From contig JAURLP010000036.1 of the NCBI GenBank assembly GCA_030831165.1, forward strand, positions 71,622 to 135,621: DNA of 64,000 bases, read 5' to 3'. The notes below the pieces were generated by a model, which did no database searches, was not told the origin of the DNA, and was given only the letters and a program-made list of their open reading frames with translations. Origin of the DNA: Gammaproteobacteria bacterium. Its GTDB lineage: Bacteria; Pseudomonadota; Gammaproteobacteria; Pseudomonadales; Pseudohongiellaceae. Shown here piece after piece: positions 1 through 64,000 of the stretch; the stretch's first letter is position 1, and each line of letters opens with the position of its first letter. Made by a program: the position numbers and the translations under genes.

Positions 1-178
1 TTAATTGCACAGTAAATTTTTTTATTAAGCGATGAGAGCCCAATGACATTATGTCATTCATAATATCGTAATTTCGAGCTACTGAATGAAATACATTGGC
101 TACATGCTCAGCTTTTTCTTCCACTGGTACTTCTTTGTAACCAAAATCGGTCGTCACTTTGCTAGTATTTTTACTCAT
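1..178 (-). CDS. ubiE: Ubiquinone/menaquinone biosynthesis C-methyltransferase UbiE, N-terminal part
   Basis: Only the first 59 codons are present; the gene runs off the left edge. The ATG is at 178 on the minus strand. The N-terminus contains [10 protein letters not shown], then a [13 protein letters not shown] segment and [11 protein letters not shown], which are the hallmark opening motifs of UbiE just before its SAM-binding domain. UbiE methylates the quinone ring in ubiquinone and menaquinone synthesis in the cytoplasm. It lies 38 bp downstream of the DUF971 gene on the same strand; in Pseudomonas ubiE also lies downstream of hslVU and a DUF971 gene, there separated by PHA genes that are absent here. 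Identity is firm despite truncation. Confidence 0.9.
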
Positions 179-216
179 GTCCAGTATTTTAACTCAAGCG
201 GGTAAGGATAGCGTAT

Positions 217-609
217 TTAGCTCTTTAGTGGTGCGATATTAACAACTTGAATATCTTTTGCTAGTGGCTCCCTACTCTGGCCGGCAGATTTTAGTTTTTG
301 AAGATATAGTTCCCACAATAAACGCTGCTTCAAACAAAGCTCACGCAAATACTCCCAAGTGTATATTCCGGTATTGTGGTCATCATCGAAGTGTGGTCTA
401 AGTGCATAGTTCCCCACCTGATCAATTTTCATGATCTTCACATTTTTTTTCCCTACCTGAAGCACTTCTTGGCCATGGCCATGACCTCTAACTTCAGCGG
501 AAGGGGAATGGACTCTGAGAAATTCTGCAGGTAATTTGAAAACCTCATCATGATACTTAAGTTCCATGATGGCGGATTTGAGATGAAGCTTGATATCTGT
601 GGGCAGCAT
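217..609 (-). CDS. DUF971 family protein
   Basis: A 130-residue soluble protein of the DUF971 family (gamma-butyrobetaine hydroxylase-like N-terminal domain). Visible family features are an ELKYHDEVFKLPAEFLRVHSPSAE-like opening, a GNYALRPHFDDDHNTGIY core and the following WEYL. The exact role is unknown; the same fold occurs in iron-sulfur assembly or scaffold proteins. It starts 11 bp after hslU ends, so it is probably cotranscribed with hslV-hslU, an arrangement also known in Pseudomonas. The ATG at 609 gives a normal family length. Confidence 0.85.
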   Translation of the reverse strand: MLPTDIKLHLKSAIMELKYHDEVFKLPAEFLRVHSPSAEVRGHGHGQEVLQVGKKNVKIMKIDQVGNYALRPHFDDDHNTGIYTWEYLRELCLKQRLLWELYLQKLKSAGQSREPLAKDIQVVNIAPLKS

Positions 610-620
610 TCAGGTTTTAA

Positions 621-1967
621 TTACAGTATAAAACGGCTGAGATCTTCATTCTGAGAGAGCTCACTTAAGGTGAATTCTACAAAGGCTGCATCAACAACAA
701 AAGTATCCTTGCCACTTTCAACTAATTCATCAGCTCGGAAAGATATATCTTCCAGTAATTTTTCTAATACAGTATGCAGACGTCTGGCGCCAATATTTTC
801 AGTACGTTCGTTAACTCCCCATGCAATTTCAGAAATTTTTTGGATGCCGTCTTCAGTAAACTCAAGTGACAAATTTTCTGTTGCCAGTAATGCCTGATAT
901 TGCTTGCTCAGAGATGCGTTTGGCTCTGTTAATATGCGGTTGAAGTCGTTTACTGATAGGGCATCAAGTTCTACCCTGATTGGCAAGCGGCCTTGTAATT
1001 CTGGGATCAAGTCAGAAGGTTTTGAGAGGTGAAATGCGCCCGATGCAATAAAAAGAATATGATCGGTTTTAATTGGACCATATTTTGTCGTGACTGTGGA
1101 GCCTTCAATTAAAGGCAACAGATCTCGTTGAACACCTTCCCTTGAAACTCCACCAGTCGCGGTTTCATTTTTTGAGGCTACTTTATCTATTTCATCAATA
1201 AAGACTATCCCTGTTTGTTCTGTGCTGGTGACGGCCTGAGATTTTAAATCTTCTTCATTTATAAGCTTGGCAGCCTCTTCATCCTTGAGTAATTTAAGTG
1301 CAGATTTTACCGTAACACGCCGATTTTTTTTTCTTTGATTTCCAAGACTGGAAAACATGGAGCTAAGTTGGTTGGTCATATCTTCCATGCCTGGGGGCGC
1401 CATAATTTCAACGCCGGCAAAGATGTCGCTAACTTTGATCTCAATTTCTTTATCGTCCAAATCTCCTTCGCGTAATTTTTTCCTAAAAATTTGTCTGGTG
1501 CTGTTGTCAGCTTCAGTAACGCATAAGGGATCAGCTTTTCCGTGAGAAGACGGGCCCGGAAGTAGTATGTCGAGTACTTTATCTTCAGCTGTATTAGCGG
1601 CCTGTGTACCAAATTTATCGATTTGTTGTTCCCTAAGCATTTTATAAGCAACATCAACAAGGTCGCGAATAATCGATTCAACGTCTCGGCCGACGTAGCC
1701 GACTTCAGTAAACTTTGTTGCTTCAACCTTTATAAATGGAGATCCTGCGAGGCGCGCCAATCTGCGTGCTATTTCAGTTTTCCCAACGCCAGTAGGGCCG
1801 ATCATTAAAATATTTTTTGGGGTGACTTCATTACGCAGGGCTTCTGGCAATTTCATTCTGCGCCATCGATTCCGCAGTGCTATTGCAACTGCTCGTTTTG
1901 CCGCGCCCTGACCAACAATATGTTTATCAAGTTCAGCTGCAATTTGTTTGGGGCTTAAATCTGCCAT
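621..1967 (-). CDS. hslU: ATP-dependent protease ATPase subunit HslU
   Basis: HslU is the AAA+ unfoldase that feeds substrates into the HslV peptidase ring (ClpYQ). The 448-residue length is standard. The Walker A motif GPTGVGKT is at about residues 57-64, followed by the signature [16 protein letters not shown]. The I-domain spans roughly residues 110-240. Walker B is IVFIDEIDK, and the C-terminal sensor region reads [13 protein letters not shown]. The extreme C-terminus, ending DLSRFIL, is the tail that docks into HslV. It follows hslV with a gap of 29 bp and is surely in the same transcript. Confidence 0.97.
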
Positions 1968-1996
1968 GCATGTTTCCTATAACTTTATTTTTTAAA

Positions 1997-2536
1997 TTAA
2001 CAATCGAGCTCTTCGATTGTTAGATTATGATTAGTGTATACACAGATATTAGCGGCGATATTAAGGCTATTTTCAACTATTGTTCGCGCATCAAGTTCAG
2101 TATTTTCCAATAGAGCAATAGCTGCAGCTTGGGCATAGGAACCGCCAGAACCAATTGCCATTAAAGAGTTTTCAGGCTCAATGACATCACCATTTCCGGT
2201 AATAATTAGAGAGGCTTCTTTATCAGCAACAACAAGCAGGGCTTCAAGACGGCGCAATGCACGTTCTGTTCGCCAGAGTTTTGCAAGTTCAACTGCAGCA
2301 CGAGTTAATTTCCCTGAATGTTTTTCCAGCTGCTCTTCAAAACGCTCGAACAAGGTGAAAGCATCGGCGGTCCCGCCTGCAAAGCCGGCGATAACTTGAC
2401 CACTGTATAAACGGCGAACTTTACGGGCATTGCCTTTCATGACCGTATTACCCTGACTTACCTGGCCATCACCGCCGATTACGACTTTGTTACCTCGACG
2501 AACTGAAACGATGGTCGTGCCGCGATATTGATCCAT
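1997..2536 (-). CDS. hslV: ATP-dependent protease peptidase subunit HslV
   Basis: HslV is the threonine peptidase ring of the HslUV protease. The mature enzyme should begin TTIVSVRR. Here that sequence is preceded by six residues (MDQYRG), so a short propeptide must be removed to expose the catalytic Thr7, whereas E. coli and Pseudomonas HslV begin directly MTTIVSVRR. Other family blocks are [35 protein letters not shown] and [13 protein letters not shown]. The 179-residue length is normal. It is the first gene of hslV-hslU-DUF971 and has a sigma-32-like promoter 34-63 bp upstream. Confidence 0.97.
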
Positions 2537-2569
2537 GATTATCTCGCTATAATGGGATTTAGGACTCTA

Positions 2570-2599
2570 CTATGTGGTGTTGGCTGGCCGTATTTCAAG
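2570..2599 (-). promoter_or_regulatory. Candidate heat-shock (sigma-32) promoter of hslV
   Basis: Read on the minus strand, CTTGAAA (2593-2599) is followed after 15 bp by CCACATAG (2570-2577). The sigma-32 consensus is CTTGAAA, 13-15 bp, CCCCATnT, so the upstream box is perfect and the downstream box matches partly. It lies in the 85-bp gap between the SPOR gene and hslV. In E. coli hslVU is a heat-shock operon, which supports the reading. A sigma-70 reading of the same boxes is weaker. Confidence 0.55.
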
Positions 2600-2621
2600 G
2601 CTTAAACAGGAAAACTGATGC

Positions 2622-3197
2622 TCATCGAACGACTATTTTTATTGTGTCAGGTAAGTTATTCCGTGCCAGAAGGTCAACAGCATCATCAGCGCTGGCATTT
2701 CCAACAAATGGGCCAGCCTGAACTCTGTACATGGTCTGCCCAAGTACCTCTGCCTGGGAAATTGAAGCATCCAGACCGATAAGTATAATTTCCGCTCTGA
2801 GCTTTTCAGCATCTTCCAATGAGTTAAAGGAGCCGGCCTGCACTCGATATACATTGGGATTCTCTTCAATTTCTGGTGTTAGCTCTACAGCAACCACATC
2901 CACAACAACTTCGGCTTCGCTGAGTCGATTATAAAATGTAAAGTCAGTGCCTTGGTCATTTTGACCTGCTGAAACAGCATCTTGAGTCGAAATTGTATTG
3001 TTAATGTTTTGTAAGGAGCCCGCACCAAAGAATCCCAAAAATCCAATTAAAGCAACAAATAACCCAGAAATAAGGCCTGAAAAAAACCAGGGCCAATGGC
3101 TTTTTGCAGGAGAGGTCTTTGTTGCAGATTTGGGGCTTGTGCGTTTCTTCTGACTACCATTGTTGGAAGAACGTTGTTTAGCAAAATCATGAGCCAT
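2622..3197 (-). CDS. SPOR domain protein, FtsN-like
   Basis: A 191-residue bitopic inner-membrane protein. The first 33 residues are rich in Lys, Ser and Thr (cytoplasmic), followed by one membrane segment around residues 35-62 starting WPWFFSGLISG, then a periplasmic linker. The C-terminal SPOR domain (about 115-190) has the duplicated signature YRVQAGSF and YRVQAGPF. SPOR domains bind denuded septal peptidoglycan. Position between priA and hslV is where ftsN sits in E. coli and an FtsN-like gene sits in Pseudomonas, so a role in cell division is likely. It is shorter than E. coli FtsN (319 aa). The argS gene found between priA and this gene in Pseudomonas is not here. Confidence 0.8.
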   Translation of the reverse strand: MAHDFAKQRSSNNGSQKKRTSPKSATKTSPAKSHWPWFFSGLISGLFVALIGFLGFFGAGSLQNINNTISTQDAVSAGQNDQGTDFTFYNRLSEAEVVVDVVAVELTPEIEENPNVYRVQAGSFNSLEDAEKLRAEIILIGLDASISQAEVLGQTMYRVQAGPFVGNASADDAVDLLARNNLPDTIKIVVR

Positions 3198-3283
3198 TGG
3201 TTATCACTATCTCAAGCCAGTCATGGCTTTATTATCCCGAAATTAGGTCATTATTGGTAGTTGGTCAGGATGCTTAGTATAGC

Positions 3284-5374
3284 CTAACTAAAATCGAGTG
3301 GATCGACATCTATAGACCACCGCACCTTCCGATTTAAAGGCAGTGCTTCATAGACGGGAACCATCTGGTTTAAAAGATTATGTAATTCTGCCCTGTTCGA
3401 CGCTTGCAGCAATAATTGAAAACGAAAACGACCTGCTCTTTTTTCCATCGGCGCCGGTAAAGGGCCAAGTATAAATATAGAGTCAGGTAAATTTGGTTTA
3501 GTTATATTTTTTACTTCCTTTAAAAAATCCATTGGCAGAGAAACTTTGCTGGCTTCAGCTCGTATTAATGCTTGGTGAGAAAAGGGAGGCAAATTAGCCA
3601 TACTCCTTTGTTCAAGCAGTGTTCTTGAGAATTGTTTATAACCATTGTTTATAAGAGTGTTTAAACTGGGGTGTGTGCTGTTATGTGTTTGTATAAGAAC
3701 TTCCCCAGCGTTTTTACCTCGACCAGAACGACCCGCAACCTGAATTAGTAACTGCCCCATAAATTCTTGGCCGCGAAAATCTGAACTGAATAAACCGGCA
3801 TCAGCGTCCAGCACAGCAACTAAAGTGACTTCAGGGAAATGATGTCCCTTGGCGAGCATCTGTGTGCCAACCAATATGGCTTTTTGTCCTTTGTTAATTG
3901 CAGTGATGGTATCTTCTAATTTATTGCGATTACGTGTGGTATCACGGTCAATCCTGAAAATAGGTACTTCCGGAAAGGATTCTTCGAGTTTTTTTTCTGT
4001 GCGTTCAGTTCCTAATCCAATTGGTAATAATGCACGACTGTGGCAAGAAGGGCAGGCATGTATAATTTTTCGCTGTGACTCACAGCGATGGCAACGTAAT
4101 TCAGGACTGCTTCTATGTAAGGTGTAACTCGTGTCACAACGGGTGCAGGTGGCTGTCCAGCCACAATCATGACACTGCAATAGTGGGGCGTAGCCTCGCC
4201 GGTTCAAAAAGATTAGTACTTGCTTATTTTGTTGTAAATGCGCATTTATTGAGTCAAGCAGTTCTTCAGAAAACCCTTCACTTAGTGGTTTACCTTTCAA
4301 GTCAATGCAATTAAAAGTTGGCTTGCTGGCTTTTGCTGCTCTAAGCTCAAGGGACAATAGTGAATAACGGTTGCTCAGCGCATTATGAAGACTTTCTAGG
4401 CTTGGGGTTGCTGACCCTAAAATGATCGGGATATCAAATAATTGTGCTCGATAAATTGCCAGATCACGAGCTGAATAACGAAAGCCTTCGTGTTGTTTGT
4501 AAGATGTATCATGTTCTTCATCAATAATAATTAAGCCAGGACGCAGCAGTGGTGTGAAAATTGCCGAGCGTGTTCCAATAATAATATCGGCTTTGCCGAG
4601 GCGAGCATCAGACCATGCATTGAAACGCTGTTTATCGGTTAAACCAGAGTGAATGGCCACTATGTTATCAGCAAAACGCCCCTTGAAATGTTGGATGGTT
4701 TGGGGTGTCAGACTAATTTCCGGGACTAGCATAATGACTTGCAAGCCTGAACGGATTTTTTCTGCTATGAGTTGTAGGTAAACTTCGGTTTTGCCACTAC
4801 CTGTGACGCCTTCCAATAAGAAGCAATGAAATCTATTACCCTGTTTCATGATGGCATCTTTGGCTAGTTCTTGCTGTTCGTTCAAGATTAGCTCTGTAGT
4901 TAAAGTTTCTAGGTTGCCTTCATGCTTTGCCTTGTTAGTGCGAGAAAGAGCTAATGTTTTGCCTTGGCGGACATGTGCCGGCATTGCATTGTAAATGACT
5001 TGTCCAAGCGGGTAGTGATAATAGGAAGCAGCCCATTTGAATAGACTCATCATCTGGGCATCGAATACTGGTTCTTGATCAACTACTTCAATGATTCTTT
5101 TTAATTCACTGAAGCTGAAATCGCTTTCTATGGAGGTTTCAACAATCAGACCAATGAGTTCACGTTTGCCAAAAGGAACTCTTACTCTTAGTCCTGATGA
5201 GAGTTGTGTACTTATATTTTCCGGAGGCAAATAGTCAAAGCTACGCCTTAAGGGTGTATTTACAACAACCTTTATAACGGAATTGTCCCTAGGGGAATGG
5301 AGTGTATTACTACCTTGGTTTATACTCACAGGAATTAGAAACTTTAAGCTATTACACAGTTGGAAGGTTACCAT
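3284..5374 (-). CDS. priA: Primosomal protein N' (replication restart helicase PriA)
   Basis: PriA is the superfamily 2 helicase that recognises stalled forks and reloads the replisome. The wing-helix start of the family appears as PLRRSFDYLPP near residue 42. Walker A is GVTGSGKTE, the DEAH-type box is IIDEEHDTSYKQ, and zinc-binding cysteines lie in CHDCGWTATCTRC and CHRCESQRKIIHACPSC. The downstream GRSGRGKNAGEVLIQT is helicase motif VI. The start is uncertain. The ATG at 5374 lies on top of the divergent aroQ ATG, and the first 33 residues are unlike the family; an in-frame GTG at 5329 would give 681 residues. The body of the gene is certain. Confidence 0.93.
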   Translation of the reverse strand: MVTFQLCNSLKFLIPVSINQGSNTLHSPRDNSVIKVVVNTPLRRSFDYLPPENISTQLSSGLRVRVPFGKRELIGLIVETSIESDFSFSELKRIIEVVDQEPVFDAQMMSLFKWAASYYHYPLGQVIYNAMPAHVRQGKTLALSRTNKAKHEGNLETLTTELILNEQQELAKDAIMKQGNRFHCFLLEGVTGSGKTEVYLQLIAEKIRSGLQVIMLVPEISLTPQTIQHFKGRFADNIVAIHSGLTDKQRFNAWSDARLGKADIIIGTRSAIFTPLLRPGLIIIDEEHDTSYKQHEGFRYSARDLAIYRAQLFDIPIILGSATPSLESLHNALSNRYSLLSLELRAAKASKPTFNCIDLKGKPLSEGFSEELLDSINAHLQQNKQVLIFLNRRGYAPLLQCHDCGWTATCTRCDTSYTLHRSSPELRCHRCESQRKIIHACPSCHSRALLPIGLGTERTEKKLEESFPEVPIFRIDRDTTRNRNKLEDTITAINKGQKAILVGTQMLAKGHHFPEVTLVAVLDADAGLFSSDFRGQEFMGQLLIQVAGRSGRGKNAGEVLIQTHNSTHPSLNTLINNGYKQFSRTLLEQRSMANLPPFSHQALIRAEASKVSLPMDFLKEVKNITKPNLPDSIFILGPLPAPMEKRAGRFRFQLLLQASNRAELHNLLNQMVPVYEALPLNRKVRWSIDVDPLDFS

Positions 5375-5663
5375 GCAAACAAACTCTATGCCTGATGAAT
5401 TATTAAGCTTACGTAATCAAATTGATACTATTGATGATGAACTTTTATTAATTTTGGCGAAGAGGTTTGAAGTAACAGCTAGAGTTGGGAAGCTCAAAGC
5501 GGATCAGGAGCTGGATTCTGTCGATGAAGTTCGTGAACAACAAAAGCTGATTGATCTTAAAACGCGCGCTGAACAAAAAGGTCTGAACCAAGATTTTGTA
5601 CTAAGACTTTTCAAGATGATATTCGCAGAAGTTGTGGAAAATCATCGAGCCTATCTCCGGTAA
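5373..5663 (+). CDS. Chorismate mutase, AroQ type, monofunctional
   Basis: A 96-residue all-helical chorismate mutase converting chorismate to prephenate for Phe and Tyr synthesis. The chosen ATG at 5373 has a clear ribosome site (GGAAGG, 5362-5367); a longer upstream reading frame exists but lacks one. Conserved active-site residues of the AroQ fold are visible: Arg14 in LLSLRNQID, Arg31 in LAKRFEV and Lys40 in RVGKLKA, with a C-terminal helix ending VVENHRAYL. No prephenate dehydratase or dehydrogenase domain is fused. Its start codon overlaps the annotated priA start on the other strand. Confidence 0.85.
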   Translation: MQTNSMPDELLSLRNQIDTIDDELLLILAKRFEVTARVGKLKADQELDSVDEVREQQKLIDLKTRAEQKGLNQDFVLRLFKMIFAEVVENHRAYLR

Positions 5664-5687
5664 ATTTAGATAACCGAAAACAAGCCC

Positions 5688-5715
5688 TTGCTAAATAATG
5701 CGACTCTGCTAGAAT
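5688..5715 (+). promoter_or_regulatory. Sigma-70 promoter of rpmE
   Basis: TTGCTA (5688-5693) and TAGAAT (5710-5715) are separated by 16 bp. The promoter lies 25 bp past the aroQ stop and 76 bp before the rpmE start, leaving a leader of about 70 nt. Confidence 0.6.
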
Positions 5716-5746
5716 TCGCGCTCTTTTTTAATTGAAGAATATGGTG

Positions 5747-5764
5747 CCTGATAAGACCATCAGG
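5747..5764 (+). promoter_or_regulatory. Leader hairpin before rpmE
   Basis: CCTGAT, loop AAGACC, ATCAGG forms a perfect 6-bp stem that GU pairs can lengthen. It sits in the rpmE leader between the promoter and the ribosome site (GAGG near 5780). Ribosomal protein L31 controls its own translation in E. coli through its leader, so this may be a feedback site; that is inference. Confidence 0.4.
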
Positions 5765-5790
5765 TGGCGATATTCAGTTTGAGGCCTTTC

Positions 5791-6000
5791 ATGAAAGCAG
5801 AAATTCATCCCAAGTATGAGGAAATGGTAGCTACCTGTGGTTGTGGCAATGTTATCAACACACGTTCTACTTTAGCTGGTGAGCTGCGTATTGATGTATG
5901 TTCACAATGTCATCCGTTTTACACCGGGAAACAGAAAATCGTTGATACTGGCGGTCGTGTTGATCGTTATAAGAAACGTTTTAGCAACCGCAAGCTATAA
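5791..6000 (+). CDS. rpmE: 50S ribosomal protein bL31, zinc-binding form
   Basis: bL31 bridges the ribosomal subunits. Starting at the ATG at 5791 gives 69 residues beginning [11 protein letters not shown], the family start; a nine-codon upstream extension in the same frame is unlike the family and is rejected. Cys16, Cys18, Cys37 and Cys40 (CGC and CSQC) form the zinc site of the C+ type. The [13 protein letters not shown]-terminus is conserved. E. coli also keeps rpmE next to priA, supporting the assignment. It is transcribed from its own promoter and converges on mrcA. Confidence 0.97.
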
Positions 6001-6030
6001 GAACTTAGCCCAAAGTTAATTTCAGTTTTA

Positions 6031-6044
6031 GCTGTAATTACAGC
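6031..6044. repeat. Perfect 14-bp palindrome between rpmE and mrcA
   Basis: GCTGTAATTACAGC reads identically on both strands and lies in the 49-bp gap between the convergent rpmE and mrcA genes. No T tract follows on either strand, so it is at best a weak terminator; it could also be a protein-binding site. Confidence 0.35.
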
Positions 6045-6049
6045 AAGCA

Positions 6050-8428
6050 TCAAAATAATTCGCCAGTATTGTTCAAGCTGTCGGGGCCATTAATTGCGTT
6101 CACATCATTGGCCTCGAGTGGTTGATATTCTTCCCTGAAAACTTCAAAAATAGCACCTTCTTCACCAGGCTGCGCTCTGAACCCTGTTACAGGGTTAATC
6201 CTGACAGTAACAATGCCATCTGGTTGAGCCATTGAATTTATTGGAATATCAGCCAGAGCATCTTCCATAAAATCAATCCAAATAGGTACAGCAACTGTAG
6301 CTGCTTGTTCATCTCGCCCCAGTGTTTGGGGGTTATCAAAACCGACATACACCGTTGTCACTATATCTCCGTTAAATCCAGAAAACCAAAGGTCAAAATT
6401 ATCGTTGGTAGTGCCTGTTTTGCCGGCAAGATCAGGCCGGCTGATTTCTCGGTTAATGCGCCGGCCACTTCCGTCGGTTACAACCGAGCGCAGCATAGTA
6501 TTCATAATGTAGGCAACATCCTCATCAATGACTCTAGGTGCGGGATATACAGTGCTTAGTTGTGGATTTTCTGGATCAAAATTTTCTTCGCATCTAGGGC
6601 AAATGCTTGCAGGCTCTGCTAGATAGACATTGCCATCATTAAAATTATCAATTCGCTGTATTAAATAGGGCTGAACTTGATAGCCTCCGTTTGCAAATAC
6701 TGTATAAGCGGTCGCTATTTCTATCGGAGTTACTGCATGCGAGCCTATGGCAACGGTAAGGTCATTACGTGGAAATTCATTTTCATTAAAACCAAATCGC
6801 GTGATGTATGGTAATACCACGTCATCGCCAAGTGCATCATATAGTCTAAGAGAAACAAGGTTTTTAGAGTTAGTAAGTGCATACTTTAATGAAATGGGGC
6901 CAAGAAAGTCGCCATTAAAGTTTTCCGGCCTATAATCACTTCTGTCCAGGGGAGCATCATTAATCAGACTAGCTGCTGTATAGCCATTTTCAAGAGCAGC
7001 AGCATATAAAAAAGGTTTAAAGTTGGATCCTGGTTGGCGTCTAGCCTGGGTCACTCGATTAAAATTGCTTTGATAAAAATCGTAGCCCCCAGTGAGAGCC
7101 ATGATTGCACCATTATTTGGGTTGATTGAAACCAGTGCGCCATTGACAGCAGGGATTTGGCTAAGCATCCAGCGGTCGTCGTCATTTTTGCTGACCCTGA
7201 TTAAGTCGCCGACTTCAACGACTTCGCTTGCCGTTCTGGGACTGGAAGTCCATGTGCTATTGTTGATAAACCGTTTTGCCCACCGAATCCCGTCCCAATC
7301 AATGGTAATACTCTCCCCGGACTTTAGCAGTGCAAGGATGGATCGTTCACTAATTCGTTGAACAAAAGCGGGCTGTTGATCGGCCCATGTCGGTGTTCTG
7401 GCCAGAATAGACAACCACATATCAATATCGCTGTTGCTATTGGTTGGCCTCATCTGATTTTCAGGCCCTCTATAACCATGGTTTCTATCATAATTTTCCA
7501 GACCATCAGTCAGGGCTTGGTTGGCTAAGGTCTGAGTTTTACTGTTTATGGTCGTATAAACTTCAAAGCCATCTGTTATAGCCAGGTCTCCATAGCGTGC
7601 CCGCATCTCCAGTCTTACCATTTCAGCGATGTAAGGAGCTTCCACTTCAGTTTCAACGCCATAGCGTTGTGCCGTTAAAGGGGCATTATTCGCTTCGTTA
7701 AACTCATCTTGAGAAATCATGTTAAGTTCTAACATTCTTCGTAAAACCCGATTACGATAAGTCAAAGCACGCTGCTCTGAACGAAGCGGGTTTATGGTGT
7801 TAGGAGCGGGTAAAAGAGCGACTAGCATAGCCATTTCAGACAAGCTCAATTCGCTAGGCGCCTTGTTATAAAATTGGCTGGAAGCAGCAGAAACACCATA
7901 GGCAGAAATTCCAAAAAAGATACGATTAAGGTAAAGCTCCAGAATTTCTTCCTTATTGAGCTCCCGCTCAATCTTTAGAGCCAGCAAGATTTCTTTAAAC
8001 TTCCTTGAATAGGGGCTTTCGCCTTCAAATGAGATGTTTTTGGCTAGCTGCATGGTCAGTGTGCTACCTCCACCACTGGCATTACCGCTTAATATGCCCA
8101 ACAGGGAACGTGCAAGCGCTTTTAAATCGACACCGTTATGTTCGTAAAAACGTGTGTCCTCACTAGCTATTAGTGCATTCACCAAGAGCGGAGGGATTTC
8201 ACTATATTTGATAGGGTCGCGCCGGACTTCACCAAATTCAGCAATTAACTTGTTATCTGCGGTATAAACACGTAAGGGATTGACCAATCTGACATTACGG
8301 TAATCTTCAGCAGGCGGTAATTTGGGGGATAAGTATAAATAGGCGCTAGCTGAAATCATGACGATTCCCAGACCGCCAAATAGGCAGCACCATAGAAGAA
8401 GACTCATACCTTTTCGCACTAAACTCAT
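6050..8428 (-). CDS. mrcA: Penicillin-binding protein 1A (bifunctional peptidoglycan synthase)
   Basis: A class A PBP (PonA) that polymerises and cross-links peptidoglycan in the periplasm. A membrane anchor is at about residues 8-32. The GT51 glycosyltransferase motif is EDTRFYEHNGVD with GGSTLTMQLAKN. The transpeptidase has the SxxK serine in PGSNFKPF, SKN in TNSKNLVS and KTGTT. The OB-like insert typical of PBP1a lies between the two. The 792-residue length is typical. It is divergent from pilM across a 516-bp gap, the same arrangement as ponA and pilM in Pseudomonas. Confidence 0.96.
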   Translation of the reverse strand: MSLVRKGMSLLLWCCLFGGLGIVMISASAYLYLSPKLPPAEDYRNVRLVNPLRVYTADNKLIAEFGEVRRDPIKYSEIPPLLVNALIASEDTRFYEHNGVDLKALARSLLGILSGNASGGGSTLTMQLAKNISFEGESPYSRKFKEILLALKIERELNKEEILELYLNRIFFGISAYGVSAASSQFYNKAPSELSLSEMAMLVALLPAPNTINPLRSEQRALTYRNRVLRRMLELNMISQDEFNEANNAPLTAQRYGVETEVEAPYIAEMVRLEMRARYGDLAITDGFEVYTTINSKTQTLANQALTDGLENYDRNHGYRGPENQMRPTNSNSDIDMWLSILARTPTWADQQPAFVQRISERSILALLKSGESITIDWDGIRWAKRFINNSTWTSSPRTASEVVEVGDLIRVSKNDDDRWMLSQIPAVNGALVSINPNNGAIMALTGGYDFYQSNFNRVTQARRQPGSNFKPFLYAAALENGYTAASLINDAPLDRSDYRPENFNGDFLGPISLKYALTNSKNLVSLRLYDALGDDVVLPYITRFGFNENEFPRNDLTVAIGSHAVTPIEIATAYTVFANGGYQVQPYLIQRIDNFNDGNVYLAEPASICPRCEENFDPENPQLSTVYPAPRVIDEDVAYIMNTMLRSVVTDGSGRRINREISRPDLAGKTGTTNDNFDLWFSGFNGDIVTTVYVGFDNPQTLGRDEQAATVAVPIWIDFMEDALADIPINSMAQPDGIVTVRINPVTGFRAQPGEEGAIFEVFREEYQPLEANDVNAINGPDSLNNTGELF

Positions 8429-8944
8429 AGCACCTTACTCATGATCCTTAACTAACGGCACTTAACTAACGACACATAACTCAGTGTAGCTTAAGCATAG
8501 TATGTCTTAATTCTACTTGCATGATACCGATAAGAGAGCCAATGCCAATAATTTCAGCAAGATCAAAGGAGAACGCTTTAATAGAGCTATTATCTACAGC
8601 ATTGGTCCAAGAAACATAATTTTAAACGTTTTTTAGCAATAAGTGTGATTCTTTTGGCAGTCGCGGGATAAATCGATATAGCAATATTTTCGATTTATGA
8701 TAACTCAAAAGATTTTGCACGTAATTACAGAGAATGTGACACAGCTAACAATTTAAAGTAATTTGTTGAAAAAAGACTTAATTAGTAGAAATTCATACTT
8801 AAATTAAGTAACGTGCTGATTTGTGAGAGTCTATATTCTCTTAATGGATGAGTGCGTATATAGAATTTCGAAAGGTTTTTAAGGTTATTTGACAGATCAG
8901 CGCTCATCGAACTGGGCGTGAATAGGTTTAAGGAAAGTCGGTTT
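8429..8944. other. Intergenic region between mrcA and pilM
   Basis: A 516-bp AT-rich gap carrying divergent promoters for mrcA and the pil operon. A 14-bp tandem repeat with one mismatch (CTTAACTAACGGCA then CTTAACTAACGACA) occupies 8447-8474. A perfect 9-bp inverted repeat, ATAAATCGA and TCGATTTAT with a 13-bp spacer, lies at 8668-8698. TTGACA occurs at 8889-8894 but has no good -10 box at the right distance. No coding sequence is convincing. Confidence 0.5.
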
Positions 8945-10006
8945 GTGAGTATTTTTAGTAAAAAAAATACAGCTCTGCACGGGGTGGACATTAGTTCCAG
9001 CTCCATCAAACTTATTGAATTGAGCAAGTCAGGTAATAAATATAAAGTAGAAAATTATGTAACCCGCCCACTTCCCGAAAATGCTGTGGTTGAAAAAAAC
9101 ATTAATGAATTGGAAGCTGTGGGAGATGTGATTATAAAGATTGCATCGGTATTGAAAACCAAAACCAAAGATGTGGCGGTTGCAGTTGCTGGCTCAGCGG
9201 TGATTACTAAAACGATTGAAATGAATGCCTCTCTGTCAGATACAGAAATGGAAAATCAAATTGTGATAGAAGCTGATCAGTACATTCCTTATCCCTTGGA
9301 TGAAGTGGCTATAGACTTTGAAAGACAGGGTCCCTCAGCAAAGAATGAAGATATGGTTCAAGTTTTGTTAGCAGCATGCAAAAAAGAAAATGTCGATTTG
9401 CGTGTTGCAGCTCTAGAGTTTGGTGGGTTTACAGCGAAAGTTGTAGATATAGAGGCCTATGCTATGGAGCGAGCCTACAAATTGTTACAACAGCAGATGG
9501 ATTTGCCGAAGGCGAAGTTAGTAGCGATCGTTGATATAGGCGCAACAATGACTACCCTTTATATTCTGAACGATGGTGTTTCAATATACACAAGAGAGCA
9601 GATTTTTGGCGGAGCGCAGTTGAATAATGAAGTGCAAATGCGATACGGCATTAAACCCAGTGAAGTTGAAGATGCTATCAAAGAAGGTAGCTTGCCCGAT
9701 GGTTATGAAGAAGAGGTTTTATCTCCTTTTAGGGAAGAGATAACTGAGCAAATAAGTAGAGCACTACAGTTCTTCTTTTCTTCCAGTCAATATAATGATG
9801 TTGATTTAATTATTTTGGCTGGAGGGACAGCGGCTACTGAGGGTCTAGCTGCTCAAGTAGAAGAAGTTCTGTCTTGCAAAACGGTTGTTGCAAACCCTTT
9901 TGCAAAAATGAGCCTGGGTTCCAGAGTAAATAAAGTGCAATTAAAAAATGATGCTTCGTCATTACTTATGGCCTGCGGTCTAGCCGCCAGAGGGTTCATG
10001 ACATGA
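8945..10006 (+). CDS. pilM: Type IV pilus inner-membrane platform protein PilM
   Basis: PilM is the cytoplasmic actin-like (FtsA-fold) ring that binds the N-terminus of PilN and links the pilus motors to the alignment complex. The GTG at 8945 is preferred: AGGAAAG lies about 9 bp upstream and it gives 353 residues starting like Pseudomonas PilM (IFSKKNTALHGVDISSSSIKL). An upstream GTG at 8918 adds nine residues without support. Nucleotide-binding motifs are GVDISSSSIK, VDIGATMTTLY and LAGGTAATEGL. It opens the pilMNOPQ operon and overlaps pilN by 4 bp. Confidence 0.95.
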   Translation: MSIFSKKNTALHGVDISSSSIKLIELSKSGNKYKVENYVTRPLPENAVVEKNINELEAVGDVIIKIASVLKTKTKDVAVAVAGSAVITKTIEMNASLSDTEMENQIVIEADQYIPYPLDEVAIDFERQGPSAKNEDMVQVLLAACKKENVDLRVAALEFGGFTAKVVDIEAYAMERAYKLLQQQMDLPKAKLVAIVDIGATMTTLYILNDGVSIYTREQIFGGAQLNNEVQMRYGIKPSEVEDAIKEGSLPDGYEEEVLSPFREEITEQISRALQFFFSSSQYNDVDLIILAGGTAATEGLAAQVEEVLSCKTVVANPFAKMSLGSRVNKVQLKNDASSLLMACGLAARGFMT

Positions 10007-10566
10007 CAACAATTAATTTACTGCCATGGAGAGAGACCTTACGGGAAGAAAGGAAACAGGAGTTTCTTGTTTCTTTAGGTGTAGTAGTGGCAATAGCGGC
10101 AGCTATATTATTTTTGGTTGATCGGTATTTTAACGCTGAAATAAATGACCAGCAAAGGATCAATAATTATCTGTCTGAGCAGATCGCGATACTGGATGCT
10201 GAAATTGTTGAAATTAGGTACTTGCAGGCACAAAGAACGGCATTAACTGAACGAATGACTGTTATCCAGGATTTACAGGGTACAAGACCGGTCATTGTTA
10301 GGCTGTTTGATGAATTGGTGAGAACTTTGCCCTCAGGTGTCTATTACAACACGATCACCCGAAACGAAAATAGCATACAGATGAATGGAATAGCAGAATC
10401 AAATAATAAAGTTTCAGAGCTAATGCGTTTGCTCGAAGCGTCGGATTGGTTCGCTAACGCCAATCTTCAGCAGATTAATGTTCAGGAAGGTAGAGGTACT
10501 AGCGGCTCGTATCAATTTCAATTGGAAGTTACAGTAGCAGCTCCAGTTCAGGAATTAGAGGAGTAG
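10003..10566 (+). CDS. pilN: Type IV pilus assembly protein PilN
   Basis: A 187-residue bitopic inner-membrane protein. The N-terminal cytoplasmic peptide TTINLLPWRE is the conserved PilM-binding sequence (INLLPWR). One membrane segment follows at about residues 24-42, then a coiled coil and a periplasmic ferredoxin-like domain that pairs with PilO. It begins inside the last codons of pilM (ATGA overlap), which indicates translational coupling. Confidence 0.95.
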   Translation: MTTINLLPWRETLREERKQEFLVSLGVVVAIAAAILFLVDRYFNAEINDQQRINNYLSEQIAILDAEIVEIRYLQAQRTALTERMTVIQDLQGTRPVIVRLFDELVRTLPSGVYYNTITRNENSIQMNGIAESNNKVSELMRLLEASDWFANANLQQINVQEGRGTSGSYQFQLEVTVAAPVQELEE

Positions 10567-10591
10567 GCTAATACTGCTGCGGTAGAAGATT

Positions 10592-11230
10592 ATGAAAGCC
10601 CTAGATACTATAAAAAACAAAGTTAACAACTCACTTAATGAGTTGAAAAATTTTGATTGGAATAATCTCAGCGATATTGAAACTATTGGTGTCTGGCCGA
10701 ATGTCGTTAAGTTTGTTTTAGCCATCGTTCTGTTTATTGCTTGTCTAGGAGGCGGATATTGGTTTCACATTAAAGATTTACAAGCCAGGCTGGTCGCCGT
10801 CCAAGGCCAGGAAACAGGGTTTCGTTATGATCTGGAAACCAAAGCGATTTTAGCATCTAACCTTGAGCCTTACCGTCAACAAATGGCGGAAATGGAAGAA
10901 GACTTTGGTTCATTGCTGGCGCAATTACCAGGCGAAACTGAAGTCCCTGGGTTATTGGAAGATATTTCAATGACGGGTTTGGGAAGCGGTATTGAATTTG
11001 ATTCTATCCAATTACAGCCTGAACAGACTCAGGAATTTTATATCGAATTACCCATCAATATTCTGGTAACTGGTGCTTATCATGACTTCGGCGCGTTTGT
11101 AAGTGCTGTTGCCAGCTTGCCGCGTATTGTGACCTTGCATGATTTTAATATTAATGCCGGCGATAATCGCACTGAGTTGTCTATGCAGATAACGGCAAGA
11201 ACATACCGTTACAGGACAGATGATGAATAA
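10592..11230 (+). CDS. pilO: Type IV pilus assembly protein PilO
   Basis: PilO forms heterodimers with PilN and connects to the lipoprotein PilP, aligning the inner-membrane platform with the secretin. In 212 residues it has a cytoplasmic stretch of about 40, a membrane segment around 37-55 (VVKFVLAIVLFIACLGGGYW), a coiled coil and a C-terminal periplasmic domain with the family block PINILVTGAYHDFGAFVSAVASLPRIV. Position between pilN and pilP confirms it. Confidence 0.95.
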   Translation: MKALDTIKNKVNNSLNELKNFDWNNLSDIETIGVWPNVVKFVLAIVLFIACLGGGYWFHIKDLQARLVAVQGQETGFRYDLETKAILASNLEPYRQQMAEMEEDFGSLLAQLPGETEVPGLLEDISMTGLGSGIEFDSIQLQPEQTQEFYIELPINILVTGAYHDFGAFVSAVASLPRIVTLHDFNINAGDNRTELSMQITARTYRYRTDDE

Positions 11231-11753
11231 GTTCAATCGCTATATTGGATTGGTCTTGACTGTATTCTTTATTGCAGGTTGTAGTGGCAATAATGAGGCT
11301 ATGCTTGAAGTCCAAAATTATGTTAATCAGGTAGTCAACCGACCGCCAGGACAAATTGCGCCATCTCCAGAAATGATTTCATATGAGGCGTTTACCTACA
11401 GCGCAGCAAGTTTAAGGGGGCCCTTTGAAATTCCTGTAGATGTTTCTCTGGCCAATCTTAGGCAACAGTCTGAGAATATTCAGCCCGATTTAAATCGTCC
11501 GACTGAGCCGCTGGAAGTTTTTCAAATTGGCACACTTCAAATGCGCGGAATAATGTCCCGAAATAATATAATCTGGGCCTTGGTTCAGGATGAAAATAAT
11601 AACCTCCATTACGTTAAGGAAGGCAGTTATATGGGTCGCAACCACGGTAGAGTAATCTCAATATCTGAAACGCAGATTGATTTAATTGAAATTGTTCCAA
11701 GTGGCGCAGGCGGGTGGATAGAACGCCCACAAACCATTAGCTCTATAGAATAA
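11223..11753 (+). CDS. pilP: Type IV pilus lipoprotein PilP
   Basis: PilP is an inner-membrane lipoprotein that links PilNO to the PilQ secretin. The signal peptide ends in the lipobox IAGC, so Cys lipidation is expected. Two ATGs are adjacent (11220 and 11223); the second has the better spacing to AGGA and is used here. The C-terminal beta-domain carries LEVFQIGTLQMRG and the GSYMGRNHGRVISISETQI block typical of PilP. It overlaps the end of pilO by 8 bp. Confidence 0.93.
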   Translation: MNKFNRYIGLVLTVFFIAGCSGNNEAMLEVQNYVNQVVNRPPGQIAPSPEMISYEAFTYSAASLRGPFEIPVDVSLANLRQQSENIQPDLNRPTEPLEVFQIGTLQMRGIMSRNNIIWALVQDENNNLHYVKEGSYMGRNHGRVISISETQIDLIEIVPSGAGGWIERPQTISSIE

Positions 11754-11861
11754 AAAAAGAGATTTTCAATGCGTGTAAATAATTACAGACATATCTTTGC
11801 AATCGGGGCAAGGCTGGGGCTTTCTTCAAGGAAAGCCGCTGACTTGGTCAGGAGAGCTATT

Positions 11862-13937
11862 ATGATTACTAGCTCAGCCTTCTCAAAAATTGCTGCTGTA
11901 TTTACTGCAACGATTGCGGCACTGATATTCATTTTCAGCATCGGTTTTTCCAGCCTTGCTATTGCACAACAAACCAGGCTTGAAGCGATTAATTTTGTAA
12001 CCTTGCCGGGTGAGCAACTCGAAATTGAATTGGCCTTTAATAATGAGCCGCCGACGCCTGCAATTTTTGAAATCGCAAACCCTGCTCGTCTTTCTATGGA
12101 CTTTAACAATGTTAGTAATCAGCTTACAGAGAGACGTTTTCCATTGGATCTTGATTTGGCTGACAGTGTGATGATCTTGGAAGATCAAAACCGGACCAGA
12201 ATGGTGGTTAATTTAAGCAGCCTGGCACCGTATTCAACGAGAGTTCAAGGCAATAGTCTGTTTGTAGTATTAGGTGAAGGGAACACCGGAGCAAATTCAA
12301 GTGTTCTAGCGGCGGCTTCGACGATTCGTGGAGCTAATGCTTCAGTACAAAGAGCATCGGATATTGCCGACGTGGATTTTCGTCGAGGTAATAATGGTGA
12401 AGGTCAAATAGTTATTCAGATGGCGAATAATTCACTGACTGGCGATATTGATCGAGCTGGCTCTTCGCTGAGTCTTGAATTCAGAAATGCAGCCATAGAT
12501 CAAAGGCAACAGGCTCGTCTGGATGTGACTGATTTTGCAACACCTGTCCGTTTCATTGATGTCTATGAAGAAAACGGTTCAGTCATGGTCGTGGCCGATG
12601 TTGCCGGCGACTATGAATACATCGCATATCAAAGCGATGATGAATTTATAATTGATGTCAGCCCAATTCTTAGTGCAAGTAACGGAAATTCACCAGATGG
12701 TTTTGACTTTGCTGGTGAAAGAATGTCATTAAACTTCCAGGACATTCCGATAAGGCAAGTCTTGCAGATTTTTGCTGAGTTTCAGGATTTTAGCCTGGTA
12801 GTGAGTGACGCTGTTACAGGTAATATTACCTTGCGTTTAGTTGATGTTCCCTGGGATCAGGCTTTGGATCTGGTGCTTAGATCAAGAGGTTTGGGCCAGC
12901 GCCAGGAAGGTAATGTGCTTTATATCGCCCCAGCTGCTGATATTGCTCAAGCTGAAAGAGCAGAACTTGAAGCAAGTCAGGAAGTTGAAGCTTTAGTGCC
13001 CTTGCAGACAGCCTATATTCCGGTTAACTATGCGGTAGCTTCTGAAATGTTGACGCTAATTCAAGGTGGAGAAGGTGGCGGCATTCTATCTGATAGAGGG
13101 ACCGCAACTGTTGATAATAGAACCAATACGCTAATTATTCAGGATGCCCCTGTCATTCTTGCAGAGATCAGGGGAATGCTTGAAATACTGGATGTTCCTG
13201 TGCAGCAGGTGCTTATTGAAGCCAGAATCGTAAATGCTGAGACCAGTTTTGGAGATGCTTTAGGTATTCGCTGGGGTGGAGTACAAACATTCCCGGAGTT
13301 CGGTGATGAATTTATATTAAGTGGCAGCCTGAGCGGTTTCAGTTCAAGTTTCTCGGATAGTCAGTTAGTGGTTGATTTAGGTCCGTCTAGTTCAAATTCA
13401 TCATTTGGGATTGGTTACGCAGGAGATAATGGTTTGCTGCAATTGGAGCTTGCCGCTCTTGAAGATAGCGGTAATGGAGAAGTTGTTGCCCAACCTTCTA
13501 TCACAACACAGGATCAGCAAATAGCTCGTATCGAATCAGGCATACAAATTCCTTATCAGGCACAAGCAGGAGGAACTGCCGGGGGCTCGACAACTGAATT
13601 TGTAGATGCTGTATTGTCCCTGGAAGTTACTCCACAAATTACACCAGATGGCAGGATTATCATGTTGTTGGATATTCATCAGGATTCGGTCATTCCAAGT
13701 GGCGGCAATGTCCCTGCAATTTCTACCAATAATGTCACTACTCGAGTGCTGGTAGATGATGGCGAAACAATAGTTTTAGGTGGAGTCTTCCGTGAAGAAG
13801 TGACCACTACGGTATCCAAAACTATGTTTTTCGGTGACCTGCCTTATTTCGGTGGTTTATTCAGGCGTACTGCAAATACTGAAACTAAAACAGAATTGTT
13901 GATTTTCATCACGCCCTCAATCATCAACGATTTTTAA
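11862..13937 (+). CDS. pilQ: Type IV pilus secretin PilQ
   Basis: PilQ is the outer-membrane secretin pore through which the pilus exits. Starting at the ATG at 11862 (ribosome site GGAGAG six bases ahead) gives 691 residues with a clean signal peptide ending in FSSLAIAQQ. The frame opens 93 bp earlier, at an ATG at 11769, but those 31 residues precede the signal peptide and look spurious. Domains in order: two AMIN domains that bind peptidoglycan, an STN/N0 domain (LNFQDIPIRQVLQIFAEF), an N1 domain, and the secretin beta-barrel ending TKTELLIFITPSIIN. Confidence 0.95.
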   Translation: MITSSAFSKIAAVFTATIAALIFIFSIGFSSLAIAQQTRLEAINFVTLPGEQLEIELAFNNEPPTPAIFEIANPARLSMDFNNVSNQLTERRFPLDLDLADSVMILEDQNRTRMVVNLSSLAPYSTRVQGNSLFVVLGEGNTGANSSVLAAASTIRGANASVQRASDIADVDFRRGNNGEGQIVIQMANNSLTGDIDRAGSSLSLEFRNAAIDQRQQARLDVTDFATPVRFIDVYEENGSVMVVADVAGDYEYIAYQSDDEFIIDVSPILSASNGNSPDGFDFAGERMSLNFQDIPIRQVLQIFAEFQDFSLVVSDAVTGNITLRLVDVPWDQALDLVLRSRGLGQRQEGNVLYIAPAADIAQAERAELEASQEVEALVPLQTAYIPVNYAVASEMLTLIQGGEGGGILSDRGTATVDNRTNTLIIQDAPVILAEIRGMLEILDVPVQQVLIEARIVNAETSFGDALGIRWGGVQTFPEFGDEFILSGSLSGFSSSFSDSQLVVDLGPSSSNSSFGIGYAGDNGLLQLELAALEDSGNGEVVAQPSITTQDQQIARIESGIQIPYQAQAGGTAGGSTTEFVDAVLSLEVTPQITPDGRIIMLLDIHQDSVIPSGGNVPAISTNNVTTRVLVDDGETIVLGGVFREEVTTTVSKTMFFGDLPYFGGLFRRTANTETKTELLIFITPSIINDF

Positions 13938-13978
13938 GGTTTGAACATTTTGTCTTCTCACCTTAAGCATATTGCTTA

Positions 13979-14530
13979 ATGAAAAACTCTTTAGATAATA
14001 TTTTTCTAATCGGCCCAATGGGTGCGGGTAAAACAACTATTGGTAAGTTGCTCGCACAAGAATTGAAGCTCGATTTTTATGATTCTGATCACGAAATTGA
14101 AAGTCGTACAGGTGCTGATATTGCCTGGATTTTTGATATGGAAGGTGAAGAAGGTTTCCGTAAACGAGAAGAAAAAGTCATTGAAGAGCTTAGTGCTAAA
14201 AATAAAATTGTTCTAGCCACTGGCGGTGGAGTAGTACTCTCTGAGCAAAATCGCCGATTTCTTCATAGCAGAGGTACTGTGATCTATTTGATGACAACAA
14301 TAAATCAACAGATGGAGCGTACCCGCAAAGATCAAAAAAGACCTTTGTTGCAAAATGTGGATGATCCGGAAATGAAATTGCGGGATTTAATGGAGCAACG
14401 TGAGCCCTTATATCGTGAAATTGCTGATCATATGGTTATGACAAGCCGAAGAAGTGCAAAAGCAGTTAGCACGGAATTAGCCCAATATATTTTGGGAAGC
14501 TCAAATAGTAATTCTGACCAATATGCCTGA
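13979..14530 (+). CDS. aroK: Shikimate kinase
   Basis: Phosphorylates shikimate at O3 in the aromatic amino acid pathway. Walker A is [11 protein letters not shown] near the N-terminus, followed by the shikimate-binding DSD (YDSDHEIE), the GEEGFRKRE motif, and ATGGGVVL. The lid region contains RPLL. The 183-residue length is typical. It follows pilQ and overlaps aroB by 8 bp, the conserved gammaproteobacterial pilQ-aroK-aroB order. Confidence 0.96.
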
Positions 14531-15626
14531 TCCTATTAGCGTTAATGTTGACCTGGGCGATCGATCCTATCCAATCTATATAGGTTCTGGATTGTTGGCT
14601 GACCGCGAATTACTTACGCCACATATCAAAGGGACTCAAGTTTGTATAATCAGTAATGATGTTGTGGCACCCTTATATCTCGAGAAACTAAAGGCACTTC
14701 TTTCAGGTTATGCGTTAAGTGAATTCATTTTGCCAGATGGGGAAGCAGAAAAGACACTGGATAATATTGCCAAGATTTATGATGCTTTATTGGCGAATCG
14801 AATTGATCGTAAAGTCACGTTAATTGCGCTTGGTGGAGGCGTGGTTGGGGACATGACCGGTTTTGCGGCTGCTACCTACTTGCGCGGTGTAAACTTTATT
14901 CAAGTACCCACAACCTTGTTGGCCCAAGTTGATTCCTCAGTTGGCGGTAAGACTGGCGTTAACCGGCCACTAGGCAAAAATATGGTGGGGGCATTTTACC
15001 AACCCCAATGTGTAGTTGCCGATACCGACACATTGAATACCCTGCCCGATAAAGAGCTATGTGCGGGTCTTGCTGAGGTTATTAAATATGGTTTGATCAA
15101 TAATCTGGAATTTTTTAATTGGCTAGAGTCCAATATTGAAAGCCTTATAAGCCGTGATGTGAGTAGTTTGGTACATGCAATTAAAACTAGTTGTGAGGAA
15201 AAAGCGACAATCGTGGCGGCAGATGAAAAAGAATCGGGCATAAGGGCAATTCTGAATTTAGGTCATACTTTTGGTCATGCTATCGAGGCCGCAATGGGTT
15301 ATGGTAATTGGTTGCATGGGGAGGCCGTGGCCACAGGTATGCTAATGGCGGCAGATTTATCATGGCGCATAGGTAACTTAAACATTAATGATGTGTCTCG
15401 AATAAAGAAGCTTCTGATTACAGCGGGTTTGCCTGTTGTTCCGCCGGAATCAATAACGAATTCTGAATTTTTGTCACTGATGAGCAGAGATAAAAAAAAT
15501 ATAAAAGGATCTATTCGTTTTGTGCTGTTGGAAAAAATCGGGAAAGCCCTAATTTCAGCTGATATAGATCCCAAACTTCTAGATAAAACTCTGCAGTCCG
15601 GGGTTATGTTGGGCCAAGCGTCTTAA
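14523..15626 (+). CDS. aroB: 3-dehydroquinate synthase
   Basis: Converts DAHP to 3-dehydroquinate with NAD and a divalent metal. Visible motifs are [48 protein letters not shown] and the metal-binding [11 protein letters not shown] and [10 protein letters not shown]. The 367-residue length is standard. It overlaps aroK. In Pseudomonas a damX-like SPOR gene follows before gltB; here gltB comes next after 180 bp with its own promoter. Confidence 0.97.
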
Positions 15627-15670
15627 TCTCCGGACCCCGCTTTAAAGCCCCTCAATTACCTTAATCAAGA

Positions 15671-15699
15671 TTGCTGAAAACCCTTGCCTTGTGTAAAAT
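15671..15699 (+). promoter_or_regulatory. Sigma-70 promoter of gltBD
   Basis: TTGCTG (15671-15676) and TAAAAT (15694-15699) are separated by exactly 17 bp. It lies 45 bp past aroB, 108 bp before the gltB ATG. Confidence 0.6.
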
Positions 15700-15806
15700 G
15701 TCTGGCTCTTTGGCATTTTTAAAGAGGCAGTTTTCCCCTCCCAAAAAGATAGGGCTGAACCGCCCAGAAATAAAACCTTAGTTATTAATTGGTAGAGAAA
15801 TTGGTT

Positions 15807-18800
15807 ATGAGACCCGGGTTATATAATCCCAGTGAGTTCAGAGATAATTGTGGCTTTGGCTTGGTTGCCCATATAAAAGGGCAGGCCAGCCATGACCTGT
15901 TACAAACAGCCATTAAATCACTGACCTGTATGACTCACCGCGGAGGTATAGCGGCAGATGGCGTCACAGGCGATGGCTGCGGCCTTTTATTGCAAAAACC
16001 TGACACTTTCTTGCGAGCGATAGGACAAGAACAATTCGGAATTAAATTATCCGAAAACTATGGTGTTGGCATGGTTTTCTTTAGTCAGGAAGAGAGTAAG
16101 GCAGACTTCGCTCGCAATATTCTTAATCAGGAAATAATTAAACAGGGGCTTGAGGTTATAGGTTGGCGCAATGTTCCATATAACTCATCTGCATGCGGAA
16201 GCATGGCTCTTGAATGCATGCCGGATATCGAACAAGTTTTTGTTAATGCTGAAGGTCTTAGTAAAGAGCAACTGGCAGTCAAACTATTTGTAGCCAGACG
16301 TAAAGCCGAGAATCAATTACTCGAAGATGAAGATTTTTATGTCTGTTCTTTGTCGGCGAGTGTGCTTTCCTACAAAGGCCTGATGATGCCTGCGGATCTT
16401 CCAAACTTTTACCTGGACCTGCAAGATCCTCGTTTGGAAGTTGCGATTTGCACCTATCATCAGCGATTTTCAACAAACACTTTGCCCAAGTGGCCATTGG
16501 CACAGCCATTTAGGATGTTAGCTCATAATGGTGAAATAAATACTATTCGTGGTAACCGAAATTGGGCTAAAGCAAGAATTTCTAAATTTAAATCAGCGGC
16601 AATTCCAAATATTGAAGAAATTGCACCGCTGGTTAACTCTACCGGTTCAGACTCCTCTTCAATGGATAATATGCTGGAACTTCTAGTCACCAGCGGAATG
16701 GATCTTTATCAGGCTATTCGTTTGATCATTCCACCAAGCTGGCAAAACATGGAAGATTTGGATGAAGCTTTGCGTGGTTTTTATACCTTTAACTCTTTTC
16801 ATATGGAACCTTGGGATGGCCCGGCCGGAGTAGTGCTAACTGATGGCCGATTCGCTGCCTGTGCACTTGATAGTAATGGCTTACGCCCATCGAGATGGGT
16901 GATGACAAAAAACGGTTATATCACTGCAGCATCTGAAATCGGAGTAAATGATTACAAACCTGAGGATGTAATAGCCAAGGGGCGTGTTGGTCCTGGTCAA
17001 ATTTTAGTTGTTGATACTCAAGAAGGTGAAATTCTAAATTCTGATGATGTGGGTAATTACCTGAAAGTAAAGCAGCCTTATGCAAAATGGGTAAAAGAGA
17101 AATCATACTATGTAGAGTCAACCCTGGCAGAACATATACCGGCACTTAAACCATTGCATCCAGATGAATGTGAGCGCCACATGAAAATGTTTCAGGTGAC
17201 TTTTGAGGAAATGGATCAGGTGATGCGCCCGCTGGCATCAAGTGCTTCCGAGGGCACTGGTTCTATGGGAGATGACACTCCAATAGCTGTTTTATCACAG
17301 AAAATTCGGCCTCTATATGATTACTTCAGACAACAGTTTGCCCAGGTGACGAACCCGCCAATCGACTCCCTGCGGGAGACTATTGTCATGTCTTTGGAAA
17401 CTCGAATGGGCAGAGAGTTAAATATTTTTGAAGAAACCCCGGAGCACGCTAATCGAGTTATTTTAACCTCGCCATTACTATCGCCAGTTAAATATTACAA
17501 TCTTTTGCATTTGAAAAAACCGGATTATGAATCTGTTCACATCAGTTTGGCCTATGACCCGGAACTTGGTTTAAAACAGGCTATAAAAGAGGTTGTGAAA
17601 AAGGCTGAACAAGCTGTACTTGATGGCATAGTTTTATTATTTATTTCCGAGCGTATGCCACAAAAAGGGCAGCTTGTTATTAATGCCTTATTGGCCACAG
17701 CGGCTATTCATCAGAACCTCAATGAGAAGGGATTGCGCTGTGACAGCAACTTGATTGTAGAAACTGCCAGCGCTCGTGACTCTCATCAAATTGCTTGTTT
17801 AATTGGATACGGAGCGACCGCAGTCTATCCCTACATGAGTTATGACACTATCGAACATATGGTTGCCCATAAGCTTCTAGATATGCCTTCTTTAAAGGCT
17901 CATAAAAATTATCGTAAAGGCATAAACAAGGGCTTACTCAAAATTCTTTCGAAAATGGGCATTAGCACCATTAGTTCCTATCGCGGTGCTGAGTTATTTG
18001 AAATTGTTGGTTTAGCTGATGAAATTACGGAGCTTTGTTTCCCGGATAGTTTGAGTCGTATCCAGGGCGCTACTTTTGAGCATCTTCAAAAGGATCAGCA
18101 AGTACTTGCTAATGAGGCCTGGTCAGCGCGTAAAGGTCTGCAGCCTGGTGGATTGCTTAAATATATTCATGGTGGCGAGTACCATATGATTAACCCTGAT
18201 GTTGTGATGACCATTCAGGAAGCTGTCAAAAGTGGGGATTTCGAAAAGTATCGAAAATTTGCACATCTTGTAGATAATCGTCCTTTATCCACTTTGCGTG
18301 ACATGTTGGCATTACGTGATGATCTGGAACCTATAGATATAGATGAAGTGGAGCCACTTGAAAATATTTTAAAAAGATTTGATTCAGCAGGAATGTCATT
18401 AGGGGCTCTTTCTCCAGAAGCTCATGAGGCCTTAGCTCAGGCAATGAACAGACTTGGTGGTCGTTCCAACTCTGGAGAAGGCGGCGAAGATCCGGTTCGC
18501 TACAACACTGATAAAGTATCTAAAATTAAACAAATCGCCTCTGGACGATTTGGGGTGACGCCTCATTATTTGGTTAATGCCGAAGTGCTACAGATAAAAA
18601 TTGCTCAAGGAGCAAAACCAGGAGAAGGCGGGCAGTTGCCTGGCCGCAAAGTCAATGAGCTAATAGCCAGATTGCGTTATTCAGTGCCGGGTGTAACACT
18701 TATATCTCCACCGCCACATCATGACATTTATTCTATCGAAGATTTAGCTCAGTTGATTTTCGATTTGAAGCAGGTAAACCCTGATGCCATGGTTTCGGTA

Positions 18801-20255
18801 AAACTGGTGGCAGGCCCAGGAGTTGGCACTATAGCAGCGGGGGTCGCCAAAGCTTATGCCGATTTTATAACCATTTCAGGACATGACGGGGGTACTGGCG
18901 CTAGTCCATTGACTTCCATTCGTTATGCTGGCAATCCCTGGGAACTGGGCTTAAGTGAAGTACAGCAAGCCTTGCGAGCGAATGACTTGCGTGGGCGAAT
19001 TCGCTTACAGGCAGATGGCGGATTAAAAACCGGGCTGGATGTCATAAAAGCGGCAATTCTTGGTGCGGAAAGTTTTGGTTTTGGCACTATCCCCATGGTT
19101 GCTTTGGGATGTAAATATCTACGTATCTGTCATTTGAATAATTGTGCAACGGGCGTAGCTACTCAAGATGATAAATTGCGAGCTGAGCATTTCATCGGTG
19201 AAGTAGAAATGGTAATGAATTATTTTAAATTTGTTGCGCAGGATACTAGGCAATGGATGGCTCGACTTGGTGTAAGCAATCTTGTCGATCTGATTGGACG
19301 TACAGATTTATTTGAGATGATGCATCCTCAGACTGAGAAACAGGCAAATATAGACCTTTCAAGATTGTTGTATAATGATCATATCCCTAAAGAAAAAGAT
19401 CAATACTGTGTTACATCCAGCAATGCTCCCCTGGATAAAGGTTTGCTTGCTGAACAGATGGTTAAAGATATGCTTCCGGCAATAGAGAGCAGGAGTGGCG
19501 GTATTTTTAACTATGAAGTACAGAATTTTAATCGATCTATAGGTGCGCGTTTATCTGGTGAAATTGCTAAACGCTATGGAAACAATGGTATGGCAGGGGC
19601 TCCTTTAAATATTCGATTAACGGGTTGTGTCGGGCAAAGTTTTGGCGTCTGGAATGCTGGTGGTTTGAATATGACATTAATAGGCGATGCCAATGATTAT
19701 GTTGGCAAGGGGATGGCAGGCGGAAAACTAGTAGTTGTACCTTCAGCTGGGTCAAGTTTCAAAACACAGGATACTTCAATAATCGGCAATACATGCTTAT
19801 ATGGTGCTACCGGTGGTAAATTATTTGTTGCCGGGCGAGCAGGTGAAAGATTTGCTGTCAGAAATTCTGGGGTACATGCAGTTATTGAAGGAGCCGGTGA
19901 CCACTGTTGTGAGTATATGACCGGCGGTATCGTAACGGTCTTGGGAAGTGTGGGTCATAATTTCGGTGCTGGCATGACCGGAGGGTTCGCCTACGTACTG
20001 GATCTAGAGAAAAACTTTGTAGATAAATATAACCATGAATTGATCGAAGTCCATCGAATACGCCAAGAGGGGATGGAAGAATATCGAAATCATTTGCGTG
20101 GAGTTATCAATGAATATGTTGCAGAAACTGGTAGTGTCTGGGGACAAGAAATACTGGATAACTATGTCGATTATTTACGTAAATTTTGGCTAGTCGTTCC
20201 AATAGAAGCCAGTATAAAAAGCCTGTTAGATTATATTGATGTGACTTCACAGTAG
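15807..20255 (+). CDS. gltB: Glutamate synthase (NADPH) large subunit
   Basis: GltB makes two glutamates from glutamine and 2-oxoglutarate together with GltD. The ATG at 15807 is preferred over a TTG at 15789: it gives 1482 residues beginning like Pseudomonas GltB, with GGTAGAG upstream. The catalytic cysteine of the class II amidotransferase is in RDNCGFG at residue 15, so a 14-residue propeptide must be removed. The order is amidotransferase, central domain, FMN-binding synthase domain ([17 protein letters not shown]) with the 3Fe-4S motif [12 protein letters not shown], then the GXGXG beta-helix ([13 protein letters not shown]). gltD follows after 17 bp. Confidence 0.98.
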
Positions 20256-20260
20256 TTTAA

Positions 20261-21702
<1,442 letters not shown>

Positions 21703-21703
<1 letters not shown>

Positions 21704-22767
21704 TGTCATCTTCTCTTAAAAATGATCGTTTTCTAAAGGCTTTGTTACGTCAGCAGGTTGATGTTACGCCAGTCTGGATGATGCGCCAGGCAGGGCGATA
21801 CCTTCCGGAATACCGGGCAGTCCGTTCTAAAGCCGGTAATTTCATGAATCTTTGCCAAAATCCAGAACTTGCCTGTGAAGTCACATTACAACCCTTGCGG
21901 CGCTATGACCTAGATGCAGCAATTCTTTTCTCCGATATTTTGACTATTCCGGATGCCATGGGATTAGGTTTATATTTTGAAGCCGGAGAAGGTCCAAAAT
22001 TTCACAAGCCAGTCCGAACTGAAGCCGACATCGAGGCTTTACCTGTGACCAATGCAGAGCAGGATTTACCCTATGTGCTAGATGCCGTCAGCCTTATTCG
22101 AAAAGAATTGAACGGCATAGTTCCTCTGATAGGATTTTCAGGGAGCCCCTGGACAGTAGCTACATATATGGTGGAAGGTGGCAGCAGTAAGGATTTTGCG
22201 ACGATTAAAAGCCTGATGGTGAACTCTCCTGAACTAATGCATCAGCTCCTGGAGAAAGTTGCCCTTTCTGTTACTGATTATTTAAATGCCCAGATACGTG
22301 CGGGCGCACAAGCCGTGCAAATTTTTGATACCTGGGGAGGGGCCTTAAGTCCCCATTGCTATAAAGAATTTTCATTAGCATATATGGAAAAAATAATAGC
22401 TGGCTTAATCCATGAAAATGACGGGCGGCGAGTGCCGGTTATTGTGTTTACAAAAAATGGTGGTCTTTGGTTGGAGACAATTGCAGAATGCGGCGCTGAC
22501 TGTGTTGGTTTGGATTGGACAATAAATATTGCTGACGCCAGAGCAAGAATAGGTCATAAAGTTGCTTTGCAGGGTAATATGGACCCCTCAGTTTTATATG
22601 CAAGCCCAGAAAAAATTCGTGCAGAAGTGGCCATGATACTAGAACAATTTGGCTCAGCTCCTGGACATGTTTTTAATCTTGGACATGGGATACATCAGCA
22701 TGTTGACCCTGAGCATGCGAAAGTCTTCATCGATGCTGTTCATGAACTTTCAGCTAAGTATCACTAA
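21703..22767 (+). CDS. hemE: Uroporphyrinogen decarboxylase
   Basis: Decarboxylates uroporphyrinogen III to coproporphyrinogen III in haem synthesis. The signature [16 protein letters not shown] is near the N-terminus, and the second signature is around [17 protein letters not shown]. Catalytic Asp lies in [17 protein letters not shown]; the C-terminus has [15 protein letters not shown]. The 354-residue length is normal. It starts within the gltD stop codon (TGATG), so it is translationally coupled; gltBD-hemE order is also seen in Pseudomonas. Confidence 0.97.
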
Positions 22768-22915
22768 AGCTATTCCGCTTGTTGTTACTTCATTAAAAGC
22801 CCAATTTAAATAAATCACATACTTAACTGTATGCTCTTTCATTAAATAAGGCTTTTGCCTTGTTCCAACTTGGCTCATAACGCTTTCTTTTATTTTAAAC
22901 GGTAGAATAAGTCTC

Positions 22916-23413
22916 ATGGAGCTTTCTTCATTTAAGAAACATGTTTTTGTTGGCCTGGGCTCGAATCTAGACTCAACATTTGGTTCGCCTAAAGATAATG
23001 TGCTGGAGGCTGTGGAGCGTATAAAACTTGTTAGCGATGCCCCAATTCTGGTTTCTTCTTTGCTTGAAAGCGAGCCTTTAGATTGCCCACCGGGTTCTCC
23101 CGATTTTATTAATGCGGTTTTGGCTTTTGTTCCAAAACAAAATGAAACACCGCTGGATCTTCTGCATAAGTTGCAGAAGATTGAAAAGGCAATGGGGCGA
23201 ATCCGCAGCGGCTTAAAAAATGAAGCCAGGGTGATAGATCTGGATTTGCTTTTATTTAAAGAAGAGAGTCTTGAAAGTGAAGAGTTGATCTTGCCGCATC
23301 CAGAAATACTTTATAGAGATTTTGTATTGCAGCCTTTACAACAGCTTTTAAGTGAAGACGCGAAGGTAGGGTTGCTGGCTTTTATAAAAAAACTCCGCCA
23401 AAAGCGGAGTTAA
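22916..23413 (+). CDS. folK: 2-amino-4-hydroxy-6-hydroxymethyldihydropteridine pyrophosphokinase
   Basis: HPPK attaches pyrophosphate to 6-hydroxymethyl-dihydropterin in folate synthesis. The family opening VFVGLGSNL, the FINAVLAF strand, the LLHKLQKIEKAMGR helix and the metal-binding VIDLDLLLF are all present, followed by LPHPEILYRDFVLQPL. It has 165 residues, close to E. coli FolK. The final seven codons also encode, on the opposite strand, a hairpin with a T tract that looks like the bioA terminator. Confidence 0.95.
   Translation: MELSSFKKHVFVGLGSNLDSTFGSPKDNVLEAVERIKLVSDAPILVSSLLESEPLDCPPGSPDFINAVLAFVPKQNETPLDLLHKLQKIEKAMGRIRSGLKNEARVIDLDLLLFKEESLESEELILPHPEILYRDFVLQPLQQLLSEDAKVGLLAFIKKLRQKRS
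23384..23411 (-). terminator. Rho-independent terminator for bioA, inside the end of folK
   Basis: On the minus strand AACTCCGC, loop TTTTG, GCGGAGTT forms a perfect 8-bp stem (23391-23411), followed by a run of seven T (23386-23392, partly in the stem). No T tract follows on the plus strand, so it works for minus-strand transcripts, that is bioA, which ends 167 bp upstream. Confidence 0.75.
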
Positions 23414-23577
23414 GATAAACGAATTTTAGATAGTTGGTATTTCCATTACTGCTTAACTATTACAAAACACCAATTATCAAGCACATGGGGAAGCCATGAT
23501 TAGCAGGTTTTAATTTTAGGTGTATTTTACATAGTAAAGAGAGGTCTGGTTCACAAAACACAAGTTAGCGACCTCAG

Positions 23578-24852
23578 TTAAGGTAATAATTTTGTGAACG
23601 TCAGGATTGCTTGCGTAAGCTGGTTGAGCTCTTCCGAATTAATAATATAGGGGGGCATAATGTAAAGCAGTTTGCCGAACGGTCGTATCCATACCCCTTT
23701 GCTCACAAAAAACTCTTGCGCGAATTTCAAATCAATTGCTTCTTTCATTTCAACAACGCCGATGGCACCAAGTATTCTAACTTCGCTCACAGATTTGCTT
23801 TCTAAGCAGCTTTCAAACTCTTTAGATAGTTGCTTCTCAATATTTGTAACTCTATCTTGCCAAGGTGAATTTAATAAAAGATTGATGCTGGCTATTGCTG
23901 TGGCGCAAGCCAGCGGATTGCCCATAAAGGTCGGGCCATGCATAAAGACACCGCCATTTTCCGATATTCTATCACTGACTTTCTCGTTACAAAGAGTTGC
24001 GGCCAGGCTCATATATCCGCCAGTTAACGCTTTTCCAAGGCAAAGGATATCGGGCTCAATATTTGCGTGTTCACAGGCGAACATAAGTCCTGTTCTACCA
24101 AAGCCTGTAGCAATTTCATCCGCTATCAATAGGAGGTCATATTCATCACATAAGGCTCTAATTTTGGTTAAGTAATCAGCAGAATAAAACCACATACCAC
24201 CAGCACCTTGAACAATTGGCTCCAGAATAAGAGCAGCCAGTTCGGTTTTGTGCGTTTCCATTAATAATTTAATACTGGATAGGTCTTCTTCAAGACAAGG
24301 TTCACCAAAGCGACAGGCCGGTCTTTCTGCAAAATAGTTAAGAGGCAGGCTACCTTCGAATAAATGATGCATTCCATTCACGGGGTCACAAACAGACATG
24401 GCCCCAAAAGTATCGCCATGATATGCGCCGCGAAGACTTAATATTTTGTTCCTGTTCTGCTGTCCTTGATTTATCCAGTATTGCTTGGCCATCTTAATGG
24501 CAACTTCAACGGCAACAGAGCCTGAATCAGAAATAAAAACCTTTTGCAGGGAAGGGGGGGTGATTTGAAGCAGAAGTTCAGTTAATTCAATAGCTGGCGC
24601 ATGGGTGAGGCCACCAAACATAACATGGGCCATATTATCCAGTTGTTTTGTAAGGGCTTGGTTGAGTTCTGGACGGTTGTAGCCATGGATCATACACCAC
24701 CATGAAGCCATACCATCGATAAGTCGTCGGCCATCTTCCAGTTCGATATAAACACCATCTGCCTTAGCCACAGGATAAACCGGCAAGGGGTTTTGCATAG
24801 ATGTATAAGGATGCCAAATATGGTTTTTATCGAAATCAATATCAATCATCAT
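23578..24852 (-). CDS. bioA: Adenosylmethionine-8-amino-7-oxononanoate aminotransferase
   Basis: A PLP enzyme that uses SAM as amino donor to make DAPA in biotin synthesis. The opening HIWHPYTSM, then GMASWWCMIHGYN, SGSVAVEVAIKMA, the PLP-binding IADEIATGFGRTG and the lysine in CLGKALTGGYMSLAAT are all BioA signatures. The length of 424 residues is normal. It stands alone, about 5 kb from bioBFCD and on the opposite strand. Two adjacent ATGs (24852 and 24849) are possible starts. No BirA-type operator was recognised by eye upstream. Confidence 0.96.
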   Translation of the reverse strand: MMIDIDFDKNHIWHPYTSMQNPLPVYPVAKADGVYIELEDGRRLIDGMASWWCMIHGYNRPELNQALTKQLDNMAHVMFGGLTHAPAIELTELLLQITPPSLQKVFISDSGSVAVEVAIKMAKQYWINQGQQNRNKILSLRGAYHGDTFGAMSVCDPVNGMHHLFEGSLPLNYFAERPACRFGEPCLEEDLSSIKLLMETHKTELAALILEPIVQGAGGMWFYSADYLTKIRALCDEYDLLLIADEIATGFGRTGLMFACEHANIEPDILCLGKALTGGYMSLAATLCNEKVSDRISENGGVFMHGPTFMGNPLACATAIASINLLLNSPWQDRVTNIEKQLSKEFESCLESKSVSEVRILGAIGVVEMKEAIDLKFAQEFFVSKGVWIRPFGKLLYIMPPYIINSEELNQLTQAILTFTKLLP

Positions 24853-24998
24853 GGACGATTTTAATCTAAACCCAATGAGAAAGCCCTAGGGATTTTTGCT
24901 TAAAAATCTGTAAAAAAATTTGTTCATGTTTGGACTAATTGCTGCAGATTAGGTAGCCTTGTATCTACAAAACTAAAAATTCACTTATCGGAGGGATA

Positions 24999-25370
24999 AT
25001 GAGTTCATTTATCAGAAAATTTAGCCTAGGAGTTGCTCTTTTAGCAATGACTTCGACAATAGGTTTAGCACAAGATCGTCCAATTGGAGGGGCTAATTGT
25101 ACTAATCCAGCTGTACCAGCCATCCCTGATAATGCTGGCCAGGATCTAGACAGGCTTTTAGATGCTCAAGATGCTGTTCAAGCATTCATGGCTGATTCAA
25201 ATGAATTTATAGATTGTGTTAATACAGTTATAGAAAGAAGATCAAACGCTGCAGGTGCAGATGCCATTAATGAATGGACTGATTTAATTAATGCTAACGT
25301 TGATGCACAGGAGGCGGTTGCAGCAGCTTTCAATGTCCAAGTTCAAATATACCAGGCAAGTGATAATTAA
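24999..25370 (+). CDS. Small secreted protein of unknown function
   Basis: A 123-residue protein with a signal peptide (MSSFIRKFSLGVALLAM, cleavage after GLAQ or nearby) and a strong ribosome site (CGGAGGG). The mature part has two cysteines, in GGANCTNPAVPAIPD and EFIDCVNTV, likely forming a disulfide. The rest is acidic and helical, with a DAQDAVQAFMADSNEFIDC stretch. It resembles a loosely defined family of small periplasmic proteins in Xanthomonadales and other Proteobacteria that share a C...P.IP opening and a YxxC-like helix; no function is known. It is a single-gene unit closed by a strong terminator. Confidence 0.75.
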   Translation: MSSFIRKFSLGVALLAMTSTIGLAQDRPIGGANCTNPAVPAIPDNAGQDLDRLLDAQDAVQAFMADSNEFIDCVNTVIERRSNAAGADAINEWTDLINANVDAQEAVAAAFNVQVQIYQASDN

Positions 25371-25390
25371 ATTTTAGTTTCTGTTTTACT

Positions 25391-25419
25391 AAAAAAAGGG
25401 CTCTTGGAGCCCTTTTTTT
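25391..25419. terminator. Bidirectional rho-independent terminator
   Basis: GGGCTC, loop TTG, GAGCCC (25398-25412) is flanked by seven A on the left and seven T on the right, so it can end transcription both from the small secreted protein gene (plus) and from dcp (minus), which converge here. Confidence 0.9.
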
Positions 25420-25443
25420 CATGTTTATATTCTTATTTTTGTC

Positions 25444-27618
25444 TTAGTTCAAACCGCGCCTGATCAGTAAAGGTTCAACATTAGGTTCACGTCCCCGGAA
25501 ATTTCTAAACAAATTCATTGCTTCCACACTGCCGCCTTTAGAAAGTAGGGTGTCTCTGAAGTGTTGGCCGTTTTGTCTGAGCATGCCTCCATTTTCTTTA
25601 AACCACTCCACCGTGTCAGCATCTAACACTTCACTCCATATGTATGAATAATATCCTGCTGAATATCCCCCCATAATGTGTGAGAAGTAACTCAGACGAT
25701 ATCTGGGAGGTACAGCCGTTAAATCAAATCCCGCATTAATTAAAGCATCAGCTTCAAATTGCATGATTTCATCTGCAGAAGGTATTTGATCAGCTGGTAA
25801 CTGGTGCAAGGTTAAGTCAGTAAGTGAGGCAGCCAGGTATTCCGTTGTTGCAAAACCTTGATTAAAAAGTTGCGAATCCAGTACTCGTTGAAGTAGGTCA
25901 GAAGGCAAGGGTTCTCCAGTTTCATAGTGCACTGCATAGTTGGCAAGTACTTCAGGCCAGCTAGCCCACATCTCATTTACTTGCGAAGGAAATTCCACAA
26001 AATCTCTTGGTACGCTGGTGCCAGAAAATGACGGATAAGTAACATTTGAAAACATCCCATGCAAGGCATGCCCGAATTCATGAAACATGGTAGTGACTTC
26101 ATCAAAAGTCATTAGTGTTGGCTCCCCGGGAGGCGGCTCAGGAATATTTAAGTGGTTTGCAACTACTGGTTGTTGTTCCAGTAGGTTAGATTGACCTACA
26201 TAGGCATTCATCCATGCGCCGCCCCTTTTGCTAGAGCGGGCATATAGATCCATGATAAAGAAAGCCAGCGTGCTGCCATCTTCTTCGAATACTTCAAAAA
26301 CGCGAACATCTTCTTGATAAACCGGTAAATCAAAACGTTCCTGAAAGCTGAGGCCATAAATTTTTCCGGCGGCGTAAAACAAACCATTCTGCATTACATT
26401 ATTGACTTCGAAATAAAGTCGCAGCTGGTTCTCATCAAACTGATAACGCTCTTGTCTGACTTTTTCAGCATAGTAGGCCCAATCCCAGGCTGCCAATTCA
26501 AAATCGCCATTTTCAGCATCAATCATTGCCTGCAGATCAGCCGCTTCCCTAATAGCATTGGCAACAGCTGGAGGAATCAGTTCAGCCAGGCTTTGGTTGA
26601 CAGCTTCTATGCTTTGAGCTGTTTGATTTTGCAAAATATAATCGGCATGTGAGTCAAAGCCTAACAATTCTGCTCTTTCATCACGCAGGCGAACGGTTCT
26701 GCTTAAAATTTCACGGTTGTCATATTCACCACCCCGATTACCTCGTGACAGGGACGTCTCGTAGATACGCTGACGTAGTTCTCGGTTTTCAAGTTTTGTC
26801 AGAGAAGGCTGGCCGCTGGTGTTGAGTAAAGGAATAACATATTTGCCGGGTAAATCTCTGGCATTTGCTTCGTCCGCAGCGGCCTGAATTTCGGCATCAC
26901 TTAAGCCTGCCAATTCAGCCCTTTCATCAATGACCATTGCAACAGCATTGACTTCGTTCAAAACATTTTGGTTATAGCGTGTAGATAACTCAGCCAACTC
27001 AGTATTGATCGCTCTTAATCTTTCCTTATCTTTGTCATCAAGCTGGGCTCCTGCTCTAACAAATGCTTTGTGAGTCTCTTCCAATAAGCGCAAGGATTCT
27101 GGATCCAGTCCCAATGCGTTACGGCTTTGGTAAAGCTTGTCAATTCGACTAAATAAGGCCTCATTTAAGTTGATCTGATCGTTATGCGCCGATAAAAGTG
27201 GTGCAATTTCGACCTGTATAGCATTAAGTTCTTCATTGGTATGGGCTGATGTCATTGAATAGAAAACGGTTGATACTCTGTTAAGTAATTGTCCGGATAA
27301 TTCCAGAGGTATTAAGGTGTCAGCAAAAGTTGGTGCTTCCGGTTGACTGGTAATTGCTTCTATTTCAGATAATTGCTCGGCCATACCTTGCTCGAAAGCA
27401 GGGATGTAGTGTTCTGGAGAAATTAAATCAAATTGCGGAAATTGAAAATCTAAAGTGCTGGGCCTTAAAAAAGGGTTGTCTGTTAGCGTGTTATTCATAG
27501 TAGGTTCTGTCTCAATTAAAGTATTTGCAGTAGAGGACTGGCCAGCTGAATTATCGTTAGAGCAGGCGACCAAAAAGCCGATAGTCAAAGTCACTAAGAA
27601 AGTATATTTATAAATCAT
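25444..27618 (-). CDS. dcp: Peptidyl-dipeptidase Dcp-like, M3 family lipoprotein
   Basis: A zinc metallopeptidase of family M3 with the HExxH motif in TTMFHEFGHALHGMFS. It matches E. coli Dcp across its length, for example NPFLRPSTLDFQFPQFD, AWDWAYYAEKVRQERYQF and PRDFVEFPSQVNEMWA, so it probably removes C-terminal dipeptides. The start at 27618 is chosen because it gives a lipoprotein signal with lipobox LVAC; an earlier ATG (27663) lies inside the upstream gene. E. coli Dcp has no lipobox, so here the enzyme is likely anchored in the periplasm. It is the third gene of a tight minus-strand operon. Confidence 0.9.
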   Translation of the reverse strand: MIYKYTFLVTLTIGFLVACSNDNSAGQSSTANTLIETEPTMNNTLTDNPFLRPSTLDFQFPQFDLISPEHYIPAFEQGMAEQLSEIEAITSQPEAPTFADTLIPLELSGQLLNRVSTVFYSMTSAHTNEELNAIQVEIAPLLSAHNDQINLNEALFSRIDKLYQSRNALGLDPESLRLLEETHKAFVRAGAQLDDKDKERLRAINTELAELSTRYNQNVLNEVNAVAMVIDERAELAGLSDAEIQAAADEANARDLPGKYVIPLLNTSGQPSLTKLENRELRQRIYETSLSRGNRGGEYDNREILSRTVRLRDERAELLGFDSHADYILQNQTAQSIEAVNQSLAELIPPAVANAIREAADLQAMIDAENGDFELAAWDWAYYAEKVRQERYQFDENQLRLYFEVNNVMQNGLFYAAGKIYGLSFQERFDLPVYQEDVRVFEVFEEDGSTLAFFIMDLYARSSKRGGAWMNAYVGQSNLLEQQPVVANHLNIPEPPPGEPTLMTFDEVTTMFHEFGHALHGMFSNVTYPSFSGTSVPRDFVEFPSQVNEMWASWPEVLANYAVHYETGEPLPSDLLQRVLDSQLFNQGFATTEYLAASLTDLTLHQLPADQIPSADEIMQFEADALINAGFDLTAVPPRYRLSYFSHIMGGYSAGYYSYIWSEVLDADTVEWFKENGGMLRQNGQHFRDTLLSKGGSVEAMNLFRNFRGREPNVEPLLIRRGLN

Positions 27619-27634
27619 GAAATTTATTTTGATC

Positions 27635-28000
27635 CTATTGATTGAATTCAGAGGGATAAACAAAAGATAACAACTCTGCTAGTAATACGCCACAGAATAG
27701 GCCCAGGCTATTGGCAGCCATATCCAGCCATTCACCGTAGCGGTTTACATAAAGCTGCACGAGCTCGATAAAGCCGCTGTAGGCCAGGAAGAAGACAACA
27801 ATAAACCACCAATATTTCGGTTTTCTTAGTACCAAAGGAGTAACCAGCGCAGCATAGGCGATTAAATGATGTAACTTGTCACTTCCTGGGGCAGGTGGTA
27901 ACTCTTCCAGCGGCGTTAGAGATAGCACTGTAATACTACATAGAATTACAGCAGTAATGGCAAGCCAGTAATTACGTATATAGTTTATAACGTTACCCAT
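27635..28000 (-). CDS. VanZ family membrane protein
   Basis: A 121-residue protein with about four membrane segments. It has the VanZ-like features: a Ser-Leu-Thr-Pro motif after the first segment, DKLHHLIAYAALVTPL, and a third region FIELVQLYVNRYGEWLDMAANSLGLFCG. VanZ proteins are associated with teicoplanin resistance in enterococci, but the small proteobacterial members have no proven role. It begins 6 bp after the SpoIIAA-like gene and ends 16 bp before dcp. Confidence 0.85.
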   Translation of the reverse strand: MGNVINYIRNYWLAITAVILCSITVLSLTPLEELPPAPGSDKLHHLIAYAALVTPLVLRKPKYWWFIVVFFLAYSGFIELVQLYVNRYGEWLDMAANSLGLFCGVLLAELLSFVYPSEFNQ

Positions 28001-28006
28001 TAATTT

Positions 28007-28381
28007 TTATGATTCCGGATTATCTAACCAGGCTTCAGCCTCAGTTTGTTGCTCTAAATCAAATGCTTTTATAGTCAGCCCCGGGATTAATTTCCCTTCG
28101 ATTTCGGCGGCTTTTTGCAACCATAAAACGTCAGTCAGTATAGCAGCACGATCAAAATTATTTATCACTGTCAAAATTGAAGGTAGGCGCGTGAATTCAT
28201 AAACGATAGCACCGAAAGAGGGAAGATGAAAATCGGTAATTCTATAAAGCATTTTCCCCTGTGATATCGTTTCAGATAATGTTATGAACTGATCCAGCCC
28301 CACTTTCATTTGATCAGCATCCAGTTTGCCACTGAGAGCTATATCAATTCGCTGATAGTTAATTTTATTAACAGTAAACAA
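28007..28381 (-). CDS. SpoIIAA-like (STAS-related) protein
   Basis: A 124-residue soluble protein. The pattern IDIALSGKLDADQMKVGLDQFI, then a Y-R-I-T-D-F strand and RAAILTDVLWLQKAAEI, matches the SpoIIAA-like family (PF11964), which has a STAS-type fold. No phosphorylatable serine context can be judged by eye. Function is unknown. It is first in the operon with vanZ and dcp. Confidence 0.7.
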   Translation of the reverse strand: MFTVNKINYQRIDIALSGKLDADQMKVGLDQFITLSETISQGKMLYRITDFHLPSFGAIVYEFTRLPSILTVINNFDRAAILTDVLWLQKAAEIEGKLIPGLTIKAFDLEQQTEAEAWLDNPES

Positions 28382-28465
28382 GTTTATTCTCCTGTGGTTA
28401 ATTTTTTATCTTTGTTGATTTAAAGTTCTTATTTATTAAGGTCGGCTACCGAGCTGAAAGTATGG

Positions 28466-28588
28466 CTATGTAACATTACCTGAATCCGGATAAGCAATAT
28501 TCCTCGATTGACTAATTTGCCTAGCTAAACTAGATTGACCCATGCCTGAAATACCAATGATGATTAATTTTTCCGCTTGCTCGTTATA
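28466..28588 (-). pseudogene. Fragment of a P-loop kinase or ATPase
   Basis: In the 316-bp gap between the SpoIIAA-like gene and doxX, one minus-strand frame reads 40 codons with a P-loop-like core, LIIIGISGMGQSSLARQIS. This matches the start of small nucleotide or shikimate-type kinases (GxSGxGKST) but the critical lysine is replaced by Gln. There is no start codon, an in-frame stop lies just before it, and the frame ends after SGNVT. I read it as a decayed N-terminus. The rest of the gap (28382-28465, 28589-28697) shows nothing recognisable besides the doxX ribosome site. Confidence 0.4.
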
Positions 28589-28697
28589 TTATCCCAGGTT
28601 ATCCAAAAATTTTGACCTTGAATTAAATATAATCTACAACAGGCTAGCTTAAGCATGAAAAATTAAATAACCAATAAACAATATAAAGGGGAAGTAC

Positions 28698-29093
28698 ATG
28701 TCGACGGATGCAGGAAAACTGGTTTTACGTTTAACTTTGGGCTTGATGATGTTATTTCATGGCTGGGATAAAGTTGTTAGAGGCGTTGATGGAATCGCAG
28801 GCTTGTTACAAAATTATGGTTTTCCTGGCTTCCTCGCATATTTGGTATTTGTGGGTGAGATACTGGCACCTTTATTTCTGATCGCTGGCGCTTATACTCG
28901 AGTTGCAGCACTACTAATAGCGGCCAATATGGTGGTAGCCATCCTTTTGGTACATTCGGGTGATGTTTTTGCGCTTTCAGGAACTGGCGGTTGGGCTATT
29001 GAAATACAAGCCTTTTACTTAATGACAGCAGTCGTCGTCTTTCTTCTTGGGCCTGGCAAACTTGGCTTTATGCCAGAAAGTCGCTGGAATTAA
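28698..29093 (+). CDS. DoxX family membrane protein
   Basis: A 131-residue integral membrane protein with four segments. The DoxX-type start (KLVLRLTLGLMMLFHGWDKVVRG) and the FVGEILAPLFLIAGAYTRVAALLIAANMVVAI block are characteristic. Members have been linked to oxidoreductase activity or thiosulfate:quinone oxidoreductase subunits, but for bacterial stand-alone members the role is unproven. A good ribosome site (AAGGGGAAG) precedes the ATG. It stands alone, convergent to the ccoP remnant. Confidence 0.88.
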   Translation: MSTDAGKLVLRLTLGLMMLFHGWDKVVRGVDGIAGLLQNYGFPGFLAYLVFVGEILAPLFLIAGAYTRVAALLIAANMVVAILLVHSGDVFALSGTGGWAIEIQAFYLMTAVVVFLLGPGKLGFMPESRWN

Positions 29094-29118
29094 TTTGTCG
29101 TGTTTCTGTGCATGCAGG

Positions 29119-29583
29119 CTACTGACTCAGCCATGCAGTCAGTAGCTTAATCTGGACATCGTCAAGAGTTTCATTGAAAGCCGGCATCTGACCATTACGC
29201 CCTACGGCAATAGATTCTTTTATAGATTCCAAGTCTCCCTGGTATAACCAGGTATCATCATTCAGCTTTGGAGCCCCTAATAGAGGGTTGTCATCTCCAT
29301 TAGGACCATGGCAAGCAATACAAAACATGTCGTATTGACCCTTGCCTGGGTGATTGGTATCAGGACTTCCTGATAAGCTCATAACATAGGCTGCCATATT
29401 CTCAACGCCTTCGTCATTCAGTAAAGCTTGCCAGCTAACCATCACAGCCAATCGGCCATTGCGTATTGTTTGTTCAATTTGTTCCGGTGTACCACCCCAT
29501 TGCCAATCAGCATCTCTTAGATTCGGAAATAAGTTGGCTTGCCCCATCGCCTCCGCGCCATTACAGGCAGTGGTAAGCCGCAA
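29119..29583 (-). pseudogene. ccoP: Remnant of cbb3 oxidase subunit CcoP (C-terminal dihaem part)
   Basis: The frame reads as the two cytochrome c domains of CcoP. The second is intact, with CIACH and the axial-Met motif MPAF, followed by a normal CcoP end. The first reads TTACN where CxxCH is expected, so the haem cannot attach; it still has the following NGAEAMGQ and DADWQWGGTPEQI blocks. There is no ATG before the first domain, only a TTG, and a stop codon lies 21 bp further up. The membrane anchor and first 100 or so residues are absent, as are ccoN and ccoO. The 247 bp upstream to bioB could not be recognised. A small secreted cytochrome is unlikely because no signal peptide is present. 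Confidence 0.65.
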
Positions 29584-29830
29584 GATCTGCAGGGATCTTT
29601 AATTCTTGGGAACAAGTTCTCGCAAGGTCATTATGTCGCTCACTCGCTTTATTACAATTGATACAAGTTCCGGGAAGCACACAATATTGGGTGTTTTTTA
29701 ACCATAAGTTAACTTTTGAAATAAATCTGGTTGACATGTAGAATCCTTTGATCGATTCAGTGTAGTACGAAAAAAAGATGTTTCCATTCCCTAGTGATGT
29801 AATTAGTTGAAGTGATACGCAGGTAAAATT

Positions 29831-30850
29831 ATGAGCAGAGTCCGTCATGATTGGAGTTTTGAAGAAGTCCAGTCTCTATTTGATTTACCCTTTAATGAGC
29901 TTTTATTTCAGGCGCAGTCGATTCATCGGCAGCATTTTGATCCTAACGAAGTACAAGTCAGCACTCTGCTTTCTATCAAAACTGGCGCCTGTCCGGAAGA
30001 TTGCCAGTATTGTTCACAAAGTGGTCACTACAACACGGATTTGGAAAAAGAAAAGCTCATGGAAGTAGAGAAAGTGTTACACGAAGCGCAAAAGGCCAAA
30101 GCCAATGGCGCATCACGTTTTTGCATGGGCGCTGCCTGGAAACACCCATCTGCTAAAGATTTTCCCCATGTACTAGCGATGGTTAAGGGGGTTAAGGAAC
30201 TCGGATTAGAAACCTGTATGACTCTGGGTGCTTTAAGTGAAGAGCAAACACAGGCCTTAGCAGAAGCAGGTCTGGATTATTACAATCACAATATCGATAC
30301 CTCACGCGAATATTATAAAAAAATCATCAGTACCCGCAGTTTTGATGATCGCCTGAACACGCTTAGTCATGTAAGAGATGCGGGTATAAAAGTTTGTAGT
30401 GGGGGAATTGTCGGTATGGGCGAGCAGGCAGAGGACCGTATTGCCTTTTTACGAGAATTGGCAAACCTTCCAGAGCATCCTGATTCAGTACCAATTAACA
30501 ACCTGGTAAAAATAAAAGGGACTCCGCTAGAAAATGCTGAGGATATAGAGCCCTTTGATTTTATTCGCATGGTTGCCGTTGCCAGAATTTTAATGCCCTA
30601 TTCTCATGTGCGATTATCGGCTGGTCGAGAAGCCATGAATGAGCAAATGCAGGCGCTTTGTTTCTTCGCTGGTGCCAACTCGATTTTTTATGGGGAAAGA
30701 TTATTGACCACGTCCAACCCTCTGGAAAATGAGGATATGGCCTTGTTTGCCAAATTGGGTATCCGACCAGAAGAAAAAAATCTGGAGCAGGTTCCTGCTG
30801 AAAACCTATTCCAACATACTCAGCCTTATTATGATGCTAACAGTCAGTGA
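29831..30850 (+). CDS. bioB: Biotin synthase
   Basis: A radical SAM enzyme inserting sulfur into dethiobiotin. The 4Fe-4S cysteines are in [14 protein letters not shown], followed by [12 protein letters not shown], and the second-cluster ligands include RFCMGAAW and the CMTLGAL region. YNHNIDTS and [10 protein letters not shown] are standard. The length of 339 residues is typical. It opens bioB-bioF-bioC-bioD; the stop overlaps the bioF start by 3 bp. Confidence 0.98.
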
Positions 30851-32061
30851 AAAGTTTTTCACAGCAATTACAGGAAAGCCTGGCAGATAGGCAATCACAG
30901 GGTTTATACCGACAAAGAAAAACGATTACTTCACCACAAAGTACTGAAGTAATCGTCAACGATAAATTACTGGTAAATTTTTGCAGTAATGATTATTTAG
31001 GTTTAGCCAATCACCCTGAGGTGGTTACAGCCTGTAAAGAAGGAATAGATCGTTATGGTGTTGGTAGCGGCGCTTCACACCTGGTTGTTGGTCACAGTCA
31101 TGCTCATCACGCACTAGAAGAAGAATTAGCTGATTTTACTGGTCGCAGCAGAGCGCTATTGTTTTCTTCCGGCTATATGGCCAACGTGGGCACCTTGACT
31201 GCGCTGGTCAACAAAAATGATTGTATATATGAAGATAAATTAAACCATGCATCTTTATTGGATGGCGGTATATTTTCTGGGGCAAAATTCAAACGTTACC
31301 CGCATTTAAATATAGCTAAGCTCTCTGAATTAATTGGCAATAAGCCTGAATCTGAAAATACCTTTATTGTTTCTGATGGCGTATTCAGTATGGATGGTGA
31401 TTGTGCGGAATTGCCCAGGCTGATAGATGTAGCTAAAAATAATCAAGCTCAGCTTGTGCTTGATGATGCTCATGGCTTTGGCGTTTTAGGTAGAAATGGC
31501 GGAGGGCTAATTAAGTATTATCAGGAATGTGGTCATTACATTGATGAAGAGAATTTACCGGTTGTCATTGGTACCTTGGGTAAAGCTTTCGGAACTCAAG
31601 GAGCCTTTGTGGTAGGTAGTGAGGCTTTAATAGAAAATCTGATCCAATTCTGCAGGCCTTATATTTATACAACAGCGATATCTCCTGCATTGGCTGAAGC
31701 GTCCCGAACCAGTTTAAAGCTTATCAAAAAAGAGCAATGGCGTCGGGAAAAATTACAGGCCTTAATAAAGACATTCAGAATACGTTGTGCCGAGTTAGGC
31801 TTTGCCTTAACTAACTCAATGACTCCAATACAAGGGCTGATTATAGGTAATGCTGAAAAAAGTTTAGAAGCAAGTCGCCTGCTGGAAAATGAAGGTATTT
31901 ATGTAACGGCTATACGCCCGCCCACGGTGCCCAAAGGCACAGCAAGACTTAGAATTACTTTTAGTGCTAACCATACCGAAGAACAGTTAGCCGTGCTCTT
32001 GCTTGCACTTGAAAAAATTCAACCTCGGATCACTCTGGAAGAAGTCAATGTTAGCGGCTGA
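30847..32061 (+). CDS. bioF: 8-amino-7-oxononanoate synthase
   Basis: PLP enzyme condensing pimeloyl-ACP with alanine. The GTG start at 30847 overlaps the bioB stop (GTGA). Motifs are [40 protein letters not shown] and the PLP lysine in [14 protein letters not shown]. The length is 404 residues. Its end overlaps the bioC start by 14 bp, consistent with translational coupling. Confidence 0.97.
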
Positions 32062-32851
32062 ATTTAAAATTGAAAAAAAACGCATTGCACGCTCTTTTTC
32101 TCAAGCGGCAGCCAGCTATGATGCTTACGCTTTTTTACAAAGAAAAGTGGCAGATACCCTTCTTGCAAATCTTGAGAAAGATACCAATGTGCGTAGAGTT
32201 ATGGATTTAGGAAGTGGCACTGGCTATTGTACAAAAGAATTGCACCGCCTATACCCTAATGCAGAGATTATTAATCTGGATATAGCAGAAGCAATGTTGG
32301 AGTTCGCATCAAAACGGCATAAAGACTGCGGATTTAATGAGAAATCTATTTGTGCCGATGCTGAAGCCTTGCCTTTTATAGCAGATACTTTTGATATTGT
32401 TATTTCAAGTCTATCGATTCAGTGGTGTCAAAATTATGCTTTTTTATTTTCTGAGCTTAAGCGCGTTCTAAAAGCCCAAGGGAAATTGCATATCTCAACT
32501 TTTGGTCCGGAGACCTTGCAAGAAGTTACTCAAGCATGGCAGAAAGTTGATTCATATGTTCACGTTAACCGCTTTAATACAGACCAATTCCTGCTTAATG
32601 AAATAAAAAAAAATGAGTTTTCTAAGGTTAAGATTGATATCTCCCCCATGCTTGTTTATTACCAAAGCTTTGAAGGGCTTGCCCGTGAATTAAAATCAAT
32701 AGGTGCTGGAAATATGAATGCGGGGCGAGCTCATGGTCTAAATGGGCGAAGGAAATTATTAAAATTAAAACAAGCCTTTGAATTAAATTCTGATAAGAAG
32801 CTTGGGATTCCCGTAAGCTATCAGGTTTACTATTTAAGGGCGCAGGCTTAG
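32048..32851 (+). CDS. bioC: Malonyl-ACP O-methyltransferase
   Basis: Methylates malonyl-ACP to start the disguised fatty-acid route to pimelate. The ATG at 32048 (ribosome site GGAAG) gives 267 residues that open like BioC (KKRIARSFSQAAASYDAYAFLQRKVAD); a longer TTG reading lies within bioF. The SAM motif is VMDLGSGTGYCTKEL. Later blocks include SSLSIQWCQN and LKSIGAGNMNAGR, a BioC mark. No bioH is linked, so the methyl-ester hydrolase must be elsewhere. Confidence 0.95.
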   Translation: MLAAEFKIEKKRIARSFSQAAASYDAYAFLQRKVADTLLANLEKDTNVRRVMDLGSGTGYCTKELHRLYPNAEIINLDIAEAMLEFASKRHKDCGFNEKSICADAEALPFIADTFDIVISSLSIQWCQNYAFLFSELKRVLKAQGKLHISTFGPETLQEVTQAWQKVDSYVHVNRFNTDQFLLNEIKKNEFSKVKIDISPMLVYYQSFEGLARELKSIGAGNMNAGRAHGLNGRRKLLKLKQAFELNSDKKLGIPVSYQVYYLRAQA

Positions 32852-32870
32852 AGGTTAAAAACCAACAGTA

Positions 32871-33542
32871 ATGACGCCAAAGACATTTTTTATCACGGGG
32901 ACGGATACCGAAATCGGTAAAACCTTTGCAGCGTGCTGTTTATTGCAAGCTGCAAAAAAACGAGGATTTTCAACTGCAGCAGTAAAACCTGTAGCTGCAG
33001 GTGGAATTAATACAAATGCAGGCTTTCGAAATGAAGATGCTTTGCAATTACAAAAGTTTTGTACGCTGCAATTGCAATATGAAGAGATTAATCCGTTTAT
33101 TCTTGAGCAGGCTATCGCGCCTCATATTGCTGCAGAACAAGAGCACCGTGAAGCTGATGCATATACACTTGCTAATCATTGTAAAAAAATTATTGGCAAA
33201 AAAGCTGATTTAACCCTGATAGAAGGGGCGGGTGGCTGGATGGTGCCACTTAATCAGCAAGAATACATTAACGATATCGTTAAAATCCTAGATATCCCTG
33301 TGATTTTGGTTGTTGGGATGAAATTAGGCTGCCTGAATCATGCCTTACTAACGGTTAAAGCTCTAAACAAAGATGGCTTCAAATTGCACGGTTGGATAGC
33401 AAATCAGGTGGTACCAGATATGCCTGTGTTTAAGGAAAACATTAAAACCCTAAAAGCAAAAATCAAAGCCCCTCTAATTACTACTATCCCCTGGTCTTAT
33501 AATGGTGAGGCTTCCGACTTGACAATAAACGCAATGTTTTAA
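32871..33542 (+). CDS. bioD: ATP-dependent dethiobiotin synthetase
   Basis: Closes the ureido ring using CO2 and ATP. The P-loop FITGTDTEIGKTFAA, the VKPVAAGG strand, EEINPFILEQAIAPHIAA, and the second motif EGAGGWMVPLN are diagnostic. It has 223 residues and follows bioC by 19 bp. The biotin operon ends here. A perfect 8-bp inverted repeat (TTGCATGC at 33556-33563, GCATGCAA at 33589-33596) follows the stop, without a T tract. Confidence 0.97.
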   Translation: MTPKTFFITGTDTEIGKTFAACCLLQAAKKRGFSTAAVKPVAAGGINTNAGFRNEDALQLQKFCTLQLQYEEINPFILEQAIAPHIAAEQEHREADAYTLANHCKKIIGKKADLTLIEGAGGWMVPLNQQEYINDIVKILDIPVILVVGMKLGCLNHALLTVKALNKDGFKLHGWIANQVVPDMPVFKENIKTLKAKIKAPLITTIPWSYNGEASDLTINAMF

Positions 33543-33728
33543 GTGACTCCTGGCATTGCATGCTTGTGAATAGTTTCTGGATTATAATGCATGCAAGGAT
33601 AACGAATTCATTATTCTAAATATAAACGGATTGAGATAGGTAACTACCAAGGCTTAGTATTTTTGTTATAATCAGCCCGATCTTTTTTGCTCCGGATTTA
33701 CGTTCCGATTCGCAAGTGAAACCTAATA

Positions 33729-34715
33729 ATGACTAAATCAAATATTGTCGTCTGCGCGCTATACCATTTTGTGAAGCTTGATGACTATCAAAAACTGCAG
33801 CAACCTCTGCTGGATCTAATGTTGAAAAATCAAGTTAAAGGCACTTTACTGCTGGCCAGTGAAGGCATCAACGGCACCATTGCCGGTTACAGGTCAGGCA
33901 TTGATTCAGTGCTCAACTGGCTGAAGTCAGACCCCCGCTTAAAGGATCTGGATTATAAGGAATCCTTCGATGATAGTTATCCTTTCTATCGCAGTAAGGT
34001 AAAACTAAAAAAAGAAATTGTCACTATGGGCGTTGAAGGAATTGACCCTAATCGCAAAGTAGGCACACACATTCCTCCTCAAGCATGGAATGATCTCATC
34101 TCTGATCCTGAGGTGTTATTGATTGACACACGAAATGATTATGAAGTTGAAATAGGTTCTTTTAAAAATGCTGTAAATCCGAATACTTCTTCTTTTCGAG
34201 AATTTCCTGAGTATGTAAAACAGAAACTAGATCCGATCAAGCATAAGAAAATTGCTATGTATTGCACAGGAGGAATCCGTTGTGAAAAATCTACTGCTTA
34301 TTTGAAAGAGAAAGGTTTTGAAGAGGTGTACCACCTGCGGGGAGGAATTCTTAAATATCTTGAAGAAGTTCCTGAAGAAGAATCTTTGTGGCAAGGAGAG
34401 TGTTTTGTTTTTGATAATAGGGTTGCGGTAAATCATTCTCTGCAGAAAGGCAATTATGACCAGTGTCACGCTTGCCGCTTGCCAATCACCGAAGCGGATA
34501 AACAGAGTCAATATTATGAAAAAGGAGTGAGCTGTCCCCGCTGCTATAACAAATTAAGTGATGAGCAGAAAACGGCTTTCAAGGAAAGACAGAAACAGAT
34601 TGAGCTTGCCGCTTTAAGAGGGGAAGAACATCTTGGCTCAGAAGTGACACAAATTATTCTTAAACGACAAGCTTCAAAAATGGAGCATAAAGAAAAACAA
34701 AAAACGCTTAACTAG
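33729..34715 (+). CDS. trhO: tRNA uridine(34) hydroxylase TrhO (rhodanese-like)
   Basis: TrhO (YceA) makes 5-hydroxyuridine at the tRNA wobble position using oxygen. The N-terminal acylphosphatase-like domain includes [17 protein letters not shown]; the rhodanese domain has the catalytic loop [10 protein letters not shown] and the conserved [11 protein letters not shown]; the C-terminal cysteine block reads CHACRLPI and CPRCYNKLS. The length is 328 residues, normal for the family. A TATAAT box at 33667-33672 lies about 60 bp upstream, with a poor -35. Confidence 0.93.
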
Positions 34716-34786
34716 ATCAAAATAAAATTTAATTTTAGTGTTAGGATCACTTTCGATTTAGATTTCTTAAAAAAACAGGAAAAAGC

Positions 34787-35647
34787 ATGAATAAAAAGTT
34801 CGTATCATTATTGCTAAGTTTAATAATTGTTGTCGCTGGATTATATTGGGTTTTTGGTATTCCCAGAGTTGGACATCCCGAAATCCCAACATCTGCAGAG
34901 GCAATAGCCAGCGGGGAGTACCTCTATAATGCTGCCGGTTGTGCTGCTTGCCATCAGGTAGATGGTGCAGACGGCCCCATTGGTGGTTATGAAATTGAAT
35001 CCCCTTTTGGCGGTTCTTTTTTTACGCCGAATATTACGCCTGATGAAGAAACTGGCATAGCTGGTTGGACAGGGCGTGATTTTCTTCTTGCATTAAAATA
35101 TGGTCGCAGCCCAGGCGGAGGATTTTACTGGCCGTCTTTTCCTTGGCGGTCCTACCAAGGCATGAGTGATGAGGAAGTGCTGAATATTGCTGCCTACATG
35201 ATAACTCTACCGCCTATCAGGAATGATACTCCTGAACATGATTTGCCAATTTGGCAATACAGCTGGATGACTCCAGAGTGGAATATTTTTGCGGACTTAA
35301 TGGAGGGAGATGCCCCTGCAGTTGGCAATGACCCACAGGTCCAACGAGGAGCTCATCTTGCAAGACACTTCAGCCATTGCGGAGAGTGTCACACGCCAAG
35401 AAATTTTTTAGGAATTTCCGATTTGAGTAATGAATTTGCTGGCCAGGAAGGCGTGGCATCTGCGGCTCTAACTCCTGAAGGGTTAGGAGCTTATACTTAT
35501 GAAGATTTTGTTTATTTTCTGGAAGATGGTTTTACGGCAAACTTTGAACAAGTTGGTGGTGAAATGTTGGATGTAATCGAACACACCAGTAATTTGACCC
35601 AGGAAGATAGAGAAGCTTTAGCGGCTTTCTTCTTTCGAGATGAATAA
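34787..35647 (+). CDS. Dihaem c-type cytochrome
   Basis: A 286-residue cytochrome with an uncleaved or cleaved N-terminal membrane segment (residues 5-25) and two haem sites, CAACH at 52-56 and CGECH at 198-202, each in a cytochrome c domain with a candidate Met ligand. The FFTPNITPDEETGIAGWT block and the GFYWPSFPWRSYQGMSDEE block are typical of the dihaem subunits that accept electrons from membrane dehydrogenases of alcohols, aldehydes or heterocycles. No dehydrogenase gene is beside it, so its partner is unknown. It is closed by a strong terminator shared with the cytochrome c' gene. Confidence 0.85.
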   Translation: MNKKFVSLLLSLIIVVAGLYWVFGIPRVGHPEIPTSAEAIASGEYLYNAAGCAACHQVDGADGPIGGYEIESPFGGSFFTPNITPDEETGIAGWTGRDFLLALKYGRSPGGGFYWPSFPWRSYQGMSDEEVLNIAAYMITLPPIRNDTPEHDLPIWQYSWMTPEWNIFADLMEGDAPAVGNDPQVQRGAHLARHFSHCGECHTPRNFLGISDLSNEFAGQEGVASAALTPEGLGAYTYEDFVYFLEDGFTANFEQVGGEMLDVIEHTSNLTQEDREALAAFFFRDE

Positions 35648-35672
35648 ATAAGACAGCCATTAAACAAGCAAT

Positions 35673-35700
35673 AAAAAAGGCAGCCTAGGCTGCCTTTTTT
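35673..35700. terminator. Bidirectional rho-independent terminator
   Basis: The palindrome GGCAGCCTAGGCTGCC (35679-35694) is preceded by six A and followed by six T. It serves both converging genes, the dihaem cytochrome on the plus strand and cytochrome c' on the minus strand. Confidence 0.9.
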
Positions 35701-35730
35701 ATGTTTCAGAATTTCTTTTTTAGTGAAATA

Positions 35731-36198
35731 TTATTCTGCGCGATATGCATCGTGACAAGCACCGCAAGTTGGGCCAACTTGTTGTATGGCTTGACGAACG
35801 CCGTCTGCGCCTTCTGAGTTGATTATATTCATTGCTGCAGCAGCACCAGCAGATAGATCATTAGCAGCAGAAGCAAAACCATCCATGTCACTCCAAATAC
35901 CATTTAAGGCACGAGTTTCAAAATCATAGGCAGTTGTATCATTAGCAAATACTTCAGGAATCATTGGCGCCAGTGTTTGAATGCGCTCCAGAGCTTCAAC
36001 CGCAGCTGCCTGATCGAAATCGCCACCACGAGCCATACCTTGAAGAGGCCCCATGCTGAAAGCCAGTAGCTTAAATACTGCTTGTCTGGTTTCAACAGCA
36101 GCTTCAGCCTGCTCTTCAGGAGACATACGTTGAGCTAGAGTATTAAAGGAAATAAGCATGCTTAAAATAGCTGCGCTGACAAGAATTATACGTTTCAT
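35731..36198 (-). CDS. Cytochrome c' (class II c-type cytochrome)
   Basis: A periplasmic four-helix-bundle cytochrome of 155 residues. It has a signal peptide (MKRIILVSAAILSML ... NTLAQ), a helix starting EAAVETRQAVFKLLAFSMGPLQGM, and a C-terminal haem site CGACHDAYR at 145-153. Class II cytochromes of this type bind NO or carry electrons. The second helix has the usual MARGGDFDQAAAVEALERI. It converges on the dihaem cytochrome. No NO-reductase gene is nearby. Confidence 0.9.
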   Translation of the reverse strand: MKRIILVSAAILSMLISFNTLAQRMSPEEQAEAAVETRQAVFKLLAFSMGPLQGMARGGDFDQAAAVEALERIQTLAPMIPEVFANDTTAYDFETRALNGIWSDMDGFASAANDLSAGAAAAMNIINSEGADGVRQAIQQVGPTCGACHDAYRAE

Positions 36199-36559
36199 AT
36201 TGTTATCCCCATTCGTTAAACGTTAGTAAAATCGGTTTTATTTCAACAGGCTTAAATTTTTGCCTGCTTAGAAGCCACAGAGTGTTCCAAGCGGGATAGT
36301 TTAACAGCAGTTTGCAAGGAAAGTCACCAACTCTAGGGCTTCCGTTAATAGTGACAAATGTTAAATCACTATCTTTATACGACTATCATTGTCCCATGTC
36401 GTTATGATGAAATTGTGTAAATCTGGTGAATTTTCAGATAATCCTGAGATAGGCATAGTTATCAGCATATGTGCTTGATTTAAAGGGTAGATTGATCTCT
36501 AATTCCTATTCGTCAGGGTTTCCTGAAATTTTAATTTTTTATTAACGACTAAAACTATC
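36199..36559. other. Intergenic region between cytochrome c' and xseB
   Basis: A 361-bp divergent gap that should hold promoters for both sides. A 5-bp inverted repeat (CAGGC at 36247-36251, GCCTG at 36262-36266) is present near the cytochrome c' gene. I found no strong sigma-70 pair, RNA gene or coding sequence. Confidence 0.4.
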
Positions 36560-36805
36560 ATGGCTACAAAAAAAGCAGCATTTAATTTTGAAGATGCTAT
36601 AGAGCAATTAGAAGAGCTTGTGGACGCTTTGGAAGAAGGTAATTTAAGTTTAGAGGAATCACTTAAAGCTTTTGAAAATGGTATCAAGCTAACCAGAGAA
36701 TGCCAGGTTGCACTGGAAAAAGCTGAGCAACGCATTCAAATACTCACTCAGGAAAACGAACTTCCCGAAGCTGAGCCTTTCGATCTGGATATAGATGAAG
36801 ATTAG
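36560..36805 (+). CDS. xseB: Exodeoxyribonuclease VII small subunit
   Basis: An 81-residue two-helix protein that binds XseA to make the single-strand-specific nuclease. The block [18 protein letters not shown] with [14 protein letters not shown] and the [16 protein letters not shown] continuation is the family signature. It opens xseB-ispA-dxs, an order conserved in Gammaproteobacteria. xseA is not in the window. Confidence 0.96.
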
Positions 36806-36853
36806 GCTTTCGAATTATTTATTTAAAGCAAAGAACAGCCACTAAAGACTTTC

Positions 36854-37741
36854 ATGCAATTCGAAAAAAACCTAATAGCACGAAAAAGGCGAGTAGAAGA
36901 TCTGCTTTCAGAATTATTGCGGTCACAAGCCAGTTCCCCTGTTCTGCAGGAAGCAATGACATACGCAGTAATGAATGGAGGGAAACGCTTGCGCCCTGTA
37001 TTAGCTTACGCCAGCGCCCAAGCTGTTGATGCCGACTATTCACTGGCAGATATTGCTGCTTGTGCCGTAGAACTTGTCCATACTTATTCTCTGATTCATG
37101 ATGATCTGCCTGCAATGGATGATGACTCCTTGAGAAGAGGCGTGGCAACTTGTCACATTAAATTTGATGAAGCGACCGCGATTCTCGCGGGAGATGCCTT
37201 ACAGAGTTATGCATTTGAAATACTTTCCAGTTCCAATCAGCTAAAAGTATCTAATGAGATACGCCTTCAAATGCTGCAATTATTAGCAAAGGCAATTGGG
37301 GCGACAGGTATGGTGGCTGGGCAAAGCCTGGACTTACAGATTTCATCGAAGAGTATAAATGATGAAGCTCTGACTACTTTGCATTCCCTTAAAACCGGTG
37401 CATTGATCGCGGCTAGCGTACAGTTAGGTGCTTTGAGCACAGGTTTTACTGATCAGTCTTGTCTGGATCAACTATCGGTTTATGCCAAGGCTATTGGCCA
37501 TGCTTTTCAAGTGCAGGATGATATTCTGGATGTTGAAAGTGATACAGAAACTCTTGGCAAACAGCAGGGAAAGGACCAGCAGCTAGGCAAAGTTACATAT
37601 CCGGTCTTGTTGGGTCTTGATGGGGCCAGAGATAAGGCTAAGTCGCTATGCGAAGAAGCTATAAGCGCCCTAAGTGATTTTGGAGAAGATGCACAATTGT
37701 TGCGAGAAATTGCTTTATATATAGTGCAAAGAAAGCACTAA
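36854..37741 (+). CDS. ispA: Farnesyl diphosphate synthase
   Basis: Condenses IPP with DMAPP and geranyl-PP to farnesyl-PP for quinone and undecaprenyl synthesis. The first aspartate-rich motif is DDLPAMDDDSLRRG and the second is QVQDDILDVESD; GGKRLRPVLAYA precedes. A KTGALI block and a GKVTYPVLLG block are present near the C-terminal third. The length is 295 residues. It follows xseB by 48 bp and precedes dxs by 39 bp. Confidence 0.97.
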   Translation: MQFEKNLIARKRRVEDLLSELLRSQASSPVLQEAMTYAVMNGGKRLRPVLAYASAQAVDADYSLADIAACAVELVHTYSLIHDDLPAMDDDSLRRGVATCHIKFDEATAILAGDALQSYAFEILSSSNQLKVSNEIRLQMLQLLAKAIGATGMVAGQSLDLQISSKSINDEALTTLHSLKTGALIAASVQLGALSTGFTDQSCLDQLSVYAKAIGHAFQVQDDILDVESDTETLGKQQGKDQQLGKVTYPVLLGLDGARDKAKSLCEEAISALSDFGEDAQLLREIALYIVQRKH

Positions 37742-37780
37742 AGACATGAGTGTTTAAATAAGTAACCGAAAAAATAAATT

Positions 37781-39664
37781 ATGTTCGAAGAAATTCCACA
37801 GCAACGACCGCAAACTGCTTTATTGGATAGCATTGATTCTCCCGCTGATTTACGTCAGTTGGAGCCCGGCCAATTGGAAGAATTAGCCGAGCAGTTAAGA
37901 GCTTACCTTTTATATTGTGTCGGTAAAACTGGCGGACATTTTGGTGCAGGCCTGGGCGTTGTTGAGTTAACCATTGCTTTGCACTACGTTTTTAACACCC
38001 CTGATGATCGTTTGGTATGGGATGTTGGGCATCAAAGTTATCCGCATAAAATTCTTACAGGAAGGCGAGAACGTATGTTAAGCATACGCCAAAAAGATGG
38101 GTTGGCCGCGTTCAATAATCGTCAGGAAAGTGAGTACGATACATTCGGAGTTGGGCATTCCAGCACATCTATTTCTGCAGCACTGGGCATGATGATGGCG
38201 GCCAGAAAAACTGGTAGCGAACGCAAAGTGGTTGCAATTATTGGCGATGGTGCGATGACAGCCGGTATGGCTTTTGAAGCATTAAACCATGCCGGAGAAT
38301 TGGACGAAGACATCATCGTAATTCTCAATGATAACAATATGTCGATCTCAAAAAATGTCGGCGGCTTGTCCAGTTATTTTGCGAGAATGTGGGCAAGCAA
38401 GCCTTATAATTTTCTGCGCTCCGGTTCTAAAAAAGTATTATCAAAAGTGCCTCCTGCCTGGAAAGCGGCACATCGAGCTGAGGAATACATGAAAGGAATG
38501 GTTTCTCCAGCGACTATTTTTGAAGAACTGGGGTTTAATTATTTTGGTCTGATTGATGGTCATGATGTGGATGGCCTGATTGATATTTTAAATAATATTA
38601 AAAATCTAAGAGGTCCATTACTTTTACATGTGGTTACTCAAAAAGGGAAAGGCTATTTACCTGCAGAAGAAGACCCTTATGGCATGCATGCTCTCAATAA
38701 ACTTGCGTCTGCTGAAGAGTTAAATCAGGACAAAAACCAAGCCAAAAATACGGTGCCAACCTACTCAAAAGTTTTCGGTAACTGGCTCTGTGATATGGCC
38801 CCAGTTGAGCCCAAATTAATGGCCATTACACCGGCAATGGGAGAAGGCTCTGGTATGCGGGAATTTGAAGAAAAATTTCCTGAACAATTTTTTGATGTAG
38901 CAATAGCAGAGCAGCATGCAGTGACATTTGCAGCAGGCATGGCTTGTGATGGGCTTAAACCCGTAGTTGCTATTTATTCAACATTTTTACAACGCGCTTA
39001 TGATCAACTTATTCATGATGCTGCTTTACAAAATCTGGATATTTTATTTGCTATAGATCGTGCGGGTCTGGTCGGTGAGGATGGCCCAACCCATGCTGGC
39101 AGTTTTGATTTGAGTTATTTACGCTGCATTCCAAATATCATCGTCATGGCACCAAGTGACGAAAATGAAGCAAGAAATATGCTCTTTACCGGTTATCACT
39201 ATAAAGGCCCGGCAGCTGTGCGTTATCCTCGAGGTAAAGCAACGGGGTGTGAGCTGGATGCTGAAATGCAGTTCATGGAAATTGGGAGAGGCATAGTAAA
39301 AAGACAGGGTAAAAAAGTTGCTATTCTGGCATTCGGAACCCTATTGAAAATGGCTATGAAAAGTGCGGAAGAACTGAATGCGACTCTGGTAGACATGCGA
39401 TTTGTAAAACCCCTTGATGAAGCAACGATCAAAGAACTGGCTGCTACCCATCAGCTCCTAGTGACTATTGAAGAAAATGTAATTAAGGGAGGGGCTGGCT
39501 CAGCGGTCAATGAATATCTAGCTGAAATTAATTCTAAAGTAGATCTGCTTAATCTTGGATTGCCAGATCGGTTTCTGGATCATGGTAAAGCAGATGCAAT
39601 GCTTGCAGAGTGTGGTTTGGATAGTGCAGGCATGACAGCCGCCATAATGAAAAATCTTGTTTGA
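37781..39664 (+). CDS. dxs: 1-deoxy-D-xylulose-5-phosphate synthase
   Basis: First enzyme of the MEP isoprenoid pathway, thiamine-diphosphate dependent. The TPP-binding motif is [19 protein letters not shown] with NDNNMSIS, the catalytic loop HHSY-like segment reads [15 protein letters not shown], and the transketolase region has [13 protein letters not shown] and [15 protein letters not shown]. The length of 627 residues is standard. Converges on korB with a 25-bp gap. Confidence 0.97.
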
Positions 39665-39689
39665 ATCCTGGGTCAAACCAAAGAATGAA

Positions 39690-40706
39690 TTAGACAACCT
39701 CCCAGGTATGACCACTCCTTAATAGTGTATTGAGATTGCCCGATTCTTTTCCCTGGCGTAGCTGTTCACGTTGAATGAATAAATCGTCTACGTAATTTGG
39801 TTTGGGATTGTGGTATATCACACCCACAGCCACCGGAAACTCGTCGCCACCCATCTCACCGATTAAGTTCGCCAGCGCCTTATTGGTCTGGTCATGAACC
39901 AGCACGTCTTCCAGCGGACAGTCTTCACCAATAGTCACAACTTCCAGAGTCAATGTTTCCTTATTCAGCCTGATGCCCTTGTTATTTTCCTTGCCAAAAA
40001 TAAGAGCTTTGCCGTGTTCAATTTCTATCCGGAAATCAGCAGCGATTTTTTTGTCTTTGACGTTTTCAAAAATACCATCATTGTAGATGGGGCAGTTTTG
40101 TAAAATTTCCACAAAGGATGCACCTTCATGGGCATGCGCCTGTTTGATGACAGAACTCAGATGTTTCATCTCGGTATCAATAGAGCGTGCGACAAAGGCA
40201 GCCCCTGAGCCTAGCGCGACTGCACAGGGAGAAAGTGGCAAGTCGATTGAACCCTGTGGGGTTGAGGGCGAGCGCGTGCCTACCTTGGAGGTTGGTGAAT
40301 ATTGACCTTTGGTCAGGCCATAAATTTCGTTGTTAAATAAAAGAATGTTCAGATTTACGTTACGGCGCAAAGCATGCATAGTGTGATTACCACCTATACT
40401 CAAAGCATCTCCGTCACCTGTTATGACCCATACATCCAGTTCCGGATTGGCCAGTTTAACCCCGGTAGCAATAGAGGGTGCTCGACCATGAATGGTATGA
40501 AAACCATAGGTATTCATGTAATAAGGAAAACGTGAAGAGCAGCCAATACCTGACACAAAAACCTGATTTTCTTTCGGACGATCAAATTCAGGCATGAGTT
40601 TTTGAATGGTTTTCAAAATGGCATAGTCACCACAGCCCGGACACCACCTTACTTCCTGGTCTGAGGTGTAGTCTTTGATCGTTAGTTTATTGACTGCCTG
40701 GTTCAT
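39690..40706 (-). CDS. korB: 2-oxoacid:ferredoxin oxidoreductase, beta subunit (2-oxoglutarate type)
   Basis: The TPP-binding subunit that oxidatively decarboxylates a 2-oxoacid, most likely 2-oxoglutarate, to the acyl-CoA. The CPGCGDYA motif and a GIGCSSRFPYYMNTYGFHTIHGRA block hold cysteines for its 4Fe-4S cluster. The TPP motif is ITGDGDALSIGGNH with NNEIYGLTKGQ. It has 338 residues and follows korA by 44 bp. Substrate choice (2-oxoglutarate rather than pyruvate) is from family resemblance. Confidence 0.92.
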   Translation of the reverse strand: MNQAVNKLTIKDYTSDQEVRWCPGCGDYAILKTIQKLMPEFDRPKENQVFVSGIGCSSRFPYYMNTYGFHTIHGRAPSIATGVKLANPELDVWVITGDGDALSIGGNHTMHALRRNVNLNILLFNNEIYGLTKGQYSPTSKVGTRSPSTPQGSIDLPLSPCAVALGSGAAFVARSIDTEMKHLSSVIKQAHAHEGASFVEILQNCPIYNDGIFENVKDKKIAADFRIEIEHGKALIFGKENNKGIRLNKETLTLEVVTIGEDCPLEDVLVHDQTNKALANLIGEMGGDEFPVAVGVIYHNPKPNYVDDLFIQREQLRQGKESGNLNTLLRSGHTWEVV

Positions 40707-40750
40707 AACTGACTCCTAAACTGTAATATTTAGCGCTGCTGTACTACTAA

Positions 40751-42592
40751 TTATTTAGTAATTTCAGATTTGATCGCGCGTTCTATTTCGCTGATTTTAA
40801 ACGGCTGTCCTGATACTTTATTCAAGGCTTTTGCATCGATCAGAAATTCTGAACGGATTATTTTCACCAGTTGCCCGGTATTCATTTCTGGCACGAGTAT
40901 ATTGTCATATCCAGCAAGTAATTCCTGCAAATTTGCAGGTAGAGGCCACATGTGACGAATATGAATATGCGCGACACTGAAACCTTGGCGAATGCTTCTT
41001 TTAACAGCCTGATGGATAGCACCGTAAGTAGAGCCCCAGCCTACGACAGCCAGTTTGCCACTACTTCCACCAAGGTGTACTTCCTGCAAGGGAATATCGG
41101 CTGCAATATTGTCGATTTTGGCTTTTCGAGTATCAGTCATCTTCTGATGATTATCAGGATCATAACTGATATCACCAGTATCATAACTTTTCTCTATACC
41201 TCCGATACGATGTTCCAAGCCGACAGTGCCTGGCTTGGCCCAGACTCGGGCTAAAGTTTGGGCATCGCGTAGCGAAGGTGTAAAACCTTCAGTTTTATCA
41301 TGGAAAGTGACAGGGAATGGCTCATAGTTATCAAAATCTGGAATTAACCATGGCTCTGATGCATTAGCAATATAACCGTCTGACAACAACATTACAGGTG
41401 TCATATATTTGGTGGCCAGTCGCATAGCTTCTATGGCTGTATCAAAGCAATCGCCAGGATGGCTTGAAGCAACTACCGGCAGCGGAGTATCACCGTGTCG
41501 ACCATAGATAGCCTGTAATAAATCAGACTGTTCAGTTTTGGTAGGTAGTCCTGTTGAGGGACCACCACGTTGCGTATTAACGACTACCAAGGGCAGCTCT
41601 GCGGATACAGCCAGAGAAATAGCCTCTTGTTTGAGCGCAATACCTGGCCCGGCACTGGATGTAACCCCCAGGGATCCGGCAAATGACGCTCCGATAGCGG
41701 CACACACAGCTGCAATTTCGTCTTCAGCCTGAAAAGTAATGACATCATAGTCTTTGCGAGCTGCCAGAGCGTGCAATAGGTTGGAGGCAGGAGTGATTGG
41801 GTAAGAGGCAAATAAAATGCCTAAATTGGCCAGTTTCCCACCTGCAAGCAAGCCCCATGCAAGAGCAGTAGTGCCGTTCATGTTTCTGTAGGTGCCGGGG
41901 ATTTGATGTGCTTTCGGTACTTTATAGATGGCAATACCACTGGGTAATTCTGCTGTTTCAGCATAAGCATTTCCAGCATTCAGTGCAGCAATATTGGCAT
42001 TGGCAATATCAGGTTTGTTTGCGAATTTTGCTTTTAAGCCATCGATTGTGCTTTGCTTATCGCGATCAAATAGCCAGAACACAAGCCCAAGCGTCCACAT
42101 GTTTTTGCAGCGCAAGGCCATCTTGTGGCTTAATCCAAACTCTTCGACTGCTGTGATTACCTGGGAATGGATATCGATAGCTAAGACTCTATAGGCATCT
42201 AAAGTACCGTCATCCAGAGGATTGCTAAGATATTTGGCTTTGGCAAGGTTTTTATCATTGAAAGCACCCGTATCAACAATGACCATACCGCCAGGTATCA
42301 GGTATTTTAGATTGGTAATTAAAGCTGCGGGGTTCATGGCAACCAGAACCTCAACTTCATCCCCGGCAGTAGTTACATCCTCTGAACCAAAATAAATCTG
42401 AAACGCCGATACACCAAAGGTTGCACCTACAGGGGCGCGAATTTCTGCCGGAAAATCCGGGAAAGTTGAGAGATTGTTGCCATGCAAAGCAGTGGCCAGC
42501 GTGAAATTGGTGCCGGTTAACTGCATACCGTCACCAGAGTCTCCAGCAAATCTTACAACAATATTCTGATGTTGCTCAGTTTTAGCGTCCAT
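40751..42592 (-). CDS. korA: 2-oxoacid:acceptor oxidoreductase, fused gamma/alpha subunit
   Basis: A 613-residue fusion. The N-terminal gamma domain (about 1-200) has FAGDSGDGMQLTG and PDFPAEIRAP. The alpha domain that follows has the pyrimidine-binding motif SYPITPAS, the EDEIAA acidic pair and TSSAGPGIALKQEAI, then QRGGPSTGLPTKTEQSDL. Together with KorB it forms a two-subunit oxidoreductase that passes electrons to ferredoxin. There is no fused ferredoxin domain. Such enzymes in aerobic Gammaproteobacteria are usually oxygen-tolerant Kor types that bypass or supplement 2-oxoglutarate dehydrogenase. Confidence 0.92.
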   Translation of the reverse strand: MDAKTEQHQNIVVRFAGDSGDGMQLTGTNFTLATALHGNNLSTFPDFPAEIRAPVGATFGVSAFQIYFGSEDVTTAGDEVEVLVAMNPAALITNLKYLIPGGMVIVDTGAFNDKNLAKAKYLSNPLDDGTLDAYRVLAIDIHSQVITAVEEFGLSHKMALRCKNMWTLGLVFWLFDRDKQSTIDGLKAKFANKPDIANANIAALNAGNAYAETAELPSGIAIYKVPKAHQIPGTYRNMNGTTALAWGLLAGGKLANLGILFASYPITPASNLLHALAARKDYDVITFQAEDEIAAVCAAIGASFAGSLGVTSSAGPGIALKQEAISLAVSAELPLVVVNTQRGGPSTGLPTKTEQSDLLQAIYGRHGDTPLPVVASSHPGDCFDTAIEAMRLATKYMTPVMLLSDGYIANASEPWLIPDFDNYEPFPVTFHDKTEGFTPSLRDAQTLARVWAKPGTVGLEHRIGGIEKSYDTGDISYDPDNHQKMTDTRKAKIDNIAADIPLQEVHLGGSSGKLAVVGWGSTYGAIHQAVKRSIRQGFSVAHIHIRHMWPLPANLQELLAGYDNILVPEMNTGQLVKIIRSEFLIDAKALNKVSGQPFKISEIERAIKSEITK

Positions 42593-42818
42593 ATTTATAT
42601 CTCAACTGGTGTTCTTCCAATCTGGTTCAACCATGCTTTTTTCAGACTTTTTCAGGGGTTCTGCAAAACCAGTCTGTAAGCCTTGAAGGGTATCAGAGAA
42701 GTAGCTAGAAAATTAGGGAGCGAATTATAGCAATCTACAAGGAAATATTGCTATAGCAGTCTTATTTTGGCATTGTCTCACTGCGAATTTAACTTTGAAC
42801 ATCTAGGAATAGTTGGAC

Positions 42819-43514
42819 ATGACCAAAAGCTCAGAAAAGAAACTAAAACGTGACGTTAAGAAGCAACAGGCTAAACGCCGTGAAAAAATACAGAAATCAC
42901 TCATTACGGCATTCGTCGTACTCATGATTCCGGTTGCGCTGTATGTGTTTTATCAAGGCCTCTTCGGTGGGGCTCCGGTTTATCCACCTGATCAGGTTTC
43001 TGTAACAGACCATGTACAGGGAGAAGCAAGTGCGCCACTAACCATTACTGTCTATGGCGACTTTCAATGCCCTAATTGTGCTAATGAGGCTAATTTAATC
43101 AGTCAGGCCTGGCCACAGATCGGTAATCGATCACGTTTGGTTTTCAGGCATTATCCCTTGGACACTTATCCGCATTCTTTTGAAGCAGCCCGCTATGCTG
43201 AGGCGGCAGGACGTCAGGATGCTTTTTGGGAATTGTATAGTTTATTTTATGGCGATCAGTCTTCATGGTCAGTGTTGCCAGATGCCACTGTTGCTTTTGA
43301 GGATTATGCGGCAGAGCTGGGTTTGGATATTGATCAGCTTCGTGCAGATGCGAACTTGCCTGAAATCAGAGAAAAAATTCTCGCAGACCAGCGTGGTGGA
43401 AACAGGGCGGGAGTCAGAAGTACGCCAACAATGTACTTCAATGGAGAGATGATGCCGAATCCAAGGACCGCCTCCGAACTTATTCAAATGGTAAATGAGT
43501 TCTTGGCTGAATAG
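42819..43514 (+). CDS. Membrane-anchored DsbA-like thiol oxidoreductase
   Basis: A 231-residue protein. The start at 42819 (AGGAA about 12 bp before) follows a lysine-rich cytoplasmic tail, then a membrane segment at residues 27-45, leaving a periplasmic thioredoxin fold. The active site is CPNC at 84-87 in VYGDFQCPNCANE, and the cis-proline loop is RSTPTMYFNGE. It resembles the DsbA/thioredoxin_4 family rather than classical DsbA. The redox direction cannot be inferred. A short in-frame TTG at 42813 is an alternative start. Confidence 0.88.
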   Translation: MTKSSEKKLKRDVKKQQAKRREKIQKSLITAFVVLMIPVALYVFYQGLFGGAPVYPPDQVSVTDHVQGEASAPLTITVYGDFQCPNCANEANLISQAWPQIGNRSRLVFRHYPLDTYPHSFEAARYAEAAGRQDAFWELYSLFYGDQSSWSVLPDATVAFEDYAAELGLDIDQLRADANLPEIREKILADQRGGNRAGVRSTPTMYFNGEMMPNPRTASELIQMVNEFLAE

Positions 43515-43653
43515 GCCTGCTTCGCTCGGCTATTCATCGTTAAAATTTAAACCCAAAGCGGTTACATACAGGTCATTGAATCTGCGAGTTAGTTTCTAGA
43601 TCTAAAAATTTAAGCAATATAAAAAGCCGTCTCGAGTGAAGCTTAATCGAGGC

Positions 43654-43716
43654 AATAAAATAAATCAGGGAAGGAGTTTACAAAGCGCGTAAATGACTGA
43701 GTTGATTTATTTTATT
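43654..43716. repeat. 14-bp perfect inverted repeat between convergent genes
   Basis: AATAAAATAAATCA (43654-43667) and TGATTTATTTTATT (43703-43716) are perfect complements 35 bp apart. They lie between the convergent DsbA-like and mltB genes. Hairpin formation in RNA is possible but the stem is AT-only apart from one GC pair. It may act as a weak bidirectional terminator or a protein-binding site. Confidence 0.5.
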
Positions 43717-43743
43717 AACTAAGAGGAAGCAAGCGCAGCAGGC

Positions 43744-44979
43744 TTATTCACTAATAGCCATAACCCGCATCATATCGAGCAGCTCATACGAAGCATAACC
43801 ATCTGTTGGCAATCCGCTTTCTTCCTGAAAAGCTCTAATAGCACCTCGGGTTCTTGAGCCCAGTATGCCATCAGGTGCTCCAACATCAATCCCCATGCTG
43901 TTAAGCAGAGATTGCAACTCGATTACCTCATCGCGGCTTAAGGCGCGTTCTTCGGTGTCAGGCCAGTGTTGTATTTCTTCTCCGCCAACAAAGCGGTCCG
44001 CAAGGTGTCCGACCGATATCGCATAATAAGTTGACAGGTTCCAGACCATTGTCGTTCTGAAATTATTGTAGGCTAAAAAGGCAGGACCAGATGCCCCTGC
44101 GGGTAAAATGATGGAGCCTTCAAGGGAAGCGTTTCCAAGAGGGCTGCCATCTGCACGCTTAACACCAAGCTCATTCCACTTACTTACTGTTTTCCGAATG
44201 CCTGTGCCGGATTGTGTGAAATCAAAACCTTGAGGAAGCATAACTTCCCGGCCCCAACGCTCATCAGGACGCCAACCGGATTTAGATAAAAAGTTGGCAG
44301 CTGAGGCGAAAATATCAGGCAGGCTGTTCCAGATATCGATACGTCCGTCATTATCGCCATCTACAGCGTAACGGTCGAAAGTAGAGGGCATAAATTGGCA
44401 CTGTCCCATTGCGCCAGCCCATGACCCAGACATGTTTTCAACGCTAATATGACCAGCATCCAAAATTTTCAATGCGGTCAATAACTCATTCCGGAAAAAA
44501 CCACTGCGGCGTGGGTCATAGGCTAAAGTCGCTAATGCATTGAGCACAGAAAAACCGCCAGTAAAATCCCCAAAGTTGCTTTCTAGAGCCCAGAATGAAA
44601 CCAGGTAATGAGCTTGCACACCATATTCCCGAGAGATACGGCTGAATAGTTCACTATGCTCCTCTAGAAGAGCCTGGCCTCTTTCTATACGGGCCTGGCT
44701 AATACGATTGTTCATATAGTTTGAGAAGGTCTGAACGAACTCAGGCTGGCTTTGGTCAAGCTCAATGACTCTGGGAATGGGTTCTTCAATGGTAGACAGG
44801 GCTTCGTCTAAAAGACTCTCGCTAATACCCTGGGCAAGCGCCTCAGAGCGTAACTCAGCTAGCCACTCGGCAAAAGGCTGTTGTTCCTGGGCAAAAGAGC
44901 CAGCGCTCAGGAAAGCAAATAAAATAAACGAAATGGTCAGCTTTTTGGGCTGTAAAAACTTAATCAGAAAGCTAGGCAT
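43744..44979 (-). CDS. mltB: Lytic murein transglycosylase with peptidoglycan-binding domain (MltB family)
   Basis: Cleaves glycan strands with formation of 1,6-anhydro ends. The start at 44979 lies 5 bp after the baeR stop; an ATG at 45009 lies inside baeR. It gives 411 residues with a signal segment (LTISFILFAFLSAGSFAQ; no lipobox visible). The catalytic Glu is in FWALESNFGDFTGG and the GAMGQCQFMPSTFDRYAVDGDNDG block is typical of SLT_2. The C-terminus carries a peptidoglycan-binding fold with MGIDVGAPDGILGSRTR. It is coupled to baeSR, so its expression probably follows cell-envelope stress signalling. Confidence 0.9.
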   Translation of the reverse strand: MPSFLIKFLQPKKLTISFILFAFLSAGSFAQEQQPFAEWLAELRSEALAQGISESLLDEALSTIEEPIPRVIELDQSQPEFVQTFSNYMNNRISQARIERGQALLEEHSELFSRISREYGVQAHYLVSFWALESNFGDFTGGFSVLNALATLAYDPRRSGFFRNELLTALKILDAGHISVENMSGSWAGAMGQCQFMPSTFDRYAVDGDNDGRIDIWNSLPDIFASAANFLSKSGWRPDERWGREVMLPQGFDFTQSGTGIRKTVSKWNELGVKRADGSPLGNASLEGSIILPAGASGPAFLAYNNFRTTMVWNLSTYYAISVGHLADRFVGGEEIQHWPDTEERALSRDEVIELQSLLNSMGIDVGAPDGILGSRTRGAIRAFQEESGLPTDGYASYELLDMMRVMAISE

Positions 44980-44983
44980 ATAA

Positions 44984-45652
44984 TTAATTCCACTCAAATT
45001 TATAACCAACAGCGTAAAGAGAATGAATCAGTTCAACATCAGGCAGTTCCGCGGCAATTTTTTTACGGAGTTTTTTGATATGACTGTCAATAGTGCGATC
45101 ACTCACGATTCGCCCATCCGAATAAATTTTGTCGACCAGTATCACGCGCGAAAAAATACGTCCTGGGTGGTCTGACAACACTTTTAGTAATTGGAATTCA
45201 ACAGCAGTAAGTCCCAAATCATTACCATTGATACTGACTTTATATGTGTCAGTGTCGAGTCGCAGACCTTTTTCTTCCAGCTTCTCAGAGCCCTCACAAC
45301 GTCTCAGAACTGCTTTTACTCTTGCTACAACCTCACGAGGGCTAAAAGGTTTGCAGATATAATCATCAGCACCAAGCTCAAGCCCAAGTAAACGATCAAT
45401 CTCGTCGACTTTTGCAGTTACCATAATCACCGGGAGCTGGGAATTCCGTCGAATTTCCTTGCAGATTTCCATGCCGTCAGTACCCGGCAGCATTAAGTCC
45501 AAAAGCACCAGGTCAGGTTTATGTTTTTCCAGCCAAGGCAATACTTCATCGCCATTATGAAGTAAGGAGGTTTTGTATCCGTTGCGATCTAGATAATCTT
45601 TTAGGAGATTTGCTAATTTTTCTTCGTCTTCCACGATTAAAACATGTTGCAT
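44984..45652 (-). CDS. baeR: OmpR-family response regulator, BaeR-like
   Basis: A 222-residue DNA-binding response regulator. The receiver has the phosphoacceptor Asp52 in LVLLDLMLPGTDG; the block VDEIDRLLGLELGADDYICKPFSPREVVARVKAVLRR is nearly identical to E. coli BaeR. The winged-helix domain ends with the RTIDSHIKKLRKKI recognition helix and AVGYKFEW. Cognate kinase is baeS upstream with a 73-bp gap. BaeR in E. coli controls envelope stress and efflux genes; here mltB is directly downstream. Confidence 0.88.
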   Translation of the reverse strand: MQHVLIVEDEEKLANLLKDYLDRNGYKTSLLHNGDEVLPWLEKHKPDLVLLDLMLPGTDGMEICKEIRRNSQLPVIMVTAKVDEIDRLLGLELGADDYICKPFSPREVVARVKAVLRRCEGSEKLEEKGLRLDTDTYKVSINGNDLGLTAVEFQLLKVLSDHPGRIFSRVILVDKIYSDGRIVSDRTIDSHIKKLRKKIAAELPDVELIHSLYAVGYKFEWN

Positions 45653-45725
45653 GATGAGTATCCGGACTGAAAATTATTTGAGGCAGTTTAAGTCCTTGAG
45701 AGCCAAGGGGCAAATTATTCCTTGC

Positions 45726-47252
45726 CTAGGATTTTTGCCGTTTAGGTAGTTCAATTTTAAGTTTCAAGCCACCAAGCTCCGAGTGCTCTGCCTTGATCTG
45801 ACCTTCATGAGCCTCGACGATATTTTTGCAGATGGCTAAGCCCAGCCCGGAACCACCCTTCTCGCGATTACGGGAAGAATCCACACGGTAAAGACGATCA
45901 AACAATTTTTCCATGTCAGTTTCACTAACCCCAGGTTCTGAGTCGACCCAGGTGATAAGTACCCTATCGGTATATTCCTTGAGGTCAATTTTGAGTTCAC
46001 CACCCTTATCTGTATAACGACAGGTATTCTGTAGCAGGTTATCGAAGAGCTGTTTAAGCCGCTTTGGGTCGCCAAAGATATTGATGTGGGATTTATTTCT
46101 AAGGCTATGCACTTTAAGCGTCAGGTTTATATCGTTTTGATCAATTAAAAGGTGATGCAAACTCAGTGTCTGTTCTAGCAAGTTTTTAATATCGACCTTT
46201 TCTTTTTCATAAACCAAGGCACCATTATCGGACATCGATAGTTCATGCAAATCGTTAACCAGGGTATTTAAATGCACTACTTCCTGGTGCCAGGAATCCA
46301 GACTTGTCGGGTCAAGTGGCCTGATGCCATCCTGGACCGCTTCCAGTTCGCCGCGAAGAATCGCTAAAGGCGTTCTAAGTTCGTGGGAAATGTCTGCAAT
46401 CCATTGTTGTCTGGCTGTCTGATTCTGCTCAAGTGTGTTGGCCAAGGTGTTAAAATCTGTGGATAACTGGGCCAGTTCATCAGAGCCATGAATTTCCAGT
46501 CTGGAGCTGTAGTCACCCGCAGTAAGCGCACGAGTGCCACCGACCAGATCACGGATTGGTCGAACCATATAACCTGAAGCCGGAACGGCAATTAGAGTAG
46601 AGATGACGACAAGTGCGATACCAACCAGGAAAAAGGTGTTAATTTGAGTCTGAACAAACAGTACATCGGCACGCTCAGACAATTCTTGTCTGCTGGTGAC
46701 CGCAAGATAACCAACGGTTTCTTCCATAAAAGTGATTGGATAAAGATTGGCCAGAGGCAGCGCTTCAGGATCCCCGAACATGATTTCCTGGTTTTCATCC
46801 AATAAAAGCAGGTGAGGTCTTGCAGGACTGTATTCAGAAGAAAAATACCAGTCATCATCCGCTAATAAGGAAGGGCGGCGGAATGAATCAATAGCGCTGG
46901 GGTTTGATGTCAGAATATTGCGATCTTCAATGGCAGAATCGATTAGACGGAAATTGGTAACCTGGCTAATCTCGAGTAATTCACCGGAGGTTGTGGTTCG
47001 GGCAATACTGTCTCTTATAATGATATTCCAGAGGCTGGGGTTCCCACGAAGTAAATCCCAACGATCACGTGTGGCGTACCATGCCTCCAGGCCATCAATC
47101 AGTGCCGGAATCTGTTGTTCCTCGATTCGACTGATATAGTCAATGAAGCCATCGTTAAATTGCGCGCGGCCTAAGCTATACATCGTAACGTAGACAATGA
47201 GATGGGCTGAAAGAATCGCTAGAATTAACTTGTATCTGATGGTTAGTTTCAT
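45726..47252 (-). CDS. baeS: Sensor histidine kinase, BaeS-like
   Basis: A 508-residue inner-membrane kinase. Membrane segment 1 is at about residues 8-28, followed by a periplasmic sensor region of roughly 170 residues, and segment 2 at about 205-232. HAMP follows (VRPIRDLVGGTRALTAGDYSSR). The phosphorylated His290 is in ISHELRTPLA. The ATP-binding N box has DNLLQNTCRYTDKGG and the G boxes include GGSGLGLAICKNIVEAHEG. The sensing ligand is unknown. It starts 358 bp from the divergent lambda-P-like gene. Confidence 0.88.
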   Translation of the reverse strand: MKLTIRYKLILAILSAHLIVYVTMYSLGRAQFNDGFIDYISRIEEQQIPALIDGLEAWYATRDRWDLLRGNPSLWNIIIRDSIARTTTSGELLEISQVTNFRLIDSAIEDRNILTSNPSAIDSFRRPSLLADDDWYFSSEYSPARPHLLLLDENQEIMFGDPEALPLANLYPITFMEETVGYLAVTSRQELSERADVLFVQTQINTFFLVGIALVVISTLIAVPASGYMVRPIRDLVGGTRALTAGDYSSRLEIHGSDELAQLSTDFNTLANTLEQNQTARQQWIADISHELRTPLAILRGELEAVQDGIRPLDPTSLDSWHQEVVHLNTLVNDLHELSMSDNGALVYEKEKVDIKNLLEQTLSLHHLLIDQNDINLTLKVHSLRNKSHINIFGDPKRLKQLFDNLLQNTCRYTDKGGELKIDLKEYTDRVLITWVDSEPGVSETDMEKLFDRLYRVDSSRNREKGGSGLGLAICKNIVEAHEGQIKAEHSELGGLKLKIELPKRQKS

Positions 47253-47610
47253 AAGATTTTGCTGATTTTACCTATCCATGCATAACTATACTCAGGCTTA
47301 GTATAAAATCAGAGTTGCTTAGCAAGATACACGCTATCTTTCATAATATTTGCACATTGCAGCAAATTGTTAATCTTTCTGGGAATGTTAAGTGCTGCAA
47401 CATTATTGTGATACTAGTTTGCTATGCTAAGCTACTGAATTTGGGCTATAGGGTAAAATTCCATTTATAAGGCAGTTCCAATAAAGCCCCTCTGGAGGGT
47501 GGTCTTAAAGGTTTTCAGATAGATCCTCCGCTGGAACAAAAGAAAAAAGGGAATTTGGCTTACGTAGCAGTGATTTTTGATAAATATTCCAGCTTCTTCT
47601 AGGAAAGGCA
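47253..47610. other. Intergenic region between baeS and the lambda-P-like gene
   Basis: A 358-bp divergent gap. Near baeS, TATACT/AGTATA form a 6-bp inverted repeat with a 7-bp loop (47287-47305) whose right arm overlaps a minus-strand TATACT -10-like box; it could be an operator. Further on, GTTCCA (47475-47480) and TGGAAC (47532-47537) could close a stem around two GGAGG/CCTCC pairings, a possible structured leader of the plus-strand gene. AGGAAAG (47601-47607) is the ribosome site for 47611. No coding sequence is convincing. Confidence 0.4.
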
Positions 47611-48300
47611 GTGACAATAAAAAAAATTGATCAACTCATAACGCCTGTCTCAGCGTCCGCAAAGGCCACTAAGCAAATTAAAGGGCTAAAAGCGGATGAT
47701 GATAAAACTTCCGCATCTGCTTCCAGAAAAAACTCCAGTAAAGACCATGTTGATGCTATCAATCAGATGTTTGCTGAATTTGAACTGGCATACCATAATC
47801 AATATCACAAAGCATTTCCTGATGAAGGGGCTTTGAGTCTTGCAAAAAAATACTGGTTAACCAGCCTGTCGATTTTTCCACCGGAATTACTTCTTGCGGC
47901 TACACGTGAGCTTGTTCTCAATCAGCCATTTTTGCCTAGTATTGCCAAGCTTGTCGATACATGTAAATCAGGACAGTCTTTATTTGGCCTACCCAAGGCA
48001 CATGAGGCCTACCTTGAAGCATGCCGGAAGCCATCACCAAAATCAGCCCAGGACTGGAGTCATTCTGCAGTCTATCTGGCTGGTAAAGCCACAGGTTGGT
48101 TTGAATTGGCTAATCAGACCGAAGGGCAGATTTTTCCTTTATATGAATATCACTATTCACAGCTTGTGCAGCGAGTGCTAAAAGGTGAAGAATTGGTTGT
48201 GAACGCGTCTAAAGCTCTTCCTGAATCGATAGACAGACCATTAAGCACAAAAGAAAATTTGTTGCGTCTAAAAGAATTAAAATCCAATCTTAAAATTTAA
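47611..48300 (+). CDS. Chromosomal protein resembling phage lambda replication protein P
   Basis: A 229-residue protein with GTG start and a good ribosome site. The N-terminal 45 residues are polar and Lys/Ser-rich. The remainder resembles lambda P (family PF06992): a helical region with EFELAYHNQYHKAF, then NQPFLPSIAKLVDTC (compare lambda NRPFLPS), an EACRK segment, a middle block with HSAVYLAGKATGW, then RVLKGEEL and a C-terminal helix rich in Lys ending ELKSNLKI. Lambda P binds the host DnaB helicase and delivers it to origins. No phage gene, integrase or att-like repeat lies near, and its neighbours are core genes, so this looks like a domesticated or vertically inherited helicase-loader-like protein. 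Function is inferred from resemblance only. Confidence 0.65.
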   Translation: MTIKKIDQLITPVSASAKATKQIKGLKADDDKTSASASRKNSSKDHVDAINQMFAEFELAYHNQYHKAFPDEGALSLAKKYWLTSLSIFPPELLLAATRELVLNQPFLPSIAKLVDTCKSGQSLFGLPKAHEAYLEACRKPSPKSAQDWSHSAVYLAGKATGWFELANQTEGQIFPLYEYHYSQLVQRVLKGEELVVNASKALPESIDRPLSTKENLLRLKELKSNLKI

Positions 48301-48589
48301 TCAGCCTTAAAAATATTTGCTATTCATATTATTCGGCGCGGTGGAATTCATCGCTTCGCGAATTGAGCAGTCCTCACTTGTATTCGAATAATTTATCTAT
48401 CGAAAGCATGTTCAGGGCATGAGAAGGAAATTTATTCTTTTAATAAGCTGGACTAAATTGTACATAGAAAGCATTACGAGCGCGGGTAAGTTAATGCAAA
48501 AAGCAGACGAGGAAACGGAATTTATATAATAAGTTAATGAGTATTCCGAGGCAGTTTTTAACAAAGTATTACCAAGCACAGTAGCTTAA

Positions 48590-50254
48590 TTAGCTAAGTT
48601 TTTTGTATTTGACTCGAGTAGGCTCCCCATCGCCTTTTCTTTTCTTTCTGTCTTCTTCGTAGTCTGAATAATTTCCCTCATGAAAAATGACATCACTGTT
48701 GCCCTCAAAAGCAAGAATATGGGTTGATATTCGGTCAAGAAACCAGCGGTCATGTGAAACCACAATTACTGTGCCTGGAAAGGCCAGCAGGCCTTCATCC
48801 AAAGCGCGCAAGGTTTCAATATCGAGATCATTTGTTGGTTCATCGAGTAAGAGAACATTTGCGCCACGCTTAAGCAGTTTAGCCAGGTGTAGTCTGTTAC
48901 GTTCCCCGCCAGATAAGTGCTTAACAAATTTTTGCTGATCACCCCCTTTGAAATTAAAGCGACCGAGATAGGCTCGAGACGGAATCTCATAGTTGCCTAT
49001 TTGCAAGGTGTCCAGGCCTTCTGAAACTTCCTGCCAAACAGTGTTTTCATCATTCAGCTCATCCCGGCTTTGGTCAACATATGCCATTTTTACTGTTTCA
49101 CCAATACGAATGCTGCCTGAGTCGGGCTTTTCCTGATCCATCAGCATTTTCAGGAAAGTCGTTTTACCAGCGCCATTACCACCAATAATCCCGACGATAC
49201 TTCCTCTGGGAATAGTCAGGCTGAGATTTTCAATGAGAGCCTTATCCCCAAAACTTTTACTGATATTGTCGACTTCAATAACCAGTTCTCCCAAACGGGG
49301 GCCGGGTGGAATATATAATTCCAGAGTTTCATTTCGAGTCTGAAATTCTTTTGAGGACAATTCTTCAAAGCGAGCCAGACGAGCCTTGCTTTTAGACTGA
49401 CGTCCTTTCGGATTGGCTCTGACCCATTCCAATTCACTTTTAATGGTTTTGGCAATTGAGGATTGTTGTTTTTCTTCAACTTCTAAACGCTTTTCTTTTG
49501 CTTCCAGCCAATTACTGTAATTACCTTCATAAGGAATACCATGGCCGCGATCAAGCTCCAGTATCCAGCCAGCGGCGTGATCCAGGAAATAGCGATCATG
49601 GGTAATGGCGACAACCGTGCCGGGATAATCCTGTAGAAATTTTTCCATCCAGGCGACTGAGCCAGCATCAAGATGGTTGGTTGGTTCGTCTAATAAAAGC
49701 ATGTCTGGTTTGGATAACAATAAGCGACATAGCGCAACTCTGCGTTTTTCACCGCCTGAGAGTCTAGTAACATCCGCATCCCAGGGCGGTAGGCGCAGTG
49801 CATCAGCAGCAATTTCAAGAGTGCGATCTAGATCCCATCCGCCAGTAGCATCTATTTGGACCTGCAATTCACCCTGTCTTTCCAATAAGGCGTTCATTTC
49901 ATCATCACTCATGGGCTCAGCAAATTTGTCACTGATACTGTTAAATTCATCAACTAAATTTTTGATTTCACGAACGCCATCCTCAACATTCCCCTTAACA
50001 TCTTTGCTTGCATCAAGTTCAGGTTCCTGAGGAAGGTAGCCAACTTTCAGGTCTGGCTGAGGCCTGGCTTCGCCATGAAATTCTTTATCGACGCCTGCCA
50101 TGATTCTAAGCAGGGTAGACTTCCCGGCACCATTCAAGCCCAGAACCCCGATTTTGGCCCCTGGGAAAAATGATAAGGAGATATCTTTAAGAATTTCGCG
50201 CTTTGGCGGGACCACTCTACCCACCCGGTTCATGGTGTAAACAAATTGAGCCAT
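48590..50254 (-). CDS. ettA: Energy-dependent translational throttle protein EttA (ABC-F)
   Basis: A 554-residue ABC-F ATPase that binds the ribosomal E site and gates initiation according to ATP/ADP. Two nucleotide-binding domains have Walker A GLNGAGKSTLLR and GGNGAGKTTFLK; signatures are LSGGEKRRVALCRLLL and LSGGERNRLHLAKLLK. The opening MAQFVYTMNRVGRVVPPKREILKDISL is EttA-specific. The PtIM linker (SIAKTIKSELEWVRANPKGRQSKSKARLARFEEL) between the domains is present. It stands alone on the minus strand, 141 bp from divergent glyA. Confidence 0.96.
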   Translation of the reverse strand: MAQFVYTMNRVGRVVPPKREILKDISLSFFPGAKIGVLGLNGAGKSTLLRIMAGVDKEFHGEARPQPDLKVGYLPQEPELDASKDVKGNVEDGVREIKNLVDEFNSISDKFAEPMSDDEMNALLERQGELQVQIDATGGWDLDRTLEIAADALRLPPWDADVTRLSGGEKRRVALCRLLLSKPDMLLLDEPTNHLDAGSVAWMEKFLQDYPGTVVAITHDRYFLDHAAGWILELDRGHGIPYEGNYSNWLEAKEKRLEVEEKQQSSIAKTIKSELEWVRANPKGRQSKSKARLARFEELSSKEFQTRNETLELYIPPGPRLGELVIEVDNISKSFGDKALIENLSLTIPRGSIVGIIGGNGAGKTTFLKMLMDQEKPDSGSIRIGETVKMAYVDQSRDELNDENTVWQEVSEGLDTLQIGNYEIPSRAYLGRFNFKGGDQQKFVKHLSGGERNRLHLAKLLKRGANVLLLDEPTNDLDIETLRALDEGLLAFPGTVIVVSHDRWFLDRISTHILAFEGNSDVIFHEGNYSDYEEDRKKRKGDGEPTRVKYKKLS

Positions 50255-50395
50255 TAAATTAAAACCTATTGTAGCTATTGAATATTATAAAGCTGACTAT
50301 TCTATTCTTCCCGAGCAGGAAAGTAAGGTAGAATAGCGCTTTTTTTACAGAGCCCAGCTTACTTTTCTTAATTTGCCAGATCCCAGAGGAGAAAA

Positions 50396-51652
50396 ATGTT
50401 AACTAAAGATATGACCATAGCCGGTTTTGATGATGAGCTAGAAGCAGCAATTAATGCAGAAGCCAGACGCCAACAGGATCACCTTGAGCTGATAGCTTCA
50501 GAAAATTATGCCAGCCCCAGAGTGCAAGAGGCACAAGGCTCTGTATTAACCAATAAATATGCCGAAGGTTATCCTGGGAAGCGCTACTACGGTGGTTGCG
50601 AGTATGTCGATATAGTTGAAAATCTGGCAATTGAGCGAGCCAAAACGCTGTTTAATGCCGGATATGCCAATGTACAGGCCCACTCAGGATCACAAGCCAA
50701 CTCAGCTGTGTTTTTGGCTTTATTAAAGCCTGGTGACACACTATTGGGTATGAGCCTGGCTGATGGAGGGCATCTTACTCATGGTGCTGCGGTCTCATCC
50801 TCCGGGAGAATCTACAATGCTGTTCAATATGGTCTCAACAGTGAGACGGGTGAAATTAATTATCAACAAGTAGAAGAGTTAGCTCTACAACACAAGCCTA
50901 AACTGATTATTGCCGGCTTCTCAGCGTATTCAAGAATTGTTAATTGGCAACTTATGAGAGATATTGCGGATAAGATAGGGGCTTATCTTATAGTTGATAT
51001 GGCACATGTGGCAGGTCTTGTTGCAGCAGGTGTTTATCCGAGTCCAGTAAATATAGCCCACGTCACAACATCCACCACTCATAAAACCCTGCGAGGCCCA
51101 CGAGGGGGCTTAATTCTGACGCCTGGCGATGATGAGGAACTCAATAAACGTCTGAATTTTGCCATTTTCCCTGAAAGTCAGGGCGGGCCATTAATGCATG
51201 TTATTGCCGCAAAAGCTGTCGCCTTCAAGGAGGCAATGTCTGAAGAGTTTAAAAGCTATCAACAGCAAGTTGTAAAAAATGCTCGAGCCATGGTTGCAGT
51301 TTTTATGGCGCGAGGTTTTGAAATCGTTTCAGGTGGGACGGATGATCATCTTTTCTTATTGAGTTTGGTTGGACGTGAAGTAACGGGAAAAGATGCTGAA
51401 GAAACCTTGGGTAGAGCAAATATTACAGTCAATAAAAATGCTGTACCGAATGATCCACGTTCTCCCTTTGTGACAAGCGGCTTGCGTTTGGGTTCTCCAG
51501 CAGTCACCACTCGAGGTTTTACTGAAGTTGAGGCCGCTGAAATGTCGAATTGGATTTGCGATATACTGGACGATATTAATAATGAAGACTTAATAAAATC
51601 AGTAAAAGAAAAAGTGTTAAGTCTTTGTGAGAAGTTTCCGGTTTACAAATAA
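50396..51652 (+). CDS. glyA: Serine hydroxymethyltransferase
   Basis: PLP enzyme interconverting serine and glycine with tetrahydrofolate. Family blocks are [40 protein letters not shown], and the PLP lysine in [13 protein letters not shown]. The length is 418 residues. AGAGGAGAAAA precedes the ATG. It heads the glyA-nrdR-ribD cluster. Confidence 0.98.
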
Positions 51653-51691
51653 GTTAAACATTTATAAGAGTTAACTAACGGTAGCTAACTG

Positions 51692-52159
51692 ATGCATTGC
51701 CCTTTTTGTCATGCTACAGATACTAAAGTAATTGATTCGCGCCTGGTTGCGGAAGGTAATCAGGTGCGCCGTCGGCGTGAATGTTTAACCTGTAATGAAC
51801 GATTCACTACCTTTGAAGGGGCTGAACTATTAATGCCTCGGGTTATCAAACAAAATGGCGAACGTGAACCATTCAATGAAGATAAACTACGCAAAGGAAT
51901 TTTAAAAGCCCTCGAAAAAAGACCAGTGAGTTTGGATCAGGTAGAGGAAGCTCTGACTCATATTAATCACGCCCTTCGCGCTTCCGGTGAAAGAGAGGTA
52001 TCCAGCGACCTTGTTGGAGAAAAAGTGATGCAGGAATTACGCAAGCTGGATGAAGTAGCTTATGTGCGTTTTGCTTCTGTCTATAGAAGTTTCAAAGATT
52101 TGAATGAGTTTAGAGCAGCAATTGATAACATCGCACAAACATCAAAAGATAAAGCGTAG
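51692..52159 (+). CDS. nrdR: Transcriptional repressor NrdR
   Basis: Represses ribonucleotide reductase genes in response to dATP/ATP. The N-terminal zinc ribbon has [17 protein letters not shown] and [15 protein letters not shown]; the ATP-cone follows with [20 protein letters not shown]. The 155-residue length is standard. It is conserved in this position before ribD in Gammaproteobacteria. Confidence 0.97.
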
Positions 52160-52247
52160 TTTCTGCTAAATTTTTTATTTCATTAATTTTATTTTCTCAC
52201 ATCGAGGCTGCGCTGCAATTATCTGAACCAGCAAATAATATAAACAA

Positions 52248-53348
52248 ATGAAAATAAACACTGACACAATATACATGCAGCGTTGTCTAGAGCTCGCTTT
52301 AAAAGGGGAATACAGCAGTAAACCAAACCCCCGTGTTGGATGTTTGATTGTCAAAGAAGGACAGATACTTGCAGAAGGCTGGCACCAATTTGCTGGAGAA
52401 GTACATGCCGAAGTACATGCCCTGAATCAGGCTAAGGCATCAGCTAGCGGGGCAAGTTTATATGTCACACTTGAGCCCTGCTCACACCACGGTCGAACTG
52501 CTCCCTGTTGTGACGCCATTATTGCAGCGGGCTTAAGCAAAGTAGTCTATGGCATGATTGACCCAAACCCAGAAGTGGCTGGTAAAGGTATCAGCAAGCT
52601 AAAAAATGCAGGTATAGAAGTTGTTGGGCCTCTTCTTGCAGAAAAATGTGCAGATTTAAATCCAGGTTTCATTAAAAGAATGACAACCGCATTGCCTTAT
52701 GTACGCTGCAAGATGGCAATGAGTTCAGATGGCAGAACGGCTATGGCTAGCGGTGAAAGTAAATGGATCACCGGTGATGAGGCCCGCCTTGATGTGCAAA
52801 AATGGAGAGCCAGAAGCAGTGCGTCAATTACTGGCATCGAAACAATAATTGCAGATGACCCATCTCTAAATGTTCGCCTTGACGATGCAGAAGTCCTGCA
52901 ACCCCTAAGAGTGATTTGTGATTCAAAACTTAGACTTTCAAATAGTGCGAAGACTTTACAAACAGCTGGAAATATTTTGCTGGTATCTGCAATAGAAAAA
53001 GAATTTATAGCGTCTCCTACACAAGTGGCTGATTTGGAGCAGATATTTTTGCCTGGTGAGGAAAATAAAATTGATTTATACACATTGTTGCAATATTTGG
53101 CACGAGAAAAAGAATGCAATGAAGTGCTTATTGAGTCGGGTTCAACTTTAGCTGGGGCATTTATTAAAGCAGGTCTGGTGGATGAAATTATACTCTACAT
53201 GGCGCCTAAACTTTTAGGTCATGAGGGCTTGCCATTATTTACGCTTCCTGGTTTGGAAAACATGGAAGATCAAATTTCACTTGAATACTCAGATGTGTCA
53301 TTACTCGATAAAGATTGTAGAATGCGCGTCCGTGTTTTAAATAAGTAA
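52248..53348 (+). CDS. ribD: Bifunctional riboflavin biosynthesis deaminase/reductase
   Basis: N-terminal cytidine-deaminase-like domain deaminates the pyrimidine, and the C-terminal domain reduces the ribosyl side chain. The zinc site is HAEVHALNQA with EPCSHHGRTAPCCDAII; the reductase region contains KMAMSSDGRTAMASGESKWITG and LIESGSTLAGAFIKAGLVDEI. The length is 366 residues. It precedes ribE by 18 bp. Confidence 0.97.
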   Translation: MKINTDTIYMQRCLELALKGEYSSKPNPRVGCLIVKEGQILAEGWHQFAGEVHAEVHALNQAKASASGASLYVTLEPCSHHGRTAPCCDAIIAAGLSKVVYGMIDPNPEVAGKGISKLKNAGIEVVGPLLAEKCADLNPGFIKRMTTALPYVRCKMAMSSDGRTAMASGESKWITGDEARLDVQKWRARSSASITGIETIIADDPSLNVRLDDAEVLQPLRVICDSKLRLSNSAKTLQTAGNILLVSAIEKEFIASPTQVADLEQIFLPGEENKIDLYTLLQYLAREKECNEVLIESGSTLAGAFIKAGLVDEIILYMAPKLLGHEGLPLFTLPGLENMEDQISLEYSDVSLLDKDCRMRVRVLNK

Positions 53349-53366
53349 GCAGGAAAAATTCCAACT

Positions 53367-54059
53367 ATGTTTACCGGGATTATTGAAGCGACAGGTATCA
53401 TAAAATCTCTCACAAAAAGTGGGGGAAACAGTAAAGATGAATGTTGCCTGACTATCTATTCAGAAAAACTAGATTTCAGTGATGTCAAACTTGGTGACAG
53501 CATTGCAGTAAGCGGTGTCTGTCTTACCGTAACCAAGTTGGGTGAGGCTACATTCAGTGCTGATGTTTCAAATGAAACCTTAAAATGTACAAATCTTGGA
53601 GCTCTTGCTACTGGTGCTTTGGTTAATCTGGAGTTGTCTTTAAAACCAGAGAGTCGACTTGGTGGTCATCTTGTTAGTGGCCATGTAGACGGGCTGGGAA
53701 CTTTATATGCTAAAGATGTTGATGCAGGAAGCCTGAAACTGGTTTTTACAGCGCCACTTGAATTGGCTCACTATATTTCACGTAAGGGTTCTATTTGTAT
53801 CGATGGCATAAGTTTGACTGTTAACGAGGTAGATGGGCTTAATTTTTCTGTCTATATAATTCCTCATACCGCAGCTGAAACAACCATGCATGAGTTTGAA
53901 GTAGGACGCCAGGTTAACCTGGAAGTGGATTTAATTAGCCGTTACCTTGAACGATTGTTACAAAAAAATGAGCTGTCAGAAATGTACTCTGAAAATAACA
54001 CTAAAAAAAATGAAGGCTTGAGTTATAGAAAATTGAAAGCCAGTGGTTTTATAAAATAA
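53367..54059 (+). CDS. ribE: Riboflavin synthase, alpha chain
   Basis: Dismutates lumazine to riboflavin. Two Lum-binding repeats: the first opens MFTGIIEATGIIKSL with GVCLTVTKLG, the second has GGHLVSGHVDGLGTL and GISLTVNEVDG. The length of 230 residues exceeds the usual 215 by a Lys-rich tail (about residues 205-230), which is unlike the family. Its final base is shared with the ribBA start. Confidence 0.95.
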   Translation: MFTGIIEATGIIKSLTKSGGNSKDECCLTIYSEKLDFSDVKLGDSIAVSGVCLTVTKLGEATFSADVSNETLKCTNLGALATGALVNLELSLKPESRLGGHLVSGHVDGLGTLYAKDVDAGSLKLVFTAPLELAHYISRKGSICIDGISLTVNEVDGLNFSVYIIPHTAAETTMHEFEVGRQVNLEVDLISRYLERLLQKNELSEMYSENNTKKNEGLSYRKLKASGFIK

Positions 54060-55177
54060 TGCAATTAAATACTACTCAAGAGTTAATAGAAGATATTCGT
54101 TTAGGCAAAATGGTTGTCTTGATGGATGATGAAGATCGAGAGAATGAAGGCGATATTGTCATTGCTGCAGATAAAGTCAGTGCATCAGAAGTCAATTTTA
54201 TGGCAACACATGCACGAGGGCTGATTTGTCTGACGCTCACAAGCGAACGCTGTCAACAATTGCAGTTGCCTTTAATGGTCAGTGCTAACCAAACACTTTT
54301 TGGAACCAATTTTACAGTTTCAATTGAAGCGGCAGAAGGTGTCACAACAGGAATTTCCACAGCTGATAGGGCTAGAACCATTCAGGCAGCTGTTGCTCCG
54401 AATGCAACCCCGACAGATATTAAGTTGCCTGGGCATATCTTTCCTTTGATGGCTAAAGAAGGAGGCGTTTTACGTAGGGCTGGTCATACTGAAGCTGGAT
54501 GTGATCTAGCCAGATTAGCTGGATTAACACCTGCCGCAGCTATTTGCGAAATAATGAATGCTGATGGCTCCATGGCAAGACGATCTGATCTGGAAAAGTT
54601 TGCGCAGGAGCATGGACTTAAAATCGGTACCATTATGGATCTGGTGCATTACAGAATTGCCAATGAGCAAACAGTTGTGCGAATTCAGCAATACCCTGTA
54701 GCGACCGAGCATGGTGATTTTGAGATATTTTGTTATCGAGACACGATAAAAGAAGGAGAGCCAATCCATCTGGCCCTGGTAAAAGGCGAGATAAATTCTG
54801 AAGAACCAGTTTTGGTTAGAGTAATTGTAACTAATACACTAAGGGATTTGCTTACTATTAAAGATCCCAGACGTTCAAGCTGGCCCCTGCACCGGGCAAT
54901 GGAAAAAATTAATCAGGAAGGCAAAGGTGTAGTCGTTATCCTGGCCGGTGAAGAAAATAATTCTAGTATTCTGAGCCAGTTAAAAAGTTTCAGTGCCTTT
55001 GCTGAATCCAAAGTTTCAGCAAAGGCTTCTCAGGGCATGTTTCTTAATGTGGGTACAGGTTCTCAAATTTTACGAGATTTGGGTGTAGGCAAGATGCGGC
55101 TTATGAGTTACCCAACCAAATATGCTATTTCCGGCTTTGATCTGGAAGTAGTGGAATATATACCCTTTGAAGAATAA
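54059..55177 (+). CDS. ribBA: 3,4-dihydroxy-2-butanone 4-phosphate synthase with degenerate GTP cyclohydrolase II domain (RibBX type)
   Basis: The N-terminal domain (about 1-200) is a complete Rib[22 protein letters not shown], then [16 protein letters not shown]-like and [17 protein letters not shown] with the catalytic acid region. The C-terminal 165 residues align with GTP cyclohydrolase II in outline ([14 protein letters not shown] at the start), but where the zinc-binding EC...GSxRCDCG should stand the text is [15 protein letters not shown]; no cysteine remains in this domain beyond one near its start. The enzyme therefore should lack cyclohydrolase activity, as known for the hybrid RibBX proteins, which means a separate ribA is needed elsewhere. 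The one-base overlap with ribE suggests coupling. Confidence 0.9.
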
Positions 55178-55230
55178 GCTAATAATTTAAAAGGAATTAA
55201 TTAGACGGGTAGACTAAGACAGAGCATATT

Positions 55231-55701
55231 ATGAATAAGATAAAAACAATTGAAGGTGAATACAGTGGTGCAAGTGCAAATTATGCAATTGTCGTCAGCC
55301 GCTTTAATGAGTTTATTGTGAATAGTTTGCAAGATGGCGCTATTAATTGCCTGAGCCGCCATGGCGTGCCTGAAAGTGCAATAACACTAATAAAAGTACC
55401 AGGTGCTTTTGAATTGCCTTTGGCGGCCCAAAAAGCTGCCCAGACAGAACAGTATGATGCAATAATTGCTCTGGGAGCAGTAATAAGAGGCAGCACTCCC
55501 CATTTTGATTATGTCTGTACTGAATGCAGTCGCGGTTTAAGTCAAGTTAGTCTGGAATTTGAAATTCCGGTCGCGTTTGGTGTGCTTACTGTTGATACTA
55601 TTGAACAAGCTATTGAGCGCGCAGGGACTAAAGCAGGAAACAAGGGTGCTGATGCTGCGATGACTGCGCTGGAAATGGTCAGTCTCATGCGCAAGCTGTA
55701 A
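55231..55701 (+). CDS. ribH: 6,7-dimethyl-8-ribityllumazine synthase
   Basis: Condenses the RibD and RibB products to lumazine. The protein has 156 residues with the family blocks [47 protein letters not shown] and the active-site histidine near RGSTPHFD, then [26 protein letters not shown]. It ends 3 bp before nusB. Confidence 0.97.
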
Positions 55702-55704
55702 TCT

Positions 55705-56151
55705 ATGCCTGAGGACTCATCACAACCCAAAATTTCACATCGTAAAAAAGCCAGAAATTTAATGGTTCAGGCTCTTTATCAATGGCAATTGGCAGATGGC
55801 TTGGCGATTGATATAGAAGCTCAGTTTAGAGCTGATAATGCGGCTAAAATTGACTGGGATTTTTTCCATCAGGCTCTTACATTTATCATTAATAATTCTA
55901 AAGAAATTGACCAGATTTTTGCGGAAAAACTGGATCGGGAATTGGATCAGCTTGATCCAATAGAACTGGCTCTTTTGCGCCTGGGTAGTTTTGAGTTTAC
56001 TCAGCGCATTGACGTTCCTTATAAGGTTGTAATCAATGAATATGTTGATCTGGCTAAAAAATACGGCGCCACTGATAGTCATAAATATATCAATGGCGTT
56101 TTAGATAAACTGGCAAAACAATATCGAGCATTAGAAATAAAAAATGCTTGA
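55705..56151 (+). CDS. nusB: Transcription antitermination factor NusB
   Basis: NusB with S10 binds boxA of rRNA leaders. The N-terminus has RKKARNLMVQALYQWQL; the later blocks are ELDQLDPIELALLRLGSFEF and PYKVVINEYVDLAKKYGATDSHKYINGVLD. The length is 148 residues. It overlaps a possible TTG start of thiL by 4 bp; ribH-nusB-thiL is a conserved order. Confidence 0.97.
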   Translation: MPEDSSQPKISHRKKARNLMVQALYQWQLADGLAIDIEAQFRADNAAKIDWDFFHQALTFIINNSKEIDQIFAEKLDRELDQLDPIELALLRLGSFEFTQRIDVPYKVVINEYVDLAKKYGATDSHKYINGVLDKLAKQYRALEIKNA

Positions 56152-56159
56152 GACACATT

Positions 56160-57152
56160 ATGGCTGTTTCAGAATTTGATTTAATCAAGACGTATTTTAA
56201 TAAACCCGGTCTAATTCCTACTAAGGAGCAGTCCGTCAAAATTCCTTTAGGAATAGGTGATGACTGCGCCCTGATTGAGCTCCCTCCTGGAAAACTTTTA
56301 GCAATCTCAATGGATACTCTGGTCGCCGATGTGCATTTCCCGGCTAAGGCTGATTCGGCTTTAATTGCACAACGCGCTTTGGCCGTTAATTTAAGTGACC
56401 TTGCAGCTATGGGAGCGGAGCCTCTGGCATTTACACTAGCTTTGAGCTTACCAAAAGCAGATGAGTCCTGGTTACAAGCATTTAGTCTTGGTTTAGAGAC
56501 TTTGGTTCAGACTTATCATTGCCCGCTTATCGGTGGTGATATCACCAAAGGGCCTTTGAGTATCACGATTCAGGTACACGGGCTTTTGAATAAAGGCGAA
56601 GTGATGACCAGAAGCGGGGCAAAACCGGGTGATCTGGTTTATGTTTCTGGTGAGCTTGGGGCAGCTGGCCTGGCTGTAAGTTTAATGAACAATGGCATGT
56701 TACTTGATAAACCAGATACCCAGGAGCTTCATACAGCCTATTTTCAACCTGTACCAAGAATAAATCTGGGACAAAGCTGTGCGGCCATAGCCTCCGCAGC
56801 TATTGATATTTCTGATGGATTAATGGCTGATCTGGGGCATATAGCTAAACAGAGTGGTGTTGGCATTGAGCTAAACGCAAAGGCTATCCCCATAGCAAGA
56901 GCGGTCAAAAAATTTATGAGTACAATGGGAGATAAAAGTCAGGGGTTAAATTTAGCCTTAACGGCAGGCGATGAATATGAATTGGCATTAATTGTTGCAG
57001 AAGATCAACAAGAAGCATTACAGCAAACAGCAGCAGATCTTAATGTCCCACTGACTTTGATAGGACATGTTGTAAAGGGGACCAGAGTGAAGTGCCTGAA
57101 TAATGACGGACAAGAAATTGAAGTGAAAACTTCAGGTTATCAACATTTTTAA
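56160..57152 (+). CDS. thiL: Thiamine-monophosphate kinase
   Basis: Phosphorylates thiamine monophosphate to the diphosphate. The ATG at 56160 gives MAVSEFDLIKTYF, matching the family opening; a TTG at 56148 is an alternative. Key blocks are IGDDCALIELPPGKLLAISMDTLV, VNLSDLAAMGAEPLAFTLALSLP, PLIGGDITKGPLSITIQVHG and AIDISDGLMADLGHI. The length is 330 residues. It is directly followed, in the same frame, by the ABC permease remnant. Confidence 0.96.
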   Translation: MAVSEFDLIKTYFNKPGLIPTKEQSVKIPLGIGDDCALIELPPGKLLAISMDTLVADVHFPAKADSALIAQRALAVNLSDLAAMGAEPLAFTLALSLPKADESWLQAFSLGLETLVQTYHCPLIGGDITKGPLSITIQVHGLLNKGEVMTRSGAKPGDLVYVSGELGAAGLAVSLMNNGMLLDKPDTQELHTAYFQPVPRINLGQSCAAIASAAIDISDGLMADLGHIAKQSGVGIELNAKAIPIARAVKKFMSTMGDKSQGLNLALTAGDEYELALIVAEDQQEALQQTAADLNVPLTLIGHVVKGTRVKCLNNDGQEIEVKTSGYQHF

Positions 57153-57326
57153 ATACTGACTGAAAATGAAGTACTTCCTCTAACCGATTTTAATCGCATT
57201 ATTAGAAACATTATGCTGAGGGGCTCCGAGATTGATTTTTTAAGCACAGATATGCTGGCCTTGTTAACATTTGCTTTTGTAGCCTTGAGTATTGCGATAT
57301 TGCGTTTTAATAAACGGCTGGATTAA
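57153..57326 (+). pseudogene. C-terminal remnant of an ABC-2 type transporter permease
   Basis: Immediately after the thiL stop, in the same frame, 57 codons read ILTENEVLPLTDFNRIIRN, then IMLRGSEIDFLSTDML and a hydrophobic stretch ending ILRFNKRLD. ABC-2 permeases typically end this way: a PLT..RIIRGIMLKG segment, a last membrane helix and a RFRKRLD tail. The rest of the permease and its ATPase are absent. An ATG at 57212 could start a 37-residue peptide, but its pattern fits a decayed gene better. It ends 2 bp before pgpA. Confidence 0.6.
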
Positions 57327-57328
57327 TA

Positions 57329-57811
57329 ATGGATACGCAACTTTCTAAAACAGTTTTAACTCATCCAGTACATTTTCTGGCATTTGGTTTTGGCAGCGGT
57401 TTGTCACCCAAGGCGCCGGGTACAGCCGGCACTGTTGTAGCCGTTATTCTCTATCTGCTATTAGCTCAATTACCACTAATTGCCTATCTAATAATGTTAC
57501 TTGTTACTTTCGCCGCGGGCATATATTTATGTGGGCGTAGCTCGAGCTTACTTGGTGTGCATGACCATGGGGGTATTGTCTGGGATGAATTTGTGGGTTA
57601 CTGGATTACCATGCTGGTTGCGCCTAGTGGCTTTACATGGCTTGTTGTAGGTTTTGTTTTGTTTCGACTCTTTGATATTTTGAAGCCGTTCCCAATTAAT
57701 TATTTTGATAAGCATGTGCATGGAGGGCTGGGGATTATGATTGACGATGCCATAGCAGGAAGTTTTGCCTGGCTTTGCTTGCAGCTCATTGCTATTGGGG
57801 TAGCGGTTTGA
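57329..57811 (+). CDS. pgpA: Phosphatidylglycerophosphatase A
   Basis: Dephosphorylates phosphatidylglycerophosphate in the inner membrane. The protein has 160 residues and about four membrane segments. The family motifs [30 protein letters not shown] and a [12 protein letters not shown] block are present, and the C-terminus has a [13 protein letters not shown] box. It follows thiL, as is usual, apart from the inserted remnant. Confidence 0.95.
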
Positions 57812-58260
57812 AAATCTGGGTTGATGCAGATGCATGCCCTATTGTCATCAAAGATATTCTTTATAAGGCCGCCCAAAGAACCCAGACTGAATTAATCTTG
57901 GTTGCCAACCAGCCACTTCGGGTGCCGGGTTCCCTTTATATTAAATCTATTCAGGTTCAGCCAGGTTTTGATGTTGCGGATAATGAAATAGTTAAATTAG
58001 TCGAGAAAAATGATCTGGTAATTACTTCGGATATTCCATTGGCAGATGAAGTAATAGAAAAAGGCGGCCAAGCCTTGAGTCCTCGTGGAGAACTTTATAC
58101 CGTTTCCAATATCAAAAGTCGTCTTAACATGCGCGATTTTATGGATGCTATGCGCGCTAGTGGTGAGCATAGCGGTGGACCTCCAGCCTTAAATCATAGT
58201 GACAGGCAGAGGTTTGCTAATCATCTTGATAGAATTCTAAGTAAAGCTTTAAAAAAATAA
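57808..58260 (+). CDS. UPF0178 (YaiI/YqxD) family protein
   Basis: A 150-residue protein of the UPF0178 family, with NYN/PIN-like nuclease fold. The TTG start at 57808 overlaps the pgpA stop (TTGA) and gives the family start [10 protein letters not shown]; a longer in-frame reading lies within pgpA. Later blocks are [26 protein letters not shown] and [20 protein letters not shown]. Its biochemical role is not established. Confidence 0.92.
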
Positions 58261-58343
58261 TTGAATTTTCATTAGCTGTAATAGCGAACGCCGCCTCGCT
58301 TATTTAGGCTTAATCTTGTCATGACAATATAAAATGTGTTTTT

Positions 58344-58691
58344 TTATACAGTGGATTTAGTATTCAGAATTCTCTTTTTACTGAAAAACTTAATGCGAAT
58401 ATATTTTTCAGTTTCAGCGATAATATAGGTTGCTAGACCAACAAGAAATATCAATAGAAGATCTGTAATACTTGGGCTGCGTGTGGAAAAAATTGCCTGC
58501 AAGGGTGGCAGGTAGGTAATGGCAAATTGCGCCATTATGACAATGGCGATAATAAACCAGATAAGCGGAGTCCCCCTAAGATTTTGCCAACTAAAAGAAG
58601 TCGAATAAAAACTTCGAATAAAGAATAACTGAAAAATTTCCATGATAAAAAGATTCAAAAGCCATATCTTAATACTGTGTTGATTGATCCG
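58344..58691 (-). pseudogene. C-terminal remnant of a cation-transporting P-type ATPase
   Basis: Downstream of deaD, one minus-strand frame reads the last part of a PacL-type ATPase: INQHSIKIWLLNLFIMEIF, a SFYSTSF loop, then WFIIAIVIMAQFAITYLPPL with LQAIF and a final helix ending in VGLATYIIAETEKYIR. In calcium/cation ATPases the same order (last helices with TYLPPLQALF and VELEK) occurs at the C-terminus. The catalytic domains and most of the membrane part are missing. The open frame extends upstream into deaD in another frame, but that part is shadow coding. Hence a remnant, not an intact gene. Confidence 0.65.
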
Positions 58692-58770
58692 CATAGACTT
58701 ATGAGGATTAAGTAGCATATTTAAGGGACAGAAAGCGCATGAAAGATTGCTATCTTGCAGGGGAAGCTGA

Positions 58771-60528
58771 TTAACTATCCTGCTTAATTTTAGCTCTTCT
58801 GGGCTTACGTTGCTGTTTTTTTCTGGGGCTTTTAGCAGAGACCGAGCTCGAACTCTCAGACTCCTGGTCATAAACCGAGATCTGAAGTTTTCGCCCAGCC
58901 ACAAAGGTGTTCCGCAAAACCTGGAATATTTCTTTAGGCATACCTTCAGGTAAATCGACCACGCTATATTCGTCAAAAATATTAATTCGCCCGATGTGTT
59001 TGCTTTCAATACCTGCTTCATTGGCAATAGCCCCAACAATGTTGCCAGGCTTAACTTTGTGTTCATGGCCAACTTCTAGTCGGTAACGTTCCATGCCTGT
59101 TTCTCTTGGTGTTAAGAAACGTTCTTCACTGGTGCGTCTTTTCTTTCGAGGCCTGTCATTTTCATACTTTTCTCTTTCCGGTTTTTTGAAGCTCTCTTTT
59201 TTAGTTTCTTTTTTAAGCAACAGAGGTTTATCTCCATGCAACAGCTTTGCCAGAGCAGCAGCAACATCCAGAGCAGGAACATTATGTTCAAACTGATATT
59301 GCTCCAGAATTTCCCTGTAAAGTGTTAAATCTTCATTACCCAAAGAGTCGGTGATAGCCTGTTTAAAATTAGCAACGCGCTTGGTGTTGATAAGATCTGT
59401 AGAAGGTAATTCCATTAATTCGATTTTGCTGCGAGTCGCTTTTTCAATAGCTTGCAGCATTCTTCTTTCGCGAGGAGCAACAAATAATATGGCATCGCCT
59501 TCGCGGCCGGCTCTACCAGTCCTGCCTATGCGGTGAACATATGCCTCTGTGTCATAAGGAATGTCATAATTAATAACATGGCTGATACGTTCGACATCGA
59601 GTCCGCGTGCAGCGACATCGGTAGCAACAAGTATATCTATACTGCCTTGTTTAAGTTTTTGTACAGTGCGTTCACGTAAGTTTTGTGCAACATCACCATT
59701 AAGCGCTGTCGCGGCATAACCACGTGCTGAGAGTTTTTCTGCCAGTTCGACTGTGGCTGTTTTGGTGCGAACAAAAACAATAACGCCATCGAAAGTCTCA
59801 GCTTCAAGAATACGTGTAAGCGCATCAAGTTTATGCAGTCCACTAACCGGCCAGTAGCGCTGTCGTATCGTTTCTGCAGTACTGGTTTTAACCTTGATCG
59901 TTATATGGTGAGGATTAGTCTGATATTTTTCAGTTATATGCCGAATTTGTTTTGGCATGGTGGCAGAAAACAAAGCGGTCTGTCTTTGCACTGGGCATTG
60001 TTCGAGTATCCACTCAACATCGTCTATAAAACCCATGCGCAACATTTCATCAGCTTCATCCAAAACCAAGGTGGATAGTTTATTTAACTGTAATGTCCCT
60101 TTTCGCATGTGATCCATTATGCGGCCAGGCGTGCCGACAACTACATGAACGCCACGACGCAGCGCCCTGATCTGTCCTGAATAATCCTGACCACCATAGA
60201 TGGGCAACACATGAAAATCTTTTATGTAAGCTGCATAACGCTGAAAAGCCTCAGCAACCTGGATGGCCAACTCACGAGTAGGCGCAAGCACTAAAACTTG
60301 TGGTTCTTTTTGGCTGAGATCCAGATTGGCCAGAAGTGGTAAAGCAAATGCAGCTGTTTTGCCTGTTCCGGTTTGCGCTTGCCCGAGTACGTCCTGGCCC
60401 GCAGCTATCAGCGGAATGGTTTCAGTCTGAATAGGCGTAGGGTATTCATAGCCAACTTCATCTAGGACTTTTAATAAGGCTGGATTGTCTATGAGCTGTT
60501 TAAATGTTGGTGCAGGTGAGTCAGTCAT
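58771..60528 (-). CDS. deaD: ATP-dependent RNA helicase DeaD (CsdA)
   Basis: A 585-residue DEAD-box helicase active in ribosome assembly and RNA decay, often at low temperature. Motifs in order: the Q motif YPTPIQ, Walker A GQAQTGTGKTAAF, PTRELAIQ, GTPGRIMDH, DEAD in VLDEADEML, SAT, and the HRIGRTGRAGREG region. After the core there is a linker and a DbpA-like RNA-binding domain (VGAIANEAGIESKHIGRINIFDEYSVVDLP), then a basic tail (PRKKQQRKPRRAKIKQ). That layout marks DeaD. Ends just before the ATPase remnant. Confidence 0.95.
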   Translation of the reverse strand: MTDSPAPTFKQLIDNPALLKVLDEVGYEYPTPIQTETIPLIAAGQDVLGQAQTGTGKTAAFALPLLANLDLSQKEPQVLVLAPTRELAIQVAEAFQRYAAYIKDFHVLPIYGGQDYSGQIRALRRGVHVVVGTPGRIMDHMRKGTLQLNKLSTLVLDEADEMLRMGFIDDVEWILEQCPVQRQTALFSATMPKQIRHITEKYQTNPHHITIKVKTSTAETIRQRYWPVSGLHKLDALTRILEAETFDGVIVFVRTKTATVELAEKLSARGYAATALNGDVAQNLRERTVQKLKQGSIDILVATDVAARGLDVERISHVINYDIPYDTEAYVHRIGRTGRAGREGDAILFVAPRERRMLQAIEKATRSKIELMELPSTDLINTKRVANFKQAITDSLGNEDLTLYREILEQYQFEHNVPALDVAAALAKLLHGDKPLLLKKETKKESFKKPEREKYENDRPRKKRRTSEERFLTPRETGMERYRLEVGHEHKVKPGNIVGAIANEAGIESKHIGRINIFDEYSVVDLPEGMPKEIFQVLRNTFVAGRKLQISVYDQESESSSSVSAKSPRKKQQRKPRRAKIKQDS

Positions 60529-60729
60529 GGAAATGCCTATAAATGCCTATTAGAAACTGTAAGGAGCTTGTATGAAGTGTCTATTAATTAAATTGGATTG
60601 AAGTGTTGAGCCTGAAGTCTAGTCATTAATTCTATGGCTAAACTGAAGGGGCGCGAATTGTAACGCTAAATAAAGTATTAAGCTATGAACAAATAAAAGG
60701 CTTAATCTAATGACAGCTGATAAAGCAGT

Positions 60730-62622
60730 TCATTGGTATTGCTCCAATTGAGCCCAGCGTTCGAAATAGTGTTCCAGATTTTTTTGCGCTAATGTCAGTT
60801 GAGCAAGAGTTTCATTGATAAGTTCATGGCTTTGATTATAAAAGTCTGCCTGGCTTATTTGGCTTTCAAGCTTTTTAATCTCATTTTCAGACTTTTCAAT
60901 CAGACCTGGTAATTGTTCCAGCTCCCTTTTTAATTTATAGCTTAGTCGGGAAGCTGATTTATTATTGTTTTTTTGCGATTCTTTGTTTTCTGATTTGCTT
61001 TTGGTTTCAGGCTTATCCAGAGTAAAGCCATGACCTTGTCTAAGCCAATCTTCATAACCGCCAACATATTGATTCACAGTTCCTGGGTGATCGCCACTTT
61101 CAAATGCAATTGTACTGGTCACAACATTGTTGATGAATTCACGATCATGACTGACTAGTAAAACTGTGCCTTTAAAATTAATTAATAACTCTTCTAATAA
61201 TTCCAGCGTTTCCATATCAAGATCATTAGTCGGTTCGTCCAGTACAAGCAAGTTAGCAGGCTTACTGAAAAGACAAGCAAGGATCAAACGGTTTTGTTCT
61301 CCTCCAGAAAGTGAACGGACTTTTTGACGTGCTCGATCAGGCACAAATAAAAAATCCCTTAAATAAGACATCACATGAATTGGCTTACCATTTATTTCTA
61401 CAAAATCGCTACCTTCCGAAATGGTGTCGTAAACATTTTGCTCAGGATCGAGTTGAAGCCGTAACTGGTCAAAATAGGCAATTTCCAGTTTGCTGCCCGT
61501 TTTTACTTTGCCAGCGCTGGGTTTTAATTCGCCCAATAATATTTTCAATAAGGTTGTTTTTCCTGCCCCGTTGGCTCCGATAAAACCAATTTTATCGCCA
61601 CGCATAATCTTGCAGGAGAAGTCATTGATAATTTTATGATTACCAAAACTATGCTCAATATGTTCGGCTTCTATAACTAGTTTTCCAGAAGAGTCGGATT
61701 GATTAAGATTAATTTTTGCTTTGCCCTGGATTTGTTTGCGCTGGCTGAATTCTTCTCGTAAAGCCTTTAATGCTCTAACCCGGCCTTCATTTCTTGTGCG
61801 TCTGGCCTTAATGCCTTGACGAATCCAGATTTCTTCCTGGGCTAATTTTTTGTCAAATTCTGCATGGGCTTTTTCTTCAGCGGCTAATTGCTGTTCTCTA
61901 AAAACCAGAAAATTATGGTAGTCACATTCCCAGGAACTGATTTCACCGCGATCAAGAATCATAATTTTATTGGCGATTTTCTGCAGGAATGCGCGGTCAT
62001 GAGTAATAAGAAGAATAGCGCCTGAAAATTGATTGAGCTGTTTCTCCAGATATTCAATGGTTGGAATATCCAGATGATTGGTCGGCTCATCCAATAACAA
62101 CACATCGGGTTCATTAATAAAGGTCTTGGCTATTGCGACCCGGCGTAACCAGCCGCCAGATAAAGTATTCAGTAAGGTATCGCCAGAGATCCCTAGTTTA
62201 CTTACTGCACTGTCGACCTTTTGCTGTAAATTCCATGCGCCAGTTGTCTCAATTTTTTTTTGGAGTTCAGCCAGTTTTTCCATACTCTTTTTATCGGAAG
62301 CCGATTGAGATACCAGATTAAATTGTCTCAGTAGCTCTCCGGCTTCCGCCAAACCATCCAGGACGAAATCATAGACGCTTTGCTCATTAGCAGCAGGGAG
62401 CTCCTGATTTAGATAAGCCACTTTAAGCCCTTGCTGTTGCCAAAGCTCTCCACCATCGGGTTTGATTTGCTGGCTAAGAAGTTTTAAAAAAGTCGATTTG
62501 CCGGCACCGTTACGCCCAAGTAAACCAATGCGTTCACCACTTTGTATTGAGAGAGATACTTTCTCTAATAATACCTGTGGCCCATAAGCAAGATGAAGGT
62601 CAGTCAAACGAAATAAAAGCAT
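60730..62622 (-). CDS. uup: ABC-F ATPase Uup
   Basis: A 630-residue ABC-F protein linked to ribosome function and transposon excision. Two nucleotide-binding domains: GRNGAGKSTFLKLL and GANGAGKTTLLKILLG for Walker A, LSGGWLRRVAIAKT and LSGGEQNRLILACL for the signatures. The C-terminal extension (about 540-630) is a coiled coil (SYKLKRELEQLPGLIEKSENEIKKLESQI) characteristic of Uup. The first signature is LSGGW, typical for Uup. It lies 201 bp from deaD on the same strand, probably transcribed separately. Confidence 0.94.
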   Translation of the reverse strand: MLLFRLTDLHLAYGPQVLLEKVSLSIQSGERIGLLGRNGAGKSTFLKLLSQQIKPDGGELWQQQGLKVAYLNQELPAANEQSVYDFVLDGLAEAGELLRQFNLVSQSASDKKSMEKLAELQKKIETTGAWNLQQKVDSAVSKLGISGDTLLNTLSGGWLRRVAIAKTFINEPDVLLLDEPTNHLDIPTIEYLEKQLNQFSGAILLITHDRAFLQKIANKIMILDRGEISSWECDYHNFLVFREQQLAAEEKAHAEFDKKLAQEEIWIRQGIKARRTRNEGRVRALKALREEFSQRKQIQGKAKINLNQSDSSGKLVIEAEHIEHSFGNHKIINDFSCKIMRGDKIGFIGANGAGKTTLLKILLGELKPSAGKVKTGSKLEIAYFDQLRLQLDPEQNVYDTISEGSDFVEINGKPIHVMSYLRDFLFVPDRARQKVRSLSGGEQNRLILACLFSKPANLLVLDEPTNDLDMETLELLEELLINFKGTVLLVSHDREFINNVVTSTIAFESGDHPGTVNQYVGGYEDWLRQGHGFTLDKPETKSKSENKESQKNNNKSASRLSYKLKRELEQLPGLIEKSENEIKKLESQISQADFYNQSHELINETLAQLTLAQKNLEHYFERWAQLEQYQ

Positions 62623-63031
62623 TAAGGTATTGGTCTTGCCTGCGGTAATTTGGAAAGCGGGGATTATACCCTTTTAGTGGATCACATAGTTTGAAATTTA
62701 ACTCAAATAGAGTAACGAATATCTAAACTGCTTAAGGAGCTGCCCAAAGCAGGGATGTACAGGCCATGCGGGCATGGAAGTAAGAATGGGTTCTCCGGAA
62801 TAGTGCCAATATCTTTTTGTAAAATGGTCGGTTTATATAAGTAGTAGGGCTTGGCATTGCTGCACTGATTAATATGCTCTTCACTCACTGACTGATTCAA
62901 GTCATATGTTTTAATTCAAATTCAGGCGAGACGACTATTCTGATTTAAGTATTTAGACCTTGTTTCTTACGTTATACTTCAGGGTTCTGGTAACAATGTA
63001 TTGCAAATTTAAATCAAGGCAGGAATTCGGC
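62623..63031. other. Intergenic region between uup and the aldehyde dehydrogenase
   Basis: A 409-bp divergent gap. TATACT at 62973-62978 is a possible -10 for the plus-strand gene, without a good -35. A hairpin CCATG/CATGG with loop CGGG lies near 62763-62776. A minus-strand frame of 65 codons (62703-62900) uses a TTG start, lacks a ribosome site and matches nothing I know, so it is not annotated. No RNA gene was recognised. Confidence 0.35.
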
Positions 63032-64000
63032 ATGAGAGAGTACTTACAGTTCTATATTAATGGTGAGTGGGTTGATCCCGTTCAGGCAAATCCATTCGCT
63101 GTTATTGATCCGGCAACAGAAGAAGTAACTGGACACATTAGTTTAGGCAGTAAAGCAGACGTAGATAAAGCAGTAATAGCTGCAGCTGCGGCATTCAAGA
63201 CCTGGTCGCAAACCAGTAAGGAAGAAAGACTCCAAGTGCTCGACCGTATCATTGCCGAATTTGAAAAACGCCTGCCCGAGATGGCAGAGGCCATCACGGA
63301 AGAAATGGGGGCGCCCAGTTGGTTATCATTAGGATCACAGGCGGCACTGGGGGTAAATCATTTTAAAAATACCAGAGCGGTACTTGAACGGTTTGAATTT
63401 GAAGCGGACCGCGGAGGCAGTCATATTAGCCGAGAACCGATTGGCGTTTGTGGCCTTATCACCCCCTGGAACTGGCCAATGAATCAAATATGTGCCAAGA
63501 CCAGCCCGGCTTTAGCCGTAGGCTGTACTGTCGTGCTTAAACCCTCAGAAATAGCGCCATATTCGGCAAAAATATTTACAGAAATTATACATGCTGCTGG
63601 CGTGCCTGCTGGCGTTTTTAATCTCGTACAGGGAGAAGGTCCCGTAGTGGGTCAAGCCATCGCGGAACACCCCTTGGTAGACATGGTTTCGATTACCGGC
63701 TCCACTCGCGCTGGTGTCGCGGTGGCTCAGGCTGCTGCTCCAACTGTCAAACGTGTTCATCAGGAACTCGGAGGTAAAAGTCCAAATATCGTACTTGAAG
63801 ATGCAGATCTAGAGGCAGCTGTCACCGGCGGTATCAATAGTGTCATGATGAATTCAGGACAATCCTGTCGGGCGCCAACACGTATGCTAGTGCCCAATAA
63901 ATTAATGGATCAAGTTAGCGCAATTGCCAAAGAGGTTGCCGAAAGTTGGGCGCCTGGCGACCCCAAACAAGATAGTCGCATGGGGCCGGTTATTTCAGAT
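63032..64000 (+). CDS. Aldehyde dehydrogenase family protein, N-terminal part
   Basis: The gene runs off the right edge; 323 codons are present of about 475 expected. The ATG at 63032 has AGGAATTCGGC before it. The enzyme oxidises an aldehyde to the acid with NAD(P). Motifs: the opening YINGEWVDP, the TPWNWPMNQ region, KPSE with the nucleotide-binding lysine, SITGSTRAG, the general base Glu245 in HQELGGKSPN, and the catalytic Cys279 in NSGQSCRAPTRM. The substrate cannot be told. It is divergent from uup. Confidence 0.93.
   Translation, partial: MREYLQFYINGEWVDPVQANPFAVIDPATEEVTGHISLGSKADVDKAVIAAAAAFKTWSQTSKEERLQVLDRIIAEFEKRLPEMAEAITEEMGAPSWLSLGSQAALGVNHFKNTRAVLERFEFEADRGGSHISREPIGVCGLITPWNWPMNQICAKTSPALAVGCTVVLKPSEIAPYSAKIFTEIIHAAGVPAGVFNLVQGEGPVVGQAIAEHPLVDMVSITGSTRAGVAVAQAAAPTVKRVHQELGGKSPNIVLEDADLEAAVTGGINSVMMNSGQSCRAPTRMLVPNKLMDQVSAIAKEVAESWAPGDPKQDSRMGPVISD

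Follow-up and report, generated by a model that had tools for sequence, protein, structure and literature searches.

A chromosomal lambda-P-like DopE protein, a predicted helicase loader, and its DopC partner encoded near dnaB in a gammaproteobacterium

Introduction

Replicative helicase loaders are not conserved across bacteria. In 2017, Brezellec et al. reportedly named two proteins, DopC and DopE, derived from lambda O and lambda P. In this work DopE is said to represent a "third type" of helicase matchmaker, encoded on the chromosomes of bacteria that have neither DciA nor DnaC, with DopC as its partner, and is said to be proposed there as the replicative helicase loader.

The published literature describes the systems with which such a protein can be compared. 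Lambda P is arranged as a spiral where the C-terminal domains of neighbouring DnaB subunits meet, and a segment of it reaches the linker helix of an adjacent subunit; it contacts chiefly the C-terminal domains and this helix, and to some extent the N-terminal domain, and the sequence-to-structure assignment in this complex is described as tentative (PMC6391071). Loaders of different origin use one binding site on DnaB, and DnaC and DciA meet the same module (PMC9912922). In E. coli, where dnaT and dnaC belong to one operon, DnaT forms filaments on single-stranded DNA and may recruit the DnaB-DnaC complex (PMC13377028). Brezellec et al. (2016) noted Cellvibrionales with neither dnaC/I nor dciA, a question left open there (PMC5109545), and the wording "DciA or DopE protein families" appears in PMC13326638.

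Here we describe a dopE gene located in a 64,000-nt window, the whole stretch of DNA that was analyzed. The gene belongs to the already known DopE kind, and its gene arrangement is unusual.

Results

The dopE gene occupies positions 47611..48300 of the forward strand and encodes a protein of 229 aa from a GTG start. A preliminary description, made by reading the letters of the window, had noticed three motifs shared with lambda P and had pointed to a profile search with PF06992 as the way to assess them. This search was positive: in Pfam-A, the dopE product matched PF06992 (Phage_lambda_P) with 40.4 bits against a curated cut-off of 26 (E 3.5e-10), residues 49-195 of the protein corresponding to positions 2-159 of the 162 in the profile. 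PF06992 was the only Pfam-A family matched by DopE at E ≤ 0.1, with no AAA+ domain, which is the mark of DnaC and DnaI, and no PF05258. In PHROGs, DopE matched the "P-like helicase loader" family phrog_109 with 83 bits (E 6e-23). As a single sequence compared with the PDB by phmmer, DopE reached lambda P (8v9t) at E 0.031 only; with a profile of 14 relatives (A1) the E value for lambda P fell to 1.2e-7, the match spanning positions 28-225 of the 227 in the profile, and the two remaining weak matches of A1 were a designed protein (E 0.014) and the SPP1 replisome organizer 1no1 (E 0.11). The matches to PF06992, phrog_109 and, with A1, lambda P itself place the resemblance beyond chance. The three motifs were recovered in the order of lambda P, both in the phmmer alignment and in a global alignment with P of NC_001416, as the pairs NQPFLPS/NRPFLPS, EACRK/EYCRK, and KGEEL/RGEAI. 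Three DopE proteins compared with NCBIfam had no match there, so proteins of the DopE type may go unnamed in annotation. Relatives of DopE were present in 29 of 50,697 phage records, the best with 30% identity over 98% of the protein, and in 18 viral contigs.

An AlphaFold model of DopE was built from an alignment of 38 sequences (A3). The model has a mean pLDDT of 77.6 and a pTM of 0.56; residues 1-40 have a pLDDT below 50 and the remainder is helical. Foldseek returned 169 matches of the model in the PDB at E ≤ 10, and the three at E ≤ 0.001 were all lambda P in the DnaB complex 9oa1. In VIA-align, where helical bundles can reach Z values below about 13 by chance, the model aligned with 9oa1_Z at Z 9.7 (190 residues, rmsd 12.3), with SPP1 G39P (1no1_A) at Z 8.5 (67/67 residues, rmsd 1.7), and, in the C-terminal half, with 9oa2_Z at Z 6.9; the first unrelated-looking row had a Z of 5.2. 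As modeled, the domains of DopE and lambda P are alike, their mutual placing being unconfirmed at this whole-model rmsd of 12.3. The N-terminal helical domain (residues 45-116, positions 47743..47958, + strand) has the predicted fold of the SPP1 loader/inhibitor G39P. A C-terminal helix, predicted at residues 213-226 of the model (positions 48247..48288, + strand), aligns with the C-terminal segment of lambda P in the profile match and the global alignment, and by analogy is taken to be the part that would be placed against the C-terminal domain and linker helix of DnaB.

The preliminary description had further placed the gene between baeS and ettA, with normal base composition and no phage around it. 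The ORFs and their domains agree with these flanks, one of which encodes a histidine kinase and the other an EttA-kind ABC-F protein (the names BaeS and EttA are given by sequence, not by family model). The neighbors on the kinase side include a lytic transglycosylase and a response regulator; on the other side the ABC-F protein is followed by GlyA, NrdR, and RibD, again named by sequence. The nearest neighbors are host-type, with no phage genes among them, and the GC content of dopE is 41.2% compared with 42.3% for the whole window, in which no tRNA was found. A tblastn search of species genomes returned at least 536 DopE relatives, of which the best 80 loci were kept. The convergent neighbor ettA (48590..50254, - strand) marks the conserved place of the gene: EttA is encoded in 71 of these best 80 loci, convergent with and downstream of dopE in 70 and at a distance of ≤700 bases in 59. 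It is differently placed in a single locus (L061), and three of the nine EttA-less loci end within 170 bases of dopE. In L055, the nearest locus among the matches listed, the seven tested neighbors (7/7) are all conserved, with their order unchanged and identities of 88-97%.

For an own promoter region, also claimed for dopE, the evidence is weak. Promoter-like sites number 7 compared with 3.7 (sd 2.0) in shuffled sequences, and the gap in front of dopE contains remains of a deleted gene. In the relatives' loci L055-L059, a GGDEF (diguanylate cyclase) gene, named by sequence, lies between the histidine kinase gene and dopE. In the window it is deleted at 47253-47610 with the edges kept: its last codons up to the stop remain at 47546..47580 (+ strand), and positions 47201-47437 match the other flank of the deletion. 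In a pattern search, no DnaA box was found in the dopE and dopC stretches, and one was found in the 720 bases up to the dnaA start.

The host genome (2.30 Mb, 39 contigs, 97.9% complete) holds a single PF06992 match. A genome-wide profile search gave no match to DciA (PF05258, or DUF721) and two matches to DnaC (PF01695), both below the cut-off. As candidates for DnaC/IstB these two were rejected, one falling in a Lon-like ORF and the other in DnaA, which were named by sequence and neighbors rather than by family search. Given this completeness and number of contigs, a missed DciA or DnaC gene is possible. The other six sampled members of the host's family are all without a DciA match (6/6) and all have DopE (6/6). 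Among 194 genomes of the host's order, the A1 family profile, whose source sequences came largely from this order and which also captures phage-type copies, matched 120, DciA matched 61, both matched 1, and neither matched 14; PF06992 alone matched 39/194. The DopE family and DciA thus exclude each other almost completely in this order (Fisher p 3e-35, with shared descent ignored), and the phylogenetic profile of dnaC and dciA that the preliminary description had suggested is positive, the host itself being without DnaC or DciA by these searches. The sole genome of the order with both, G425, has a short P-like ORF with an open frame of 190 aa (85 bits) and a weak O-like match just upstream.

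In the host's class, PF06992 matched 8/369 genomes. Among 253 sampled genomes of the class, A1 matched 13 and DciA 203. Six of the 13 also have DciA (G041, G084, G089, G100, G163, and G182), their A1 matches being weak (26-89 bits), and seven are without it (G000, G003, G046, G161, G176, G190, and G220). Besides the host, only G176 (262 bits) scores like a true DopE, and the eleven others reach 26-89 bits.

The partner gene is presumably the one that Brezellec et al. named dopC in 2017. A DopC ORF above 150 bits was present in 61 of the best 80 dopE loci (of at least 536), and in each of these 61 dopC immediately precedes dopE in the same orientation, with an overlap of ~90-110 bases. At the same threshold DopC was found in 27 of the 30 best loci of the order, and dopE in all 30 of the best family dopC loci. 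DopC occurs in 97 of 99 genomes of the host's family, including the host (G000:C34:59847-60956, equal to L260 5842-6960; 454 bits). This family contains Pseudohongiella, and the DopE and DopC ORFs of one of its loci (L149 of G525) are identical to those of L098 from Pseudohongiella sp. In the host's genus, the dopE-dopC pair is split, with one half near the helicase gene. Two genomes (G559 and G568) have the cluster dnaB-alr-radA-dopC-queG, and the host has dnaB-alr-radA-(GSP synthase)-dopC-queG, where dnaB was assigned by PF03796 and alr, radA, and queG were named by sequence. The additional host gene between radA and dopC, a glutathionylspermidine synthase/CHAP gene (PF03738), is absent from this place in G559 and G568. 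We infer that the joined dopC-dopE pair is the older state because the joined arrangement is commoner.

DopC is a protein of ~380 aa consisting of a winged-helix-like domain and three DnaT domains. PF17948 (DnaT) was matched in all 18 aligned members, with no further Pfam match at E ≤ 0.01; three PF17948 stretches were counted in the first aligned member and three in the host copy. The N-terminal helix-strand domain was predicted with high confidence in the model of a relative's DopC. Lambda O was considered as the identity of this partner and was rejected, PF04492 (Phage_rep_O) matching 0/18 DopC proteins at E ≤ 0.01 and DnaT all 18. In the host genome, no match was found to PF04492 or to phrog_678, the latter being unspecific, with matches in 146/194 genomes of the order at E ≤ 0.01 and in 14/14 controls. 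A profile of 12 O-like proteins gave weak matches (E 4e-6 to 1.5e-4) to four ORFs upstream of dopE, and these led to DopC. Four phrogs annotated as "replication initiation protein" or "DnaD-like helicase loader" match 8-13 of the 18 DopC proteins, and two more match 2-3. By sequence, the DopC profile found nothing in the PDB. The best structural matches of DopC, at only E 0.015, were entries with the titles "initiator", "DNA binding protein", and "Rep-DNA complex". Evidence linking DopC with lambda O is thus weak.

Outside the host's order, the two genes occur in other forms. In G161, a genome with no PF05258 match, a single ORF (L252 697-1887) encodes two N-terminal stretches of DopC fused to the N-terminal domain of DopE. 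In G003 (L251 441-1950), also with no PF05258 match, DopC adjoins a shortened DopE without the middle part. By eye, the C-terminal helix appears to be kept in both, the match in G003 scoring -3.3 bits. A further genome with no PF05258 match, G046 (L250), encodes a DopC-like protein (175 bits) and a diverged DopE-like protein (75 bits).

The descent of DopE was assessed with two trees, in which the chromosomal and phage labels were set by the author from score and neighbors and for both of which the tree program gave a long-branch warning. In the first tree (72 proteins), 41 of the 42 chromosomal rows form one clade (100/97) that includes the DopE of the window. The remaining row (C_L250) falls outside this clade, and the L250 protein is perhaps a separate take-over. 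In the first tree, four P proteins of viral contigs adjoin the chromosomal clade (83/98); in the second they stand elsewhere. For the second tree, ten more loci from diverged families were added. There, 23 chromosomal rows group at 97/95, and at 98/96 together with five rows of three further families. A second chromosomal dopC-dopE group of seven rows (L026, L034, L266, L270, L271, L273, and L275; 100/95) falls weakly with P of Halomonas phage QHHSV-1 (83/88). Two of these, L026 and L034, were labeled as phage in the first tree and as chromosomal in the second; they are probably chromosomal, since a DopC-like ORF adjoins and sampled members of their families have no DciA match. Judging from these groupings, domestication of lambda P may have occurred on more than one occasion in the host's order; a single origin for the whole set of chromosomal rows is not rejected (p-AU 0.34). 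The dopE gene is under purifying selection: the DopE proteins of the host and L055 are 77% identical, with dN 0.129, dS 0.789, and dN/dS of ~0.16. For DopC of the host and G568, the identity is 90%, with dN 0.060 and dS 1.54.

Discussion

The homology of DopE to lambda P, its predicted fold, its chromosomal clade, purifying selection, the presence of DopC, and the finding of no DciA or DnaC make it very probable that dopE encodes a helicase loader of the lambda P type that is derived from a phage and is now the host's own. The preliminary description had offered a helicase loader of the host and a domesticated phage gene as two possibilities; both fit the PF06992 match, the conserved place, and the near-exclusion of DciA. 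By analogy with lambda P, DopE would bind DnaB and open or hold its ring via a spiral of loader subunits, each C-terminal helix latching onto the site at the DnaB linker helix. At the unwound origin, and perhaps also at stalled forks, DopC probably coats single-stranded DNA and would receive the DnaB-DopE complex there, in the manner proposed for DnaT and DnaB-DnaC of E. coli. In such a division of labor, DopC would mark the single-stranded DNA and DopE would bring and open DnaB; we infer also that DopE acts at oriC and is essential. A more tentative proposal, which we put forward as a possibility, is that DopC-DopE is a phage-built counterpart of DnaT-DnaC, in which a three-unit DnaT strand hands over DnaB-DopE at oriC and at restarted forks, and in which the minimal loader consists of a G39P-like domain and a DnaB latch helix. 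This minimum would be what remains in the fusion of G161 and in the shortened DopE of G003.

Three other readings were weighed. One is that DopE is used as a loader chiefly in replication restart, and that initiation at oriC relies on something else. This seems unlikely: no second loader of either the DciA or the DnaC type turned up in the genome, which would leave oriC without one, and E. coli DnaC is used at both initiation and restart. The attraction of a restart function lies in the DnaT domains of DopC, E. coli DnaT belonging to restart (PMC13377028). It is still less probable that DopE is a DnaB-binding inhibitor or regulator, like G39P or free lambda P, and that loading is done by DnaB itself or by an unseen factor. 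The fold closest to the N-terminal part of DopE is indeed that of G39P, deposited as a helicase loader/inhibitor, and lambda P can sequester DnaB (PMC4926192 and PMC3640518); however, the near-exclusion of DciA and the DnaT-domain companion DopC point to the loading step. Finally, although PF06992 and phrog_109 are phage families, relatives occur in the phage records and viral contigs counted above, and phage-type copies lie beside an O-like protein in the same order (e.g., G401, G492, and G517), a prophage leftover without function in the host is highly improbable and was rejected on the host-type neighbors kept in L055, the conserved place beside ettA (70/80 loci), the selection on dopE, the clade of chromosomal copies, and the many genomes that have the DopE family and are without DciA.

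With dopE read as the host's own loader gene, a largely uncultured bacterial branch appears to rely on DopE for helicase loading in place of the usual protein, and many families of the host's order appear to have exchanged DciA for the phage-type loader. Through the dopC copy next to dnaB and the natural dopC-dopE fusion, the two genes are linked with one another and with DnaB; both arrangements are simple test objects for the DopE loader class. Among the titles and abstract openings of the literature matches listed, which cover few subscription papers, none describes the split pair, the dnaB-linked dopC, or the fusion, and no experiments on this loader class were found in the literature searched.

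The locus can be compared with four known systems. As is reported for the DopE of 2017, the protein is derived from lambda P and encoded on the chromosome of a genome that has DopC and in which no DciA or DnaC was found; a difference is that the dopC of the host's genus lies in the dnaB-alr-radA cluster, away from dopE. With lambda P (8v9t, 9oa1, and 9oa2), DopE shares the order of motifs, the predicted helical fold, and the C-terminal segment, whereas the identity in structural alignments is 18-23%, no phage genes adjoin, and DopC takes the place of lambda O. The predicted N-terminal domain has the fold of SPP1 G39P (1no1) over its full 67 residues, but at 15% identity, and the solved G39P chain covers this domain only. 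Like dnaT-dnaC of E. coli, the locus pairs a DnaT-domain protein with a DnaB loader of predicted function; unlike that pair, DopE has no AAA+ match, and DopC carries three DnaT stretches and an extra N-terminal domain in one chain.
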